This document shows, piece after piece, positions 1-64,000 of a DNA stretch of 64,000 nucleotides. The DNA lies in contig NZ_JARUBP010000001.1 of NCBI RefSeq assembly GCF_029626225.1, positions 3,720,001 to 3,784,000 on the forward strand, given 5' to 3'. How positions within the stretch are numbered: the first letter of the stretch is position 1; each line of letters starts with the position of its first letter. The position numbers were made by a program, and so were the translations under genes. This stretch comes from Asanoa sp. WMMD1127 (GTDB lineage: Bacteria > Actinomycetota > Actinomycetes > Mycobacteriales > Micromonosporaceae). Below the pieces are notes generated by a model that was not told the DNA's origin, searched no databases, and was given only the letters and a program-made list of their open reading frames with translations.

Positions 1-2918
<2,918 letters not shown>

Positions 2919-2924
2919 GAAGCA

Positions 2925-2947
2925 ATCGTGCCCGACGGGTATGACAG
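2925..2947 (-). promoter_or_regulatory. PafBC-type promoter of lhr
   Basis: On the minus strand CTGTCATAC (2947-2939) is followed after 8 nt by CACGAT (2930-2925), 6 nt before the GTG start. The mycobacterial PafBC/RecA-independent damage promoter has the form TTGTCRgtg-N8-TAnnnT. The upstream block and spacing fit; the -10 has one mismatch. The recA promoter has the same block, TTTCTGTCATACCC. Assignment to PafBC is inference. Confidence 0.5.
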
Positions 2948-3000
2948 AAACACGCCGCGCTACCCGGGAAACGGACAAACGATCAGAAGCAACAGCAGAT

Positions 3001-3040
3001 TTCCCGGGTCCGCGGTGGTCCAGACCGTCGCTCCCGCCGG
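3001..3040 (+). repeat. Dispersed gene-end repeat, copy A
   Basis: One of four copies of an element of about 41 bp that starts near CCCGGGTCCGCGGTGG and ends in CCGTCGCTCCCGCCGG. This copy lies between the hairpin at 3068-3131 and the lhr promoter, downstream of the acetyltransferase fusion gene. The other copies are near 26100, 35843 and 41093. Confidence 0.75.
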
Positions 3041-3067
3041 GCAGCCAGGTCCGCGCCAGGCCGCCCC

Positions 3068-3131
3068 TTGCTCTGCAGCCATATACGCAACACGCCCGGC
3101 CCAGGGTGTTGCGTATATGGCTGCAGAGCAA
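3068..3131. terminator. Perfect 26-bp hairpin downstream of the PNPOx/GNAT gene
   Basis: Arms 3068-3093 and 3106-3131 are exact reverse complements, each 26 nt, around a 12-nt loop. The arms include GCCATATACGCAACAC and so are less G+C-rich than their surroundings. The hairpin lies 18 nt past the stop codon of the gene ending at 3150 and upstream of lhr. A terminator role fits the position; the length and perfect pairing are unusual, and there is no clear T-run. Confidence 0.7.
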
Positions 3132-3149
3132 AGGCGGAAAGCGAAGGGG

Positions 3150-4382
3150 TCAGGCGGCGGGGCGCAGGCGTCGGCGGAGGGCGGCCGAGGCGGCGGGCCA
3201 GTCCTCGGCGAGCATCGCGTACTGGACCGTGTCGCGCCACGTGCCGTCGGGGCGGATGCGGTGGTGGCGCAGGACCGCCTCGCGGGTCGCGCCGAGGCGG
3301 GCGATGGCCGCCTGGGAACGTTCGTTGCGGATGTCGGTGTGCCAGACCACCCGCTCCGCGCCCAGCGTCTCGAACGCCCGGGTGAGCAGCAGCAGCTTCG
3401 CCTCGGTGTTGATGCCCGTGCGCCAGGCCGACCGCCCCAGGAAGGTGTGCCCGATCGCCAACGACCGCCGCGCCGGCTCCACCTCGTAGTAGGACGTCGT
3501 GCCCACCACCTCGCCCAAGACGGCCGACCGCTGCACCCACGGCACCCGCCCGCCACCGTGCCACTCGGCCAGCGCCCCGCTCACATAGGCGGCCAGCTCC
3601 TCGCGCGAGGCCGGGCGCGGTGACGACAGGTGCTCCCACACCTCGGCGGACGCGGTGGCGGCGAACAACTCGTCCACGTGTGACAGATCCAGCGGCTCGA
3701 GAACCACGTGCGAACCCTCCAGCCGCTCCGCCGTGAGCCAGGGCGACACCGCCGGTCGTAGGTAGGCGGGCAAGGGCACCGCGACACCGGCGTCGGGCAC
3801 CGGAAGACCACGGGTCAGCCGCAGCGGCAGCACGCCGGCCCAGTGCGGCAGGTCGAGGTCGTAGTCCTCCTCGCGTACGCCACCGGTGCGCTGCCGGGCC
3901 GAGACCTCGCGCAGCGGCAACGCCAGCACCGCCGTCTCGGCCAGCTCGCGCTTCGTCGGCGGCCGCGTCTCGCCCGAGCGGCCCGCGCCCAGCTTGTCGA
4001 CCAGCGCCGTCATCGCCGCCCGCTTCGCCGTCTCGTCGGTGACCAGCGTCGCCACCCCGTGCGCGACCACCGACCGGTAGTTGGCGCTGTGGTGGAACTG
4101 CGACCGCGCCAGGATCAGCGCGTCGAGCAGCGTGACCGTGACGCAGACCGGCAGCCCGTCGCCGCGCGCGGCCAGCAGCGGCCGGCTGCCCGTGGAGCCG
4201 TGCAGGTAGAGCGTGTCGCCGACCCGCACGTGCAGCGTCGGCAGCACCCGCGGCTCGCCGTCGACCACGAAACCCATCGCGCAGTGGTAGGCCTCGTCGA
4301 GGATGGCGTGCACGGTGTCGGCGTCGTACGCCATGCGGTCGCGGGTGCGGGTCGCGGTGGTGCGGGCCGTCGGCGCGTACAC
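3150..4382 (-). CDS. Pyridoxamine 5'-phosphate oxidase-like / GNAT acetyltransferase fusion
   Basis: The 410-residue protein has two domains. Residues about 15-190 form a flavin-binding split-barrel of the pyridoxamine-phosphate-oxidase/nitroimidazole-reductase type (TLYLHGSTGSR, then FHHSANYRSVVAHG). Residues about 225-400 are a RimJ/RimL-like acetyltransferase (LEPLDLSHVDELF, then FLGRSAWRTGINTEAK, and ERVVWHTDIRN). The start is GTG at 4382 behind GGGAGG with a short 4-nt spacing; the ATG at residue 17 has no ribosome-binding site. It is divergent from a MocR regulator with 39 bp between the starts, which suggests that MocR controls it. The substrate of either domain is unknown. Confidence 0.85.
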   Translation of the reverse strand: MYAPTARTTATRTRDRMAYDADTVHAILDEAYHCAMGFVVDGEPRVLPTLHVRVGDTLYLHGSTGSRPLLAARGDGLPVCVTVTLLDALILARSQFHHSANYRSVVAHGVATLVTDETAKRAAMTALVDKLGAGRSGETRPPTKRELAETAVLALPLREVSARQRTGGVREEDYDLDLPHWAGVLPLRLTRGLPVPDAGVAVPLPAYLRPAVSPWLTAERLEGSHVVLEPLDLSHVDELFAATASAEVWEHLSSPRPASREELAAYVSGALAEWHGGGRVPWVQRSAVLGEVVGTTSYYEVEPARRSLAIGHTFLGRSAWRTGINTEAKLLLLTRAFETLGAERVVWHTDIRNERSQAAIARLGATREAVLRHHRIRPDGTWRDTVQYAMLAEDWPAASAALRRRLRPAA

Positions 4383-4421
4383 GTTGCCTCCCGGATTTTG
4401 TTCTAGTACATTCTTGAAACT
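4383..4421. promoter_or_regulatory. Shared MocR / PNPOx-GNAT promoter-operator
   Basis: The 39-bp gap is A+T-rich for this genome. On the plus strand TACATT (4407-4412) has the TAnnnT form of a -10 and lies 9 nt before the MocR GTG. TTCTAG and TTCTTG form a direct repeat 10 bp apart; MocR regulators commonly bind direct repeats. The binding role is inference. Confidence 0.4.
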
Positions 4422-5756
4422 GTGGCAGCACATTATCAGATCGTCGGCGCCACGGCGGCGGAGATTTCGGCGAGCATCGAAGACGGCGTACGCACGGGCG
4501 CGCTGGCCCCCGGCACCCCGCTCCCGCCGGTCCGGGGCCTGGCCGACGGTCTCGGGGTCAGCGCCGGGACGGTCGCCAAGGCCTACCAGACGCTGCGCAC
4601 CCGCGGGGTGATCGAGACGGCCGGCCGAAACGGCACCCGGATCCGCCCGCGCCCCCCGGTCACCGGCGACCGCTCGACCCTCGTGGTTCCGCCGCCCACC
4701 GGCGTCCTGGACCTCGTCTCCGGCGAGCCGGACCTGCGCCTGCTGCCGCTCCTCGGCCCGCACCTGGCCCGCCTCGCGGAGGCCGACCCGGTCGGCTACA
4801 ACCACGCCGGCGTGCGCCCCGAACTGGCCGAGGCCGCCGCCCGACGGCTCGCCGCCGACGGCGTCGACGCCACCCACCTCACGCTGACCAGCGGCGCCCT
4901 GGGCGGCATCGACCGCCTGCTCGCCGCCCACCTGCGTCCGGGCGACAAGGTCGCGGTCGAGGACCCGGGCTGGGCCGCCGTGATCGACCTCGTCGCCGCG
5001 CAGGGCCTCGAGGTCGTCGGCGTGCCGGTCGACGACGACGGCCCCACGCCGTCCGGCGCCGCCCTCGCGCTCGGCGCCGGCGCCCGCGCGTTCGTCGTGA
5101 CCAGCCGGGCCCACAACCCGACTGGCGCGGCGGTCAGCCGGCGGCGCGCCGCCGACCTGCGCCGGGTGTTGGCCGACCACCCCGAGGTGCTGCTGATCGA
5201 GGACGACCACTCCGCCGAGCTGTCGACGGTGCCGCTGCACCCGCTGGCCAGGGCCACCCGGAGCTGGGCGTTCCTGCGCTCGGTGAGCAAGCCCTACGGT
5301 CCCGACCTGCGGCTGGCCGTGCTGGCCGGCGACGAGGCGACGATCGCCCGGGTGGCCGGCCGGATGCGGCTCGGCTCGGGCTGGGTGTCGACGCTGCTGC
5401 AACGGGTCGTCGCCGACCTCTGGGCGGACCCCGCGGTGGCGGAGCGGGTGGCGGCGGCCCGCGACAGCTACGAGCGGCGGCGCGTGGCGCTGCGGGCGGC
5501 GCTCGACGCGCACGGCGTGCCCAATCACGGCCGCACCGGAATCAACGTCTGGGTCCCGGTGCGCGACGAGACCTCGGTGGTCACGGCGCTGCGCGACGCC
5601 GGCTACGCGGTCGCGCCGGGCTCGCTCTACCGGGTCGGGGCCCCGGCCGGCATCCGGATCACCGTCAGCCGGGTCGACGAGGACGGCATCGAGCCGCTGG
5701 CCGCCGCGGTGGCCCGGGCGGTGGGCGGGGCGCCGCCGCGGTCGTTCAGCGCCTGA
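4422..5756 (+). CDS. MocR-family regulator (GntR-type HTH plus aminotransferase-like domain)
   Basis: The 444-residue regulator has an N-terminal winged helix (residues about 8-72; LPPVRGLADGLGVSAGTVAKAYQTL) and a fold-type I aminotransferase-like domain (about 95-435). Lys290 in SVSKPYGPD is the expected PLP lysine, and HNPTGAAVS and LIEDDHSAEL are typical PLP-pocket segments. MocR proteins sense PLP or amino-compound adducts, and PdxR members control vitamin B6 genes. The divergent neighbour has a pyridoxamine-oxidase-like domain, so a B6-related circuit is plausible. The GTG start lies close to the promoter. A hairpin overlaps the stop codon. Confidence 0.88.
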   Translation: MAAHYQIVGATAAEISASIEDGVRTGALAPGTPLPPVRGLADGLGVSAGTVAKAYQTLRTRGVIETAGRNGTRIRPRPPVTGDRSTLVVPPPTGVLDLVSGEPDLRLLPLLGPHLARLAEADPVGYNHAGVRPELAEAAARRLAADGVDATHLTLTSGALGGIDRLLAAHLRPGDKVAVEDPGWAAVIDLVAAQGLEVVGVPVDDDGPTPSGAALALGAGARAFVVTSRAHNPTGAAVSRRRAADLRRVLADHPEVLLIEDDHSAELSTVPLHPLARATRSWAFLRSVSKPYGPDLRLAVLAGDEATIARVAGRMRLGSGWVSTLLQRVVADLWADPAVAERVAAARDSYERRRVALRAALDAHGVPNHGRTGINVWVPVRDETSVVTALRDAGYAVAPGSLYRVGAPAGIRITVSRVDEDGIEPLAAAVARAVGGAPPRSFSA

Positions 5757-5777
5757 CCACCCCGGCCGGTGTCAGGC
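5751..5777 (+). terminator. Hairpin overlapping the MocR stop codon
   Basis: GCCTGAC (5751-5757) pairs with GTCAGGC (5771-5777), with a possible inner ACC/GGT stem. It contains the TGA of the MocR gene and lies 25 bp before udgX. Confidence 0.45.
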
Positions 5778-5802
5778 CTGGCAGAACGGGTAGAAAGGCC
5801 GA

Positions 5803-6498
5803 ATGACGGCGACCGACTCCCCACCTGGGGCGCAACGGTTCATCCCGGACGAGGCGCACAGCCTGGACGACCTCAAGGCGGCCGCGCCCGGCTGCCGGGG
5901 CTGCGAGCTCTACGCGGACGCCACCCAGGTGGTCTTCGGCCGCGGCGACGCCCACGCCAAGATCGTCATGGTCGGTGAGCAGCCCGGCGACGTCGAGGAC
6001 CAGAAGGGCTTCCCGTTCGTCGGACCGGCGGGCCACCTGCTGCGCCGCGCGGTCGACGAGGCCGGCATCGCGCCGTCCGACATCTACCTCACCAATGCCG
6101 TGAAGCACTTCCGTTTCGAGATGCGCGGCAAGCGCCGGATCCACCAGACGCCGGAGCGCCAGCATATCGAGGCCTGCCGCCCCTGGCTGGTCTCCGAGTT
6201 CGCGCTGCTGCGCCCCCGGGTCGTCGTCGTGCTCGGCGCGACCGCCGCGAAGGCGCTGCTCGGGCCGTCGTTCCGGGTGACGAAGCAGCGCGGTCAGGTG
6301 CTGCCGTGGCCCGACGCCGCGCAGCACCCCGACGACTTCCGGGTCGCCCCGATCGAGGGTGGCGTCGAGGTCCCGCCGGGCAAGCTGGTCGCCACGATCC
6401 ACCCGTCCGCCGTGCTGCGCGCCGACGATCGCGACACCGCGTTCAACGGGCTGGTCGACGACCTCAAGGTGGTGGCGTCAGCGGCGTCGGGTCGATGA
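5803..6498 (+). CDS. udgX: UdgX-type uracil-DNA glycosylase
   Basis: The 231-residue protein belongs to the family 4/5-like uracil-DNA glycosylases and has the UdgX signature. UdgX enzymes remove uracil and become covalently trapped on the abasic site through a histidine in an R-loop with the motif KRRIH; here it is K110-R-R-I-H114. GEQPGDVEDQKGFPFVGPAG is the active-site block, and ATIHPSAVLR is the C-terminal motif. Three cysteines are visible for the Fe-S cluster (CRGC and ACRPW). The start is ATG at 5803 behind GAAAGG. The gene runs tail to tail into the HAD gene and overlaps it by 35 bp. Confidence in the subfamily is high because the R-loop is intact. Confidence 0.93.
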   Translation: MTATDSPPGAQRFIPDEAHSLDDLKAAAPGCRGCELYADATQVVFGRGDAHAKIVMVGEQPGDVEDQKGFPFVGPAGHLLRRAVDEAGIAPSDIYLTNAVKHFRFEMRGKRRIHQTPERQHIEACRPWLVSEFALLRPRVVVVLGATAAKALLGPSFRVTKQRGQVLPWPDAAQHPDDFRVAPIEGGVEVPPGKLVATIHPSAVLRADDRDTAFNGLVDDLKVVASAASGR

Positions 6499-7126
6499 GC
6501 GAACGACCCAGGGCGTACGCGCCGAGCAGGTCCTCACCCGCATAGGCGCGCGCGGCCACTGCCGCCAAGGTCGCGTCGGCGTTGACGGCGACCGTCGTCG
6601 CGCCCAGGTGGGCGAAGAGCGGACCGTCCGAGATGGAGTCTCCATAAGCGACACAGCGGGACAGCGGCAACCCGTGCCGGGCGCACAGCTCCTCGACGAT
6701 CCGCACCTTGTCGGCCGGCGTGAGGATGCCCGCCGGGTCGACCGGGCTCACGAACGGCACCGACGGGAAGCGCGACGCCACCACCTCGTCGACACCCTCC
6801 TCGAGCAGCAGGCGGGCGAAGAAGTCGGGCGACATGGTGATCACCGCCGACCGCTCGCCGCGCCGCCGGATGTCGGCGCACACCTCGCGGATCCCGGTCA
6901 GCCACGGGCTGCCGGCGTAGACGCGCGCGACGAGGTCGAGCGTCAGCCCGCGCCAGAGCCGGTGCACGCCCTCCGCGAAGCCCACCGTGTCGATCCGACC
7001 CGCCACGAACGCGGCCTCCAGCGCGGCCACCTGCTCGACCGTGCCGGTCGCCCGGCCGATCTGCAGGCTCGCGGAGCTGCCGCGCAGCAGCGTGCCGTCC
7101 ATGTCGAAGACGTGCAGGACGCTCAC
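6464..7126 (-). CDS. HAD-IB family phosphatase
   Basis: The 220-residue HAD-superfamily hydrolase has motif I HVFDMDGTLL at the N-terminus (nucleophile and acid Asp), motif II in VITMSPDFF, and motif III/IV in the region of Lys (PADKVRIVEEL) and YGDSISDGPLF. It resembles SerB-like HAD-IB enzymes that hydrolyse small phosphoesters; the substrate is unknown. The start is GTG at 7126. Its GTGA overlaps the stop of the upstream hydrolase gene by 4 nt, so the two are probably translationally coupled. The 3' end overlaps udgX on the other strand by 35 bp. Confidence 0.87.
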   Translation of the reverse strand: MSVLHVFDMDGTLLRGSSASLQIGRATGTVEQVAALEAAFVAGRIDTVGFAEGVHRLWRGLTLDLVARVYAGSPWLTGIREVCADIRRRGERSAVITMSPDFFARLLLEEGVDEVVASRFPSVPFVSPVDPAGILTPADKVRIVEELCARHGLPLSRCVAYGDSISDGPLFAHLGATTVAVNADATLAAVAARAYAGEDLLGAYALGRSLIDPTPLTPPP

Positions 7127-7908
7127 GCGAGCAGCTCGCGGGCGGCCGCCAGGAAACGGTCCTCGGCCGCCGCCGCGGCCGGGTCGGTGTCGCGCATCGT
7201 CGGGAAGTCGTGCCGCAGACCCGGCTCGCGCCACTGCCGCACCGGTACGCCCGCCGCGGCCAACCGGGCCGCATAGGCCTCGCCCTCGTCGCGCAGCGGA
7301 TCGTGCTCCGCGGTGACGACCAGCGCCGGTGGCTGCCCGGCCAGGTCGGCCCGCAGCAGGTTGACGTGCGACCGGTCGGCCGGCGACGGCAGCCACCAGC
7401 TGATCCACTCGCGCAGCACCGCCGGGTCGAGGAAGCCGTTGTCGGCCTCGGAGACCACGCTCGGCGAGCTCAGCGTCGGGTCGGCGTTGGGGCAGACGAG
7501 CAGCTGCGCGCGCAGGCCGGGCACCCGCAGCGCGGCCAGCGCCGCCAGCATGCCGCCGGACGAGTCGCCGGCCACCGCGAGCGGACCGCCCGACAGCGCC
7601 GTCAGCACCGACACGGCGTCGTCGACCGCGGCCGGCCAGGGGTGCTCCGGCGCCCGGCGGTAGTCGACCGCGACCACGCTCGCGCCGGTGGCCGCGGCGA
7701 GCCGGCGTACCTGTGGATCGTGGGTGTCGAGGTCGCCCATGACGAACCCGCCGCCGTGCAGGTAGACCACGACGGGCGTGGCATCTGGTTGGTAGACCCG
7801 CACCGGCACGCCGCCGAGCACGCGGTCCTGCGTGGGCATCGGCGGACCGGGCGTGCGCGCGGCGGCTCGGGACCGGGCGCCGGCCCGCAGCGCGGCGACA
7901 TCGTCCAT
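7123..7908 (-). CDS. Alpha/beta hydrolase, hormone-sensitive-lipase type
   Basis: The 261-residue serine hydrolase has the HSL-family oxyanion motif HGGG (VVYLHGGGFVMGD), the nucleophile elbow GDSSGG, the acid Asp in TAEHDPLRDEGE and the catalytic His in LRHDF. These enzymes are carboxylesterases of short or medium acyl esters. The domain is full length with no signal peptide, so it is cytoplasmic. It is the middle gene of a three-gene operon (SRPBCC protein, this hydrolase, HAD phosphatase), starting 16 nt after the first gene and overlapping the third by 4 nt. Confidence 0.9.
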   Translation of the reverse strand: MDDVAALRAGARSRAAARTPGPPMPTQDRVLGGVPVRVYQPDATPVVVYLHGGGFVMGDLDTHDPQVRRLAAATGASVVAVDYRRAPEHPWPAAVDDAVSVLTALSGGPLAVAGDSSGGMLAALAALRVPGLRAQLLVCPNADPTLSSPSVVSEADNGFLDPAVLREWISWWLPSPADRSHVNLLRADLAGQPPALVVTAEHDPLRDEGEAYAARLAAAGVPVRQWREPGLRHDFPTMRDTDPAAAAAEDRFLAAARELLA

Positions 7909-7924
7909 GCCGTCCGAGCGTAGG

Positions 7925-8227
7925 TCAACCGGCGGTGAGGTTGTCCGCGACCTCGCGATCCAGCTCGAACAGCGCCTGCTCCACGACCGCGGTGAGGCCG
8001 CCCTCGTCGAGCCCGTCCGCGGTCATCTCCAGCACGGCGACGGCCCCGCCGACCGGGGTGTCCTCGACCAGCAGATCGGCCCGCCACACGCCGGCGTCGT
8101 CGCGCCAGCTCGCGGAGTGGCCGGGCTCGGTCGCCGCCGGCGGCCGGTGCAGCGGCGCCGGCAACCAACCCGACACCCGGGCCGGGTCCGTCGCGGTGTT
8201 GAACACGACCTCTGGTTCGGCCGACAT
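7925..8227 (-). CDS. Small SRPBCC-fold protein
   Basis: The 100-residue protein starts EVVFNTATDPARVSGWLPAPL, the usual first strand and helix of SRPBCC (START-like, polyketide-cyclase) domains. It then has short beta segments and ends in a helix (AVVEQALFELDREVADNL). Members bind hydrophobic ligands; no function can be assigned. The domain is shorter than the usual 140 residues. ATG at 8227 is chosen; GTG at 8251 is a possible longer start. It is the first gene of an operon with the alpha/beta hydrolase and HAD phosphatase. Confidence 0.7.
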   Translation of the reverse strand: MSAEPEVVFNTATDPARVSGWLPAPLHRPPAATEPGHSASWRDDAGVWRADLLVEDTPVGGAVAVLEMTADGLDEGGLTAVVEQALFELDREVADNLTAG

Positions 8228-8323
8228 GCCCCGTTCCCGCCGTACGCTCACCGCCGTCCCGTACCCGCCGGCGCACCGGACAAACGCCCGCATGGCCGGG
8301 CGGCCACCGGGTACGCGAACCCC

Positions 8324-9133
8324 ATGAACCCGGTCATCCCCGCCGACATGACGTTCGTCGGCAACGCCACCACGGTGCTCCGCCTCGGCGACTTCACGCT
8401 GCTCACGGACCCCAACTTCGTGCCCGCGGGCACCCGGCTGCATCTGGGCTACGGCGCGTTCACCCGGCGCCTCGTCGACCCGGCGCTCGACGTGGTCGAC
8501 CTGGCGGCGCTCGACGCGGTGCTGCTCTCGCACCTGCACGCCGACCACTTCGACGGTGCGGCCCGCGACCGGCTCCCCAAGGAGCTGCCGATCGTCACGA
8601 CGCCGCAGGCGACCCGCAAGCTGCGCAGCTGGCGGTTCAGCGAGGTGCACGGACTGCCCACCTGGGGCGAGCACACGTGGGAGCGCGGCGGGCAACGCCT
8701 GCGGGTCACCGCGGCGCCGGGGGAGCACGGGCCGGGTGTGCTCAACCGGCTGCTGCCCGACGTGATGGGTTCGGTGGTCGAGCTCGACATCAACGGTGAG
8801 AACCGGCTCCGGCTCTACATCACGGGCGACACGCTGCTGCGCCCGGTGCTCGCGGAGGTGCCCCGCCGGTGCGGCCCGATCGACGCCATGATCATCCATC
8901 TGGGCGGGACCCGGTTGCTGGGCGTGCTGCTCACCATGGACGGTGCGCAGGGCGCGGGCCTGACCGAGCTGATCCGGCCCGGCCTGACCCTGCCCGTGCA
9001 CTACGACGACTACACGGTGATGAAGTCGCCGCTGAGTGACTTCGTCGACCGCGTGCGCGACCTCGGGGTGACGACGGTGCAGCCAGTCAGCCGCGGCGAC
9101 ACCGTCGACCTCCCGTTGCGCGCCGCGCGTTAG
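8324..9133 (+). CDS. Metallo-beta-lactamase-fold hydrolase, UlaG-like
   Basis: The 269-residue protein has the metal-binding motif SHLHADHFD near residue 70, after the typical GNATTVLRLGDFTLLTDPNF opening. Later ligands are in APGEHGPG, TGDTL and LPVHYDDY. The layout matches UlaG-like or N-acyl-phosphatidylethanolamine phospholipase-like MBL-fold enzymes; the substrate is not evident. The ATG at 8324 lacks a clear ribosome-binding site; ATG at 8348 is an alternative. The stop shares the sequence TTAG with the stop of the convergent gene. Confidence 0.87.
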   Translation: MNPVIPADMTFVGNATTVLRLGDFTLLTDPNFVPAGTRLHLGYGAFTRRLVDPALDVVDLAALDAVLLSHLHADHFDGAARDRLPKELPIVTTPQATRKLRSWRFSEVHGLPTWGEHTWERGGQRLRVTAAPGEHGPGVLNRLLPDVMGSVVELDINGENRLRLYITGDTLLRPVLAEVPRRCGPIDAMIIHLGGTRLLGVLLTMDGAQGAGLTELIRPGLTLPVHYDDYTVMKSPLSDFVDRVRDLGVTTVQPVSRGDTVDLPLRAAR

Positions 9134-9372
9134 CCCTGGTCGGCGAGGGGCGACGCCTGCCGCGCGGCGGCGCTCGCCACACCGTCCTCCGCGCCACGCG
9201 GGTTGACCATGCCGTCGTACGTGTAGACGGCGTGGCCGTCCGCCTGCTGCGTGGTCGGGATGTAGCGGTGCACCATCCCGTCGATCTCGAGCTCGATCAG
9301 CCCGGCGCCCTCCGCCTGGAACTGTGTGCCGTCGCGGGGCCCGCCCCGCAGGATCGCGTCCGTGTCAGCCAT
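9130..9372 (-). CDS. Conserved small protein of unknown function (80 aa)
   Basis: The protein of 80 residues begins MADTDAILRGGPRDGTQFQ and continues with a beta-rich core (LIELEIDGMVHRYIPT) and a low-complexity tail. I do not recognise a domain. The start is ATG at 9372. Its stop overlaps the stop of the MBL-fold gene on the other strand (TTAG, 9130-9133). It could be cotranscribed with nothing else: the next gene on this strand ends at 9411 and lies upstream. Confidence 0.6.
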   Translation of the reverse strand: MADTDAILRGGPRDGTQFQAEGAGLIELEIDGMVHRYIPTTQQADGHAVYTYDGMVNPRGAEDGVASAAARQASPLADQG

Positions 9373-9410
9373 GGGGCGGTGCGTACCCGGCGGGGTGCCC
9401 GTGAAACCGG

Positions 9411-11576
9411 TCAGGTCGCCTCGGCCACCTCGCCGCTGCGCCGCAGGTGCTGCCACTTGAGCAGGCCGCCGGTCAGCGCGGTGGCAGCGGCGTGCACCAG
9501 CACCAGGTACATCACCTGCCGGTAGACCAGCTGCTGCAACGGCAGCGCCCAGAGCGGGCGCAGCGGCTCGCGGTCGAGGCGGAACGCCAGGATCGCCGTC
9601 ACCACCTGGATCACCAGCACCGCCAGCCACGCGATCAGCGCCTCGAACCGGTCGAGGAAGAACACCCCGTAGACGGCGACGATGTCGAGCACCGGCGCGA
9701 ACAGCGGCAGCACGACCGAGAACAGCGCGATGAACGGCAGGCCGCGCCGGCCGAACCGGCCCGAGGCACCCGACTCGACCAATGCGCGGCGGTGCCGCCA
9801 CATCGCCTGCATCGTGCCGTAGCTCCACCGGTAGCGCTGCCGCCACAGCTGGCCGAGCGTGTTGGGCGCCTCGGTGCGGGCGATCGCGGTCTCCTCGTAG
9901 ACCACCCGCCAGCCGGCCCGGTGGATGGCCATCGTGAGGTCGGTGTCCTCGGCCAGCGTGGCCCGGCTGAGGCCGCCCGCGTCGCGCACCGCCTGCCGCC
10001 GGAAGGCGCCCAGCGCGCCCGGGATGGTCGGCATGCAGTGCAGCGTGTCGTAGAGCCGGCGGTCCAGGTTGAAACCGATCACGTACTCGATGTGCTGCCA
10101 GCGGCCGATGATCCGGCGCCGGTTGCCGACCTTGACGTTGCCGGCGACGGCGCCGACGGCCGGGTCGGCGAACGGTTGCACCAGCTTGTGGATCGAGTCG
10201 GGCGCGACGACGGTGTCGGCGTCGACCATGACCAGCAGGTCGTGCCTGGCCAGCGCGACGCCGGCGTTGAGCGCGGCCGCCTTGCCGCCGCCGGGCACCC
10301 GGACGACCCGCACGTTGGGCAGGCCGAGGCTCTCCACCTCGTCGGCCGTGCCGTCGTCGGACTCGTCGTCGATGACCAGCACCTCGATCCCCGGATGATC
10401 ACCGGAGGCGAGCGTGCGCACGGCGGCGCCGATCGTCCGCTTCTCGTTGTAGGCCGGCACGATCACGGTGACCGGCTCGTTGACCTCGGGCCCCCACGAC
10501 CAGGTGCGGGCGCGGCGCCGGCGGGCGTGCCGGAGGGCGAAACCGAAGAGCACCAGCGTACGAGCCAGCGTCAGCACCCCGACCAGCAGCAGGAGCACCC
10601 AGAGCAGCCGGCTGGTGCCGTCGGCGATCTTGACCGCCCAGACCAGCAGTCCGCCGCGGATCTGGTCGGAGCGGCTGGCCTTCGCGGCGGCCAGGGCCGG
10701 CGTGCCGCCGCCGAACGCGCCCTCGACGGTGGTGAACCGGTAGCCGCGCTCCTTCATCCGCGGGATGAACCGGTCGAGCGCCGCGACGGTCTGCGACCGT
10801 TCGCCGCCCGCGTCGTGCAGCAGCACCACGGCGCCGCGGTTGCCGTCCGGCGTCGAGCTACGGATGATCGCGTCGACGCCCGGCCGGGCCCAGTCGCGGC
10901 TGTCGGTGTCGTCGAAGACGGAGACCATGCCCTCGTCGCCGGCCGCGCGGACGACCGACCAGTGCTGGTCGTCGAGCGAGTCGACGCCGCTCGAATAGGG
11001 CAGGCGGAGCAGCGGGGTGTTGATCCCGGCGGCGTACGCGATCGCGGAGCGGGTCTGGCTCAGCTCCAGCCGCTGGCGCCAGCCGGCCAGCCCGGCCAGG
11101 TCGGGGTGGGTGAACGTGTGGGCGCCGACCTCGTGGCCCTCGCGCACCATCCGCTCGACGAATTCCGGGTGCCGGCTGGTCTGCGAGCCCACGACGAAGA
11201 ACGTGGCCGGCACGCCGTGCCTGTGCAGCACGTCGAGCACCTGCGGGGTCCACAGAGGATCGGGACCGTCGTCGAAGGTGAGCACGATCGTCCTGTCGGG
11301 CGGGCGGTGGCTGGCGACCCGGCCGTCGCGGGTGTCGACCACGGGGCCGCCCTCGCGTACCGCCGCGGGCACCGTGCCCTGCCGGCCCATCTGGTTCTCG
11401 TTGTCGGGCGCGAACCGCGAGTTCGCGTAGGCGCCGATCGCCAACAGGTTGGCCAACACGAGCGTGGCGACGCCCGCGATGATCCAGCGGCGCCCGGAGA
11501 ACCTCGAGCGCCGGGGTTCGGGTGTGACGATGTGCTGGGTGTCGCCGATCCGCTGGCCCTGCCGCCAGATGCCCAT
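9411..11576 (-). CDS. Polysaccharide deacetylase / family 2 glycosyltransferase fusion
   Basis: The 721-residue membrane protein has an N-terminal transmembrane helix (residues about 30-50) and a NodB-type carbohydrate esterase 4 domain (about 90-285) with TFDDGPDP, HTFTHP, RLPYSSG and LLHDAGG. A membrane segment near 315-340 leads into a processive GT2 domain (about 365-600) with VIVPAYNEKRT, the DAD metal motif in VMVDADT, AEDTDLTM and QRYRW. C-terminal membrane helices follow. The set resembles a PgaB-like deacetylase joined to a PgaC/NodC-like synthase, so it may make and deacetylate an extracellular N-acetylglucosamine polymer. The start overlaps the stop of the small upstream gene by 1 nt (TGATG). 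Confidence 0.92.
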   Translation of the reverse strand: MGIWRQGQRIGDTQHIVTPEPRRSRFSGRRWIIAGVATLVLANLLAIGAYANSRFAPDNENQMGRQGTVPAAVREGGPVVDTRDGRVASHRPPDRTIVLTFDDGPDPLWTPQVLDVLHRHGVPATFFVVGSQTSRHPEFVERMVREGHEVGAHTFTHPDLAGLAGWRQRLELSQTRSAIAYAAGINTPLLRLPYSSGVDSLDDQHWSVVRAAGDEGMVSVFDDTDSRDWARPGVDAIIRSSTPDGNRGAVVLLHDAGGERSQTVAALDRFIPRMKERGYRFTTVEGAFGGGTPALAAAKASRSDQIRGGLLVWAVKIADGTSRLLWVLLLLVGVLTLARTLVLFGFALRHARRRRARTWSWGPEVNEPVTVIVPAYNEKRTIGAAVRTLASGDHPGIEVLVIDDESDDGTADEVESLGLPNVRVVRVPGGGKAAALNAGVALARHDLLVMVDADTVVAPDSIHKLVQPFADPAVGAVAGNVKVGNRRRIIGRWQHIEYVIGFNLDRRLYDTLHCMPTIPGALGAFRRQAVRDAGGLSRATLAEDTDLTMAIHRAGWRVVYEETAIARTEAPNTLGQLWRQRYRWSYGTMQAMWRHRRALVESGASGRFGRRGLPFIALFSVVLPLFAPVLDIVAVYGVFFLDRFEALIAWLAVLVIQVVTAILAFRLDREPLRPLWALPLQQLVYRQVMYLVLVHAAATALTGGLLKWQHLRRSGEVAEAT

Positions 11577-11848
11577 CAGCCGACCTCTGCCACCTGGGTG
11601 ATCCAGAGCAGCGCCAACAGGAGCAGCACGAACAGCAGCAGGGCGTACGTGGTCCAGCGCAGCCGCTTGCCGCGGCGCCCACTGTGGTCGACGAAGATCG
11701 CCTGCGTGGCCTCGGGAGTCCGGATCCGCCGGGTGGAGACGTCGGGCTTGTCGACCCGCGCGCGCACGGCGGCGTTGCTGGTCGGTCGCGGCGCGTCCAG
11801 GCGGACCGGGTCGCCGGAGCGCGCACGACCCACGAATCGATCAGGCAT
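11576..11848 (-). CDS. Small C-terminally anchored membrane protein in operon with the deacetylase/GT
   Basis: The 90-residue protein has a polar N-terminal half (MPDRFVGRARSGDPVR) and one C-terminal membrane helix (TYALLLFVLLLLALLW) after RRGKRLRW. It may assist the downstream glycosyltransferase, by analogy with small partners of polysaccharide synthases; no domain is recognised. The start is ATG at 11848. It lies 7 nt after TACGCT (11861-11856, minus strand), which fits a leaderless transcript. Confidence 0.65.
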   Translation of the reverse strand: MPDRFVGRARSGDPVRLDAPRPTSNAAVRARVDKPDVSTRRIRTPEATQAIFVDHSGRRGKRLRWTTYALLLFVLLLLALLWITQVAEVG

Positions 11849-11941
11849 GGGCAAAAGCGTAGGTTTCTCGCCGCACCATCGCATGATCAACTAACGGAAT
11901 GTCTGCAATGCGACGCGACCCTGGCGATCACGGCGCGAGCG

Positions 11942-12075
11942 CCTCCGCAACCGCGCGGTTGAGGCCGAGCGGCGCCCAGCGCCGCGATCACCTCCGCGAC
12001 CGCGCGGTTGAGGCCGAGCGGCGCCCAACGCCGCGATCATGTCGCGAGTGCCTCCGCGACCGCGCGGTCGAGGCC
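11942..12075. repeat. Three degenerate copies of the 3' end of the DUF4062 gene
   Basis: The block CCTCCGCGACCGCGCGGT, then GAGGCCGAGCG, recurs at 11942, 11991 and 12051. The last copy encodes the C-terminus of the DUF4062/NB-ARC protein (GLDRAVAEAL); the other two lie past its stop codon. Confidence 0.7.
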
Positions 12076-14589
12076 GAGCGCGGCGCCCTGCCGGCGGGCC
12101 CGGTCGTAGGTGACCGCGCCCAGCTTGCGGCGCAGCGTCTCCGCGTCCGGGCCGTCGTCGGGCCACGGCAGCACGTACGCGGCGAGCCAGGTCGCGCCGG
12201 ACGGCGTCTGCAGGGCGGTGGCCGCGGCGATCAGCCGGACCGCCCGCTCGAGCTCGCCCTGCCGGGCGTCGAGGTCGCCGAGCCCGGCGATGAACAGCGG
12301 CGGACTGTTGGTGTCGCCCTTGCCGTAGGCCGCCGACAGCCCGTCGGCCAGGTAGTCGTGCGCCTCCGCGAAGTCGCCCCGGCCCATCGAGTTGAGCGCC
12401 AGGCTGTAGAGCGCGACCGAGACGCCCAGCGAGTCGTCGGCGACCTGGGCGGCCACCAGCGCGGCGTGGAACTCGTCGGCGGCCGTGTCGTGGTCGTCGT
12501 CCAGCAGCGCGATCGTGCCCAACCGGCTGTGGTAGATGCTGGTCTGCCAGTCGTCGCCGAGCTGCGTGCTGAGCCGGCTCGCCTCCTCGACCAGCGGCCG
12601 GGCCCGCTCGAAGTCGCGCTGGATGATCGCCAGATGGCCCAGCGGGCCGGCCGCCCGGGCGATGCCCGCCATGTCGCCGACCTCGCGCAGGATGAGCAGC
12701 GCCCGCTCCAGTCGCGGTCCGCCGCGAGCGAGGTCGCCGCTGGCCAGCGACATCGTGCCGGCCGCCAGCAGGGCCCGGCCGTAGCCGCGGCGGCTCAGGT
12801 GGTCGCTCATCTCGAAGATCCGGGTCAGGTAGCGCAGCGCCTCGTCGACATGCCCGTGCAGCCACCAGAACACCCAGATCGCCTCGCCCAGCCGCAGCGC
12901 CGACTCGGGGTCGTGGTGGTCGATGAACCAGCTCATCGCCGACGTCAGGTTGTCGTGCTCGGTCTCGAGCCGGTCGAGCAGCCCGCTCTCGGCCAGCCGG
13001 TTGAGCCGCGGCTCGGTGGCCGACGCGAACGCCAGATAGTGCCCCGCGTGGGCCGCGTGCGCCGGCTCCCAGTCGGCGCCGCCGCGGAGCTGGTCGAGCG
13101 CGAACTCCCGGATGCTGTCGAGCATCCGGAACCGCGGCTCGGTCGCCGGCTTGCTCTCCTGCCGCACGAGACTGCTCTGCACGAGCCCGTCCAGCGCGTC
13201 CACCACGTCGTCGGCGGTCGCGCCCGCGCCGACGGCGTCCGCGGCGTCCAAGGTGAACCCGCCCGTGAACACGGCGAGGCGGCGGAACAGGGCGCGCTCG
13301 CCGGGGCTCAGCAGGTCGTAGCTCCAACGCACCGTGTCGCGCAGCGTGCGCTGCCGGTCGGGCAGGTCGCGGGCGCCGCCGGTGAGCAGCTCGAGCGGGC
13401 GGCCCATCCGCTGCAGGATCGCCGCGGGCGGCAGCACCCGGATCTTCGCCGCGGCCAGCTCGATCGCCAGCGGCAGTCCCTCCAGCCGCCGGCAGATCTC
13501 CACCACGGCCGGCAGGTTCTCCTCGGTCAGGGCGAACGAGCCGGAGGCGGCCCGGGCCCGGTCGACGAACAGCCGCACCGAGCCGTAGTGGCTGACCACG
13601 TCGAGCGTGATGGCCCGGTCGGGGATGGCCAGCGGCTCCAGCGCGAACGCGTGCTCGCCGCTGATCCGCACCGGCGACCGGCTGGTCACCAGCGCCGTCA
13701 CGCCCGCCGCGCCGGCCAGGATGTCGGCGAGCACCGGCGCCGCCTCGGCCACGTGCTCGAAGTTGTCGACGACCAGCAACATCTGCCGCGTACGCAGGAA
13801 CGCCACGATGTCGGCGAGCGGGCGCCAGGTGCTCGAGGTGCGCAGCCCGAGCGCCCGGGCGATCGCGTCGACCACCAGATCGGGGGAGTTGACGGTGGAC
13901 AGCTCCACGTAGCCGATCCCGTCGGGGAACAGCGGGCGCAGCCGCTCGGCGAGGTCGGTGGCCAGCCGGGTCTTGCCGACGCCGCCGGGCCCGGTCAGCG
14001 TGACGAGCCGCACGTCCTCGTCGGTGAGCAGCTCGGTCAGCGCGGCGGTCTCCAGGTCGCGGTCGAACATCTGGGTGCGGGCGACCGGGATGGCCGCGGG
14101 CGGCGCGGTCTCCGGCGCGGCGCCGCTCTCCTGGAAGCGCTCGGTCAGCAGCACGGCGATGTCGTGCTCGACCAGCCGGCGCAGCTCGTGGGCGTCGCCG
14201 AAGCGGCGGAAGGAGACGTCGGCGCTGGACTCGATGTCCTCGATCAACGCCTCCAGCCGCGGGTCCCGGCGGGGCGCGGGCGCCTTCACGTAGATCAGCC
14301 GGGGCATGTCGGCGGCCAGCCGGTACTCGTCCTCGATGCCGGAGATCGCCGAGCCGGGGGCGGTCCAGCCGTAGTCCTCGCCGTACACGCCGATGAAGAC
14401 GTGGCTCTGGGCGATGTAGGAGCGGTAGACGTCGCGCGGCGCGTGCGGCCGGGCGCCCTGCTCGAACATCACCGGTGCGAGGTGCAGCCGCCGGATGGCC
14501 TCGCTGACGGCCTTCCGCTCGACGGCGAGCTCGTCGAGCGTGGAGCTGACGAAAACGCGTAACCGCTGGTCAGGAGTGTGGATCGGCAA
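12037..14589 (-). CDS. DUF4062 / NB-ARC / TPR STAND protein
   Basis: The 850-residue protein has an N-terminal DUF4062 domain (residues about 8-120; LRVFVSSTLDELAVER and SHVFIGVYGEDYGW). An NB-ARC/AfsR-type ATPase follows (about 165-430) with Walker A GPGGVGKTRLA, Walker B MLLVVDNFEH, TSRSP and LEGLPLAIELAA. The C-terminal half is a TPR-like superhelix. STAND proteins of this layout act as ligand-triggered switches, and DUF4062 is often an N-terminal effector or signalling module. The start is TTG at 14589 behind AGGTGG. It is divergent from an MFS transporter. Whether it is a regulator, a defence sensor or neither is open. Confidence 0.88.
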   Translation of the reverse strand: MPIHTPDQRLRVFVSSTLDELAVERKAVSEAIRRLHLAPVMFEQGARPHAPRDVYRSYIAQSHVFIGVYGEDYGWTAPGSAISGIEDEYRLAADMPRLIYVKAPAPRRDPRLEALIEDIESSADVSFRRFGDAHELRRLVEHDIAVLLTERFQESGAAPETAPPAAIPVARTQMFDRDLETAALTELLTDEDVRLVTLTGPGGVGKTRLATDLAERLRPLFPDGIGYVELSTVNSPDLVVDAIARALGLRTSSTWRPLADIVAFLRTRQMLLVVDNFEHVAEAAPVLADILAGAAGVTALVTSRSPVRISGEHAFALEPLAIPDRAITLDVVSHYGSVRLFVDRARAASGSFALTEENLPAVVEICRRLEGLPLAIELAAAKIRVLPPAAILQRMGRPLELLTGGARDLPDRQRTLRDTVRWSYDLLSPGERALFRRLAVFTGGFTLDAADAVGAGATADDVVDALDGLVQSSLVRQESKPATEPRFRMLDSIREFALDQLRGGADWEPAHAAHAGHYLAFASATEPRLNRLAESGLLDRLETEHDNLTSAMSWFIDHHDPESALRLGEAIWVFWWLHGHVDEALRYLTRIFEMSDHLSRRGYGRALLAAGTMSLASGDLARGGPRLERALLILREVGDMAGIARAAGPLGHLAIIQRDFERARPLVEEASRLSTQLGDDWQTSIYHSRLGTIALLDDDHDTAADEFHAALVAAQVADDSLGVSVALYSLALNSMGRGDFAEAHDYLADGLSAAYGKGDTNSPPLFIAGLGDLDARQGELERAVRLIAAATALQTPSGATWLAAYVLPWPDDGPDAETLRRKLGAVTYDRARRQGAALGLDRAVAEALAT

Positions 14590-14806
14590 GAGCTATCACC
14601 ACCTATTGGCGCATTTACCACGAAAAAGCCTAGCGCTGGTCGCCACCGCGGGCAGGTAGAGAAGAACGCCGCCCCCGCCGGCTGCCTTTCCGCGCCAGGT
14701 CGTGAGACGGCTCACTGTGACGGCGGCGACAGCTTTCCGCCGGTAAGGTCGCAATGTCCACAAAGGCCCTTACGGCGGCGCGGCGTGGGCCGTTAGCCTG
14801 CCGGTC
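14590..14806. promoter_or_regulatory. Divergent promoter region, DUF4062 gene / MFS gene
   Basis: TAGCCT lies 7 nt before the MFS ATG at 14807, giving a likely leaderless start. GTAAGG and CCTTAC form a short inverted repeat near 14745-14770 around AATGTCCACA, which is one mismatch from a DnaA box. Nothing else is recognised. Confidence 0.4.
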
Positions 14807-16141
14807 ATGAATGTCGCGGCCGTCCAGCGCCACACCCTCCGGCTGCTGTTCGGCACGCAGATCCTGGCCGGCATCGGCACCACGATCGGCATCGCGGTCG
14901 GCGCGCTGCTCGCCGCCCGGGTGGGCGGCACCGCGGTCTCCGGCCTCACCTCCAGCGCGGTCGTCGTCGGCGCGGCGGCGCTGGCCATCCCGATAAGCAA
15001 GATCATGACGGGGTACGGGCGGCGGACCGGCCTCGTCGTCGCGTACGCCGTGGGTCTGGTCGGTGCGGTCCTCGTCGTGCTGGCCACCGTCGCCGACAGC
15101 CTGCCGCTGCTGCTGGTCGGATTCGCCGCCTTCGGCGGCGGTTCGGCGGCCAACCTGCAGGCCCGCTACGCCGCCATCGATCTGGCCACCCCCGACCGCC
15201 GCGCCCGCCAGCTCTCGGTGATCGTCTGGGCGACCACCCTCGGCGCGGTCGCGGCGCCCAACCTGACGTCGCTGGCCGACGACGCCGGCCGGGCCTTCGG
15301 GCTGCCGCCGCTGGCAGGCCCGTTCGCGGCCAGCGCCGTCGCGTTCGTGGTCGCGGCCGCGGTGCTGTTCGCCTTCCTGCGGCCCGACCCGCTGCTGACG
15401 GCCCGCGCGCTGACGCCGGCGGCGAACGCCGGCCGCCCACCGACGTCCCGCGACGGCTTCCGCGCGGTCTTCGGAAGCCCCAAGGCCCGCCTAGGCGTCG
15501 CCGCGGTCGCCGTCGGCCACCTCGTCATGATCGGCGTGATGTCGATGACACCGGTGCACATCGACCTCGAGTCGGGCCACGGCGACGCCGACGTCCTGCG
15601 CATCGTCGGCGTGGTGCTCAGCGTGCACATCGTCGGCATGTACGCGTTCTCGCCCGTCGTCGGCTGGCTGGTCGACCGCCTGGGCCGCCGTACGCTCATC
15701 CTGGTCGGCGCCGCGGTCCTGGTCCTGGCGTGCGCGGTGGCCGGTTTCTCGGGACACTCGACCCCGTGGCTGACCGTCGGCCTGTTCCTGCTGGGCCTGG
15801 GCTGGTCCGCGACGATGGTGGCGGGTTCGACCCTGCTGTCCGAGTCGGTGGAGGTCGACGTCCGCGCCGCGGCCCAGGGCCTGTCGGACACCCTGATGGG
15901 CGTAGCCGGCGCGGCCGCCGGCGCCCTGAGCGGCGTAGTGGTCGAGCTCGCGGGCTATCCGACCCTGACACTCCTCGCCGCTACTGCGGTAGTGCCGCTG
16001 GTCGCGCTAGCGTTACGCCCGTTGCCCACCGGGCCGGCACCTTCTTCCTCCGGCCCGGTCGGGCACCCTCCGATCCTGGACCCGGAACTCTCGGCCCCCG
16101 ACGTCCCAGGCCCCGAACTAGCCCACCGCGACCCGAATTGA
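14807..16141 (+). CDS. Major facilitator superfamily transporter
   Basis: The 444-residue protein has 12 predicted hydrophobic segments. The conserved loop between helices 2 and 3 is seen in modified form around KIMTGYGRRTGLV, and the equivalent loop in the second half is WLVDRLGRRTLI. The C-terminus is a Pro-rich cytoplasmic tail. It resembles drug/metabolite:proton antiporters of actinobacteria, but the substrate cannot be read from the sequence. It stands alone; the only close neighbour is the divergent DUF4062 gene. Confidence 0.9.
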   Translation: MNVAAVQRHTLRLLFGTQILAGIGTTIGIAVGALLAARVGGTAVSGLTSSAVVVGAAALAIPISKIMTGYGRRTGLVVAYAVGLVGAVLVVLATVADSLPLLLVGFAAFGGGSAANLQARYAAIDLATPDRRARQLSVIVWATTLGAVAAPNLTSLADDAGRAFGLPPLAGPFAASAVAFVVAAAVLFAFLRPDPLLTARALTPAANAGRPPTSRDGFRAVFGSPKARLGVAAVAVGHLVMIGVMSMTPVHIDLESGHGDADVLRIVGVVLSVHIVGMYAFSPVVGWLVDRLGRRTLILVGAAVLVLACAVAGFSGHSTPWLTVGLFLLGLGWSATMVAGSTLLSESVEVDVRAAAQGLSDTLMGVAGAAAGALSGVVVELAGYPTLTLLAATAVVPLVALALRPLPTGPAPSSSGPVGHPPILDPELSAPDVPGPELAHRDPN

Positions 16142-16547
16142 CGACGCGGGCGGCCCTTTCTCCCCGATTGCGCTCACGGCGGCCTGATCTGTGCGACGGG
16201 GTGGCTTGTGCCATCAGCGACCGTGCTCTCTGCGTCGCCGTTCGTGCGCCGGGCGGGGCGGCCTTGCCGTTCACGAGCGGTCGGTGCGAACTAGTTCGTG
16301 CGACGGGGTGGCAACGAGCGTGCTCTCCGCGGCTCCGTTTGTGCGGCCGCGTAGCTTCGCTGCTGACGAGCGTGCTCACCGCGACTCGGGTTGAGCCGCT
16401 AGGTGGCTCCGCTCTTCGCAAACCCTGTGGGCCGCGCCCGCTCGGCGGCATCCCTGCCCCGCCTCGCCGAGGCCGCCGTCGACCCACGTGCGGCAACTGG
16501 CTACCGAGCCACACCGCCGAGCGACCGTCGTACTCCCGAAGTCCGTC
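16142..16547. other. Non-coding gap with degenerate repeats (406 bp)
   Basis: I see no credible gene. GTGCGACGGGGTGGC occurs twice (near 16189 and 16300), and GAGCGTGCTC-like blocks occur three times. CTCGGCG and CGCCGAG (about 16440-16472) form an inverted repeat that could terminate the permease transcript on the minus strand. Confidence 0.5.
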
Positions 16548-17539
16548 TCAGTTGATTCGACGGCGCAGCCACCAGAAGCTGGCGGCCGCGAGCACCGCAG
16601 CCAGCCCCACGAACAGCGCCGTCTCCGCGAGCTGGAGCGTCCAGAACTGGCTGTCCGGGTGGTAGACCACGTCCTGCCGCAGCCCCAGCGAACCGACCCA
16701 TTCCGAGCAGGAGCCGTTGGGCAGGTCCGGGCCGCAGCGGGTCGGGTCCGCCGGGCCCGTGAAGACCTGGCCGTTCGCGGTGATCGGGCGGTTGGTGATC
16801 GTCCAGGCGTTGGTGACCGGGTCGGGTTCGATCAGCATCTCGCCGCTCTGGTTGATCATTAGGGCGTCGAGGCGGTTCATGTCGAGTGGTGGTGTCTCGT
16901 GGGTCGCCGGGGCCAGGTGGGTGCGCAGCGCGAGCGGCATCGCGGCCACCGCGGCGGCATAGATCGCCAGCGTGCTCGCCATCGCCGGGACCGTGCGGCG
17001 GATCAGCATGCCGGCGGCGACGCCGAGGGTGAAGGCGAACAGCGCGTACCCGATCGGCACGATGCCCCGTGCGCCGAAGACCAGCGGCGTGATCCGGTCG
17101 GCGGCGGCGCTGTCGACGCGGCTCGCCCACGCGGTGACCGCCCAGCTGAGCAGGCCGGCCGCGGCGGCGGTGGCGGTGCCGACCAGGCCGAGCTTGGTGG
17201 CCAGCCAGCGCGACCGGGTGATCGACTGGTTCCAGGCCAGGCGGTGGGTGCCGGCCTCGAGCTCGCGGGCGATCAGCGGCGCGCCCCAGAAGAGGCCGAT
17301 GAGAGGTGGGGCGGCGTACATGATCGCGAGGGTGACGTAGTAGATCGTGCCGCCGAGGCTGTTGTGGAACTGGGTCAGGAAGGCGTCGACGGCGGTGCCG
17401 CAGTCGGACTGGCAGGCGGCGACGGCCGAGTAGAGATCGGTGATCGCGTTGCCGTTGATCAGCAGCACAGCGGTGAGCACGGCCAGCGCCGCCGCCGCGA
17501 CGACGGCCGGGGTGCGGAACTGGCGCCAGGTGAACCAGA

Positions 17540-17543
<4 letters not shown>
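16548..17543 (-). CDS. ABC-2 type transporter permease
   Basis: The 331-residue permease begins MIWFTWRQFRTPAVVAAA, typical of ABC-2 permeases that pair with YtrA-regulated ATPases. It has about six membrane helices and a large extracytoplasmic loop between the last two (residues about 205-290) with a possible disulfide pair (CGPDLPNGSC). It forms an exporter with the ATPase encoded just upstream, whose stop overlaps this start by 4 nt (ATGA). The likely role is export of a drug, peptide or lipid in response to cell-envelope stress, inferred from the regulator. Confidence 0.88.
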
Positions 17544-18426
<883 letters not shown>

Positions 18427-18430
<4 letters not shown>

Positions 18431-18819
18431 GGTGACTCCTGTAACTGGGTCCGGAACGTGGTGGCGAACAGCGCCTCGATGCTCTCGGGGTCGAGGCCGG
18501 CCGCCTTCGCCCTGGTCAGCCAGGCGCGGAGCTCCTCGCGGAGCGGCTCGACGGCCCGCCCGGCCGCTTCGTCGTTGAGGGTGCGGGCCACGAACGTGCC
18601 GACGCCGGGGCGGGCGGTGACGAGGCCCTCGTACTCCAGCTCCCGATAGGCCTTGAGCACCGTGTTGGGGTTGATCGCGACCTTGGCGACCACGTCTTTG
18701 ATGGTGGGAAGGCGGTCGCCCTCGCGCAGCAGGCCGAGGCGCAGGGCCTGGCGGACCTGCTGGATCAGCTGCATGTAGGGCGCGACGCCGGACCGACCGT
18801 CCAGATGAAACTCGATCAT
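18427..18819 (-). CDS. GntR-family regulator, YtrA subfamily
   Basis: The 130-residue regulator has the short YtrA layout: a winged helix (residues about 10-75; GDRLPTIKDVVAKVAINPNT, then VLKAYRELEYEGLV) followed by two helices for dimerisation. YtrA-type repressors usually control their own ABC operon, which this gene leads. A palindrome that overlaps a -10-like hexamer lies just upstream. The effector is unknown. Confidence 0.92.
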
Positions 18820-18832
18820 GCTTACCGCATTT

Positions 18833-18856
18833 CTCTAGTTTCATAGGACTATAGAG
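18833..18856 (-). promoter_or_regulatory. Likely YtrA operator and promoter
   Basis: CTCTAGT (18833-18839) and ACTATAGAG (18848-18856) form an imperfect inverted repeat. On the minus strand it includes TATAGT, close to a -10 consensus, about 30 nt before the GntR start. Autoregulation is inferred. Confidence 0.5.
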
Positions 18857-18950
18857 CTTGCGGGTACGGGTGCGTCAAGGCTCGGTTTACCGTCGGTGTC
18901 ACGGTTGGCGTAGCTTTCTTGGTCGGGCTTGGTCGGCTTGTCTGTTGGCC

Positions 18951-19060
18951 GGCTCGGTGGCTCGGGGCTCGGTGGCTCGGGGCTCGGTGGCTCGGGGTGG
19001 CTCGGTGGCTCGGGGTGGCTCGGTGGCTCGGGGTGGCTCGGTGGCTCGGGGTGGCTCGTT
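18951..19060 (+). repeat. GGCTCGGT-based tandem repeat
   Basis: About 110 bp built from GGCTCGGTGGCTCGGG units, at first about 16 bp and then 18 bp. It lies in the leader between the GntR promoter and the DUF3046 gene. Confidence 0.85.
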
Positions 19061-19080
19061 GGTGAAGGGGTGCGTGGGCG

Positions 19081-19281
19081 GTGCGGTTGACGGATTTCTG
19101 GGCGCGGCTGGAGCAGGCGTTCGGGCCGGGCTACGCGGCCAGCATCGCCGCCGACCAGGTGTTGCCCCAGCTCGGCGGGCGGACGATCGAGCAGGCGCTG
19201 GAGGCGGGTGTGGAGACGGTCGTCGTGTGGCGGGCCGTGGTGGCCGCGTACCCCGATCGGGTGCCGGCGCGACTGCGCTGA
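19081..19281 (+). CDS. DUF3046 protein
   Basis: The 66-residue protein (MRLTDFWARLEQAFGPGYA, then QLGGRTIEQALEAGV) matches DUF3046, a small family found just before recA in actinobacteria. The function is unknown. The GTG start at 19081 lacks a well-placed ribosome-binding site. The stop is followed by a T-run (CTTTTTTCG) before the recA control region, so it is probably a separate transcript from recA. Confidence 0.88.
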   Translation: MRLTDFWARLEQAFGPGYAASIAADQVLPQLGGRTIEQALEAGVETVVVWRAVVAAYPDRVPARLR

Positions 19282-19330
19282 GCTTTTTTCGATCTCGTTC
19301 GTACGGATGTTCGGCGTGTCGCCACGCCTA

Positions 19331-19342
19331 GAACACCTGTTC
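19331..19342. promoter_or_regulatory. LexA (SOS) box upstream of recA
   Basis: GAACACCTGTTC matches the actinobacterial core GAAC-N4-GTTC exactly. It lies about 55-85 bp upstream of the PafBC-type promoter and 127 bp before the recA ATG. Confidence 0.85.
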
Positions 19343-19347
19343 GGCTA

Positions 19348-19373
19348 TTGTCCACAGCTGGCGGTTATCCACA
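19348..19373 (+). promoter_or_regulatory. Pair of DnaA boxes in the recA control region
   Basis: TTGTCCACA (19348-19356) and TTATCCACA (19365-19373) are both consensus DnaA boxes in the same orientation, 17 bp apart. They lie between the LexA box and the promoter. Confidence 0.55.
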
Positions 19374-19395
19374 GGCGCGGCACGGCGGCTGTTTT

Positions 19396-19418
19396 CTGTC
19401 ATACCCAGCGCCTAGGTT
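19396..19418 (+). promoter_or_regulatory. PafBC-type promoter of recA
   Basis: CTGTCATAC (19396-19404), 8 nt, then TAGGTT (19413-19418) fits TTGTCRgtg-N8-TAnnnT with one mismatch in the leading TTGTC. The predicted transcript would start at about 19425, where a GTG lies. Confidence 0.6.
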
Positions 19419-19469
19419 GTCCGCGTGACGAAGAGTTCAAAGATGCCGGCGAAGGCAGGGGTGGCGACG

Positions 19470-20519
19470 ATGGCGACAGGGCCTGATCGGGACAAGGCGC
19501 TCGACCTTGCTCTCGCGCAGATCGACAAACAGTTCGGCAAGGGCTCGGTGATGCGGCTGGGGGAGCGGCCGGTCATCCAGACGGCGGTGATCCCGACGGG
19601 GTCCATCGCGCTCGACGTGGCGCTCGGCGTCGGCGGTCTGCCGCGCGGGCGGGTCATCGAGGTCTACGGTCCGGAGTCCTCCGGTAAGACGACGGTGGCG
19701 CTCCACGCCGTGGCCAACGCGCAGCGCGCGGGCGGCATCGCGGCGTTCATCGACGCGGAGCACGCGCTCGACCCCGACTACGCGCGGGCGCTGGGTGTCG
19801 ATACCGACGCGCTGCTGGTGTCGCAGCCCGACACCGGTGAGCAGGCGCTCGAGATCGCCGACATGCTGATCCGCTCCGGCGCGCTCGACATCATCGTCAT
19901 CGACTCGGTCGCGGCCCTCGTGCCCCGCGCCGAGATCGAGGGCGAGATGGGCGACAGCCACGTGGGTCTCCAGGCCCGGTTGATGAGCCAGGCGCTCCGC
20001 AAGATCACCGGTATCCTCAACAACTCGGGCACGACCGCGATCTTCATCAACCAGCTCCGCGAGAAGATCGGCGTGATGTTCGGCAGCCCGGAGACCACGA
20101 CCGGTGGCCGGGCGCTGAAGTTCTACGCCTCGGTGCGACTCGACGTGCGCCGCATCGAAAGCCTCAAGGACGGCACCGACGTGGTCGGCAACCGCACCCG
20201 CGTCAAGGTCGTCAAGAACAAGGTCGCGGCGCCGTTCAAGCAGGCCGAGTTCGACATCATGTACGGCAAGGGCATCTCCCGCGAGGGCTCCCTCATCGAC
20301 GTGGGCGTCGAGCAGAACATCATCCGCAAGTCGGGTGCGTGGTACACCTACGACGGCGACCAGCTGGGCCAGGGCAAGGAAAAGGCCCGCGAGTTCCTCA
20401 AGGAAAACCCCGACGTCGCCGCCGAGATCGAGAAGAAGATCCTCGAAAAGCTCGGCGTCGGCCAGGGCGGCGCCGGTGACGCGGCCGGCGGCCTCGAACT
20501 CCCGCCGGTCGACTTCTAA
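19470..20519 (+). CDS. recA: RecA recombinase
   Basis: RecA forms the DNA-strand-exchange filament and activates LexA self-cleavage. The protein of 349 residues has Walker A GPESSGKT at residues 67-74, [10 protein letters not shown] as Walker B, and the L2-loop region [20 protein letters not shown]. There is no intein. ATG at 19470 is chosen because it has AGGGGTGG at a suitable distance and matches the usual actinobacterial N-terminus ([20 protein letters not shown]). GTG at 19425 is in frame and sits where a leaderless mRNA would begin, giving a 15-residue extension. Control appears to combine LexA and a PafBC-type promoter. recX follows 14 nt downstream. Confidence 0.98.
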
Positions 20520-20533
20520 CGGCCTGACCGGCC

Positions 20534-21685
20534 ATGGCCGGTCGACGCAGGGGTGCCCGTTCCGGCCGAGGCTGGGACGCGGCACCACCACGCCCATCCA
20601 CGCGCCCACGCCGCGCCCGCCCAGCTCCCGACGGCGAAATACAGGCCGACCCCACGGCCGACTTCGTCTGGCCGGAAGGCGCCGAACCACTCGACGACCC
20701 CTGGGGCGGCCGAGCCGCGGTCCTGGACCACGACCCGGCCGCCCCAGTGGTCGGCACCTCCCGCACTGCCGGTCCAGCCGGCGGCGTCTCCGACGGCGAC
20801 TCGGCTGGCGGCGGTCGCCGCGGCGGGTCGTCCATGCGGTCGAGGGAACGCGTGGGTGATCAAGGCGACGACGTCGCCGCCGCCCACTTGGCTGGCGGCG
20901 GTCGCCGCGGCGGGTCGTCCAGGCGGTCGCGGGAGGGTGTGGGTGATCAAGGCGACGACGTCGCCGACGGCGAAGGGGTTGATGTGGACGACGGCGCTGG
21001 TCGCGGCAGGTCGCGGTCCAGGTCCGGGCGATCCGGCGCTGGTCGGGGGCGGCGGAGTGGCTTCGGCGGCGCGCCGGCCGCGCGCGCCGAGGCCGGCGGT
21101 CCGCCGCCGTCGCCGGCCGACGAGGCCGAGCGGGCGCGCGAGATCTGCCTGCGGCAGCTGGCGGTCCGCCCGCGCACGCGTGCGGAGCTGGCCCGAGCCC
21201 TGGCCAGCCGCGGCATCTCGGCGGAGACGTCGGCCGAGGTGCTCGACCGCTACGACGAGGTCGGCATCATCGACGACGCCGCGTTCTCGCGCGCCTGGGT
21301 GTCCAGCCGCCACACGGGCCGCGGCCTGGCCCGCCGGGCGCTGGCCAACGAGCTACGCAAACGGGGCGTCGACTCCGACACCGCCGGCGCCGCCCTGGAG
21401 CAACTCGACGACTCGACCGAGGCAGAGACCGCACGCGCGCTCGTCGAGCGCAAACTCCGCACGGCCCGCGGCGAACCCGAGCAAATCTTCCGGCGGCTGG
21501 TCGGCATGCTGGCCCGCAAGGGCTACGGACCGGGGGTGGCGATCCGCGCGGTCAAGGAGGCGCTGGCGGCCCAGAGCGCCGAGGCCGCCGAGTTCATGGA
21601 CCAGGTCGACGTCGACGCCCTGACCGAAGCCCAATCCGCCATGGACTCCGACGCCGACATCAGCCGGTCGTCCGAACCGGACTGA
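20534..21685 (+). CDS. recX: RecX regulator with a long repetitive N-terminal extension
   Basis: RecX binds RecA filaments and limits their activity. The conserved three-helix repeats occupy about residues 195-360 (REICLRQLAVRPRTRAELA, VGIIDDAAFSRAWVSSR, IFRRLVGMLARKGYG). The first 190 residues are disordered, rich in Gly, Arg and Asp, and include a 29-residue duplication encoded by an 87-bp tandem repeat. Typical RecX proteins have 150-210 residues; actinobacterial forms are often extended. It probably shares a transcript with recA. Confidence 0.92.
   Translation: MAGRRRGARSGRGWDAAPPRPSTRPRRARPAPDGEIQADPTADFVWPEGAEPLDDPWGGRAAVLDHDPAAPVVGTSRTAGPAGGVSDGDSAGGGRRGGSSMRSRERVGDQGDDVAAAHLAGGGRRGGSSRRSREGVGDQGDDVADGEGVDVDDGAGRGRSRSRSGRSGAGRGRRSGFGGAPAARAEAGGPPPSPADEAERAREICLRQLAVRPRTRAELARALASRGISAETSAEVLDRYDEVGIIDDAAFSRAWVSSRHTGRGLARRALANELRKRGVDSDTAGAALEQLDDSTEAETARALVERKLRTARGEPEQIFRRLVGMLARKGYGPGVAIRAVKEALAAQSAEAAEFMDQVDVDALTEAQSAMDSDADISRSSEPD
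20803..20972 (+). repeat. 87-bp in-frame tandem duplication inside recX
   Basis: Copy one starts at 20803 and copy two at 20890. Both encode AGGGRRGGSS...GDQGDDVA with a few substitutions. The unit is a multiple of three, so the frame is kept. Confidence 0.85.
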
Positions 21686-21961
21686 CCGCGACGCAATGCT
21701 GCGCCGACCGTCCTGACCGGACTGACCGCGGCGCAATGCGCGGCCCCGGAGTTGATGGTCGGCCAACGACGCCGCAACCGGCCTGGCTGGGCCGGTCACG
21801 GACCTCGGCGTGGTCGGTGGCAGTTGCCGGGTCGCTGCCCGCTGCCGCTGTCGCGGCATTGGCGCAGGGAGGATCAGCCTGCCGACGCGTCGGCTCACTG
21901 CGAGTGCGTAAGCGTGCTGGACGGGTTCGACTGCCTGCGGGCCCATCCCGCGCGCCGGGCG

Positions 21962-22654
21962 TCAGGACTGCGGCGCGGGTGGGGTTGCCAGGATGAAGGC
22001 GAGCCCACGGTCGAAGAGGTCGTCGTCGGTCCAGGGGCCGTCGTCCAGGTGGCCTGACGCGATCAGGGTCGGATATGCCGTCGGGTCGGTAGCGATGTGG
22101 CGGCGGGCCTCGGCGCGGGCCTGCGGGTTCTGGCTGCGGTGCCAGGTCGCCGCGGTGAGGGCCGCGCCGATCACGTAGTTGGCCACCAGCCGAGTGACCA
22201 CCGCCAGCTCGACACCCGTGTAGCCGCCGCGGGCCAGGGCCGACTGCAGGAACTCCGTGCGGGCCAGGACGTTCGGGCCGAGCATTGGTCGGCCCACGAG
22301 GTTGGGCGCCCAGGGGTGGCGCAGCATGACCGTGCGCCACCTGCGGGACAGCGTGGTCAGGTCGGCTCGCCAGTCGTCGCCGGGCGGCGGCAGCTCCACC
22401 TCGCCGAAGACCTCGTCGACGGCCAGATCCAGGACGTCGTCCTTGGTCTTCACATGCCAGTACAGGGCGGTCGGCGTGACATCCAGGCGCTGGGCCAGGC
22501 GGCGCATGGTCAGACCGTCGACCCCGGCGTCGTCGAGGAGAGCGACGGCGGCCTCGACGATTCGCTCCCGGGTCAGGGGCGTCGCGCGGCGGGCGCGCGT
22601 CGGCTCAGCGCGTAGCCAGACCGCGCCGCCGCTCGAAATCGGCTTCCCGTCCAC
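21962..22654 (-). CDS. TetR-family regulator
   Basis: The 230-residue regulator has an N-terminal HTH (residues about 25-75; RERIVEAAVALLDDAGVDGL and VTPTALYWHVKTKDDVLDLA) and a TetR_C-like ligand domain (FGEVELPPPGDDWRADL, AVVTRLVANYVIGAAL). This layout resembles TetR/TcmR-type sensors of small molecules. The start is GTG at 22654 behind AGGAT. A near-perfect palindrome lies in the 58-bp gap before the divergent small gene, its probable target. Confidence 0.92.
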   Translation of the reverse strand: MDGKPISSGGAVWLRAEPTRARRATPLTRERIVEAAVALLDDAGVDGLTMRRLAQRLDVTPTALYWHVKTKDDVLDLAVDEVFGEVELPPPGDDWRADLTTLSRRWRTVMLRHPWAPNLVGRPMLGPNVLARTEFLQSALARGGYTGVELAVVTRLVANYVIGAALTAATWHRSQNPQARAEARRHIATDPTAYPTLIASGHLDDGPWTDDDLFDRGLAFILATPPAPQS

Positions 22655-22679
22655 GGCCGCATCCTATTACCGTGTTCAG

Positions 22680-22702
22680 CTAACTTAACAATGTTAAATT
22701 AG
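22680..22702. promoter_or_regulatory. Palindromic operator for the TetR regulator
   Basis: Arms CTAACTTAACA (22680-22690) and TGTTAAATTAG (22692-22702) are complementary except for one pair, around a central A. The site is A+T-rich in a G+C-rich background and lies just before the ribosome-binding site of the 22713 gene. Confidence 0.75.
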
Positions 22703-22712
22703 GCGGTCGGTC

Positions 22713-22940
22713 ATGCCGGTGATTCGGATCCAGCTCGACAGCGACAGGACCACCGCGCGTCGCGTGTTGCGGCTTCATCAGGCGGGCCAGGTCCATCACG
22801 AGTCCCGCGACGCCGCCCGCGCCGAAGCCTGGCGGCTCGGCCGGACCCCGGCCGCTGAGCCGGTCTTCGTCGGCATCACGAACGGCGAACCGGTCCGACT
22901 CGTCTACGACGTCGAAGTCCACCTCCACTCGACTCGGTGA
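22713..22940 (+). CDS. Small conserved-looking protein controlled by a TetR operator
   Basis: The 75-residue protein (MPVIRIQLDSDRTTARRVLR, then EPVFVGITNGEPVRLVYDVEV) has an alternating beta/alpha pattern; I do not recognise a family. ATG at 22713 has AGGCGG 6 nt upstream, next to the TetR palindrome. The 3' end overlaps the convergent NUDIX gene by 65 bp. The operator and codon pattern support a real gene. Confidence 0.6.
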   Translation: MPVIRIQLDSDRTTARRVLRLHQAGQVHHESRDAARAEAWRLGRTPAAEPVFVGITNGEPVRLVYDVEVHLHSTR

Positions 22941-23550
22941 CGGCTGTGTGACCGGCCGGATTCGGCCTGAGGCGCCAGCGTCGAGGGCAGGAAGCATCCG
23001 GGCCGATGTGCGACACCGTCGTCCGGTCGTGCCAATCGGCGGCACGCGCCGTGCCCGGACCCGCAATCCCGACCGACTGGTCAGCGCGCCAGCCAAGGCG
23101 CGCGTCCGGCATCAGCGCCAGTGCCAGGCATCGCGCCTGATGAGCCGGCAGCGGCGGCACCGCCCCGGGAGAGAACCAGCCAACCTCGACCGACTCGTCG
23201 TCGTTCACCCGGGCCGCGCCACCGACCACCCGACAACCGACCCCGACAGCCAGCCACCACACCTGATCCCCGTTCGGCGCCACCGACAGATCCAGCGCCT
23301 CCACCGACAGCAGGCGCTCGACCACGACCTCGACGCCCGTCTCCTCCCACACCTCCCGCACCGCGCCGGCCGCCGGCTGTTCCCCCGGCTCGAGGCAACC
23401 GGTGGTCAACGCCCACGACCCCGTATCGGACCGACGAACCAGCAGGACCCGCTCCCGCTCGTCGCGCACAACCGCGATCACACCGGGCAGTGGCAGCGGC
23501 GCGTGGCCGACACGCTCGCGCAGCGCCACGACGAAGTCCGGAATCGGCAT
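22876..23550 (-). CDS. NUDIX hydrolase
   Basis: NUDIX enzymes hydrolyse nucleoside diphosphates linked to another moiety. The NUDIX box GCLEPGEQPAAGAVREVWEE fits GX5EX7REUXEEXGU and continues TGV. The fold spans residues about 10-160; the last 60 residues are Arg-rich and look unlike the family, perhaps because the gene reads on into the overlapping 22713 gene. The start is ATG at 23550 with AGGGTG 7 nt upstream. The substrate is unknown. Confidence 0.83.
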   Translation of the reverse strand: MPIPDFVVALRERVGHAPLPLPGVIAVVRDERERVLLVRRSDTGSWALTTGCLEPGEQPAAGAVREVWEETGVEVVVERLLSVEALDLSVAPNGDQVWWLAVGVGCRVVGGAARVNDDESVEVGWFSPGAVPPLPAHQARCLALALMPDARLGWRADQSVGIAGPGTARAADWHDRTTVSHIGPDASCPRRWRLRPNPAGHTAVTESSGGGLRRRRRVGPVRRS

Positions 23551-24142
23551 GGGTCGGCACCCTACGACGGCGGCGCCAACGGCCCCCTCGGCGGTGACTG
23601 TGGACGGTGGCTGTGACACCATCGGGTATCCACGTTGCGCAACGGTGCGGTTACCGACACGCCATGTGGATGTAGTTGGCAACTTCCGTGATGTTTCGAA
23701 GCGTGTTGAGCAGGGGGTGAGCGGATGAGTGCCCTATGTCCCTCGCCCAGCCGGATCATGAGTCCTTGACCGAACGGCCCCTCGCGACCTAGCCTCGCGT
23801 TACAGATTGGATTTGCCCGACCATCGCAGGCTAAGTGCACAACATAGATCGCGTAACAAGACGGCATCACTTCTGGCCAGCAAGCCAGCTTTCGGCCAGC
23901 TAAGCCAGCAAGACGGCCCGCCGAGACCATCAGAGGCGCCGGCGAGCCGGCCGCATAACCCTCTTCCGGACGGGCCGGTCCGGACCAGGGATGACAGCAT
24001 TGTCGGCCAACCGGCGGCGCAGAGGCGCACCGTCGGTCGGCTCCCCACGGCCACAGCCGCCTCGGTCGGGCGTCCGTACAGCCGCGCGTGAGCGGAGGGT
24101 CACCCCCTTCCCCTCCCGCCGGACCGGTGAAGGGGAGGCGTC
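23551..24142. other. Long gap upstream of rny (592 bp)
   Basis: No full-size gene is seen. A 14-codon ORF at 23725-23769 has AGGGGGTGAGCGG before its ATG and could be a leader. GGCCAGC repeats occur near 23877-23910. At the right end CCCCTTC (24104-24110) can pair with GAAGGGG (24129-24135), and CCTCCC (24112-24117) with GGGAGG (24133-24138). Both pairings hide the ribosome-binding site of the first mini-ORF. Confidence 0.5.
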
Positions 24143-24190
24143 ATGACCGGGCGACACCGGGAGTGCTCCGGTAGGGACGTCCTGGCATGA
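24143..24190 (+). CDS. Mini-ORF 1 of the rny leader (15 aa)
   Basis: ATG at 24143 has a strong AAGGGGAGG 4 nt upstream. It encodes MTGRHRECSGRDVLA and ends in TGA overlapping the next ATG by 4 nt. The ribosome-binding site can pair with upstream C-rich segments. Expression is not shown by sequence alone. Confidence 0.35.
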   Translation: MTGRHRECSGRDVLA

Positions 24191-24240
24191 CCGCGCGAAG
24201 CGATCGCAACCCCGCCGACCGCAGGGAGGCGGCGGCGTGA
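24187..24240 (+). CDS. Mini-ORF 2 of the rny leader (17 aa)
   Basis: It encodes MTARSDRNPADRREAAA. It starts inside the stop of mini-ORF 1 (ATGA) and its own stop overlaps the GTG of mini-ORF 3 (GTGA). Its 3' half is the first copy of a 26-bp repeat that supplies GGGAGG for the next start. Confidence 0.35.
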   Translation: MTARSDRNPADRREAAA

Positions 24241-24310
24241 GAGAGCGTAGCGAGCGCAGTCAGCTCAGTCGCCGGTGCTCTTGCCCCGCCGACCGCAGGG
24301 AGGCGGCGGC
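24211..24310 (+). repeat. 26-bp direct repeat carrying ribosome-binding sites
   Basis: CCCGCCGACCGCAGGGAGGC followed by GGCGGC occurs at 24211-24236 and 24285-24310, exactly repeated and 74 nt apart. Each copy ends at a start codon (GTG 24237, ATG 24311) and encodes PADRREAAA in the preceding mini-ORF. Confidence 0.9.
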
Positions 24311-24314
24311 ATGA
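24237..24314 (+). CDS. Mini-ORF 3 of the rny leader (25 aa)
   Basis: GTG at 24237 follows GGGAGG. The peptide starts VRERSERSQLSRR and ends PADRREAAA. Its TGA overlaps the rny ATG (ATGA), so ribosomes could pass directly to rny. At 78 nt it has the same length as the mini-ORF before miaA. Confidence 0.35.
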   Translation: MRERSERSQLSRRCSCPADRREAAA

Positions 24315-26086
24315 GCCCGCTGGACGTCGTACTCCTCTCGGCTGTCATCGTTCTCGCGGCCGCCGTCCTGGTCGGGCTCGTGCTCGGGGCCAAGGCGCTC
24401 CGTCGCCTCAACACGCAGACCGCGGCGCCGAAGCCGGAAGACCCGAACTACACGGCCGAGCGGGAGCGGCACGAGCAGTCGCTGGCGACGTTGCGCACCA
24501 AGGCCGAAGAGGCCACCTCAACCGTCGACACGGCGAAGTCCGCGGCCGCCGCCGCCCGGACCGAGGCCGCCGCCGCCAAGGCCGAGGCCTCCGCAGCCCG
24601 GGCCGAGGCCCGCCGCGTGCTCGACACGGCCCGCGCCGAGGCCGACACCCTCCTCGAACGCGCGCACAAGCAGGCCGAGCAGGACGCCGAACAGCTCCGG
24701 GCCGCCGCCCGGCGCAGTGGCGAGCGCGAGGCCGCCATGCTCGCCGCCACCACCAAGGAACACGCCGCCGACGTCGAGCGGCGGGCCGCGCGGATGGACG
24801 AGCGGGAGCGCCTCCACAGCGAAGAGGTCGAGCGGCTCACCGAGCGTGAACGCCGCCTCACCGCCGCCACCGCGGAGCTCGCCGAGCGCGAGAAGGCGCT
24901 GGCCACCCGGGAGACCGAGCTGGTCGAGGCCGAGGAGCACCGCCGCCGCGAGCTGGAGCGGGTCGCCGGCCTGACCGCAGACACCGCGCGGGTCGAGCTG
25001 ATCGAGTCGATCGAGGTGCAGGCCAAGCGCGAGGCGGCGATCCTCGTACGCGACATCGAGTCCGACGCCCGCGCCACCGGTGAGCAGCGGGCCCGGCACA
25101 TCGTCGTCGAGGCGATCCAGCGGGTCGCGAGCGAGCAGACCGCCGAGAGCGTGGTCAGCGTCCTGCACCTGCCGGGCGACGAGATGAAGGGCCGGATCAT
25201 CGGCCGCGAAGGCCGCAACATCCGCGCGTTCGAGTCGGTCACCGGCGTGAACCTGATCATCGACGACACGCCGGAGGCCGTACTCCTCTCGTGTTTCGAT
25301 CCCGTCCGTCGCGAGATCGGCCGGCTGACGCTGGAGAAGCTCGTCCTTGACGGTCGCATCCACCCGCACCGCATCGAGGAGGTCTTCGAGACCGCCAAGC
25401 AGGAGGTGGAACGCCTCTGCCAGCGGGCCGCCGAGGACGCGCTCGTCGAGGTCGGCATCACCGAGATCCATCCCGAGCTCGTGACGCTGCTGGGTCGGTT
25501 GCGCTACCGCACGAGCTACGGCCAGAACGTGCTCAAGCACCTCGTCGAGACCGCCCACATCGCCGGCATCATGGCGGCTGAGCTGCGCCTCGACGCCCCG
25601 CTGATCAAGCGCGGCGCGTTCCTGCACGACATCGGCAAGGCGCTCACCCACGAGGTCGAGGGCAGCCACGCGCTGATCGGCGCCGACCTGGCGCGGAAGT
25701 ACGGCGAGTCCGACGAGGTCGTACACGCCATCGAGGCGCACCACAACGAGGTCCAGCCGCAGACGATCGAAGCCGTGTTGACGCAGGCCTCCGACGCCTG
25801 CTCCGGTGGCCGGCCGGGGGCGCGCCGGGAGAGCCTCGAGGCCTACGTGAAGCGGCTCGAGCGCATCGAGGAGATCGCCGGCGGCAAGACCGGCGTGGAG
25901 AAGGTCTTCGCGATGCAGGCCGGCCGCGAGATCCGCGTCATGGTCAAGCCCGACGACGTCGACGACATCGGCGCCGCCGTACTCGCCCGCGACGTCGCGA
26001 AGCAGATCGAGGAAGAGCTGACCTACCCGGGCCAGATCCGGGTCACCGTCGTCCGCGAGTCGCGCGTCACCGAGATCGCCCGCTAG
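24311..26086 (+). CDS. rny: Ribonuclease Y
   Basis: RNase Y is a membrane-anchored endoribonuclease that starts mRNA decay. The 591-residue protein has an N-terminal membrane helix (residues 4-27), a long Ala/Glu/Arg coiled coil (about 45-245), a KH domain (about 285-345; GRIIGREGRNIRAFESVTGV) and an HD domain with FLHDIGKAL (about 435-445), followed by the usual C-terminal region (VFAMQAGREIRVMV). ATG at 24311 is chosen because GGGAGG lies 7 nt upstream and MSPLDVVLL begins the membrane helix. The 5' leader has three overlapping mini-ORFs. Confidence 0.95.
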   Translation: MSPLDVVLLSAVIVLAAAVLVGLVLGAKALRRLNTQTAAPKPEDPNYTAERERHEQSLATLRTKAEEATSTVDTAKSAAAAARTEAAAAKAEASAARAEARRVLDTARAEADTLLERAHKQAEQDAEQLRAAARRSGEREAAMLAATTKEHAADVERRAARMDERERLHSEEVERLTERERRLTAATAELAEREKALATRETELVEAEEHRRRELERVAGLTADTARVELIESIEVQAKREAAILVRDIESDARATGEQRARHIVVEAIQRVASEQTAESVVSVLHLPGDEMKGRIIGREGRNIRAFESVTGVNLIIDDTPEAVLLSCFDPVRREIGRLTLEKLVLDGRIHPHRIEEVFETAKQEVERLCQRAAEDALVEVGITEIHPELVTLLGRLRYRTSYGQNVLKHLVETAHIAGIMAAELRLDAPLIKRGAFLHDIGKALTHEVEGSHALIGADLARKYGESDEVVHAIEAHHNEVQPQTIEAVLTQASDACSGGRPGARRESLEAYVKRLERIEEIAGGKTGVEKVFAMQAGREIRVMVKPDDVDDIGAAVLARDVAKQIEEELTYPGQIRVTVVRESRVTEIAR

Positions 26087-26099
26087 AACCAAGCGCCGG

Positions 26100-26139
26100 T
26101 CCCGGGCCCGTCGTGGGCACGACCGTCGCTCCCGCCGGG
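26100..26139 (+). repeat. Dispersed gene-end repeat, copy B
   Basis: The most diverged copy of the 41-bp element; the shared end GACCGTCGCTCCCGCCGGG is intact. It lies just past rny, between the convergent ends of rny and the cupin gene, without a long hairpin next to it. Confidence 0.65.
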
Positions 26140-26160
26140 CAAGCCAGGTCCGCGGTGGGT

Positions 26161-26514
26161 TTACCCGCCGCTCGGGCCGAGCGGGGCGGCGACGGTCGAG
26201 CCGATGGCCGGCGGTGGCTCCTTCAGCTCGATGAAGATGCTGTGCGTCGCCGTGTCGCCGATGTTCTCGCCGGCGTGTTCCTGCGCGCCCACCCACCGGG
26301 CCTCGCCGGCCCGCAGGTCCACCTCGACGCTCCGGCCGCCGGAGCTGACCTGGCGGCGGAAGTCGCTGAGCGTGACCATCACGCTGTCGGGGTGGCGGTG
26401 CACGTGCGTGTGGTCGCCGGGCTCGTCGCGGTATTCCAGCACCCGCACCCGCTCGTTCTCGAAGATCACTTTGTAGAGGCCGGGATCGGTGACGGTCGGG
26501 TCGTGAGAATCCAT
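26161..26514 (-). CDS. Cupin-domain protein
   Basis: The 117-residue protein is a single cupin barrel. VLEYRDEPGDHTHVHRHPDS is the first metal-binding motif (His/His pair), and the second motif is in WVGAQEHAGENIGDTATH. Small cupins may be enzymes or sensors; the substrate is unknown. ATG at 26514 has GGAGGAG 6 nt upstream. It is divergent from a TetR regulator with an operator-like palindrome between them. Confidence 0.85.
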   Translation of the reverse strand: MDSHDPTVTDPGLYKVIFENERVRVLEYRDEPGDHTHVHRHPDSVMVTLSDFRRQVSSGGRSVEVDLRAGEARWVGAQEHAGENIGDTATHSIFIELKEPPPAIGSTVAAPLGPSGG

Positions 26515-26550
26515 CGTGGACTCCTCCGCTGCGCGAGCTCGTGGGACCCG

Positions 26551-26566
26551 AGTCCCATATGAGACT
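26551..26566. promoter_or_regulatory. Palindromic operator between cupin and TetR genes
   Basis: AGTCCCATATGAGACT is a 16-bp palindrome with one mismatched pair. A second inverted repeat TGGGAC/GTCCCA (26542-26557) overlaps it, and CCATATGAG recurs at 26592 at the TetR start codon. Confidence 0.65.
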
Positions 26567-26588
26567 ACGGTACCATGATGGAGTGGCG

Positions 26589-27203
26589 ATGCCATATGAG
26601 TCGACCGGGCGCACGGCGCAGAAGTCACGCACCCGACAGGCGCTGGTCACCGCCGCTCGCGACCTGCTCGCGGCCGGGCTCACGCCGCAGGTCGACGACG
26701 CCGCCCAACGGGCCGGGATCTCCCGCACCACCGCCTACCGCTATTTCCCCAACCAGCGCACCCTGCTGCTGGCGGCCCAACCCACCATCGCGCCCGACAG
26801 CCTGCTTCCACCCGACGCGCCGGCCGACGTGGGCGCCCGGCTCCACCTGCTGATGACGGCCTTCGCCCAATACAACTTCACCTGGGAGCCGCAGCTCCGC
26901 GCGGCACTGCGACTGTCGCTGGAGCCGGCCGGCGGCCAACCGATGCTGCGCCAAGGCCGCGCCATCGGCTGGATCACCGAGGCGCTGGCGCCGCTGCGCA
27001 ACACCCACCCCCGGGTCGACGTCGACCGGCTCGCCACCGCGATCCGCTCGGCGACGGGGATCGAGACGCTGATCTGGCTCGTCGACATCGCCGGCTACTC
27101 ACGGGAAGAGGCGGCGGACACGGTCAAGAACACCGCTCGCGCACTCCTTGCCGCCGCCGTCGCCGACGGCGAGGACCACCGACGAGACGACGGGCCTGCA
27201 TAG
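26589..27203 (+). CDS. TetR-family regulator of the cupin gene
   Basis: The 204-residue regulator has an HTH at residues about 12-60 (TRQALVTAARDLLAAGLTPQ; ISRTTAYRYFPNQRTLLLAA). The C-terminal ligand domain is helical and not specific. ATG at 26589 is preferred because GGAG lies 5 nt upstream; an upstream in-frame ATG would add a poor sequence. The divergent cupin gene and the palindrome between them suggest that this pair forms one regulatory unit. The effector is unknown. Confidence 0.88.
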   Translation: MPYESTGRTAQKSRTRQALVTAARDLLAAGLTPQVDDAAQRAGISRTTAYRYFPNQRTLLLAAQPTIAPDSLLPPDAPADVGARLHLLMTAFAQYNFTWEPQLRAALRLSLEPAGGQPMLRQGRAIGWITEALAPLRNTHPRVDVDRLATAIRSATGIETLIWLVDIAGYSREEAADTVKNTARALLAAAVADGEDHRRDDGPA

Positions 27204-27206
27204 AAA

Positions 27207-27704
27207 GCGGTGCCGGACGCACGGGCGCGGGCCGCGGTGCCGGACGCATTGCGCGGGCCGCGGTGCCGGACGCACGGTGCGGGCCGCGGTGCCGGATGCG
27301 CGGCGCGGGCCGTGGTGGCGGGCGCGCGGCGCGGGCCGTGGTGGCGGGCGCGCGGCGCGGGCCGCGGTGCCGGATGCACGGCGCGGGCCGTGGTGGCGGG
27401 CGCGCGGTGCGGGCCGTGGTGGCGGGCGCACGGCGCGGGACGCGGTGCCGGATGCGCGGCGCGGGACGCGGTGCCGGATGCGCGGCGCGGGCCGTGGTGG
27501 CGGGCGCGCGGCGCGGGGCGTGGTGGCGGGCGCGCGGTGCGGGGCAGGTGGCGGGGGCGCGGTGCGGGCCGCGGTGGCGGACGCACGGCGCGGACCGCGG
27601 TGCCGGACGCACGGCGCGGACCGCGGTGGCGGGCGCACGGCGCCGGCTGTGGTGGCGGGCGCGGGGCGTGGGCCGTGGTGGCAGGCGCGCGGCGCGGGCC
27701 GTGA
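27207..27704 (+). repeat. Minisatellite: about 19 copies of a 26-bp unit
   Basis: The unit GCCGCGGTGCCGGACGCACG + GTGCGG varies between copies (GCCGTGGTGGCGGGCGCGCG is the main variant). Since 26 is not a multiple of 3, frames shift from copy to copy and no conserved peptide results. It fills most of the 561-bp gap between the TetR gene and the isochorismatase gene. Confidence 0.92.
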
Positions 27705-27764
27705 ATCCGTGCGCCACAGGCGCACGCAGTCGTTTCGCTGTCGACCACCGCTACTCTCGCCGTC

Positions 27765-28514
27765 GTGGAGCGCAAAATGCACGACTGGCGGATCGAGGAG
27801 CGGGAATACCAGCGACACGAGGCCCGGCGTGGCCGGCGGCATGCGTTCACCAGCCTCGAACCGGCCCGCACAGCGCTGGTCGTCGTCGACATGGTGCCGT
27901 TCTTCGTCGAGGAGAACGACTACACGTTCGGGATCGTTCCCAACATCTCCCGGCTGGCCGAGGCGACCCGCCAAACCGGCGGCACCGTCGCCTGGGTGGT
28001 GCCCGGCTTCACCGAACCGTCGGCGGTGAAGAAGGAGTTCTACCGCCCCCGCACCGCCGAGATGTTCGCCCGCAGGGGTGGCGACGGACCACCGCGCCGC
28101 CGGATCTGGCGCGAGTTCGCGGTCGCCGACGCCGACCTCGTGGTGGAGAAGACCGCGGCGAGCGCCTTCTTCCCCGGCCACTCGCCGCTGCCGGACCTCC
28201 TAGCGGCCAACGGAGTCGACACCGTGCTCATCACGGGCACGTTGACCAACGTCTGCTGCGAGTCCTCCGCCCGGGACGCGAGCACGCTCGGCTACCGCGT
28301 CGTCATGGTCGCCGACGCCAACGCCGCCCGGCGCGACGCCGACCACAACGCCGCCCTCTACACGATCTATCGCACGTTCGGCGACGTGCGTACCACCGAC
28401 GAGGTCCTGGAGCTTCTAGACCGCCCCGCCGCCGCCCATCGCGTCGCCGGGGTCCAGGCGTGGCGTGCGGATGCCGCGGCGCTGGGTGCGGCGGTCCAGC
28501 CAGTTGGCCAGTGA
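27765..28514 (+). CDS. Isochorismatase-family hydrolase
   Basis: The 249-residue cysteine hydrolase has the triad of the family: Asp in LVVVDMVPFF, Lys in VVEKTAASAFF and Cys in TGTLTNVCCESSARDA. Members hydrolyse isochorismate, nicotinamide or other amides; the substrate cannot be told from sequence. GTG at 27765 lies 7 nt after TACTCT (leaderless); ATG at 27777 with GGAG is the alternative. The last 33 codons overlap gluD on the other strand by 99 bp, an unusually long convergent overlap. Confidence 0.9.
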   Translation: MERKMHDWRIEEREYQRHEARRGRRHAFTSLEPARTALVVVDMVPFFVEENDYTFGIVPNISRLAEATRQTGGTVAWVVPGFTEPSAVKKEFYRPRTAEMFARRGGDGPPRRRIWREFAVADADLVVEKTAASAFFPGHSPLPDLLAANGVDTVLITGTLTNVCCESSARDASTLGYRVVMVADANAARRDADHNAALYTIYRTFGDVRTTDEVLELLDRPAAAHRVAGVQAWRADAAALGAAVQPVGQ

Positions 28515-29282
28515 CGTCAGGGCGAAGTTGACGATGATGTAGAGGACCGCCGCCACGATCGCGGCCTGGATGACGTTGAAGTAGTTCGCCGCCACCACGT
28601 TGACGCCGAGCTGCAGCAGCTCCGGGTAGGACACGATGTAGCCGAGCGCCGTGTCCTTGAGCAGCACCACGAGCTGGCTGACGATCACCGGCAGCATCGC
28701 CCGGGCCGCCTGCGGGACCAGGATGTTCTGCATGACGGCCGTCTTGCGCATGCCGATCGCGTACGCCGCCTCGGACTGGCCCGCCGGCACCGCCCGGATG
28801 CCGGCGCGGAACGCCTCCGCCAGCACGGACCCGTTGTAGAGGGTCAGGCCGATCACCACGGACCAGAACGGCGCCACCGGGCCGTTGATCAGGAACGGCA
28901 CGCCGAACGAGATGAAGAAGATCATGAGGAGCAGGGGTACGGCGCGGAAGAACTCGACGACCACGCCGGCCGGGACACTGATCCAGCGGTGCTCCGACAG
29001 CCGGCCGATCGAGAAGATCAGGCCGAACGCCAACGCGAATACCATCGCGGTAGCGGCCGCCTTCAGCGTGCCCTCGATGCCGGGGATGATGAAGTTCTGC
29101 CAGACGTCGGCCTTGGTGAACGGCTCCCAGAGGACCTTGGCGAACTGGCCCTTCTCGTCGAACTTCCGGTAGATCCAGTAGAGGAGCGCCAGGATCAGCA
29201 CGCCGAAGACCGCCGTGAAGATGGCGTTGCGGACCTTGGCCCGCGGCCCCGGGTGGTCGTAGAGGACCGGGTTGCCGCTCAC
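28416..29282 (-). CDS. gluD: Glutamate ABC transporter permease GluD
   Basis: The 288-residue permease of the polar amino acid family has an N-terminal cytoplasmic segment (MSGNPVLYDHPGPRAKVR), about five to six membrane helices and the EAA loop AEAFRAGIRAVPAGQSEAAY, then AIGM. It forms a heterodimeric channel with GluC. The start overlaps the gluC stop by 4 nt (ATGA). The gene is last in gluABCD and overlaps the convergent isochorismatase gene. Confidence 0.92.
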   Translation of the reverse strand: MSGNPVLYDHPGPRAKVRNAIFTAVFGVLILALLYWIYRKFDEKGQFAKVLWEPFTKADVWQNFIIPGIEGTLKAAATAMVFALAFGLIFSIGRLSEHRWISVPAGVVVEFFRAVPLLLMIFFISFGVPFLINGPVAPFWSVVIGLTLYNGSVLAEAFRAGIRAVPAGQSEAAYAIGMRKTAVMQNILVPQAARAMLPVIVSQLVVLLKDTALGYIVSYPELLQLGVNVVAANYFNVIQAAIVAAVLYIIVNFALTSLANWLDRRTQRRGIRTPRLDPGDAMGGGGAV

Positions 29283-29953
29283 CGCTTCACCGCCAGTCGG
29301 TTGGCCAGCCAGCCGAAGAAGTAGCCGACCGGGATGAGCACGGCCGCGAACGTGCCGGCGAAGACGACAAAGATCAGGATGACCTGGTCACCGTTGTCGT
29401 TGATCAGCTGCTTCATGATGTTGCTCGCCTCGAGCAGGCCGATCGTGCCGACGATGGTGGTGTTCTTGCAGAGCGCGATCAGCACGCTCCCCAGTGGCGC
29501 GATCACCGCGCGGCCGGCCTGGGGGAGCACCACGATCCGCAGCGTCTGCGCGAAGGTGAGCCCGATGGCCCGCGCCGCCTCGGCCTGCCCCGCCGGCACC
29601 GTGTTGATGCCGGAGCGCAGCGCCTCGCAGACGAACGCGGCCGTGTAGACGGAGAGGCCGACCACGCCGAGCCAGAAGTTGTTGAGGTCGATGTCGTCAC
29701 TCAACGAGATGGTCAGCGTGGCGTAGAGGCCGAAGTAACAGAAGAAGATGATCAGTGTCAGCGGGGTGTTGCGGAAGATGTTGACCCACGCGGCGCCGAA
29801 CCAGCGCAGCACCGGCACGGGCGACACCCGCATCGCGGCCAGGACCACGCCGAGCACCAGGGCCAGCGCGCCGGACGCGGCGGTCATCTTGAGGATCCAC
29901 AGGAAACCCGACACGTACGCGTCGAAGTTGGCGGGATTGCTGAATACGGGCAC
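29279..29953 (-). CDS. gluC: Glutamate ABC transporter permease GluC
   Basis: The 224-residue permease has five membrane helices and the EAA loop CEALRSGINTVPAGQAEAAR. NIFRNTPLTLIIFF and LCKNTTIVGTIG are typical of HisM/GlnP-type permeases. GTG at 29953 has GGGAGGAG 6 nt upstream. A strong hairpin lies between gluB and this gene, so expression may be lower than that of gluB. Confidence 0.92.
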   Translation of the reverse strand: MPVFSNPANFDAYVSGFLWILKMTAASGALALVLGVVLAAMRVSPVPVLRWFGAAWVNIFRNTPLTLIIFFCYFGLYATLTISLSDDIDLNNFWLGVVGLSVYTAAFVCEALRSGINTVPAGQAEAARAIGLTFAQTLRIVVLPQAGRAVIAPLGSVLIALCKNTTIVGTIGLLEASNIMKQLINDNGDQVILIFVVFAGTFAAVLIPVGYFFGWLANRLAVKR

Positions 29954-29988
29954 GCCCCGCTCCTCCCTTCGGGTGGCCTACCGCGCAC

Positions 29989-30018
29989 GGGGCCGGCGGC
30001 GTGTCCGCCGCCGGCCCC
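29989..30018 (-). terminator. Attenuating hairpin between gluB and gluC
   Basis: Arms 29989-30001 and 30006-30018 (GGGGCCGGCGGCG and its complement) are perfect over 13 bp with a 4-nt loop. The position after the binding-protein gene fits partial termination or 3'-end stabilisation. Confidence 0.75.
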
Positions 30019-30031
30019 TTCGCGTCGCGCG

Positions 30032-30922
30032 TCAGGCGCAGTTGGTCAGCTTGCTGGTGTCGAGCTCCGGCGCCGCGGTGCCGCTCTTGCCGAGCGTCTT
30101 GTCCCAGGCGGCCTTGTAGGAGCCGTCGGTGGCGGCGGCCTTCAGGATCTCGTTGATCTTCTCGCAGCCGGCCTTGTCAGCCTTGGCGAGACCGATGCCG
30201 TAGGGCTCCTCGGAGAACGGCTTGCCGACGACCTTGAACTTGCCGGCGAACTGCGACTGCGAGGCGTAACCCGCGAGGATGATGTCGTCGGTGGTCACCG
30301 CGTCGACCTGACCGCCGGCGAGGGCGGTGATGCACTTCGAGTACGCGTCGAAGAGCTGCAGCTTCGCGTCCTTGTAGGTCTCCTGGATGCGCTTGGCCGG
30401 GGTCGAGCCGGTCACCGAGCAGACCTTCTTGCCGGCGAGCTGCTCCGGCGCGGTGATCGTCGAGTCGGTCGGCACGAGCAGGTCCTGGCCCGCGATGAAG
30501 TACGGCCCAGCGAAGTTGACCTTCGTCTTGCGCTCGTCGTTGATCGTGTAGGTCGCGACGACCAGGTCGACCGTGCCCTGCTGGAGGTAGGGCTCACGGT
30601 TGGCCGACACCGTGGTCACGTACTGGATGCCGGACTCCTGCATCCCGAGACCCTTGGCGATGATCTTCGCGATCTCGATGTCGAAGCCCTCGTAGGCGGT
30701 GCCCGTCTGCAGGCCGAGGCCCGGCTGGTCGGCCTTGACGCCGACCTTGAGCGAGCCGGACGCCGCCTTGGCGACCACGCCGGTCGCGTTGGAGCCGGAA
30801 CCCGTGCCGCTGCCGCTGCCCGTCCCCGAGCCGCTGCCGGTGCCGCTGTCGTCACCACAGGCCGCCATCGTCAGTGCGAGCACTGCCGCCGCGGCGGTGG
30901 CCGCAACGCGCGTCATCCGCAT
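30032..30922 (-). CDS. gluB: Glutamate-binding lipoprotein GluB
   Basis: The 296-residue solute-binding protein has a lipoprotein signal ending LTMAAC, with the lipidated Cys at residue 22, and a Gly/Ser linker (GTGSGSGTGSGSGTG). The two-lobe family 3 domain follows (LKVGVKADQPGLGLQTG, EGFDIEIAKIIAKGLG, then VDLVVATYTINDERK). It captures the amino acid outside the membrane and passes it to GluC/GluD. ATG at 30922 has GAGGAG upstream. Confidence 0.94.
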   Translation of the reverse strand: MRMTRVAATAAAAVLALTMAACGDDSGTGSGSGTGSGSGTGSGSNATGVVAKAASGSLKVGVKADQPGLGLQTGTAYEGFDIEIAKIIAKGLGMQESGIQYVTTVSANREPYLQQGTVDLVVATYTINDERKTKVNFAGPYFIAGQDLLVPTDSTITAPEQLAGKKVCSVTGSTPAKRIQETYKDAKLQLFDAYSKCITALAGGQVDAVTTDDIILAGYASQSQFAGKFKVVGKPFSEEPYGIGLAKADKAGCEKINEILKAAATDGSYKAAWDKTLGKSGTAAPELDTSKLTNCA

Positions 30923-30996
30923 GTGTTTCTCCTCCTCGTGAAGGAGACCCGGCGCCGGTGCGGCCGGATCCCTTGGTGTGCAAAGGGAACGTGAGA

Positions 30997-31755
30997 TCAG
31001 TGCGTAAGGATCTTGGAAAGGAAGTCCTTGGCCCGGTCGCTGCGCGGGTTGGCGAAGAACTCGCCCGGCTCGGCCTGCTCGACCAGCTGACCGTCAGCCA
31101 TGAATACCACCCGGTTCGCCGCATGCCGCGCGAAACCCATCTCATGGGTGACCACGACCATCGTCATGCCGTCACGGGCGAGGGACGTCATCACGTCGAG
31201 CACCTCGCCCACCATCTCGGGGTCGAGCGCGCTGGTCGGCTCGTCGAAGAGCATCGCCTTGGGCTGCATCGCCAGCGCGCGCGCGATCGCCGCGCGCTGC
31301 TGCTGGCCACCGGAGAGCTGCGCGGGATATTTCTCGGCCTGGTTGGCGATGCCCACCCGCTCGAGCAGCGCCATGCCGCGCTTGCGCGCCTCTTCCGGCT
31401 TCTCCTTGCGCACCTTGACCGGGCCGAGCGTCACGTTCTGCAGGATCGTCTTGTGTGCGAAGAGGTTGAACGACTGGAACACCATGCCGACGTCGCTGCG
31501 CAGCCGGGCCAGCGCGCGGCCCTCGGCCGGCAGCGCCTTGCCGTCGAAGGTGATCTCGCCGGAGTTGATGGTCTCCAGGCGGTTGATCGCGCGGCAGAGC
31601 GTGGACTTGCCCGAACCCGACGGTCCGATCACGACGACCACTTCGCCGCGCCCGATCGACAGGTCGACGTCGCGCAGCACGTGCAGGTCGCCGAAGTACT
31701 TGTTGACCTTGTCGAGCACGATCAGCGGCTCCCGCGACGTGTCACCTACGACCAT
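30997..31755 (-). CDS. gluA: Glutamate ABC transporter ATPase GluA
   Basis: The 252-residue ATPase has Walker [10 protein letters not shown], signature [15 protein letters not shown], Walker [13 protein letters not shown] and the H-loop [12 protein letters not shown], all typical of polar amino acid importers. It powers uptake with GluB, GluC and GluD encoded downstream. ATG at 31755 has GGGAGGGG upstream, and TAGAGT (31785-31780) on the minus strand is a plausible -10 for the operon. Confidence 0.95.
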
Positions 31756-31875
31756 CGACCCCTCCCTCTGGATGGAGCCACTCTAAGGGTGACGATGTGT
31801 CAGGACGGGCCGTGAAGGGTCACGGAGCGGTAACGCGGGCCTCGCGTACGCCCGCTGGCAGGCACGATCGTTGGT

Positions 31876-32379
31876 ATGGCGATCCCTCCGGTCCCCCCGG
31901 GGCAGGGCTCCGCGATCTGGAACTGGCACGCGGAGGCGCCCTTGACACCCAGCGTGGTCATGCGTGTGCTCAGCGTCGTCACGGGATGCGCCGTGGTCCC
32001 GTTGGATGACGACGACCCGCCGGAGGACGCGGTGCTCTGCGACGTCTGGCAGGGCGCCGGCGAGTTCCCGGTGAGCATCGACTGCTACGCGCCGCCGGTC
32101 GAGGTCGCCGAGCCCGCCGCCGCGGCCGAGGTCGCCTCGCTGCTGCGCCGCCGGGTGCTGCTCGCCGACGACACCCTGATCCCCGACCGGCACGTGCTCG
32201 CGACGGCCGACGGCACCCTGCGACCCGTACACGTGGACGTGGTCGAGACCGACGACGGCGACGCGCTCTCCAACGTGCGGCTCTGCACCGGCCACGACCC
32301 GTGGTGCCACCGCCAGCGGGTGCCCTGTCAGCAGTCGCGGTGGACCCCCGACCGGGTGGTCCCCGGCCTGGCCGCCTGA
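31876..32379 (+). CDS. Hypothetical protein (167 aa)
   Basis: The protein starts [20 protein letters not shown] and has a beta-rich middle ([15 protein letters not shown]) and a Cys/His pattern near the end ([15 protein letters not shown]). I do not recognise a family. It is divergent from gluA and 29 bp upstream of miaB on the same strand, so it may be cotranscribed with miaB. Codon use is like that of its neighbours. Confidence 0.6.
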
Positions 32380-32408
32380 CCCGGGCCGGCGGCTACCCTG
32401 TAGAGGTC

Positions 32409-33902
32409 ATGACTACAGCCGCCGAGGCGAGCCCCCGCACCTACCAGGTGCGCACATACGGCTGCCAGATGAACGTGCACGACTCCGAGCGGATCTCCGG
32501 GCTCCTCGAGGCGGCCGGCTACGTCCGCGCGGAGGCGGACGACGCCGACGTGGTGGTCTTCAACACCTGCGCCGTCCGGGAGAACGCCGACAACCGCCTC
32601 TACGGCAACCTCGGCCACCTGCGACCGGCCAAGACGCGCCGCCCGGACATGCAGATCGCGGTCGGCGGCTGCCTCGCCCAGAAGGACCGCGGCGAGATCG
32701 TCAAGAAGGCGCCGTGGGTCGACGTGGTGTTCGGCACCCACAACATCGGGTCGCTGCCCGCGCTCCTGGAGCGCGCCCGGCACAACGCCGACGCCGAGGT
32801 CGAGATCCTCGAGTCGCTCGAGGTCTTCCCGTCGACGCTGCCGGCCCGGCGCGAGTCCACGTACGCCGGTTGGGTCTCGATCTCCGTCGGCTGCAACAAC
32901 ACCTGCACCTTCTGCATCGTCCCGTCGCTGCGCGGCCGCGAGAAGGACCGACGGCCGGGCGAGGTGCTGGCCGAGGTCGAGGCGCTGGTCGCCGAGGGCG
33001 TGCTCGAGGTGACGCTGCTCGGCCAGAACGTCAACTCCTACGGCGTCGAGTTCGGCGACCGGTTGGCGTTCGGCAAGCTCCTCCGCTCGACAGGCGCGAT
33101 CCAAGGGCTCGAGCGGGTCCGTTTCACCAGCCCGCACCCCAAGGACTTCACGGACGACGTGATCGCCGCGATGGCCGAGACGCCCAACGTGTGCCACTCG
33201 CTGCACATGCCGCTGCAGTCCGGCTCCGACGCGGTGCTGAAGGCGATGCGCCGGTCCTACCGGCAGGAGCGCTACCTCGGGATCATCGAGAAGGTACGCG
33301 CGGCGATGCCCGACGCGGCCATCACCACCGACATCATCGTGGGCTTCCCCGGCGAGACCGAGGACGACTTCGCGCGCACCCTCGACGTGGTGCGGGCGGC
33401 CCGGTTCGCCAGCGCCTTCACCTTCCAATACTCGCCGCGCCCCGGCACGCCGGCCGCCACGATGGCCGACCAGGTGCCCAAAGCCGTCGTCCAGGAGCGC
33501 TACGAGCGGCTGATGGCCGTCGTCGAGGAGACCACCTGGGCCGAGAACCGCGCCCTGGTCGGGTCGACCGTCGAGGTGCTGGTCGCGGTCGGCGAGGGGC
33601 GCAAGGACGAGCGCACCGGTCGGATGTCGGGGCGGGCCCGCGACGGGCGGCTGGTGCACTTCGCGACCGGCGACCTGACCGGCATCCGGCCCGGCGACAT
33701 CGTCGAGACGGTGATCAGCTACGCGGCGCCGCACCACCTCAACGCCGACGGCGCGCCGCTGTCGCACCGCCGCACCCGGGCCGGCGACGCGTTCGAGGCC
33801 GGTCGCGCGCCCCGCACACCGGGCGTCAACCTCGGCATGCCGAGCCTCGGCCGGCCGCCGATCCAGCCGCTGCCGACCGAATCGGCCTGCGCCGCCCACT
33901 GA
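32409..33902 (+). CDS. miaB: tRNA-2-methylthio-N6-dimethylallyladenosine synthase MiaB
   Basis: MiaB is a radical-SAM enzyme that adds the methylthio group to i6A37 of tRNA, after MiaA has made i6A. The 497-residue protein has the N-terminal UPF0004 domain with three Cys ([25 protein letters not shown]), the radical-SAM motif CNNTCTFC and a TRAM domain near 375-445. The C-terminal 60 residues are a Pro-rich extension. ATG at 32409 lies close behind TACCCT (32394-32399), suggesting a very short leader. miaA is 4.2 kb downstream. Confidence 0.96.
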
Positions 33903-33950
33903 CCGCGACCGACCTGTTTCTGGCGCGCGGCACCGACGTGCTTCCGGTTT

Positions 33951-33997
33951 CCGGAGGCGGCGGCGGGCCGTGGGTTACCCGCCGCCGCGGTCTCCGG
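33951..33997. terminator. Bidirectional hairpin between miaB and the cellulase gene
   Basis: GCGGCGGCGGG (33957-33967) pairs with CCCGCCGCCGC (33978-33988), extended by outer CCGGAG/CTCCGG after a 3-nt bulge. It lies between two convergent genes. Confidence 0.75.
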
Positions 33998-34008
33998 TGT
34001 CGCGTCGC

Positions 34009-35784
<1,776 letters not shown>

Positions 35785-35815
35785 AACGCTCGACCCACCG
35801 CGGAGCTGGCAGGGA

Positions 35816-35833
35816 CGGGCCCCGTGGGGCCCG
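35816..35833. terminator. Short hairpin beside dispersed repeat C
   Basis: CGGGCCCC (35816-35823) and GGGGCCCG (35826-35833) form an 8-bp inverted repeat with a 2-nt spacer. Confidence 0.5.
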
Positions 35834-35842
35834 GCCCGGTCT

Positions 35843-35883
35843 CCGGCGGGAGCGACGGTCCGCACCACCGCGGACCCGGGCAA
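35843..35883 (-). repeat. Dispersed gene-end repeat, copy C
   Basis: On the minus strand the copy runs TTGCCCGGGTCCGCGGTGGT to CCGTCGCTCCCGCCGG. It lies 18 nt past the DUF349 stop and before the double palindrome. Confidence 0.75.
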
Positions 35884-35900
35884 TAGCCCTATGTGGACTC

Positions 35901-37109
35901 TCAGTTGGCTTGTTCGGCCAGGTTGAGGAACTGGCGCTTCTGGTTGAGCGCGTTCTCGGCCTCGCGGATGCGCTTGGCGTCGCCGGCGTTGCGGGCGCGT
36001 TCGAGGCGCTGCTCGGCCTCGGCGACCTGCTCGCGCATCTGGGCCAGCAGCGGGTTGGCGGACGGCTCGGTGCGGCGCCAGGCGGAGTCCATCGCGAGGC
36101 GGACCTTCTCCTCGACGGCGCGGATCCGGCGGTCGAGCCGGCTGGCGTCCTCCCGGGGAACCCGGCCGGCGTCGTGCCACTGGCCCTGGATCTCACGCAG
36201 CTTGGCCTGCGCGGCCCGCGGGTCCGCGTCGACGTCGATCGCCTCGGCCTCGGTCACCAGCGCCTGCTTGCGCTCGAGGTTGCCGCGCTGCTCGGCGTCG
36301 CGGGCCGAGAAGACGGAGCTGCGGTTGGTGAAGAAGGCGTCCTGCGCGGCGCGGAACCTCTCCCAGAGGCGCTGCTCGGCCTCCTTGGAGGCGCGCGGCG
36401 CGGCCTTCCACTCGGTCATCAGCTCCTTGAGCCGCGCGGCGGTCGGACCCCAGTCGGTCGACTCGCGGAGCGCTTCGGCCTCGGTGACCAGCGTCTCCTT
36501 GGCGGTCTGGGCCTGCTTGCGCTGCGCGTCGAGGGTCGCGAAGTGGGCGCCCCGGCGGCGGGTGAAGCCGTCCCGGGCGGCGGCGAAGCGCTTCCACAGC
36601 TCACCGTCGGACTTCTTGTCGACGCCCCGGATGGTCTTCCACTCGTCGAGGATCTCCTTGAGCCGGTCGCCGGCGGACTTCCAGCCGGTGGACTCGGCGG
36701 CGATCTTCTCGGCCTCTTCGACGAGCTGGGTCTTGCGGGCCAGGGCCTCGGCGCGGGCGGTCTCCCGGGCGGCGCGGGCCTCGCCGGCCTTGGCCTCGGC
36801 GGACTCGGCGAGCCGGTCGAGCCGGGCGGTGAGCCCGTCGATGTCACCGACGACGTGGGCCTCGGGCAGCGACGCGCGGATGCGCCGGATGGTCGACAGC
36901 GAGTGGGACGCGTCGGCGGCGCCGGAGTTCATCCGGGCCTCGACGAGGTCGACCTCGGTGACCACGTCGGCGAACCGCCGGGCGAAGTGGGCCAGGCCCT
37001 CCTCGGGCGAGCCGGCCTGCCACGAGCCGACGACTCGTTCCCCCTCGGCCGTCTTGACGTAAACCGTGCCCTCCGCGTCCACGCGTCCGAAGGCCGTCCA
37101 GTCGCTCAT
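35901..37109 (-). CDS. DUF349-domain coiled-coil protein
   Basis: The 402-residue protein has an N-terminal segment SDWTAFGRVDAEGTVYV and then three or four DUF349 repeats of about 75 residues, each with the pattern W-KSAG-RLKEILDEWK...LWKRF (for example WGPTAARLKELMTEWKAAPR and LWERFRAAQDAFF). The domains form helical rods; the family is common in actinobacteria, with no firm biochemical function. ATG at 37109 has GAGGA upstream; the longer ATG at 37166 is less likely. Confidence 0.92.
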   Translation of the reverse strand: MSDWTAFGRVDAEGTVYVKTAEGERVVGSWQAGSPEEGLAHFARRFADVVTEVDLVEARMNSGAADASHSLSTIRRIRASLPEAHVVGDIDGLTARLDRLAESAEAKAGEARAARETARAEALARKTQLVEEAEKIAAESTGWKSAGDRLKEILDEWKTIRGVDKKSDGELWKRFAAARDGFTRRRGAHFATLDAQRKQAQTAKETLVTEAEALRESTDWGPTAARLKELMTEWKAAPRASKEAEQRLWERFRAAQDAFFTNRSSVFSARDAEQRGNLERKQALVTEAEAIDVDADPRAAQAKLREIQGQWHDAGRVPREDASRLDRRIRAVEEKVRLAMDSAWRRTEPSANPLLAQMREQVAEAEQRLERARNAGDAKRIREAENALNQKRQFLNLAEQAN

Positions 37110-37301
37110 CTGCCCATCCTCGTTCGTCCGACTCCGTCCGGGATCGCACCCTTTCGGCGTCGCCATAGCGCAGTATTGTTACCGCTGCATTGTCACAGGT
37201 CCCACCCCGTGTAAGTCGAGCGCCTATTGGCGACCGTGACCATACGGAGACCGGGGCCGGAATCACGCGGCTATGGTCTGCCGTCCCGATACCGTTATGC
37301 G

Positions 37302-38033
37302 GTGACCCTCGTAGCTGTCGCGGTCTGTCCTCATCCGCCCATGATCGTCCCTGAGGTGGCCGGCGGCGCCGCCGCGGAGCTCGACGACCTGCGCGCGGCC
37401 TGCGGCGAGGCGGTCTCGGCGCTCGGCCGGGCCGGTGCGCGGCAGATCGTGGTGTTCGGGGCGGATTCGGCCATGACGTCCTATGACCCACCCCAGCGCG
37501 GCTCGCTGCGGCCGTGGGGCGTCGACCTGGACGTGTCGCTCGGGCCGCACGACCCGCTGGAGAGCCACCCGTTGCCGTTGAGCCTGGTGATCGGCGCGTG
37601 GCTGCTGCGGCAACACCCGCCCCGCCAGCCCGTCATGGTCAACATGCAGGGCATCGCCGCCGACGCGTCGCCCGACGAGTGCCGCGACTTCGGCGAGTGC
37701 TGCGTCCCGGACGGCCCGTGGGCGCTGCTCGTCATGGGCGACGGGTCCGCGTCGCGGGGCGTGAAGTCCCCGGGGTACGACGATCCGCGCGCCAAGCCCT
37801 ACGACGACGCCCTGGCGGCGGCGCTGGCCGGTGTCGACGTGGCCGCGCTGGGCGCGCTGGACCCGGCGCTGTCCGCGCAGCTGCGGGTGGCCGGCCGACC
37901 GGCGTTCCAGGCGGCCGCGGGCGCGGTGGCGGCAGCCGGCGGTGAGTGGTCGGGCGACCTGTCCTACTACGCGGCCCCGTACGGCGTCGCCTATTTCGTC
38001 GCCTCCTGGCAGCGCCGCGGGGCGACGGCATGA
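37302..38033 (+). CDS. Class III extradiol-dioxygenase-like protein
   Basis: The 243-residue protein begins VTLVAVAVCPHPPMIVPEVA, the hallmark of the extradiol-ring-cleavage subunit-B-like fold, with LVMGDGSASRGVKSPGYDDP further on. Actinobacterial members next to miaA have no known reaction. GTG at 37302 lies 6 nt after TACCGT (37290-37295), fitting a leaderless mRNA. The stop overlaps the ATG of the mini-ORF that bridges into miaA, so this gene, the mini-ORF, miaA and dapF form a chain of 4-nt overlaps. Confidence 0.88.
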   Translation: MTLVAVAVCPHPPMIVPEVAGGAAAELDDLRAACGEAVSALGRAGARQIVVFGADSAMTSYDPPQRGSLRPWGVDLDVSLGPHDPLESHPLPLSLVIGAWLLRQHPPRQPVMVNMQGIAADASPDECRDFGECCVPDGPWALLVMGDGSASRGVKSPGYDDPRAKPYDDALAAALAGVDVAALGALDPALSAQLRVAGRPAFQAAAGAVAAAGGEWSGDLSYYAAPYGVAYFVASWQRRGATA

Positions 38034-38107
38034 GGGAGCTTGCGACCGAATCATTCGGCTCAGTAGCCGGCTCATGCTCCTCCGAGCGAAGCGAGGCAGG
38101 CGCATGA
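38030..38107 (+). CDS. Mini-ORF bridging to miaA (25 aa)
   Basis: ATG at 38030 overlaps the upstream stop (ATGA), and its TGA overlaps the miaA ATG (ATGA). The peptide starts MRELATESFGSVAG and ends SSERSEAGA. Its length (78 nt) equals that of mini-ORF 3 before rny. Both share GCTCAGT, one variable base, then GCCGG near the middle, although shifted by 2 nt. Confidence 0.4.
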   Translation: MRELATESFGSVAGSCSSERSEAGA

Positions 38108-39021
38108 CCGTTGTCGCGGTGGTGGGGCCGACGGCGGCCGGCAAGACGGCGCTCAGCCTGGCGCTGGCTGCCTCGCTCGACGGCGAGGTGGTCAACGCCG
38201 ACTCGATGCAGCTTTATCGCGGTCTCGACATCGGCACCGCGAAGCTGCCCGTGGATTCGCGGCAGGGCATTCCGCACCACGTGCTGGACATCTGGCCGGT
38301 GACGGCGCCGGCGAGCGTGGCGGAATACCAGCGGCTCGCCCGGGCGGCGATCGACGACATCCTGGCCCGGGGCAAGGTGCCGCTGCTGGTCGGCGGCTCG
38401 GGCCTCTACGTGCGGGCGGTGCTGGAGGAGTTCGAGTTCCCGGGTACGGACGCCGCGTTGCGCGCCTCCCTGGAGGCCGAGCTGGCCGAGGTGGGCGCCC
38501 CGGCCCTGCACGAGCGCCTGCGGGCCGCGGATCCGGTCGCGGCGTCGCGGATCCTCCCGACCAACGGCCGCCGGATCGTCCGCGCCCTGGAAGTGATCAC
38601 GCTCACGGGCCAGCCGTTCGCGGCCGCGCTGCCGGAGGAGCCGGTGCCGTTTTATCCCTCTGTGCAGATTGGGATCGACGTGTCGACGCCCGTGCTGGAC
38701 GAGCGTGTCGCGTCCCGGGTGGCGGCGATGTGGGCCGACGGTCTGGTGTCCGAGACGGCCGACCTGGTGTCCGCGGGCCTGCGGTCGGGCCGCACGGCCA
38801 GCCGGGCACTCGGATACCAGCAGGTCCTGGCGTTCCTGGCGGGGGAGTGCACGGAGCAGGAGGCACTCGCGGAGACGGTCCGGGCGACGCGCCGCTTCGT
38901 ACGCCGCCAGCGCACCTGGTTCCGCCGCGACCCCCGGATCAGCTGGCTCGACGGCGCCTCGCCGGGTCTGGCCGCGGCGGCGCTGGGTGCGGTCCACGCA
39001 CAGCGGGCGGGTGCGCCATGA
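38104..39021 (+). CDS. miaA: tRNA dimethylallyltransferase MiaA
   Basis: MiaA transfers a dimethylallyl group to A37 of tRNAs reading UNN codons and provides the substrate for MiaB. The 305-residue protein has Walker A GPTAAGKT at residues 8-15, NADSMQLYRGLDIGTAK, GGSGLYVRAVLE and the C-terminal QRTWFRRDPRISWL, all conserved. ATG at 38104 is fixed by the MTVVAVVGPTAAGK start and by the ATGA overlap with the mini-ORF. Its own stop overlaps the start assigned to dapF. Confidence 0.96.
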   Translation: MTVVAVVGPTAAGKTALSLALAASLDGEVVNADSMQLYRGLDIGTAKLPVDSRQGIPHHVLDIWPVTAPASVAEYQRLARAAIDDILARGKVPLLVGGSGLYVRAVLEEFEFPGTDAALRASLEAELAEVGAPALHERLRAADPVAASRILPTNGRRIVRALEVITLTGQPFAAALPEEPVPFYPSVQIGIDVSTPVLDERVASRVAAMWADGLVSETADLVSAGLRSGRTASRALGYQQVLAFLAGECTEQEALAETVRATRRFVRRQRTWFRRDPRISWLDGASPGLAAAALGAVHAQRAGAP

Positions 39022-40196
39022 TGGGCGGCGGCAGCTTCGGGATGGGGGGCACTGTGCGGTTCTTCAAGGGCCACGGCACCGGCAACGACTTCGTGATCCT
39101 GCCGGACCCCGACGGCGTCCTCGCGCTGACGCCGTCGACGGTGGCGGCACTCTGCGACCGCCGCTTCGGCATCGGCGCCGACGGCGTGCTGCGCGTCGTC
39201 CGCTCGGCCAAGCACCCGCACGCCACCGACCTGGCCGGCGAAGCCGAGTGGTTCATGGACTACTGGAACGCCGACGGCTCGATCGCCGAAATGTGCGGCA
39301 ACGGCGTACGCGTCTTCGCCCGTTTCCTGGCCTCCGAAAGTTACGTCGACGACGCCAGCTTCCCGATCGCCACCCGCTCGGGCATCGTCAACGCCACGGT
39401 GACGCCTTCCGAGGTCACGGTCGACTTCGCGATCCCGCGAGTCGGCGCGGCCTCCACCGCGACCCTGGGCGGCTTGACCTTCACCGGCACGTCGGTCGAC
39501 GTCGGCAACCCGCACCTGGTCTGCACCCTCCCGACGGGCATGGCGCTCGCGGACCTGGACCTGACCGCGGCCCCGGTCTACGACAAGACCCTGTTCCCGA
39601 CGGGCGTCAACGTCGAGTTCATCGTTCCCGGCGACTCTGAGGCCGCTGTTTTCGGCCACATAGCGGTGGACCGCCGCCCGGCTCCCGACTTCGGCCACAT
39701 CGCCGTCGATTCGCCGCCCCCGGATCAGCGTCAGCAGGGCCACATCGCGGTGGACTCGCCGCCGCCGGATGGCCCGGTGACGCCGCCACCGGCGCAGCCG
39801 GCCCGCGGCCACATCGCCGTCGATTCGCCGCCCACGGACGAGCGTCAGCAGGGCCACATCGCGGTGGACTCGCCGCCGCCGGATGGCCCGGTGACGCCGC
39901 CGCCGGCGCTGCCGGCCCGCGGCCACATCGCCGTCGACAAGCGCCCAGCCCCAACGGGCGTCGACGCCCACGTAGCGATGCGCGTCTACGAACGAGGCTC
40001 AGGCGAAACCCTCTCCTGCGGCTCAGGCGCCATCGCGGTGGCCGCGGTAGCCCTCCACGACGCGGGCAAGCAAACCGGCGTGGTCGCGGTAGACCTACGA
40101 GGCGGCCGCCTGACGATCGAACTAACGGACCAGGCCTGCATCATGACCGGACCAGCCGTCCTGGTAGCCACCGGCGAAACCCTGACAGACCTGTAA
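39018..40196 (+). CDS. dapF: Diaminopimelate epimerase with a tandem-repeat insertion
   Basis: DapF converts LL- to meso-diaminopimelate for peptidoglycan and lysine. The protein of 392 residues keeps both catalytic cysteines (Cys93 in AEMCGNGVR and Cys334 in LSCGSGA) and the segments GHGTGNDFVIL, GVNVEFI and YERGSGET. Between VEFIVPGD and AHVAMRVYERG lies an insertion of about 104 residues (about 213-316) made of six GHIAVD-type units. Without it the length would be about 288, normal for the family. ATG at 39018 (ATGA overlap with miaA) adds a Gly-rich 12-residue leader; GTG at 39054 behind GGGGGG gives the standard N-terminus VRFFKGHGTG. Confidence 0.93.
   Translation: MMGGGSFGMGGTVRFFKGHGTGNDFVILPDPDGVLALTPSTVAALCDRRFGIGADGVLRVVRSAKHPHATDLAGEAEWFMDYWNADGSIAEMCGNGVRVFARFLASESYVDDASFPIATRSGIVNATVTPSEVTVDFAIPRVGAASTATLGGLTFTGTSVDVGNPHLVCTLPTGMALADLDLTAAPVYDKTLFPTGVNVEFIVPGDSEAAVFGHIAVDRRPAPDFGHIAVDSPPPDQRQQGHIAVDSPPPDGPVTPPPAQPARGHIAVDSPPTDERQQGHIAVDSPPPDGPVTPPPALPARGHIAVDKRPAPTGVDAHVAMRVYERGSGETLSCGSGAIAVAAVALHDAGKQTGVVAVDLRGGRLTIELTDQACIMTGPAVLVATGETLTDL
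39654..39965 (+). repeat. In-frame tandem repeat inside dapF
   Basis: GGCCACATCGC-type units begin at 39654, 39693, 39738, 39807, 39852 and 39921 (spacings 39, 45, 69, 45, 69). The 114-bp block 39693-39806 is repeated at 39807-39920 with few changes. The next native segment (GCCCACGTAGCGATG at 39966) resembles the first unit, which suggests an origin by duplication of that segment. Confidence 0.92.
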
Positions 40197-40210
40197 CGAA
40201 CGGCGCGCCC

Positions 40211-40240
40211 CGCGACTACCGCCTATGCGGCGGTGTCGCG
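40211..40240 (+). terminator. Possible dapF terminator
   Basis: CGCGAC (40211-40216) pairs with GTCGCG (40235-40240), with an inner CCGC/GCGG stem around CTAT. Confidence 0.45.
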
Positions 40241-40340
40241 CGCTCGCGCACGCAACCGCACCTCCCTTCGCGAACCCGGCCAGCTACGTTCTAGAAACAG
40301 ACCGCAGCAAAGCGCGCGAATCCACATCGGACCAGCCACT

Positions 40341-40925
40341 AAGCCGCAGTAGGCCGGGGACCGGGCCGCATCGAGGCGCAACCAATGGATTGTGCCGTGC
40401 CGCCGGCGATCGGGCTGACTGAGCCGGAGTAGGCCGGGGACCGGGCCGCATCGAGGCGCAACTAATGGATTGTGCCGTGCCGCCGGCGATCGGGCTGACT
40501 GAGCCGGAGTAGGCCGGGGACCGGGCCGCATCGAGGCGCAACTAATGGATTGTGCCGTGCCGCCGGCGATCGGGCTGACTGAGCCGGAGTAGGTGGGGGA
40601 GCGGGCCGGTATCGAGGCGCAACCGACGGAGGTGTCCTGCGGCCGGCAATTGGCCCGATTTGAGCCGAAGGAGGTCGGCGACCGGGCCGGCATCGAGGCG
40701 CGACCGGTGGATTATGTCGCGAGGCCGGCGATCGGGCTCTTTGAGCCGAAGTAGGCCGGGGATCAGGCCGGTATCGAGGCGCAACCGATGGATTGTGTCC
40801 CGCGGTCCGCAATCGTCCCGATCAAGCCGAAGTAGAGCAGGGACCGGCCAAACAACGAAGCGCAACGAATGGACTGTGTCCCCCGAACCGCAATCGGAGT
40901 CGATCAGGCCGAAGTGGGTCAGGGC
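40341..40925 (+). repeat. About seven 80-bp tandem repeats
   Basis: The unit starts near GAGCCGGAGTAGGCCGGGGA and contains CATCGAGGCGCAACTAATGG and GCCGGCGATCGGGCTGACT. Copies beginning at 40341, 40421 and 40501 are nearly identical; those to the right diverge step by step. Confidence 0.9.
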
Positions 40926-41006
40926 GGGGGAGGATGTTGTGCGCGCCGACTATCAGAGGCGCGCCTTTTGCGACTTGTCGGTGCGCACAACATTCTCCCC
41001 CGCCCT
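40921..41006 (+). other. Long stem-loop, candidate structured RNA or MITE-like element
   Basis: Arms 40921-40950 and 40977-41006 pair over 30 bp. The only two imperfect pairs are G-U in plus-strand RNA. The 26-nt loop holds the palindrome AGGCGCGCCT followed by TTT. Confidence 0.65.
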
Positions 41007-41092
41007 AGACAGCAATCAACCGCGAAGCGACAACCCTGACGAAGACCGCGACCGATCGTGGGACGGCCGCACCCAAGACGAACCCGGCCTCC

Positions 41093-41133
41093 CCGGCGGG
41101 AGCAACGGCCCGCACCACCGCGAACCCGGGCAA
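41093..41133 (-). repeat. Dispersed gene-end repeat, copy D
   Basis: On the minus strand the copy runs TTGCCCGGGTTCGCGGTGGT to CCGTTGCTCCCGCCGG. It ends 7 nt from the stop of the malic enzyme gene and lies beside the 40921-41006 stem-loop. Confidence 0.75.
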
Positions 41134-41139
41134 TGAAAA

Positions 41140-42567
41140 TCAGGGCGTAGATGTATCCACGGCCGCAATAGCAGCGCTGGCCTGCGCCGCGGCCCGGACC
41201 GCCGCCGCTACCGCAACCGCGACCCGCGAGTCGAACACACTCGGCACGATCACGGTCGGGTTGATCTTGTCCTCGCCGACCACATCCGCGATCGCCTGGG
41301 CGGCGGCGATCGCCATTTCCTCGGTGAACTCCTCGGCGTGCGCGTCGAGCATCCCGCGGAACACGCCCGGGAACGCCAGCACGTTGTTGATCTGGTTGGG
41401 CTGGTCCGAGCGCCCGGTCGCGACGACGGCGGCATGCTTGCGGGCCTCGCGCGGATCGACCTCGGGATCGGGATTGGCGAGCGCGAAAACGATCGCGTCG
41501 TCCGCCATCGCGGCGATGTCGTCGCCGCTCAGCAGGTTGGGTGCGCTGACACCGATGAACACGTCGGCGCCCCGCAGCGCCCCGGAGAGATCACCCTGAT
41601 AGCCGGACCGGTTCGTGTTCTCGACCAGCCATTGCCACGCCGGCGGCAGGTCCTTCAAACCGGCGTGCAGCACACCGGGCCGGTCGTACGCGATGATGTC
41701 GCCCACTCCCTGGCGCAGCAGCAGCTTCATGATCGCGGTGCCGGCCGCCCCCGCGCCGCTGACGACGACGCGCACGTCCTCCATCCGCTTTCCTACCACC
41801 CGCAGGGCGTTGGTGAGCGCCGCCAGCACGCAGATCGCAGTGCCGTGCTGATCATCGTGGAAGACCGGAATGTCCAGCAGCTCCCGCAGCCGCTCCTCGA
41901 TCTCGAAGCAGCGCGGGGCGGCGATGTCCTCGAGATTGATGCCGCCGTACGCCGGCGCGATCGCCTGCACGATGCGCACTATCTCGTCGGTGTCCTGCGT
42001 GTCGAGCACGACCGGCCACGCGTCGACGCCGCCGAAGCGCTTGAACAGCGCCGCCTTGCCCTCCATCACCGGCAGCGACGCGGCGGGTCCGAGGTTGCCG
42101 AGGCCGAGCACCGCGGAACCGTCGGTCACCACCGCGACCGTGTTGCGCTTGATCGTGAGCCGGCGGGCGTCGGCGGGGTTCTCCGCGATCGCGAGACAGA
42201 CCCGGGCCACACCCGGTGTGTACGCGCGGGACAGCTCGTCCCGGTTGCGCAGCGCGACCTTCGGCGTCACTTCGATCTTGCCGCCGAGGTGCAGGAGGAA
42301 CGTACGGTCGGAAACCTTGCGGACGTCGACCCCGTCGAGCGCCTCCAACGCCTTGACCACCTGGTCGGCGTGGTTGGCGTCGGCGGTGTCACAGGTGAGG
42401 TCAACGATCACCGTGGTGGGGTCGGAGTCGACCACGTCGAGGGCGGTGACAATCGCCCCGGCCTCGCCTACGCAGGTGGTCAGTCGGCCGATCGCCGAGG
42501 CGTCGGCGACCACCCCGATCCGGATCGTGATCGAAAAGCCGGCACTGGGCAGGCGGGTCTGCGCCAC
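41140..42567 (-). CDS. NAD(P)-dependent malic enzyme with N-terminal ACT domain
   Basis: Malic enzyme decarboxylates malate to pyruvate with reduction of NAD(P). The 475-residue protein has an ACT-like domain (residues about 8-85; SITIRIGVVADASAIGRLTT), the malic N-terminal domain with SRAYTPGVARVC, KRNTVAVVTDGSAVLGLGN and the metal site VFHDDQHGTAI, and a Rossmann domain with VVSGAGAAGTAI. FALANPDPEVDP and NNVLAFPGVFRG are conserved. The ACT domain may provide allosteric control. GTG at 42567 has GGAGGA upstream. Confidence 0.93.
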   Translation of the reverse strand: MAQTRLPSAGFSITIRIGVVADASAIGRLTTCVGEAGAIVTALDVVDSDPTTVIVDLTCDTADANHADQVVKALEALDGVDVRKVSDRTFLLHLGGKIEVTPKVALRNRDELSRAYTPGVARVCLAIAENPADARRLTIKRNTVAVVTDGSAVLGLGNLGPAASLPVMEGKAALFKRFGGVDAWPVVLDTQDTDEIVRIVQAIAPAYGGINLEDIAAPRCFEIEERLRELLDIPVFHDDQHGTAICVLAALTNALRVVGKRMEDVRVVVSGAGAAGTAIMKLLLRQGVGDIIAYDRPGVLHAGLKDLPPAWQWLVENTNRSGYQGDLSGALRGADVFIGVSAPNLLSGDDIAAMADDAIVFALANPDPEVDPREARKHAAVVATGRSDQPNQINNVLAFPGVFRGMLDAHAEEFTEEMAIAAAQAIADVVGEDKINPTVIVPSVFDSRVAVAVAAAVRAAAQASAAIAAVDTSTP

Positions 42568-42718
42568 GGGGTCCTCCGTCGTTCTTCGGCCCGGGCCACG
42601 GCGCCCGCGCCGTAGCGCATTCTTGCCCACCTAGATGGAGGTCGGCCAACCGGCTGGGCGATTTACGGATGCGCTCTCGCTGTGGGCCTGTCACGATTGG
42701 TGTTCGAGGAGGATTGTT

Positions 42719-44137
42719 TTGCGCACATTCCACGCTGTGGATGATCTCGCCGACGTCGACGCCACGACCGGCGAGCTGGAGCTCGAAGACCGACATGCGC
42801 TGCGCCGCGTCGCAGGCCTGTCCACCGAGCTCACCGACATCACCGAGGTCGAATACCGGCAGCTGCGGCTCGAACGGGTCGTGCTCGTCGGTGTCTGGAC
42901 CGAGGGCACCGCCACCGACGCCGACAACTCGCTGATGGAGCTGGCCGCCTTGGCCGAGACCGCGGGTTCGCAGGTGCTCGAGGGCCTGATCCAGCGCCGC
43001 GGCCGGCCGGACCCGGCGACGTTCGTCGGTCGAGGCAAGGTCGACGAGCTGCGGGACGTGGTGATCTCGACCGGCGCCGACACCGTGATCTGCGACGGCG
43101 AGCTGTCCCCGTCGCAGCTCCGCAACCTGGAGCAGCGGGTCAAGGTCAAGGTCGTCGACCGCACGGCGCTGATCCTCGACATCTTCGCCCAGCACGCCAA
43201 GAGCAAAGAGGGCAAGGCGCAGGTCGAGCTGGCCCAGCTCGAATACCTGCTCCCGCGGCTGCGTGGTTGGGGCGAGACGCTGTCCCGGCAGACGGGTGGT
43301 TCCGGGCGGGGCGGCGGCGCGGGTGGCGGCGTGGGCCTGCGTGGTCCCGGTGAGACCAAGCTCGAGACCGACCGCCGGCGCATCAACCACCGGATCGCCC
43401 GGCTGCGGCGCGAGATCAAGGGCATGCGGACCGTACGCGCGACCAAGCGCGCCCGCCGCAACCGCAACGGGATCCCGGCCGTGACGATCGCCGGCTACAC
43501 CAACGCCGGCAAGTCGAGCCTGCTCAACCGGCTGACCGGCGCGGGCGTGCTGGTCGAGGACGCGCTGTTCGCGACCCTGGACCCGACCACCCGGCGGGCC
43601 CGGGCGGCCGACGGGCGGATCTATACGCTCTCCGACACGGTCGGCTTCGTCCGGCACCTCCCGCACCAGATCGTCGAGGCGTTCCGCTCGACGCTGGAAG
43701 AGGTCGCCGAGGCCGACCTGGTGGTGCACGTGGTCGACGGCGCCCACCCCGACCCGGAGGAGCAGGTCCGCGCGGTCCGCGAGGTGCTGGCCGAGGTCGG
43801 CGCCGACAGCGTTCCCGAGCTGCTGGTGGTCAACAAGATCGACAGTGCCGACGAGGAGACGCTGCTGCGGTTGAAGCGGTCGTGGCCCGACGCCGTGTTC
43901 GTCTCGGCCCGCTCCGGCCGGGGCATCGACGACCTCCGCACGACCATCGAGGCGCACCTGCCGCGGCCGGCGGTCGAGTTGCGCGTCGTGGTGCCCTACG
44001 ACCGGGGCGAGCTGGTCGCCCGCCTGCACCGGCGGGCCAAGGTGCTGAGCACGGCGCACATTCCGGAAGGCACGGCGCTGCACGTACGCGTCGATCAGGC
44101 GCTGGCCGCCGAACTGGCGCCGTACCTGTCGGCATAG
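42719..44137 (+). CDS. hflX: Ribosome-associated GTPase HflX
   Basis: HflX splits stalled or hibernating ribosomes. The 472-residue protein has the HflX N-terminal domain (LAALAETAGSQVLEGLIQRR, FVGRGKVDEL), the Gly-rich linker GGSGRGGGAGGGVGLRGPGE and a G domain with Walker A AGYTNAGKSS, switch DTVGFVRHLP and NKID. A C-terminal domain follows. TTG at 42719 is chosen because GAGGAGG lies 6 nt upstream; upstream in-frame codons encode a poor sequence. It is divergent from malic enzyme. Confidence 0.94.
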   Translation: MRTFHAVDDLADVDATTGELELEDRHALRRVAGLSTELTDITEVEYRQLRLERVVLVGVWTEGTATDADNSLMELAALAETAGSQVLEGLIQRRGRPDPATFVGRGKVDELRDVVISTGADTVICDGELSPSQLRNLEQRVKVKVVDRTALILDIFAQHAKSKEGKAQVELAQLEYLLPRLRGWGETLSRQTGGSGRGGGAGGGVGLRGPGETKLETDRRRINHRIARLRREIKGMRTVRATKRARRNRNGIPAVTIAGYTNAGKSSLLNRLTGAGVLVEDALFATLDPTTRRARAADGRIYTLSDTVGFVRHLPHQIVEAFRSTLEEVAEADLVVHVVDGAHPDPEEQVRAVREVLAEVGADSVPELLVVNKIDSADEETLLRLKRSWPDAVFVSARSGRGIDDLRTTIEAHLPRPAVELRVVVPYDRGELVARLHRRAKVLSTAHIPEGTALHVRVDQALAAELAPYLSA

Positions 44138-44192
44138 GGCGGAGATCACGAGGGGGAGGCGCGCACCCAGCACGACGTGCGACACTGGCCCG

Positions 44193-45830
44193 ATGCCGCG
44201 CGCTTCCTCTTCGATCACGGTCGTCCTGGGCGTGGTCGCAGCGGCGCTCGGTGCCGGGTTTGGCACCGCATGGGCCGCTCCATCCCCCGGACCCGACGGC
44301 GCCGGTGCCGCGGTCCCCGTGGTGGAGGGCAAGAAGGTCTGCACCGTCAACGACTCGAAGCTGGTCGAGCTGTCCGGGCTGGTCGCCACCAAGTCCGGCT
44401 ACGTTGTGATCAACGACTCCACCGAGTTCCAGAGCCGCGAGCGGGTCTTCTTCCTCAACAAGCAGTGCAAGGTCGACGACTCGGTCACCTACCCGGGTGG
44501 CGGGCCGCGGGACACCGAAGACCTGGCGCTGTCGCCCGACGGCAAGACTCTCTGGGTCGCCGACACCGGCAACAACCTCGGCAGCGACGACCCCCGCTCC
44601 AGCATCGTGCTGTGGAGCCTGCCGGCCGACGGCAGCAAGCAACCGACGCTGCACCGGTTCGTCTACCCCGACGACACTCCGCGCGACGCCGAGGCCCTGG
44701 TGCTCTCCGGCACCGGCGCCGGCACGCCCCTGGTGATCACCAAGTCGACGGGCAAGGCCGAGCTGTTCATCCCCGCCGCGGCGATCAAGAACAACAACCA
44801 GACCGGCGTCGAGATGAAGAAGGTCGGCGACCTGACGCTGCCGAAGACGGAGACCCCCAACCTGCTCGGCCCCGCCGGGCGGCTCACGGTCACCGGCGCG
44901 GGGCGGTCGCCCGACGGCTCCAAGGTCGTCGTCCGCACGTACGCCGATGCCTTCGAATGGGATCTCGCCGACGGTGGCGACGTGGTGGCCGCGCTGACCG
45001 GCGACGCCGCGCCGCGGATCACCGGCCTGAGCGACCCGTTCGGCGAGGCGATCTCCTACACGCCCGACGGCAAGCAGTTCGTCACGGTCTCCGACGGCGG
45101 CCAGCTCGGTGAGGACGAAGAGATCCAGATCCTGAGCTACGCGCCGGCCGCGGCGCCTCCGCCCGCGACCGAGGCCCCAGCCGGGGGTGCCGCCGGCGAG
45201 GGTGGCTCGTTCCTCTCCAACCTGTCGCTCAAGGACATCACGACGCTGATCGCGGCGATCGGCGTGATCGGCCTGATCCTGGTCGGCGCCGGCGTGGCCG
45301 GCATCGTCGTGGCCCGCAAGAAGAAGGCGGCCGGCGGCGACGCCGAGCCGGTGCCCGGCGCGGGCAAGGCCCGGGTGGGTCGCCAGGTCGCGCCGGAGCA
45401 GGCCACGTGGGACAAGGACGGGCCCGGCGGTCGCGTCTACGGCGGGCAGCCGAGCGGCGGCGTCTACGGCGGCCAGCCGGCCGGCGCGCCTGGGGTCTAC
45501 GGCGGTGGCGGCGGTCCGTCGGGCCCGGGTGGCGGCGGCGGTGTCTACGGTGGCGGGGCGCCGCAGCGTTCCGGTGGCGTTTATGGCGGCGGTGGCGGTG
45601 GCGGTGGCGGTGGCCAGCGTGGCGGGTCCGGTGGCGTCTACGGCGGTGGCGGCGGTGGCGACGACGGTCGGGGTTATGGGCCGCCGCAGCAGACCGAGCG
45701 GCCGCGTGGGGCCAGCTATGGGCGGCAGCGCAGCGCGCCTGACGACTACGGCTACGGACCGCAGGGCCAGAACGGGCCTGACGGCTACAACGGCTACGTC
45801 GGCTCGGGCCACCACCCGGACTACCGCTAG
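44193..45830 (+). CDS. Membrane-anchored extracellular protein with Gly/Tyr-rich cytoplasmic tail
   Basis: The 545-residue protein has a signal peptide (ITVVLGVVAAALGAGFGTAW), an extracellular domain (residues about 45-325) with beta-propeller-like strands (LALSPDGKTLWVADTGNNLG, ISYTPDGKQFVTVSDGGQLG), one membrane helix (about 350-372) and a cytoplasmic tail of about 170 residues with repeated GGVYGG blocks and poly-Gly. The family is common in actinobacteria but has no known function. The low-complexity tail could drive self-association. ATG at 44193 lacks a clear ribosome-binding site. Confidence 0.85.
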   Translation: MPRASSSITVVLGVVAAALGAGFGTAWAAPSPGPDGAGAAVPVVEGKKVCTVNDSKLVELSGLVATKSGYVVINDSTEFQSRERVFFLNKQCKVDDSVTYPGGGPRDTEDLALSPDGKTLWVADTGNNLGSDDPRSSIVLWSLPADGSKQPTLHRFVYPDDTPRDAEALVLSGTGAGTPLVITKSTGKAELFIPAAAIKNNNQTGVEMKKVGDLTLPKTETPNLLGPAGRLTVTGAGRSPDGSKVVVRTYADAFEWDLADGGDVVAALTGDAAPRITGLSDPFGEAISYTPDGKQFVTVSDGGQLGEDEEIQILSYAPAAAPPPATEAPAGGAAGEGGSFLSNLSLKDITTLIAAIGVIGLILVGAGVAGIVVARKKKAAGGDAEPVPGAGKARVGRQVAPEQATWDKDGPGGRVYGGQPSGGVYGGQPAGAPGVYGGGGGPSGPGGGGGVYGGGAPQRSGGVYGGGGGGGGGGQRGGSGGVYGGGGGGDDGRGYGPPQQTERPRGASYGRQRSAPDDYGYGPQGQNGPDGYNGYVGSGHHPDYR

Positions 45831-46288
45831 CCGCGCGGCGGTCGGCTGCGACGCTGAGATCGCGATCCGGCTTACCGCAACTTGCTGCCGTACGGCCGGT
45901 TGCGCCGGCACTGGCCATGGCCCGGACTACCGCATCCAGCCGCGGACCGGGTTCGCACCTGCGCCGCAGGGAAGATCAGACCACCGTTGACGGCGACCAC
46001 TGCAACCCGTTGCCGCAGGCGCTGGCATCCGCCATCGGGAGAAAGCGGCGGCGCGTCCGCCGTGTCAATGGTGCGGCGGGCTCGTGTGCCGCGTTGCGTG
46101 GCGGGCTCGTGTGCCGCGTTGCGTGGCGGGCTCGTGTGCCGCTTTGCGTGGCGGGCTCGTGTGCCGCTTTGCGTGCGGGCTCGTGCGCCGCTTTGCGTGC
46201 GGGCTCGTTGACGGCTGGCGGGGCTGCCATGCCGCGTTGTTGTGTTGCCCGCCGGCCCGGGCGCCGGCGGGGCGTACACCTTGGTTCG
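45831..46288. other. Gap between the membrane-anchored protein and lexA (458 bp)
   Basis: No gene is seen. CCCGGACTACCGC near 45922 repeats the 3' end of the preceding gene (45821-45833). A 25-bp tandem repeat occupies 46075-46209. Confidence 0.6.
46075..46209 (+). repeat. About 5.5 copies of a 24-25-bp unit
   Basis: The unit GCGGGCTCGTGTGCCGCGTT + GCGTG recurs at about 46075, 46100, 46125, 46150, 46174 and 46198. Confidence 0.88.
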
Positions 46289-47077
46289 TCAGATTCGGCG
46301 TAGGACTGCGACGACGCGGCCCATGATGGTGGCCTCGTCGCCGTTGATGGGGTCGAACGCGGGGTTTTGCGGCATCAGCCAGACGTGGCCCTCGCGCCGC
46401 TGGAACGTCTTGACCGTCGCCTCGCCGTCGAGCATTGCCGCCACGATCTCGCCGTTGTTGGCGGTCGGCTGCTGCCGGACCACCACCCAGTCGCCGTCGC
46501 AGATCGCGGCCTCGACCATCGAGTCGCCCTTGACGTGGAGCATGAAGACCTCGCCCTCGCCGACGAGCTCGCGAGGAAGGGGGAAGACGTCCTCGATGGC
46601 CTGCTCGGCCAGGATCGGCCCACCGGCGGCGATGCGACCCAACATCGGCACATAGGCCGGCGCCGGGCGCTGTGCCCGCGCCGCCTCCTCGTCGACGTCG
46701 GAGGGCGGGCGCACGTCGACCGCCCGCGGACGGTTGGGGTCGCGCCGCAGGAAGCCCTTCCGCTCCAGCTCCTTGAGCTGGTAGGCGACGCTCGACGGAG
46801 AGACCAGCCCGACCGCCTCGCCGATCTCGCGGACGCTGGGCGGGTAGCCGTAGCGCTCCACCCAATCTCGGATGAACTCGAGGATGCGTTTCTGCCGAGC
46901 GGTCAGCTCGGCGGCGGTCACGTCGGGGAAGCTGCTGACCACGGGCGCCACGGCTCTGACCTCGGACGTCGCCGCGCGAGCCCGCGCGGCGCCCCGCTTG
47001 CGTGTGGCTGGTGACGCGGCCTCGGACGCGATTCTCTGCGGTTGGTGCTGCCGGCTCGCCCGGTCGTCGGTCGACAC
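46289..47077 (-). CDS. lexA: LexA SOS repressor
   Basis: LexA represses SOS genes and cleaves itself when RecA is activated. The 262-residue protein has a winged helix (residues about 55-110; [20 protein letters not shown] and [14 protein letters not shown]), the Ala151-Gly152 cleavage site ([10 protein letters not shown]), the catalytic Ser186 in GDSMVEAAI and Lys223 in ATVKTF. The first 50 residues are a basic extension. GTG at 47077 has GGGAGGA upstream. Two perfect LexA boxes lie in the region shared with the divergent LysM gene. Confidence 0.96.
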
Positions 47078-47212
47078 GTCCGTCCTCCCTGGTCGGCTGT
47101 GATGCCCTAATTCGCGGTTCGGGTGACCATGACCGTATCGGTGGGTTGAGACAGTTTCAAACATCTGTACGAGATCCGTGCCCGGCGTGTCGCGCATCTG
47201 GGCTCGACATCC

Positions 47213-47264
47213 GAACGCCTGTTCTGATAAACCATCGTACGTCCGTACTATCGAACTGGCGTTC
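47213..47264. promoter_or_regulatory. Two LexA boxes between lexA and the LysM gene
   Basis: GAACGCCTGTTC (47213-47224) and GAACTGGCGTTC (47253-47264, flanked to TCGAAC...GTTCGA) both match GAAC-N4-GTTC exactly. TACTAT (47246-47251) is a good -10 for the LysM gene and adjoins the second box. Confidence 0.88.
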
Positions 47265-47280
47265 GATCTTGGGGGTCGGG

Positions 47281-47634
47281 ATGAGCGTGGTCGGCATTTC
47301 GGGCAGTCCCGCGGCGGTGTTGCGCAGACTTCCGGTGCGAAGAACGAAGCCGCGACTACGCCTGACCCGGCGCGGCCGGCTCGTCCTGGTGGTGCTGTTC
47401 CTGCTGGCCGTGGGTGGCCTGGCGGCCATCCTGTCGCCGGCGTCGCGTGCCGCCGATCCGGCGGGTCCGCCGGCGGTCGCGGTGGTGCAGCCGGGCGACA
47501 CGCTGTGGTCGGTGGTGGAGCGGCACCGGCCGGGTAATGCGCCGTTCGCCGTGATCGACGAGGTCCGCCGCCTCAACAACCTGGACGACTTCACGGTGTT
47601 CGCGGGTCAGCACCTGATTCTGCCGGCCGAGTGA
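47281..47634 (+). CDS. SOS-controlled membrane protein with LysM domain (YneA/ChiZ-like)
   Basis: The 117-residue protein has a basic N-terminus, one membrane helix (residues about 37-58; [19 protein letters not shown]) and a C-terminal LysM domain (about 68-116; [17 protein letters not shown] and [12 protein letters not shown]). Its place next to lexA and the LexA box at its promoter match YneA of Bacillus and Rv2719c of mycobacteria, which delay cell division during the SOS response. Function is inferred from layout and synteny. Confidence 0.87.
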
Positions 47635-48338
47635 CCACCTGCCGTCAGCGGCGCACTGGTTCCCGTGACGGCCTACCTGGTCCGCGTGGTTGCGGCGACG
47701 GCGCCGACCATGTCCGGGCGCATCCTGTTGCGGGATAGCCGCCTGCCACCCGACGGTGTGCACTTGGCCCATGTGCGGGTCGTGCCGGCCAGCTGCTGCG
47801 AGCGTTCTGTCGCCGTGGCGGCATGCCGCGTGACCGGGAGCCGGCGACCGCGTTGGGAGGTTCGAAGGCCCGGGATAGGCGTGCGATCCTGCCGCGACGG
47901 GTCCCGATCGTCGCGGACGTAAGACGGCTTGTCGGTGAGCGTCCGGCGCACGTCGTCGGAGTGCCGCGGACCGCATCCGGGTCTGGCTGGCGCCCTAGTG
48001 CGACGGCGGCGTAGCGGTCACAGGAGTCCCTCCCATCACGTCGCGACAGAAACGTGGCAGTGGCGACACGCCCACCCAACTTGACCGGGCGACGTGGGCG
48101 GCCTACGGTCGAACCCCTAGATGTAGTAGTTACAGGTATGTAAGTTGTCCACAGGTAGGGGTAGACTCCACAGGGTTACCCACACCTTTCCCACAAGTTG
48201 TGCACAGCGGTGTCCACCGGAGGTGCTGCGCCGTTGTCCACTGGCGTGCCCGTCGTGCGCTTACGCGGCGGCCGCCAAAAGTGTCAGAGGGTCCGGCTAG
48301 CGTGACCCGCGGGATCAGTTCAGGAGAGGAGGTCGTCG
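47635..48338. other. Long gap upstream of nrdR (704 bp)
   Basis: No credible full-length gene. The right third is A+T-richer and holds DnaA-box-like sites. Its minus strand at about 47938-47919 encodes DKPSYVR, as does the lexA-LysM promoter region at 47226. Confidence 0.5.
48145..48242 (+). promoter_or_regulatory. Cluster of DnaA-box-like sites upstream of nrdR
   Basis: TTGTCCACA (48145-48153) is a perfect actinobacterial DnaA box. TTGTGCACA (48198-48206) and TTGTCCACT (48234-48242) have one mismatch each, and all have the same orientation. CACAAGTTGTG (48192-48202) is an 11-bp palindrome. Confidence 0.45.
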
Positions 48339-48842
48339 ATGCGCTGCCCTTACTGCCGACACCCCGATTCACGGGTAGTCGACTCGCGTGAGGCCGACGA
48401 CGGCCAGCTGATCCGGCGGCGGCGTTCGTGCCCCGAGTGCGGCAAGCGGTTCACCACCGTCGAGGAGGCCGTCCTCGCCGTGGTCAAGCGCAGTGGCGTC
48501 ACCGAGCCGTTCAGCCGCACCAAAATCATCAGTGGCGTGCGCAAGGCGTGCCAGGGCCGGCCGGTCGACGACGACTCGATCGCGCTGCTGGCTCAGAAGG
48601 TCGAGGAGACCGTTCGCGCCAAGGGAGCCGCGGAGGTGCCGAGCCACGACGTGGGGCTCGCCATTCTCGGTCCGCTGCGCGACCTCGACGAGGTGGCCTA
48701 CCTGCGGTTCGCCAGCGTCTACCGCTCGTTCGAGTCGCTCAGCGACTTCGAGCGCGAGATCGAGACGCTCCGCGCGGCCGCCGCCGCGCGACTAGGGGGC
48801 ACCGCCGATGCGGCTGTCAACGCGGAGACGCGTACCAAGTAG
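48339..48842 (+). CDS. nrdR: Transcriptional repressor NrdR
   Basis: NrdR represses ribonucleotide reductase genes in response to dATP/ATP. The 167-residue protein has a zinc ribbon with Cys3, Cys6, Cys31 and Cys34 (CPYC and CPEC) and an ATP-cone (residues about 46-136; [20 protein letters not shown]). ATG at 48339 has GGAGAGGAGG upstream. nrdJ follows after 38 nt, forming the nrdRJ operon seen in Streptomyces and relatives. Confidence 0.96.
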
Positions 48843-48880
48843 AGCTTTTGAATGTGTTCGTAAACGAGGGGGCAGGTGAC

Positions 48881-51790
<2,910 letters not shown>

Positions 51791-51808
51791 CGGAGGGCCA
51801 GAACCAAG

Positions 51809-51842
51809 CGAAAGGAGCCGGCCGATTGGCCGGCTCCTTTCG
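51809..51842 (+). terminator. nrdJ terminator
   Basis: CGAAAGGAGCCGGCC (51809-51823) and its exact complement (51828-51842) flank a 4-nt loop, 18 nt past the nrdJ stop. The 3' arm includes CCTTT. Confidence 0.88.
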
Positions 51843-51930
51843 CGTTCGGCCGGAAGTCGGCCGCGGCTCGCAGTCGGGCCGCAGCCGTCGGGCGCGGGGG
51901 CGCACCCCGACCGGTGCTGACGGATTAACC

Positions 51931-52285
51931 GTGACCGGCGCGGCGGTCCGCCGAAGCGTTGCTGACCCGACCGCTGGTGGTGGCGGTTCGAGCGTGACCG
52001 GCGCGGCCGGGATGGACGTGGATCGGGTCCGCCGAAGGGTTGCGGCTCGACTGGTGGTGGCGGTTTGAGCGTTGCCGGCGCGGCCGGGCGTGACGTAGAC
52101 CGGGTCCGCCGAAGGGTCGCGGCTCGACCGGTGGTGCCGCGCGTCACCGGCGCGGGGCCGGGCGTGACGTGGATCGGGTCCGCGGAAGGGTCGCGGCTCG
52201 ACCGGTGGTGCCGCGCGTCACCGGCGCGGCCGGGCGTGACGTGGATCGGCTCCGCCGAAGGGACGCGGCCCCGCCCGGTGCGGCG
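51931..52285 (+). repeat. Five tandem repeats of about 63-77 bp
   Basis: Units starting GTGACCGGCGCGGCCGGG (or variants) at 51931, 51994, 52071, 52143 and 52217. Each includes GGGTCCGCCGAAGGGT and GGCTCGACCGGTGGTG variants. Confidence 0.85.
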
Positions 52286-52359
52286 GGCCAACCACGGCCG
52301 CGCCGCAGCCCGGCTTCGGAAGTTGAGCTCTTGGCGTTCGGCGCCGAACGCCGCCAGCC

Positions 52360-52662
52360 CTACTGGGTCGGGTTGTCGGTGTGCGGGCGCTTGCCGAGCT
52401 GCCGCCAGTCCGTCTCCGACATGTCGACGTCGTAGTGTTTCGCGGCCTTTTTCAGGTTCGCGAACGCCTGGTCGCGTTCCTTGTCCGTGACGTCCTTGAC
52501 CTGGTCGAAGCGGGCGATCGCGTTCCGGACGTGGTCCGCGTCGGTCAGCGGCTCCTTGCGCTTGTCCGGGAAAGCGAACGCCGAATCCGGCAGGCTGCGC
52601 TTCTCGCCACTCGACAGCGTTCCTTCGTCGCCCTTGTCGGTGGGCTTCCAGGTGGTCTCCAT
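52360..52662 (-). CDS. DUF6582-like protein
   Basis: The 100-residue protein has the segment RSLPDSAFAFPDKRKEPLTD followed by ADHVRNAIARFDQV and a helical end (AFANLKKAAKHYDVDM). This pattern is seen in DUF6582-type proteins of actinobacteria and their phages, whose function is unknown. ATG at 52662 is chosen with AGGG 8 nt upstream. It reads towards the nrdJ repeats. Confidence 0.7.
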   Translation of the reverse strand: METTWKPTDKGDEGTLSSGEKRSLPDSAFAFPDKRKEPLTDADHVRNAIARFDQVKDVTDKERDQAFANLKKAAKHYDVDMSETDWRQLGKRPHTDNPTQ

Positions 52663-52692
52663 AACAGGAGCCCTACCCACGGCGACCGCAGG

Positions 52693-52998
52693 CTATGCGG
52701 CGCAGGCCGTCCAGTCGACCAGCACCCGATCCGGACGTTGGGGGTCGATTCGGGCGGCGAAGGGCAGGCCGTCCTGGGCGCGGGCGAGGAAGGGCTCGGC
52801 GATCGGACCCAGATACATGGCCGGGTACGGCGGTCCGCCGTCCACCCGCCGCACCGACATCAGCACCTCGAGCACCGGCTCGCGGTCGACGAACGCGCCC
52901 GTTTCGCGCAGGTCGAACGGCTGGGCCTGGCCCGGCACGCCCGTCTGTGCGAGCTCGGCCAGGTCGTCGCGCAAGGGGAGGTGCTGCGTGGTGGTCAT
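52693..52998 (-). CDS. Hypothetical protein (101 aa)
   Basis: The protein has MTTTQHLPLRDDLAELAQTG and a beta-rich core (PVLEVLMSVRRVDGGPPYPA, then MYLGPIAEPFL) ending in DRVLVDWTACAA. I do not recognise a family. It is 30 bp upstream of the DUF6582 gene on the same strand and may share its transcript. Codon pattern supports a real gene. Confidence 0.6.
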   Translation of the reverse strand: MTTTQHLPLRDDLAELAQTGVPGQAQPFDLRETGAFVDREPVLEVLMSVRRVDGGPPYPAMYLGPIAEPFLARAQDGLPFAARIDPQRPDRVLVDWTACAA

Positions 52999-53105
52999 GC
53001 CGGTGGCGCCCTCTCGTCGTACGGATGATGCCTCTTGGGATATAACCGGCGAAGGGCATTCAGGCAGCGGACGACCGGTCCGATAGGTCCGATAGGGTAC
53101 GGCCG

Positions 53106-53339
53106 GTGGAGCGCAAGCCCCGAGCGGACCGACCGCTGAACCAGCCGCACCCGAGCCGGATGCCCGCGGACCCGGCCGAGGCGCTGGAAATCTGCGCAGC
53201 CCATGACGCCGCGCTCGCGGCCGGTGAGGCCGGATATCTGGACCCGCGGACCGGGCTGTTCGTCCTTTCGGCCGGCTTCCTCGCGGCGCGCGGCACGTGT
53301 TGCGGTCGAGGCTGCCGGCACTGTCCTTATGTGAACTAG
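53106..53339 (+). CDS. DUF5522 protein
   Basis: The 77-residue protein ends FLAARGTCCGRGCRHCPYVN, the Cys-rich signature of DUF5522 (CC-x3-C-x2-CPY), which may bind a metal. GTG at 53106 lies 7 nt after TAGGGT (53093-53098), consistent with a leaderless mRNA. lhgO starts 10 nt after its stop but has its own TAGGGT at the same spacing. Confidence 0.85.
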   Translation: MERKPRADRPLNQPHPSRMPADPAEALEICAAHDAALAAGEAGYLDPRTGLFVLSAGFLAARGTCCGRGCRHCPYVN

Positions 53340-53349
53340 GGTTCGCGCC

Positions 53350-54534
53350 ATGACTCGGTACGTCGTCATCGGGGCCGGCATCGTCGGCCTGGCCACCGCG
53401 CACCGGCTCACGCTCGACCACCCCGACGCGTCGGTCACGGTGATCGACAAGGAGGACCGGGTCGCCGCCCACCAGACCGGGCACAACAGTGGCGTCATCC
53501 ACGCGGGCGTCTACTACAAACCGGGCAGCCTCAAGGCCCGGCTCTGCGCCGCCGGCCGCGCATCCATGATCGACTTCTGCGCGGCCCACGGAATCGCCCA
53601 CGAGGTGTGCGGCAAGCTGATCGTCGCCGCCGACGAGTCCGAGGTGCCCCGCCTGCACGCGCTGCACGAGCGCGCGGTCGCCAACGGGCTGCCCGCCAGG
53701 CTGATCACCGCCGCGGAGGCCAAGGAGCACGAGCCCGAGCTCCGCTGCGTCGAGGCCCTGCGCGTCGAGTCCACCGGCATCGTCGACTTCACCGCCGTCT
53801 GCACCACCTTGGCCGACCTGGCCGAGAAGGGCGGCGCCACGCTGCGGCTCGGCACCGCCGTCACCGGCATCGACCGACGCCGCGGCGAGCAGATCGTGCA
53901 CACCAAGACCGGCGACGTCACCGCCGACGTGGTGATCAACTGCGCCGGCCTGCACGCCGACCGGGTGGCCCGCCTCGCGGGCGTCGAGCCGCCGGCCCGG
54001 ATCGTGCCCTTCAGGGGTGAATACTTCGAGCTCACCCCCGAACGGCGCGATCTCGTACGCGGCCTGATCTACCCGGTGCCCGACCCGCAGTTCCCCTTCC
54101 TCGGCGTCCATCTGACCCGCATGATCGACGGCACCGTCCATGCCGGACCCAACGCGGTGCTGGCGCTGGCCCGCGAGGGCTACCGCTGGAGCAAGGTCAA
54201 CCCGCGCGACATCGCCGACTTCGCGAGCTACTCCGGGCTGTGGCGGCTGGCCCGCAAGCACTACCGGTACGGCCTGACCGAGGTGCGCCGCTCGCTCAGC
54301 CGCCGCCTGTTCGCGCAGAGCCTGGCCCGCCTGGTCCCCGCCGTCACGGAGGCCGACCTGCTCCCCGCCGGCGCCGGCGTCCGGGCCCAGGCCATCGCCC
54401 GCGACGGCGCCCTGGTCGACGACTTCCTGATCGTGGCCCGCGACCGCCAGGTGCACGTGCTCAACGCACCGTCACCGGCGGCCACCAGCTCGCTGGAGAT
54501 CGCCAAGCACATCGTGGCCCAGCTCCCGGGTTGA
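53350..54534 (+). CDS. lhgO: L-2-hydroxyglutarate oxidase LhgO
   Basis: LhgO is an FAD-dependent membrane-associated enzyme that oxidises L-2-hydroxyglutarate to 2-oxoglutarate. The 394-residue protein begins with the dinucleotide motif VVIGAGIVGLATAHRL, followed by HQTGHNSGVIHAGVYYKPGS, INCAGLHADRVARL and the C-terminal AGVRAQAI block, all typical. TAGGGT (53338-53343) lies 7 nt before the ATG. Confidence 0.93.
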   Translation: MTRYVVIGAGIVGLATAHRLTLDHPDASVTVIDKEDRVAAHQTGHNSGVIHAGVYYKPGSLKARLCAAGRASMIDFCAAHGIAHEVCGKLIVAADESEVPRLHALHERAVANGLPARLITAAEAKEHEPELRCVEALRVESTGIVDFTAVCTTLADLAEKGGATLRLGTAVTGIDRRRGEQIVHTKTGDVTADVVINCAGLHADRVARLAGVEPPARIVPFRGEYFELTPERRDLVRGLIYPVPDPQFPFLGVHLTRMIDGTVHAGPNAVLALAREGYRWSKVNPRDIADFASYSGLWRLARKHYRYGLTEVRRSLSRRLFAQSLARLVPAVTEADLLPAGAGVRAQAIARDGALVDDFLIVARDRQVHVLNAPSPAATSSLEIAKHIVAQLPG

Positions 54535-54630
54535 CGACGGACAACCCGGACTTCCGCACCGCCCGCCGACACCGTATGTTTTCGGGCGGCGCACTCCTGC
54601 GCGGGTCAAAGCGTCGATCGAGGAGTTGTT

Positions 54631-55254
54631 GTGGTCCCAGCGCACAGCCACCACAGCGACCCACCCACCCAGCCGTCCAGGGTGGATGGTCGCCGGGCGT
54701 CCCGCCTGCTCTGCGTGGGCGCGGCCCTGACCGTGGCCGTCGCCGGCTGCGCCGACGAGCCGGTCACGCCGGAGGCCGTCGCACCCCCGCTGCGCACCAA
54801 CTTCCCGGCCGCGACAGCCGGCGGCGCCTGCGTCTACTTCGACTACGACACCATCGAAAAAGCGATCGGCGTACGCTTCGGCATCTCCGCCGCCAGCCAG
54901 AGCGGCCAGACCACCACCTGCGTGGTCCAACCGCAGGAGGGCGAGCTCCCCGATCTCGCGCTCACGATCAGCAAGACCAGCGCGGACGCCGACATCTTCA
55001 AGGACGAGGTCGTCCCGGACAAGGGCGCGACCGCGGTCAAGGGCCTGGGACTGGCGGCCTATTCGACGCCGGTGGCGGCGACGAAGACCAGCGGCCCGGG
55101 GCTCGAGGTCTGCTGGCTGACCAAGGACAAGCGCCTGATGTCGCTCCGCTTCACCAGCCTGCTCGACTCACCCCCACCGCCGAACTCCCTCGCCCCGCAA
55201 ATGGTCGGCCTGGCCAAACAGGTCGAATCAGCCAAACCACCCAAGAAATCCTGA
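54631..55254 (+). CDS. Putative lipoprotein (207 aa)
   Basis: The protein has an N-terminal lipoprotein signal after a basic patch (GRRASRLLCVGAALTVAVAG) with the lipobox Cys at residue 40. The extracellular part (GGACVYFDYDTIEKAIGVRF) resembles DUF3558-like or sensor lipoproteins of actinobacteria but I cannot assign a family. GTG at 54631 has GAGGAG 5 nt upstream. The gene stands alone 96 bp after lhgO. Confidence 0.78.
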   Translation: MVPAHSHHSDPPTQPSRVDGRRASRLLCVGAALTVAVAGCADEPVTPEAVAPPLRTNFPAATAGGACVYFDYDTIEKAIGVRFGISAASQSGQTTTCVVQPQEGELPDLALTISKTSADADIFKDEVVPDKGATAVKGLGLAAYSTPVAATKTSGPGLEVCWLTKDKRLMSLRFTSLLDSPPPPNSLAPQMVGLAKQVESAKPPKKS

Positions 55255-55599
55255 CCACCACCCGGTCGGGCCGGGCCCTGTCGTCTCGTCGGGCTGCTCA
55301 CCGCGAGCCAGGGTCGGGTGGGGCTGCTAGCGCCGGACCAACTCATCTGCTCGGGCCGCGGACCGCCGGTCGTGTCGCGGGGTGCTGACCGTGGGCCCGG
55401 GGTCATTGGTGGGGCGGCCGGCGCCGGGCCAAGTCATCTGGTCAGGGCCTCTGGCCGCACAGCGATGTGCTGGCAGCTGGCCGAATCAAGTGGAGGCGCT
55501 ACCGATCGCCCGCCCGAGAAGGCCGGCGCAAGAGAAAGTTCACCGGCACGAGTGACGGCGAAGGCCGGCCCATCGGGCCGGCCTTCGACAAAGAACGGC
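55255..55599. other. Gap with two diverged 90-bp repeats (345 bp)
   Basis: Segments 55281-55369 and 55370-55459 align over GCGCCGGACCAACTCATCTG/GCGCCGGGCCAAGTCATCTG. No gene is seen. The ideR terminator lies at the right end. Confidence 0.55.
55559..55587 (-). terminator. ideR terminator
   Basis: CGAAGGCCGGCCC (55559-55571) and its exact complement (55575-55587) flank a 3-nt loop, 12 nt past the ideR stop. Confidence 0.82.
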
Positions 55600-56283
55600 T
55601 CAGTGCGCCGCGACGAACACCCGCGAAGCGACCTCGCGCGGCAGCCGCACCTGGTCGCCCGACCGGTCGATCATGACGCCGTCCCGCTCCTGGGCGACGG
55701 TCACGGTCGCGCCAGGATCGACACCGGCCGCGTGGAGCTGCCGCAGCACGTCGGAATCGGTCTGGACGCTCTCGCAGATGCGGCGGACGATCACCTGGCC
55801 GGTGAGGCCCGGGAACGCCAGGTTGCGCTCCTTGTTGTCGAAGCCGTCCGCTTCGGCGGGCGGGGTGCCGAGGGCGTCGAGGCCCGGGATCGGGTTGCCG
55901 TAGGGGGAGCGGGTCGGGCGGTTGAGCAGGTCGTAGACCTTCTGCTCGACCGCGTCGCTCATCACGTGCTCCCAGCGGCAGGCCTCTTCGTGGGCCTCCT
56001 CGTAGGGCATGCCGATCACGTTGACCAGCAGCAGCTCGGCGAGGCGGTGCTTGCGCATGACCGAGACCGCCTGCTCGCGGCCGAGCTCGGTCAGGTGCAG
56101 GTGGCGGTCGCCTTCGACGCGGAGCAGGCCGTCGCGTTCCATGCGGGCGACGGTCTGGCTGACGGTCGGGCCGCTCTGGTGCAGCCGCTCGGCGATGCGG
56201 GCGCGCAGCGGTGGCACACCTTCCTCTTCCAATTCGAGGATGGTGCGCAAATACATCTCGGTCGTGTCGACAAGGTGATTCAC
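55600..56283 (-). CDS. ideR: Iron-dependent repressor, DtxR/IdeR family
   Basis: IdeR represses siderophore and uptake genes when Fe(II) is bound. The 227-residue protein has a winged helix (residues about 5-65), a dimerisation domain and a C-terminal SH3-like domain. Metal ligands match DtxR numbering: Met10, His79, Glu83, His98, Cys102, Glu105 and His106 (HEEACRWEHVMSD). Cys102, rather than Asp, favours iron over manganese. GTG at 56283 has AGGAGGG upstream. No clear IdeR box was seen at its own promoter. Confidence 0.93.
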   Translation of the reverse strand: MNHLVDTTEMYLRTILELEEEGVPPLRARIAERLHQSGPTVSQTVARMERDGLLRVEGDRHLHLTELGREQAVSVMRKHRLAELLLVNVIGMPYEEAHEEACRWEHVMSDAVEQKVYDLLNRPTRSPYGNPIPGLDALGTPPAEADGFDNKERNLAFPGLTGQVIVRRICESVQTDSDVLRQLHAAGVDPGATVTVAQERDGVMIDRSGDQVRLPREVASRVFVAAH

Positions 56284-56374
56284 GGCAGAAGGCCCTCCTA
56301 GCTGTCGATATTACCTCGCCACGCCGACAACCCCGACGCCGCGAACGGCGCGGGGCGGGTGTTCACTGGAGCGC

Positions 56375-57208
56375 GTGGTTTCCGCCGATGATCTCACGAT
56401 CGACCCCGATGAGTTGCGATCCGGCCTGTCCGGGACGACGGTGCTCGACGTCCGGTGGCGCCTCGGTGGCCGGCCGGGCCGTGAGGACTACGCCGACGGG
56501 CACATCCCCGGCGCGGTGTTCATCGACCTCGACACCGAGCTGGCCGGCGAACCCGGACAAAACGGCCGCCACCCACTGCCCGACCCGGTCAAGCTCCAGG
56601 AAGCCCTCCGGGCCAAGGGCATCAGCCAGCACACACCAGTCGTGGTGTACGACGCCAAGGACGGTCAGGCGGCAGCCCGCGCCTGGTGGATCCTCCGCTG
56701 GGCCGGCCACCGCGACACCCGCGTCCTCGACGGCGGACTCGAGGGCTGGACCGCCCGCCAACACCCGGTAACCACCGATGTGCCCAATCCCACCCGCGGC
56801 GACATAGAGGTCAAACCAGGCAGCCTCCCCACCCTGACCGCCGACGACGCCGCCCGGCTCGCCCGCCAGGGCACGCTGATCGACGCCCGCGTCGGCCCGC
56901 GCTTCCGTGGAGAGGTCGAGCCCGTCGACCCGGTCGCCGGCCACATCCCCGGCGCCGTGAACCGCCCGACCACGGAGAACACCACGGCCGACGGCCGCCT
57001 CCGCGACGCGCCCACCCTCCGCCACGAGTTCGCGCAAGAAGGCGTGGACGACGGCGCCCCCGTCGGCGCGTACTGCGGCTCCGGCGTCACCGCCGCCCAC
57101 ACCGTGCTCGCCCTGCACCGCGCCGGGCGTACCGACGCCGCTCTTTACGTCGGCTCCTGGAGTGACTGGGTGACCGACCCCAGCCGCCCGGTGGCGACCG
57201 GCGCATAG
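56375..57208 (+). CDS. Rhodanese-type sulfurtransferase (two-domain)
   Basis: The 277-residue protein has two rhodanese domains. The first (residues about 10-130) lacks a catalytic Cys; the second (about 155-275) has the active loop YCGSGVTAAH. Segments VLDVRW, ADGHIPGAVFIDLDTEL and VAGHIPGAVN are typical of thiosulfate or 3-mercaptopyruvate sulfurtransferases. CGSGVTA resembles the 3-mercaptopyruvate type. GTG at 56375 has GGAG with a short spacing. It is divergent from ideR. Confidence 0.92.
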   Translation: MVSADDLTIDPDELRSGLSGTTVLDVRWRLGGRPGREDYADGHIPGAVFIDLDTELAGEPGQNGRHPLPDPVKLQEALRAKGISQHTPVVVYDAKDGQAAARAWWILRWAGHRDTRVLDGGLEGWTARQHPVTTDVPNPTRGDIEVKPGSLPTLTADDAARLARQGTLIDARVGPRFRGEVEPVDPVAGHIPGAVNRPTTENTTADGRLRDAPTLRHEFAQEGVDDGAPVGAYCGSGVTAAHTVLALHRAGRTDAALYVGSWSDWVTDPSRPVATGA

Positions 57209-57235
57209 CCGCGCCGGGCATGGGAGCATGGCGCC

Positions 57236-58414
57236 ATGTCCGACGGTGCGGTGGTGGTGTGGGACGAGGACCTGCTCGGCTACGACCTGGGTGATCATCC
57301 GTTGAACCCGGTCCGGGTCGAGCTGACCATGGCGCTCGCCCGTGACCTGGGCATCCTCGACCGCGCCGGCGTCCGCGTCGTCAAGCCGACCCCGGCCGAC
57401 GACGCCGCGCTGGCCCGCGTGCACCGCGCCGACTACCTCGACGCCGTCAAGGCCGCGCCCCACGACCCGTTCTTCCGGGGGTACGGCTTCGGCACGCCCG
57501 ACAACCCGGTCTTCGACCACATGCACGACGCGTCGGCCCTGGTCGCCGGGGCCACCATGGCGGCCGCCGAGGCGGTCTGGCGCGGCGACGCCCGCCACGC
57601 CGTCAACGTCGCCGGCGGCCTGCACCACGCGATGCCGGGGCGGGCGTCCGGGTTCTGCGTCTACAACGACCCGGCGGTGGCCATCGCGCGCCTGCTCGAC
57701 CAGGGCGCCGAGCGGATCGCCTACGTCGACATCGACGTCCACCACGGCGACGGCGTCCAGGCCATCTTCTGGGACGACCCGCGCGTGCTCACCGTCTCGC
57801 TGCACGAGTCGCCGCTCACCCTCTTCCCCGGCACCGGCTTCCCGGACGAGACCGGCGGCGAGGGCGCCGAGGGCAGCGCGGTCAACGTCGCACTGCCACC
57901 GGGTACGGGCGACCGCGGCTGGCTGCGCGCCTTCCACGCCGTGGTGCCCAGCGTGCTGCGCGCGTTCCGCCCGCAACTGCTGTTCAGCCAGTGCGGCGCC
58001 GACAGCCACCGCCTCGACCCCCTGGCCGACCTGCGGCTCTCCGTCGACGGTCAGCGGGCCGCCCACATCGCGATGCGTGACCTGGCCGAGGAGCTGTGCG
58101 CGGGCCGGTGGGTGGCGACGGGCGGCGGTGGCTACGCCCTCGTCGAGGTCGTCCCGCGCACCTGGACCCACCTGCTGGCCACCGCCACCGGCGACCCGCT
58201 CGACCCGCTGCTCCCCACCCCGCCCGGCTGGCGCGAGCTCGCCGCCCGCCGGGCCCCCGGGCGCGAGGTCCCGCTGCGGCTGACCGACGACAGCGACGTG
58301 CGCTTCGAACCCTGGCAGCCGACGAGCGACGACGCCGTCGACCGCGCGGTCACCCAGACCCGGACGGCCGTCTTCCCGCTGCTCGGCCTCGACCCGCTCG
58401 ACCCGCGCGACTGA
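57236..58414 (+). CDS. acuC: Acetoin-utilisation/histone-deacetylase-type deacetylase AcuC
   Basis: The 392-residue protein belongs to the arginase/deacetylase superfamily and removes acetyl groups from lysines, probably of metabolic enzymes such as acetyl-CoA synthetase. It has GGLHHAMPGRASGFCVYNDP, the zinc site DIDVHHGDG, SLHESPLTLFPGTG, QCGADSH and the catalytic GGGGYALV. The GNAT gene starts within its stop codon (TGATG), so acetylation and deacetylation functions may be coupled. Confidence 0.92.
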   Translation: MSDGAVVVWDEDLLGYDLGDHPLNPVRVELTMALARDLGILDRAGVRVVKPTPADDAALARVHRADYLDAVKAAPHDPFFRGYGFGTPDNPVFDHMHDASALVAGATMAAAEAVWRGDARHAVNVAGGLHHAMPGRASGFCVYNDPAVAIARLLDQGAERIAYVDIDVHHGDGVQAIFWDDPRVLTVSLHESPLTLFPGTGFPDETGGEGAEGSAVNVALPPGTGDRGWLRAFHAVVPSVLRAFRPQLLFSQCGADSHRLDPLADLRLSVDGQRAAHIAMRDLAEELCAGRWVATGGGGYALVEVVPRTWTHLLATATGDPLDPLLPTPPGWRELAARRAPGREVPLRLTDDSDVRFEPWQPTSDDAVDRAVTQTRTAVFPLLGLDPLDPRD

Positions 58415-58944
58415 TGCTGATCCGGCCGGCCACGCGGGCGGACCTGCCCGCGGTCGCGACCGTCGTCACCGCCGCGATCGAGGCCCTCCAGCAGGGCTAC
58501 CTCGACCCGCAGCAGATCGAGTCCAGCCGCGCGATCATGGGCGTCGACACCCGGCTGATCGACGACGGGACCTATTTCGTCGTCGAGACGACGGACAGGA
58601 CGCTCGCCGGCTGCGGCGGCTGGAGCCGGCGCGCGACCGTCTACGGCGGCGACCACTCGACGGGCCGCGACGACAAGCTGCTGGACCCGGCCACCGAACC
58701 GGCGCGGATCCGGGCCATGTACACCGATCCGGCGTACGCCCGGCGCGGTGTCGGCCGCCTGGTGTTGAGCCGCTGCGAGGAGGCGGCCCGGGCGGAGGGC
58801 TTCACCAGCCTGGAGCTGGTCGCGACGCTGGCCGGCGAGCCGCTCTACACCGCCGCCGGCTTCACGCCCGTCCACCGCTTCACCGACGCCACCGGGGGCG
58901 CGCCGGTCCCCTTGATCAAGATGCGCAAGCCGCTCGAACCGTGA
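58414..58944 (+). CDS. GNAT-family N-acetyltransferase
   Basis: The 176-residue protein begins MLIRPATRADLPAVATVVTA, and the acetyl-CoA site is in YARRGVGRLVLSRCEEAAR. LVATLAGEPLYTAAGFTPV is the C-terminal strand-loop. The substrate is unknown. The start overlaps the acuC stop by 1 nt, so the two are probably translationally coupled. Confidence 0.9.
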   Translation: MLIRPATRADLPAVATVVTAAIEALQQGYLDPQQIESSRAIMGVDTRLIDDGTYFVVETTDRTLAGCGGWSRRATVYGGDHSTGRDDKLLDPATEPARIRAMYTDPAYARRGVGRLVLSRCEEAARAEGFTSLELVATLAGEPLYTAAGFTPVHRFTDATGGAPVPLIKMRKPLEP

Positions 58945-59116
58945 CCCGGGAATCAACCGTCCGGGCCGGATGCGGCTCGTCCGTACCGACTTCGAAGCCG
59001 TCCGGGTCCGTCCGGACCCATCCGGGCCGGCCGAGCTCTGCTGTCGTGAGCGCGCGCCGGTCGCCGGCCCGGCCGCCCGACAGCGGTCGAGCCGGCACGG
59101 GAGTGCGCGACGGCGG

Positions 59117-59587
59117 TCAGCGTGGCGACGACACCGTGAAGGAGCACCAAGGGGTCCAGGCCGAGGCGGTGCTGGAGTTCTGCGCCCGGACCCGAAAGCG
59201 GTAGTCGCCACTCGTGATCTTCCCGGCTGGCACCTGGAAGACGAACACGCGGCCGTTGAGGATCGGCGTGCTGGCCCGGACCACCCTGTTGCCGGCCGCG
59301 GTGGCCACCTCGAAGGTGCCGGACAGGCCCGGATACGGCGCGAACGGCGGATGGGTCGCGCCCTGGGGCGTGGTGGGACTGGCCGAGAGCACGGGGCTCG
59401 AACTGGTCACGAGCGGGCGACCGGCGTCGCAGAACTGGTTCGCCTCGTAGGTGCCGTTGGAGAGCCGCTCCGCTTCGGGAACCCCGGGCGGGCTGGCGGC
59501 ATATGCCGTCCCGGTGCTCATCAGTGCGATCGCGATGGGGGCGGCGCACACGATCGCCACCCGTGTTGTGCGCTTCTTCGCATCCAT
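59117..59587 (-). CDS. Small secreted protein (156 aa)
   Basis: A signal peptide (MDAKKRTTRVAIVCAAPIAI, then ALMSTGTAYA) is followed by about 125 mature residues with two Cys (NQFCDAGRP and TPWCSFTV). VFVFQVPAGKITSGDYRFRV looks like beta strands of an immunoglobulin-like fold, but I do not recognise a family. ATG at 59587 is chosen from the signal peptide; an in-frame ATG at 59623 is an alternative. Confidence 0.75.
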   Translation of the reverse strand: MDAKKRTTRVAIVCAAPIAIALMSTGTAYAASPPGVPEAERLSNGTYEANQFCDAGRPLVTSSSPVLSASPTTPQGATHPPFAPYPGLSGTFEVATAAGNRVVRASTPILNGRVFVFQVPAGKITSGDYRFRVRAQNSSTASAWTPWCSFTVSSPR

Positions 59588-59662
59588 GTTGTCCAGTAGA
59601 CGTCCATGGATGCGGCTGTGCATTTTGGAGCTGGCCGCGTTAAGCGCCTTGTAATAACCGAA

Positions 59663-59703
59663 CGCCGATCGGGGGCCGGCCCACGGCCGGCCCCCGATCG
59701 GCG
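59663..59703 (-). terminator. Terminator of the haloperoxidase gene
   Basis: Arms 59663-59681 and 59685-59703 are complementary over 19 bp (core CCGATCGGGGGCCGGCC) with a 3-nt loop. It lies 7 nt past the stop, and the minus strand continues with TTCGGTTATTAC. Confidence 0.85.
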
Positions 59704-59710
59704 GAGCGGA

Positions 59711-61072
59711 TCAGTAGCAGGGGTTGGGGATGCAGGTCATCGCCCGGATCCGGGTGTTGGTCAGGGTGCCCACGTCGTTGCCCGTCGCCCGGCCGTCGTC
59801 GGCGTCGAACTGGTAGTGCACACCGAGGTAGATGCGGCTGCGGGCGTTCTCGGTCGCCGCCGCGGTGAAGCTGGTGAACGTGCGCGTCACGCCCCCCGCG
59901 TTGGGATCCTCGGTGGTGCCGGTGTAGGTGACGGCGTCACCGAACTCGCCGATCATCACCCGGGCCCATGCGCCGGCGAACGTGGCGTGGCCGGAGATCC
60001 AGGCCGGGAAGCACGGCGAGGGTCCGAGCGGAAGCCAGGTCGAGTCGGGCGCGGTGTTGGGGTTCCCGTCGGTCGACGCCAGTTGGATCGCGGTGACGGG
60101 TCGCCAAAGGTCCACGGGCGTCAGGAACTTGGAGTCGCGAGCCGCGATGCCCGCGTCGGCCATGGCGAACGAGAGCAGCGCGTAAAGCCGGGACAGTCGC
60201 AACGGGTTCGTGATCCGCGTCTGCGCGACGATGCGCGTGTGGTCGAGCAGCTGCCCCGGTGGCTTGTAGGTGCCGTTGACGTCGTTGGCCCAGAAGTGCG
60301 CGATCTGGGTCTGCGTCGCCGTGCGGGTGGTGGAGTTGACCCGGCCCAGCGACTTCACCTCGTTGAACACCGTGGTGTAGGTGCTGCTGGCCAGCAGCTG
60401 CGCGTAGTTGGTGGCGCCGGCTGGCAGCGGCCGGCGGAACTGCGACCCCGAGCTCATCACGAACGGCTTCATCCGGCCGAGGTTGGGGTCGATCGGCGCC
60501 GTGCAGTCCGGGTTCGGCGTCAGCCGCCAGGCGCCCGGCACATTGTCGAAGGTGTACGTCGGTGGGGCGTTGGATCCGTCGTTGGCGCGTGCCGCCTTGA
60601 CGCTGTTGATCACCTGGTTCGCCGCGTTCGTCGCGGCCTGCTGGCTGGCGGTGCCGTGCCGCGCCGTGTACTGCTGCTGGATGTACGCCTGTTGGCTCGG
60701 GAACGTGAACTTGAGCAGCTCACGCGCCGCGATACCGGCGGCCAGGTTGTCGTCGGTGTTGGGGTCGAAGACCAGCAGCGCGAACGCCCGGTCGAAGCCG
60801 GTCCCGACCAGGTTCTGCCGACTCCAGTTGGCCGAGTTGAGCGTGTCGAAGATCCCCCCGTTCATGATCGCCGCAGCGCGGGCCAGCGGCACGGGGCCGC
60901 CGCCCTGGCGCCGGAAGAGCTCCAGCAGGACGTTGTTCCAGTAGTAGACGGTCGAGACGGTCGCCGTGCTGGCCGCGGCCGAGGCGGGCTGTGGGCTTGC
61001 CACAGCCAGGCCGGTCGAGGTCAGCGCGCTCGCGAGCACCAGGCCAATCCATCGACGGATCGAGGTGCGCAT
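59711..61072 (-). CDS. Secreted vanadium-dependent haloperoxidase (PAP2 superfamily)
   Basis: The 453-residue protein has a signal peptide (IGLVLASALTSTGLAVASPQ, then PASA) and all three vanadate-binding blocks: Lys and Arg-Pro in KFLTPVDLWRP, SGH in PAWISGHATF, and SRIYLGVHYQFD. Family members oxidise halides with peroxide, or act as related phosphatases. Cysteines near the C-terminus (CIPNPC) may form a disulfide. ATG at 61072 is preferred; GGGGGTG lies upstream. It is transcribed alone. Confidence 0.9.
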   Translation of the reverse strand: MRTSIRRWIGLVLASALTSTGLAVASPQPASAAASTATVSTVYYWNNVLLELFRRQGGGPVPLARAAAIMNGGIFDTLNSANWSRQNLVGTGFDRAFALLVFDPNTDDNLAAGIAARELLKFTFPSQQAYIQQQYTARHGTASQQAATNAANQVINSVKAARANDGSNAPPTYTFDNVPGAWRLTPNPDCTAPIDPNLGRMKPFVMSSGSQFRRPLPAGATNYAQLLASSTYTTVFNEVKSLGRVNSTTRTATQTQIAHFWANDVNGTYKPPGQLLDHTRIVAQTRITNPLRLSRLYALLSFAMADAGIAARDSKFLTPVDLWRPVTAIQLASTDGNPNTAPDSTWLPLGPSPCFPAWISGHATFAGAWARVMIGEFGDAVTYTGTTEDPNAGGVTRTFTSFTAAATENARSRIYLGVHYQFDADDGRATGNDVGTLTNTRIRAMTCIPNPCY

Positions 61073-61270
61073 GTTCACCCCCGGGTGATGACATTGATGT
61101 CCGGGAGATCGTCCCGAGGCGTGAACCCGTCCGGCTATGCGTCCGGACAAACCCGGATGTACGCGGATGGCCCCATTGCGTAGATCCGCAGGAATAGCGC
61201 GCGATCTATCGATGCCGGCCGCGTACGGTTACGTTCGTGCCACGCGCTGTGCGGCCCTGGGGGAGGGTGC

Positions 61271-62386
61271 GTGACGGGGAGCGATGCGTTAATGCGGGGG
61301 CGGCGGACTGATCCGCCCAACCCGCTGTCCGCCAGCACGGTCGACGAGTTCGGCGCGTGCCTGCGACAGCTCAAGAAGTGGGCAGGGGATCCGTCCTTCG
61401 GCGAGCTGGGCCGGCGCACCGGAGTCCCGCGCAGCACTCTGGCCGACGCGCTGAGCGCACGGCGGGCCCGCCTGCCGAGGCTCGAGGTCATCCAGGTCGT
61501 CGTGCGGGCGTGCGGCGGGGACGCCGGTGACCTCGCTCGATGGGAGTCCGGCTGGCGGCGGGTCCAGGAGCGTGTCGATGCGGCCGCCGTGGCCGGCCGG
61601 GAACCGCTGGGGACGACGCTGCCGAGACAGCTGCCGCGCGGGCCGACTGCGCTGATCGGCCGGGATCAGCTGGTGGACCGCCTCGGCGTGCTGCAGCGCC
61701 AGCACGCGGCGCGCGCCAACCGGTCGATGCTGGTCATGTTGGTCGGCGCGGCCGGCGTCGGCAAGACCGCGCTCGCCGTCGACTTCGGCCACCGGGTCGC
61801 CCGCAACTATCCGGACGGTCAGCTCTACGCCGACTTCTGCTGCGCGACGCCCGCCCAGATGGTGACGGTCGACGAGGTGCTGCCGATGTTCCTCGAGACG
61901 CTCGGCGTGCCGCGGGCCACCCAGCCGGCAGGGGTCGCGGCGCAGGGCAGTCTCTTCCGCTCCCTCACCTACTCGCGGCGCCTGCTGGTGCTGCTCGACA
62001 ACGTGCGCGACGCCGATCACGTGCGTCCGTTGCTCACCAGCGGACCGTCGTGTGCCACCGTGGTCACCAGCCGGGACCGGCTGTCCGGGCTGGTCGCCCG
62101 GGAGGACGGCACGCGGATCACGGTGCGGCCCCTCGACCCGCCCGACGCGGTCGACCTCATCGCGCTGATGCTGCAGGACCGGCGGGGTGTGCAGGAGCCG
62201 GAGGCCATCTTCGAGCTGGCCCGGCTGTGCGGCTACCTGCCGATGGCGCTGCGGACCGCGGCGGCCAACCTGGCCGATCGACCCGACTGGCCCATCTCCG
62301 CCTACGTCGCCACGCTCGCGGCCAGCTCCCACCCCGACCCGGCGGTCCCGTTGGGCGGCGCGCACCGCCAGGGCCAGGCCGCATGA
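61271..62386 (+). CDS. XRE-type HTH / NB-ARC protein without sensor domain
   Basis: The 371-residue protein has an XRE-like HTH (residues about 25-85; LGRRTGVPRSTLADALSARR) and an NB-ARC ATPase (about 130-345) with Walker A GAAGVGKTAL, Walker B RLLVLLDNVRDA, TSRDRLSGL and CGYLPMALRTAAANL. Relatives continue with a winged helix and TPR repeats to 700-900 residues; here the frame ends soon after the NB-ARC core. It may be a truncated regulator or a short functional form. GTG at 61271 has GGGAGGG upstream. Confidence 0.82.
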   Translation: MTGSDALMRGRRTDPPNPLSASTVDEFGACLRQLKKWAGDPSFGELGRRTGVPRSTLADALSARRARLPRLEVIQVVVRACGGDAGDLARWESGWRRVQERVDAAAVAGREPLGTTLPRQLPRGPTALIGRDQLVDRLGVLQRQHAARANRSMLVMLVGAAGVGKTALAVDFGHRVARNYPDGQLYADFCCATPAQMVTVDEVLPMFLETLGVPRATQPAGVAAQGSLFRSLTYSRRLLVLLDNVRDADHVRPLLTSGPSCATVVTSRDRLSGLVAREDGTRITVRPLDPPDAVDLIALMLQDRRGVQEPEAIFELARLCGYLPMALRTAAANLADRPDWPISAYVATLAASSHPDPAVPLGGAHRQGQAA

Positions 62387-62467
62387 CGTGCGTCCACCTG
62401 CCGTAGGGCCCGGACCCGCGGGCGTCGGGCGTCGAGCGGGCCTAAGGTGGAACAGAGGTGAGCGAAC

Positions 62468-64000
62468 GTGTCCCAGCGTGCCACCGAGCGATCGGCGGAC
62501 GTCCTGCTGAGCGACGGCACCACTGTCCACGTGCGACAGATGCGGCCGACGGACGCGCCCGGCGTGGTGGACGCGCATTCGCGTTTCTCGGAGCGGACCC
62601 GCTACCTGCGCTACTTCTCGCCGTACCCGCGGATTCCCGAACGCGACCTGCAGCGTTTCGTCAACGTGGACCACCGCGACCGTGAGGCGTTCGTCGTCGA
62701 GATCGGCGGCCGGATCGCGGCGATCGGTCGCTACGACCGGCTCGGGCCCGATGCCGGTGACGCCGAGGTGGCGTTCGTGGTCGAGGACGCCTACCAGGGC
62801 CGGGGGATCGGGCCGCTGCTCATGGAATACCTGGCGGCGGCCGCCCGGGACGCCGGCATCACCCGGTTCGTCGCCGAGGTGCTGCCGGCCAACGCGAAGA
62901 TGCTGCGGGTGTTCGCCGACTTCGGCTACGAGGTCGAGCGCCGCTACGCCGACGGCGTCGTGCACCTCGCGTTCCCGATCGCCCCGACGGAGTCGTCGCT
63001 GGAGGTGCAGTGGCGGCGCGAGCACCGCACCGAGGCGCGGTCGATCGCCCGGCTGCTCGCCCCGCGGGGTGTCGCCGTCTACGGCGCGAGCGCCAGCGGG
63101 CACGGCGTCGGCGCGGCCGTGCTCGGGCACCTGCGCGACGGCGGGTTCGCCGGGCCGGTGGTCCCGGTCCACCCGAGCGCGAAAAGAGTCGGCGGGCTCG
63201 CCGCCGTGGCCCGGGCCGCCGACGCCGGTGTGCCGCTGGACCTCGGCGTCGTGGCCGTGCCGCCCGAGAGCATCGAGGCCGTCGTCGACGACGCGACCCG
63301 GGCCGGCCTGCACGCACTGGTCGTGGTCAGTGCCGGGTTCGCCGAGGTGGGGGAGACGGCCGCCCAGGACGACCTGATCCGGCGCGCGCATGCCGGCGGG
63401 ATGCGGGTCGTCGGACCGAACTGCCTCGGCATCGCCAACACCGACCCGGCCGTGCGGCTCAACGCGACGCTGGCGCCGCACCTGCCGGCCCCGGGCCGGA
63501 TCGGGTTCTTCAGCCAGTCCGGCGCGCTGGGCGTCGCCCTGCTGGCCGAGGCCGACCGGCGCGGGCTGGGCCTGTCGACCTTCGTCTCGGCCGGCAACCG
63601 GGCGGACGTCTCCGGCAACGACCTGCTGCAATACTGGCGGGACGACCCCGGCACCGACGTGATCCTGTTGTACCTGGAGTCGTTCGGCAACCCGCGCAAG
63701 TTCGCCCGGCTGGCCCGGGGGATCGGGCGCGACAAGCCGATCGTCGCGGTCGCCTCGCCCGCGCGCCCGCCCGGCGCCACCGAGCGCGGCCCCGACCCCG
63801 CGGCCGTGGGCGCCCTGTTCGCCCGGTCCGGCGTGATCCGGGTCGACACGGTCGGCGAGCTGTTCGACGTCGGCGCGCTGCTGGCCACGCAGCCGTTGCC
63901 GGGCGGGCGGAGGGTCGGCATCGTCGGCAACTCGCCCGCGCTGACCACGCTGGCCGCCCGGGCCTGCCAGGCCAGCGGCCTGCGGGTCGCCGACGGCTAT
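62468..64000 (+). CDS. GNAT / ADP-forming acyl-CoA synthetase fusion (partial, 3' end off window)
   Basis: The first 511 codons are present. Residues about 15-165 are a GNAT domain (VRQMRPTDAPGVVDAHSRFS, AYQGRGIGPLLMEYL). From about 190 a CoA-binding domain starts (LLAPRGVAVYGASASGHGVG, VVGPNCLGIANTDP, GRIGFFSQSGALGVALLAEA). The order matches the actinobacterial fusions annotated as acetate-CoA ligase (ADP-forming)/acetyltransferase and the PatZ type of protein lysine acetyltransferase. AcuC, 4 kb upstream, could be the opposing deacetylase, an inference. GTG at 62468 has AGAGGTG upstream. Confidence 0.9.
   Translation, partial: MSQRATERSADVLLSDGTTVHVRQMRPTDAPGVVDAHSRFSERTRYLRYFSPYPRIPERDLQRFVNVDHRDREAFVVEIGGRIAAIGRYDRLGPDAGDAEVAFVVEDAYQGRGIGPLLMEYLAAAARDAGITRFVAEVLPANAKMLRVFADFGYEVERRYADGVVHLAFPIAPTESSLEVQWRREHRTEARSIARLLAPRGVAVYGASASGHGVGAAVLGHLRDGGFAGPVVPVHPSAKRVGGLAAVARAADAGVPLDLGVVAVPPESIEAVVDDATRAGLHALVVVSAGFAEVGETAAQDDLIRRAHAGGMRVVGPNCLGIANTDPAVRLNATLAPHLPAPGRIGFFSQSGALGVALLAEADRRGLGLSTFVSAGNRADVSGNDLLQYWRDDPGTDVILLYLESFGNPRKFARLARGIGRDKPIVAVASPARPPGATERGPDPAAVGALFARSGVIRVDTVGELFDVGALLATQPLPGGRRVGIVGNSPALTTLAARACQASGLRVADGY

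Follow-up and report, generated by a model that had tools for sequence, protein, structure and literature searches.

A conserved leader mini-ORF and copies of a dispersed, apparently start-codon-inserting repeat upstream of rny in Asanoa

The RNase Y gene (rny) of Asanoa sp. WMMD1127 is preceded by three mini-ORFs, each of which overlaps the following reading frame by exactly 4 nt. Is this chain a device dedicated to the control of rny, or an assembly of parts that have other origins? The locus was examined in a window of 64,000 nucleotides (contig NZ_JARUBP010000001.1, positions 3,720,001–3,784,000), the whole stretch of DNA that was analysed, to which the coordinates below refer.

23766–23795, + strand: promoter-like TTGACC-18-TAGCCT (putative) upstream of the leader, found in the window and in five other Asanoa genomes
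24054–24087, + strand: conserved rny leader block CAGCCGCCTCGGTCGGGCGTCCGTACAGCCGCGC, with its core motif (at most two mismatches) in 74 of 86 rny loci (best 80 of 528 relatives plus 6 loci of the genus)
24130–24138, + strand: Shine-Dalgarno sequence of ORF1, AAGGGGAGG, read in the window; most relatives likewise have a strong Shine-Dalgarno sequence ahead of the leader mini-ORF
24143–24190, + strand: ORF1, 15 codons, the ancestral leader mini-ORF MTGRHRECSGRDVLA
24187–24240, + strand: ORF2, 17 codons, a shortened copy of the repeat element, MTARSDRNPADRREAAA; covariance model match with an E-value of 3.2e-5 in the genome search
24237–24314, + strand: ORF3, 25 codons with a GTG start, a full repeat element, (V/M)RERSERSQLSRRCSCPADRREAAA; 76.9 bits, E-value of 1.5e-24 in the window
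24286–24306, + strand: hairpin in the 3′ part of ORF3, with a GNA triloop (24295–24297) and the Shine-Dalgarno sequence GGGAGG (24298–24303) in its 3′ arm, seen by covariation in 130 copies
24311–26086, + strand: rny (ATG at 24311), RNase Y, with the Pfam domains RNase_Y_N, KH_1 and HD, each above cut-off

The overlaps read ATGA (ORF1/ORF2), GTGA (ORF2/ORF3) and ATGA (ORF3/rny). The positions, codon counts and 4-nt overlaps of the mini-ORFs given in a preliminary description of this DNA were confirmed, as was the strong Shine-Dalgarno sequence ahead of ORF1. The exact 26-bp repeat reported there exists, but its true length is 27 bp (CCCCGCCGACCGCAGGGAGGCGGCGGC, 24210–24236 and 24284–24310), within a 32-nt repeat containing one mismatch. 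It is the common end of two copies of an element, ORF2 being 24 nt shorter than ORF3.

The bare three-ORF chain is not rarer than chance. Forty dinucleotide-shuffled windows contained a mean of 1.4 chains per strand, a chain being three 10–40-codon ORFs that are linked by NTGA and run into an ORF of at least 100 amino acids, with no Shine-Dalgarno sequence demanded; the real window contains one on the plus strand and none on the minus strand. It is the comparative evidence, and not the bare pattern, that makes the mini-ORF chain significant. That the overlaps arose by chance in GC-rich DNA, as the shuffled windows would allow, is hardly credible in the face of family membership, empty sites and conservation. 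It is refuted by the element-free orthologous sites described below and by the leader mini-ORF, which is conserved at 75 of 86 rny loci (best 80 of 528 relatives plus 6 loci of the genus).

These 86 loci, of which 84 are distinct (L048/L072 and L050/L053 each duplicate one genome), are related to one another, and counts over them are not independent. An ATG led by a Shine-Dalgarno sequence is linked to rny through exact 4-nt NTGA overlaps in the 75 cases, compared with 52 of 1288 random RTGA sites, or 42 of 299 among those opening an ORF of at least 100 amino acids. Within this set of the best 80 of 528 plus 6, the chain consists of one mini-ORF at 57 loci, two at 11 and three at 7; it is missing at 11, several of them Actinoplanes-like, with a Shine-Dalgarno sequence directly before rny. 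Among the best 80 of 528, the closest named loci are those of A. iriomotensis (L053) and A. ishikariensis (L072), with 94% identity. In all six Asanoa genomes compared (the source genome and five others), ORF1 has 15 codons and starts with MTGRHR. What separates it from rny varies. The ORF1 of A. ishikariensis overlaps rny without ORF2 or ORF3 between them (...CTCGCATGAGC...), and ORF1 also runs directly into rny in a second genome (L051), so that both repeats are absent from two of the six. Elsewhere there is one intervening mini-ORF, of 25 (L049), 26 (L052) or 19 codons (L050/L053), or two, as in the window.

The conservation of ATGA junctions across Micromonosporaceae despite changing peptides, anticipated in the preliminary description, thus holds for ORF1. 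Since the junctions persist while the peptides change, and the leader mini-ORF is found at 75 of the 86 loci, the translational relay proposed there is the natural reading. Its architecture marks ORF1 as an ancient leader mini-ORF, equipped with a strong Shine-Dalgarno sequence, which would hand ribosomes to rny over an ATGA in which stop and start overlap. The suggested pairing of this Shine-Dalgarno sequence with upstream C-rich sequence is predicted in the window (probability of being unpaired 0.17), but its strength is not conserved, ranging from 0.07 to 0.78 unpaired over the six Asanoa leaders (0.78, 0.72, 0.07, 0.54 and 0.69 in the other five).

Further upstream, the block at 24054–24087 is possibly a new leader RNA motif, judging from its conservation. 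Its core, GGTCGGGC, is flanked by hairpins, one of which covaries modestly. An Rfam search of positions 23500–24700 returned no match at E ≤ 1, neither for this block nor for the element. The promoter-like sequence is present in all six aligned sequences that extend that far; a strict sigma-70 scan recovered no promoter at the rny leader.

The part of the relay proposal that did not stand is that the three mini-ORFs form a single rny-specific device. ORF2 and ORF3 are missing before rny in A. ishikariensis and in one further Asanoa genome, and their copies sit at dozens of unrelated gene junctions. ORF3, which has further matches in its own genome, and ORF2 as a shortened copy are, from sequence comparison, members of a dispersed repeat that appears to insert at start-codon NTGA sites. 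The 19-mer RTGAGNGAGCGNAGCGAGC, with at most one mismatch, occurs 79 times in the six Asanoa genomes, and its reversed control once. The exact form RTGAGCGAGCGNAGCGAGC is present in 27 of 61 genomes of the family and 21 of 148 genomes of the class, with no matches of the control. The element is found in Asanoa, elsewhere in the Micromonosporaceae and in additional families of the class.

Among the fetched copies, the majority are short ORFs ahead of a co-directed gene, with an NTGA on either end. Of 190 distinct exact 19-mer matches in the fetched loci, 147 are ORFs of at most 34 codons with a terminal NTGA overlap; 19 are ORFs of 35–90 codons, the overlap is absent from 6, and the remaining 18 are long ORFs or extend past the end of the stretch. 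Further analysis used 134 copies chosen as 20–30-codon ORFs with an NTGA end. The arrays formed by these chosen copies open into an ORF of at least 100 amino acids or run off the stretch in 113 of 119 cases (random NTGA, 349 of 781), and 78 are joined by NTGA to such ORFs on both sides (random NTGA, 26 of 781). Neighbouring copies are spaced by 74 (13 cases), 77 (9), 80 (9), 75 (4), 78 (3), 64 (2), 68 (2), 72 (1) or 107 nt (1). The tandem spacing equals 2 modulo 3 in 34 of 44 cases (24 of 31 arrays), as relays by NTGA overlap need; the other 10 fall outside the relay frame, and some of these are in-frame fusions. Arrays of five copies with a period of 77 nt (L163) and of three copies with a period of 74 nt (L175) each precede one gene.

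A covariance model was built from 45 copies and is not tied to the 19-mer. With 150 candidates scored per genome, totals are lower bounds: at E ≤ 0.05 there were at least 20, 28, 21, 35, 23 and 12 matches in the six Asanoa genomes, the weakest being uncertain. The source genome contains about 20 copies (at least 20 at this threshold), ORF2 and ORF3 among them. A second place in the window is also occupied.

38030–38107, + strand: a further copy of the element, belonging to the RELATES sub-family, MRELATESFGSVAGSCSSERSEAGA; 61.0 bits, E-value of 5.3e-19, ATGA at either end
38104–39021, + strand: miaA, tRNA dimethylallyltransferase, downstream of the second copy; Pfam IPPT over residues 1–200, E-value of 6.7e-52

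This copy lies between miaA and an ORF of 268 amino acids for which no Pfam match was found. Sixteen more genomes of the class were searched, and 12 of them have matches to the model at E ≤ 0.01. The matches are strong in six (G094, G169, G116, G132, G150 and G203; best E-value of 8e-10 or lower); in the others they are weak, and those inspected may be different repeats. Model R1 gave one match (E-value of 0.0095) in four genomes of genus g45, family f2.

Twenty-four model matches were fetched outside the 19-mer set, of which 13 read MRELATES.. or nearly so and 7 read M(T/I)EPWRG... An NTGA is found on both ends, with an open frame between, in 22 of them (exceptions L394 and L397). In the model alignment, the RELATES copy of the window differs from the SERSER consensus by a one-base gap and a two-base gap, and its middle is therefore read in another frame, which is restored by the end. 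The EPWRG sub-family has a one-base shift, as judged by eye. The sub-families differ in frame yet stay open between the two NTGAs: continuity is kept, the peptide is not. That the element encodes a family of functional micropeptides (SERSER) is accordingly very improbable. MSERSER is nearly invariant among the copies found with the 19-mer, but it is fixed by that search itself, whereas copies found with the model read related DNA in other frames, as MRELATES.. or MTEPWRG... In addition, the variable CGN position favours A (71 of 130 copies), as a GNA loop would, and the resulting codon is rare in the neighbouring genes (CGA makes up 4.0% of the CGN codons in the genes behind). Selection on the peptide is disfavoured by the frame-swapped sub-families.

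The sites that the element occupies were sought in genomes without it, and 28 element-free orthologous sites were read at seven loci. In 15 of the 28, exactly ATGA stands between the flanks, the filled site being ATGA[..]ATGA. Three element-free orthologues of L151 likewise show a plain ATGA by eye, a gap of −8 being an alignment artefact. The ATGA start is also retained, with other small differences, in five of those of L142 and in part of those of L146 and L162; one filled site of the seven, L142, has two extra bases at its left end. All five other Asanoa genomes are element-free at L003, L142, L155 and L162, so that one of six is filled. The L146 site is filled in two Asanoa genomes (also G001, L168), the L151 site in three (also G003 L180 and G004 L197), and the L135 site was read in one other genome only. 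The first bases of the left and right NTGA are identical in 73 of 93 single copies (odds ratio 8.2, p = 8e-4), which fits target duplication. Read from the element-free orthologues at the seven loci and at rny, the element appears to be mobile, with insertion at start codons.

Several vehicles were considered. The Y1 transposase domain (Y1_Tnp, PF01797) was found in 6 of 30 genomes; it was found neither in five of the six Asanoa genomes, the source genome included, nor in the copy-rich G041 and G061. Y1/REP mobilisation is ruled out as a general answer, PF01797 being missing from most host genomes. Phages were also rejected: the 19-mer occurs in 56 viral contig stretches, but only 4 matches lie in ORFs of at most 34 codons with an NTGA overlap, all of fewer than 20 codons, unlike the element; five longer viral ORFs also carry the overlap. 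A plasmid vehicle was set aside after a 101-nt stretch around one copy gave no plasmid match.

The 3′ half of the element forms a hairpin with a GNA loop that encloses the Shine-Dalgarno sequence. Among 130 distinct copies, positions relative to the next start covary at the pairs −17/−13, −18/−12, −22/−8, −23/−7, −24/−6, −25/−5, −26/−4, −28/−2 and −29/−1. Each of these nine uses three to four Watson-Crick types and exceeds all of 2000 shuffles, which ignore the relatedness of copies. Pairs −19/−11 and −20/−10 are mostly mismatched and −27/−3 showed no covariation in these copies; RNAalifold likewise reported pairs with two-sided changes. A Shine-Dalgarno match of at least 4 nt is present in 126 of 134 copies, compared with 180 of 495 random NTGA sites, at a normal distance from the next start codon. 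Its predicted accessibility is no lower than at random NTGA sites (0.311 and 0.338, p = 0.72), and the start codon is predicted to be slightly less open (0.233 and 0.321, p = 0.03). Stronger-than-random occlusion of the Shine-Dalgarno sequence was rejected, as thermodynamic folding gives no excess over random sites.

The foot of the hairpin extends over the next start codon, with locus-specific pairing to the first ~8 nt of the next gene. With the register fixed on positions −2 to +4 alone and with shuffles that ignore the relatedness of copies, pairing in 109 copies exceeded expectation at +5 (0.743 versus 0.420, 0 of 5000 shuffles), +7 (0.413 versus 0.295, 2 of 5000) and +8 (0.431 versus 0.285, 0 of 5000). 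There was no excess in these copies at +6 and +9, and mostly none in an initial, poor register. For 41 distinct Asanoa sites, pairing over +5 to +9 reached 2.93 versus 2.05 in shuffles (0 of 5000), while a shifted control was equalled in 1378 of 5000. It could be that the element is guided, the outer arm of the hairpin finding or recording its target by pairing with the first ~8 nt of the next gene, and being re-written or used at each jump in a start-codon-seeking process without Y1 transposase; this idea is speculative and rather improbable. Eight copies were checked over +1 to +8: in two, L003 and rny of G002, the arm fits the start of an orthologue from another Asanoa genome better than that of its own gene, as if the target had been recorded at insertion, which is only suggestive since several orthologues were compared per copy; the other six fit their own gene equally or better.

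Taken together, the chain very probably consists of an old leader mini-ORF followed by insertions, ORF2 and ORF3, of a dispersed repeat resembling mycobacterial MIRUs, which would act as a near-neutral translational relay. Such an element would enter an NTGA at a gene start and leave an NTGA on either end, between which it keeps an open frame, usually of 25–27 codons. A ribosome finishing the upstream ORF would probably restart on the mini-ORF, melt the hairpin, end on the next ATGA and restart on the gene by termination-reinitiation. The insertion would hence be nearly invisible to expression and the operon hardly disturbed, which would explain its survival inside operons and before rny. The 2025 review (PMC12548453) gives the same account of the working of MIRUs. 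Selection would maintain the hairpin and the continuity of the frame, and not the peptide. Insertion at start codons, the open frame between two NTGAs, the Shine-Dalgarno sequence and the hairpin are apparent from the sequences themselves.

Two other readings were weighed against this near-neutral relay. The repeats may be kept because they are useful, as cassettes for tunable coupling in which the number of copies would determine how much of one neighbouring protein is made relative to another. The tandem arrays, which reach five copies, together with the covariation of the hairpin and the locus-specific pairing, would suit this, as would the sites filled in two (L146) or three (L151) Asanoa genomes and others (L139/L143, L149/L193, L153/L161) that, judging from the residues with which the next gene begins, appear to be filled in several. 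Copy numbers vary widely among genomes, however, and four of the seven followed sites (L003, L142, L155, L162) are filled in one of six Asanoa, which leaves this reading doubtful. Somewhat less likely still is that the chain is a device dedicated to rny, which would be tuned by ribosome traffic or by cleavage of the leader by RNase Y. This reading draws on the leader mini-ORF (75 of 86 loci) and on the upstream block with its modestly covarying hairpin (74 of 86), both counted over the best 80 of 528 relatives plus 6; against it, dozens of unrelated genes also carry ORF2 and ORF3, which are missing in two of six Asanoa, the pairing of the ORF1 Shine-Dalgarno sequence is not conserved in strength, 11 loci of the same 86, several of them Actinoplanes-like, have no chain, and nothing observed points to RNase Y autoregulation.

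MIRUs (mycobacterial interspersed repetitive units) are widely used in strain typing, and we know of no settled answer to how MIRU-type repeats spread. In the excerpts available from the sources, MIRUs (Supply et al. 1997, as cited in PMC12548453) have start codons as their insertion sites and bring an ORF coupled at −4 nt (2025 review, PMC12548453); in H37Rv they occupy 41 loci as tandem repeats of 46–101 bp (PMC3914561), and one MIRU of class I fills a 77-nt 5′ UTR (PMC4128351). As far as these excerpts go, the present element resembles them in being a short repeat (mostly 74, 77 or 80 nt) dispersed over many loci and sometimes in tandem, in having an internal ORF that overlaps the start of the following gene by 4 nt (147 of 190 exact matches), and in its apparent mobility with start-codon insertion, read from empty orthologous sites. 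It can be called MIRU-like by way of working, being likened by architecture and not by sequence descent. The series of empty sites, the frame-swapped sub-families, the covarying GNA hairpin and the locus-specific foot pairing were found for the element and go beyond these partial MIRU descriptions. It differs in its hosts, which are Asanoa together with other members of the Micromonosporaceae and members of further families of the class. A literature search, to which subscription papers were mostly closed, yielded no account of such repeats beyond mycobacteria; MIRU-type start-codon repeats, known in mycobacteria, are here shown in several other actinobacteria.

REP elements, which are associated with RAYT or IS200-IS605 Y1 transposases, are short imperfect hairpin repeats with sequence-specific, extragenic insertion. 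The element shares the imperfect hairpin and the sequence specificity, but stands at start codons, and PF01797 is missing in five of six Asanoa. Enterobacterial RU-1/2/3 are likewise small mobile sequences with open frames, reported inside genes; the available part of their description (PMC2759123) gives no coupling at start codons such as that of the element. Termination-reinitiation at overlapping stop and start codons is established elsewhere as translational coupling (PMC6728339), and in the part of that account available it shares with the element the stop-start overlap and a Shine-Dalgarno sequence within the upstream ORF; here, in contrast, a repeat carries the overlap from place to place.

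With its empty sites, frame swaps and locus-matched arm, this polymorphic family outside mycobacteria makes the spread of such repeats testable. The element accounts for a kind of small ORF, easily overlooked, at actinobacterial operon junctions, and MSERSER-like peptides are a warning against reading them as proteins. The rny leaders offer natural relays of one, two or three presumed translation steps.

In one Asanoa genome (L136), an apparent ABC transporter ATPase gene is fused to the repeat's first 11 codons; in another (L137), the same gene is preceded by the repeat as a mini-ORF of its own. L196, an apparent fusion, was rejected, MSERSEV being the gene's own start. In four genomes of genus g65 (L336, L337, L338 and L339), an ORF of 38–46 codons starting with MSERSE(R/H) precedes the same gene (MSLSLRFAAG..), which suggests that this copy has long been kept.
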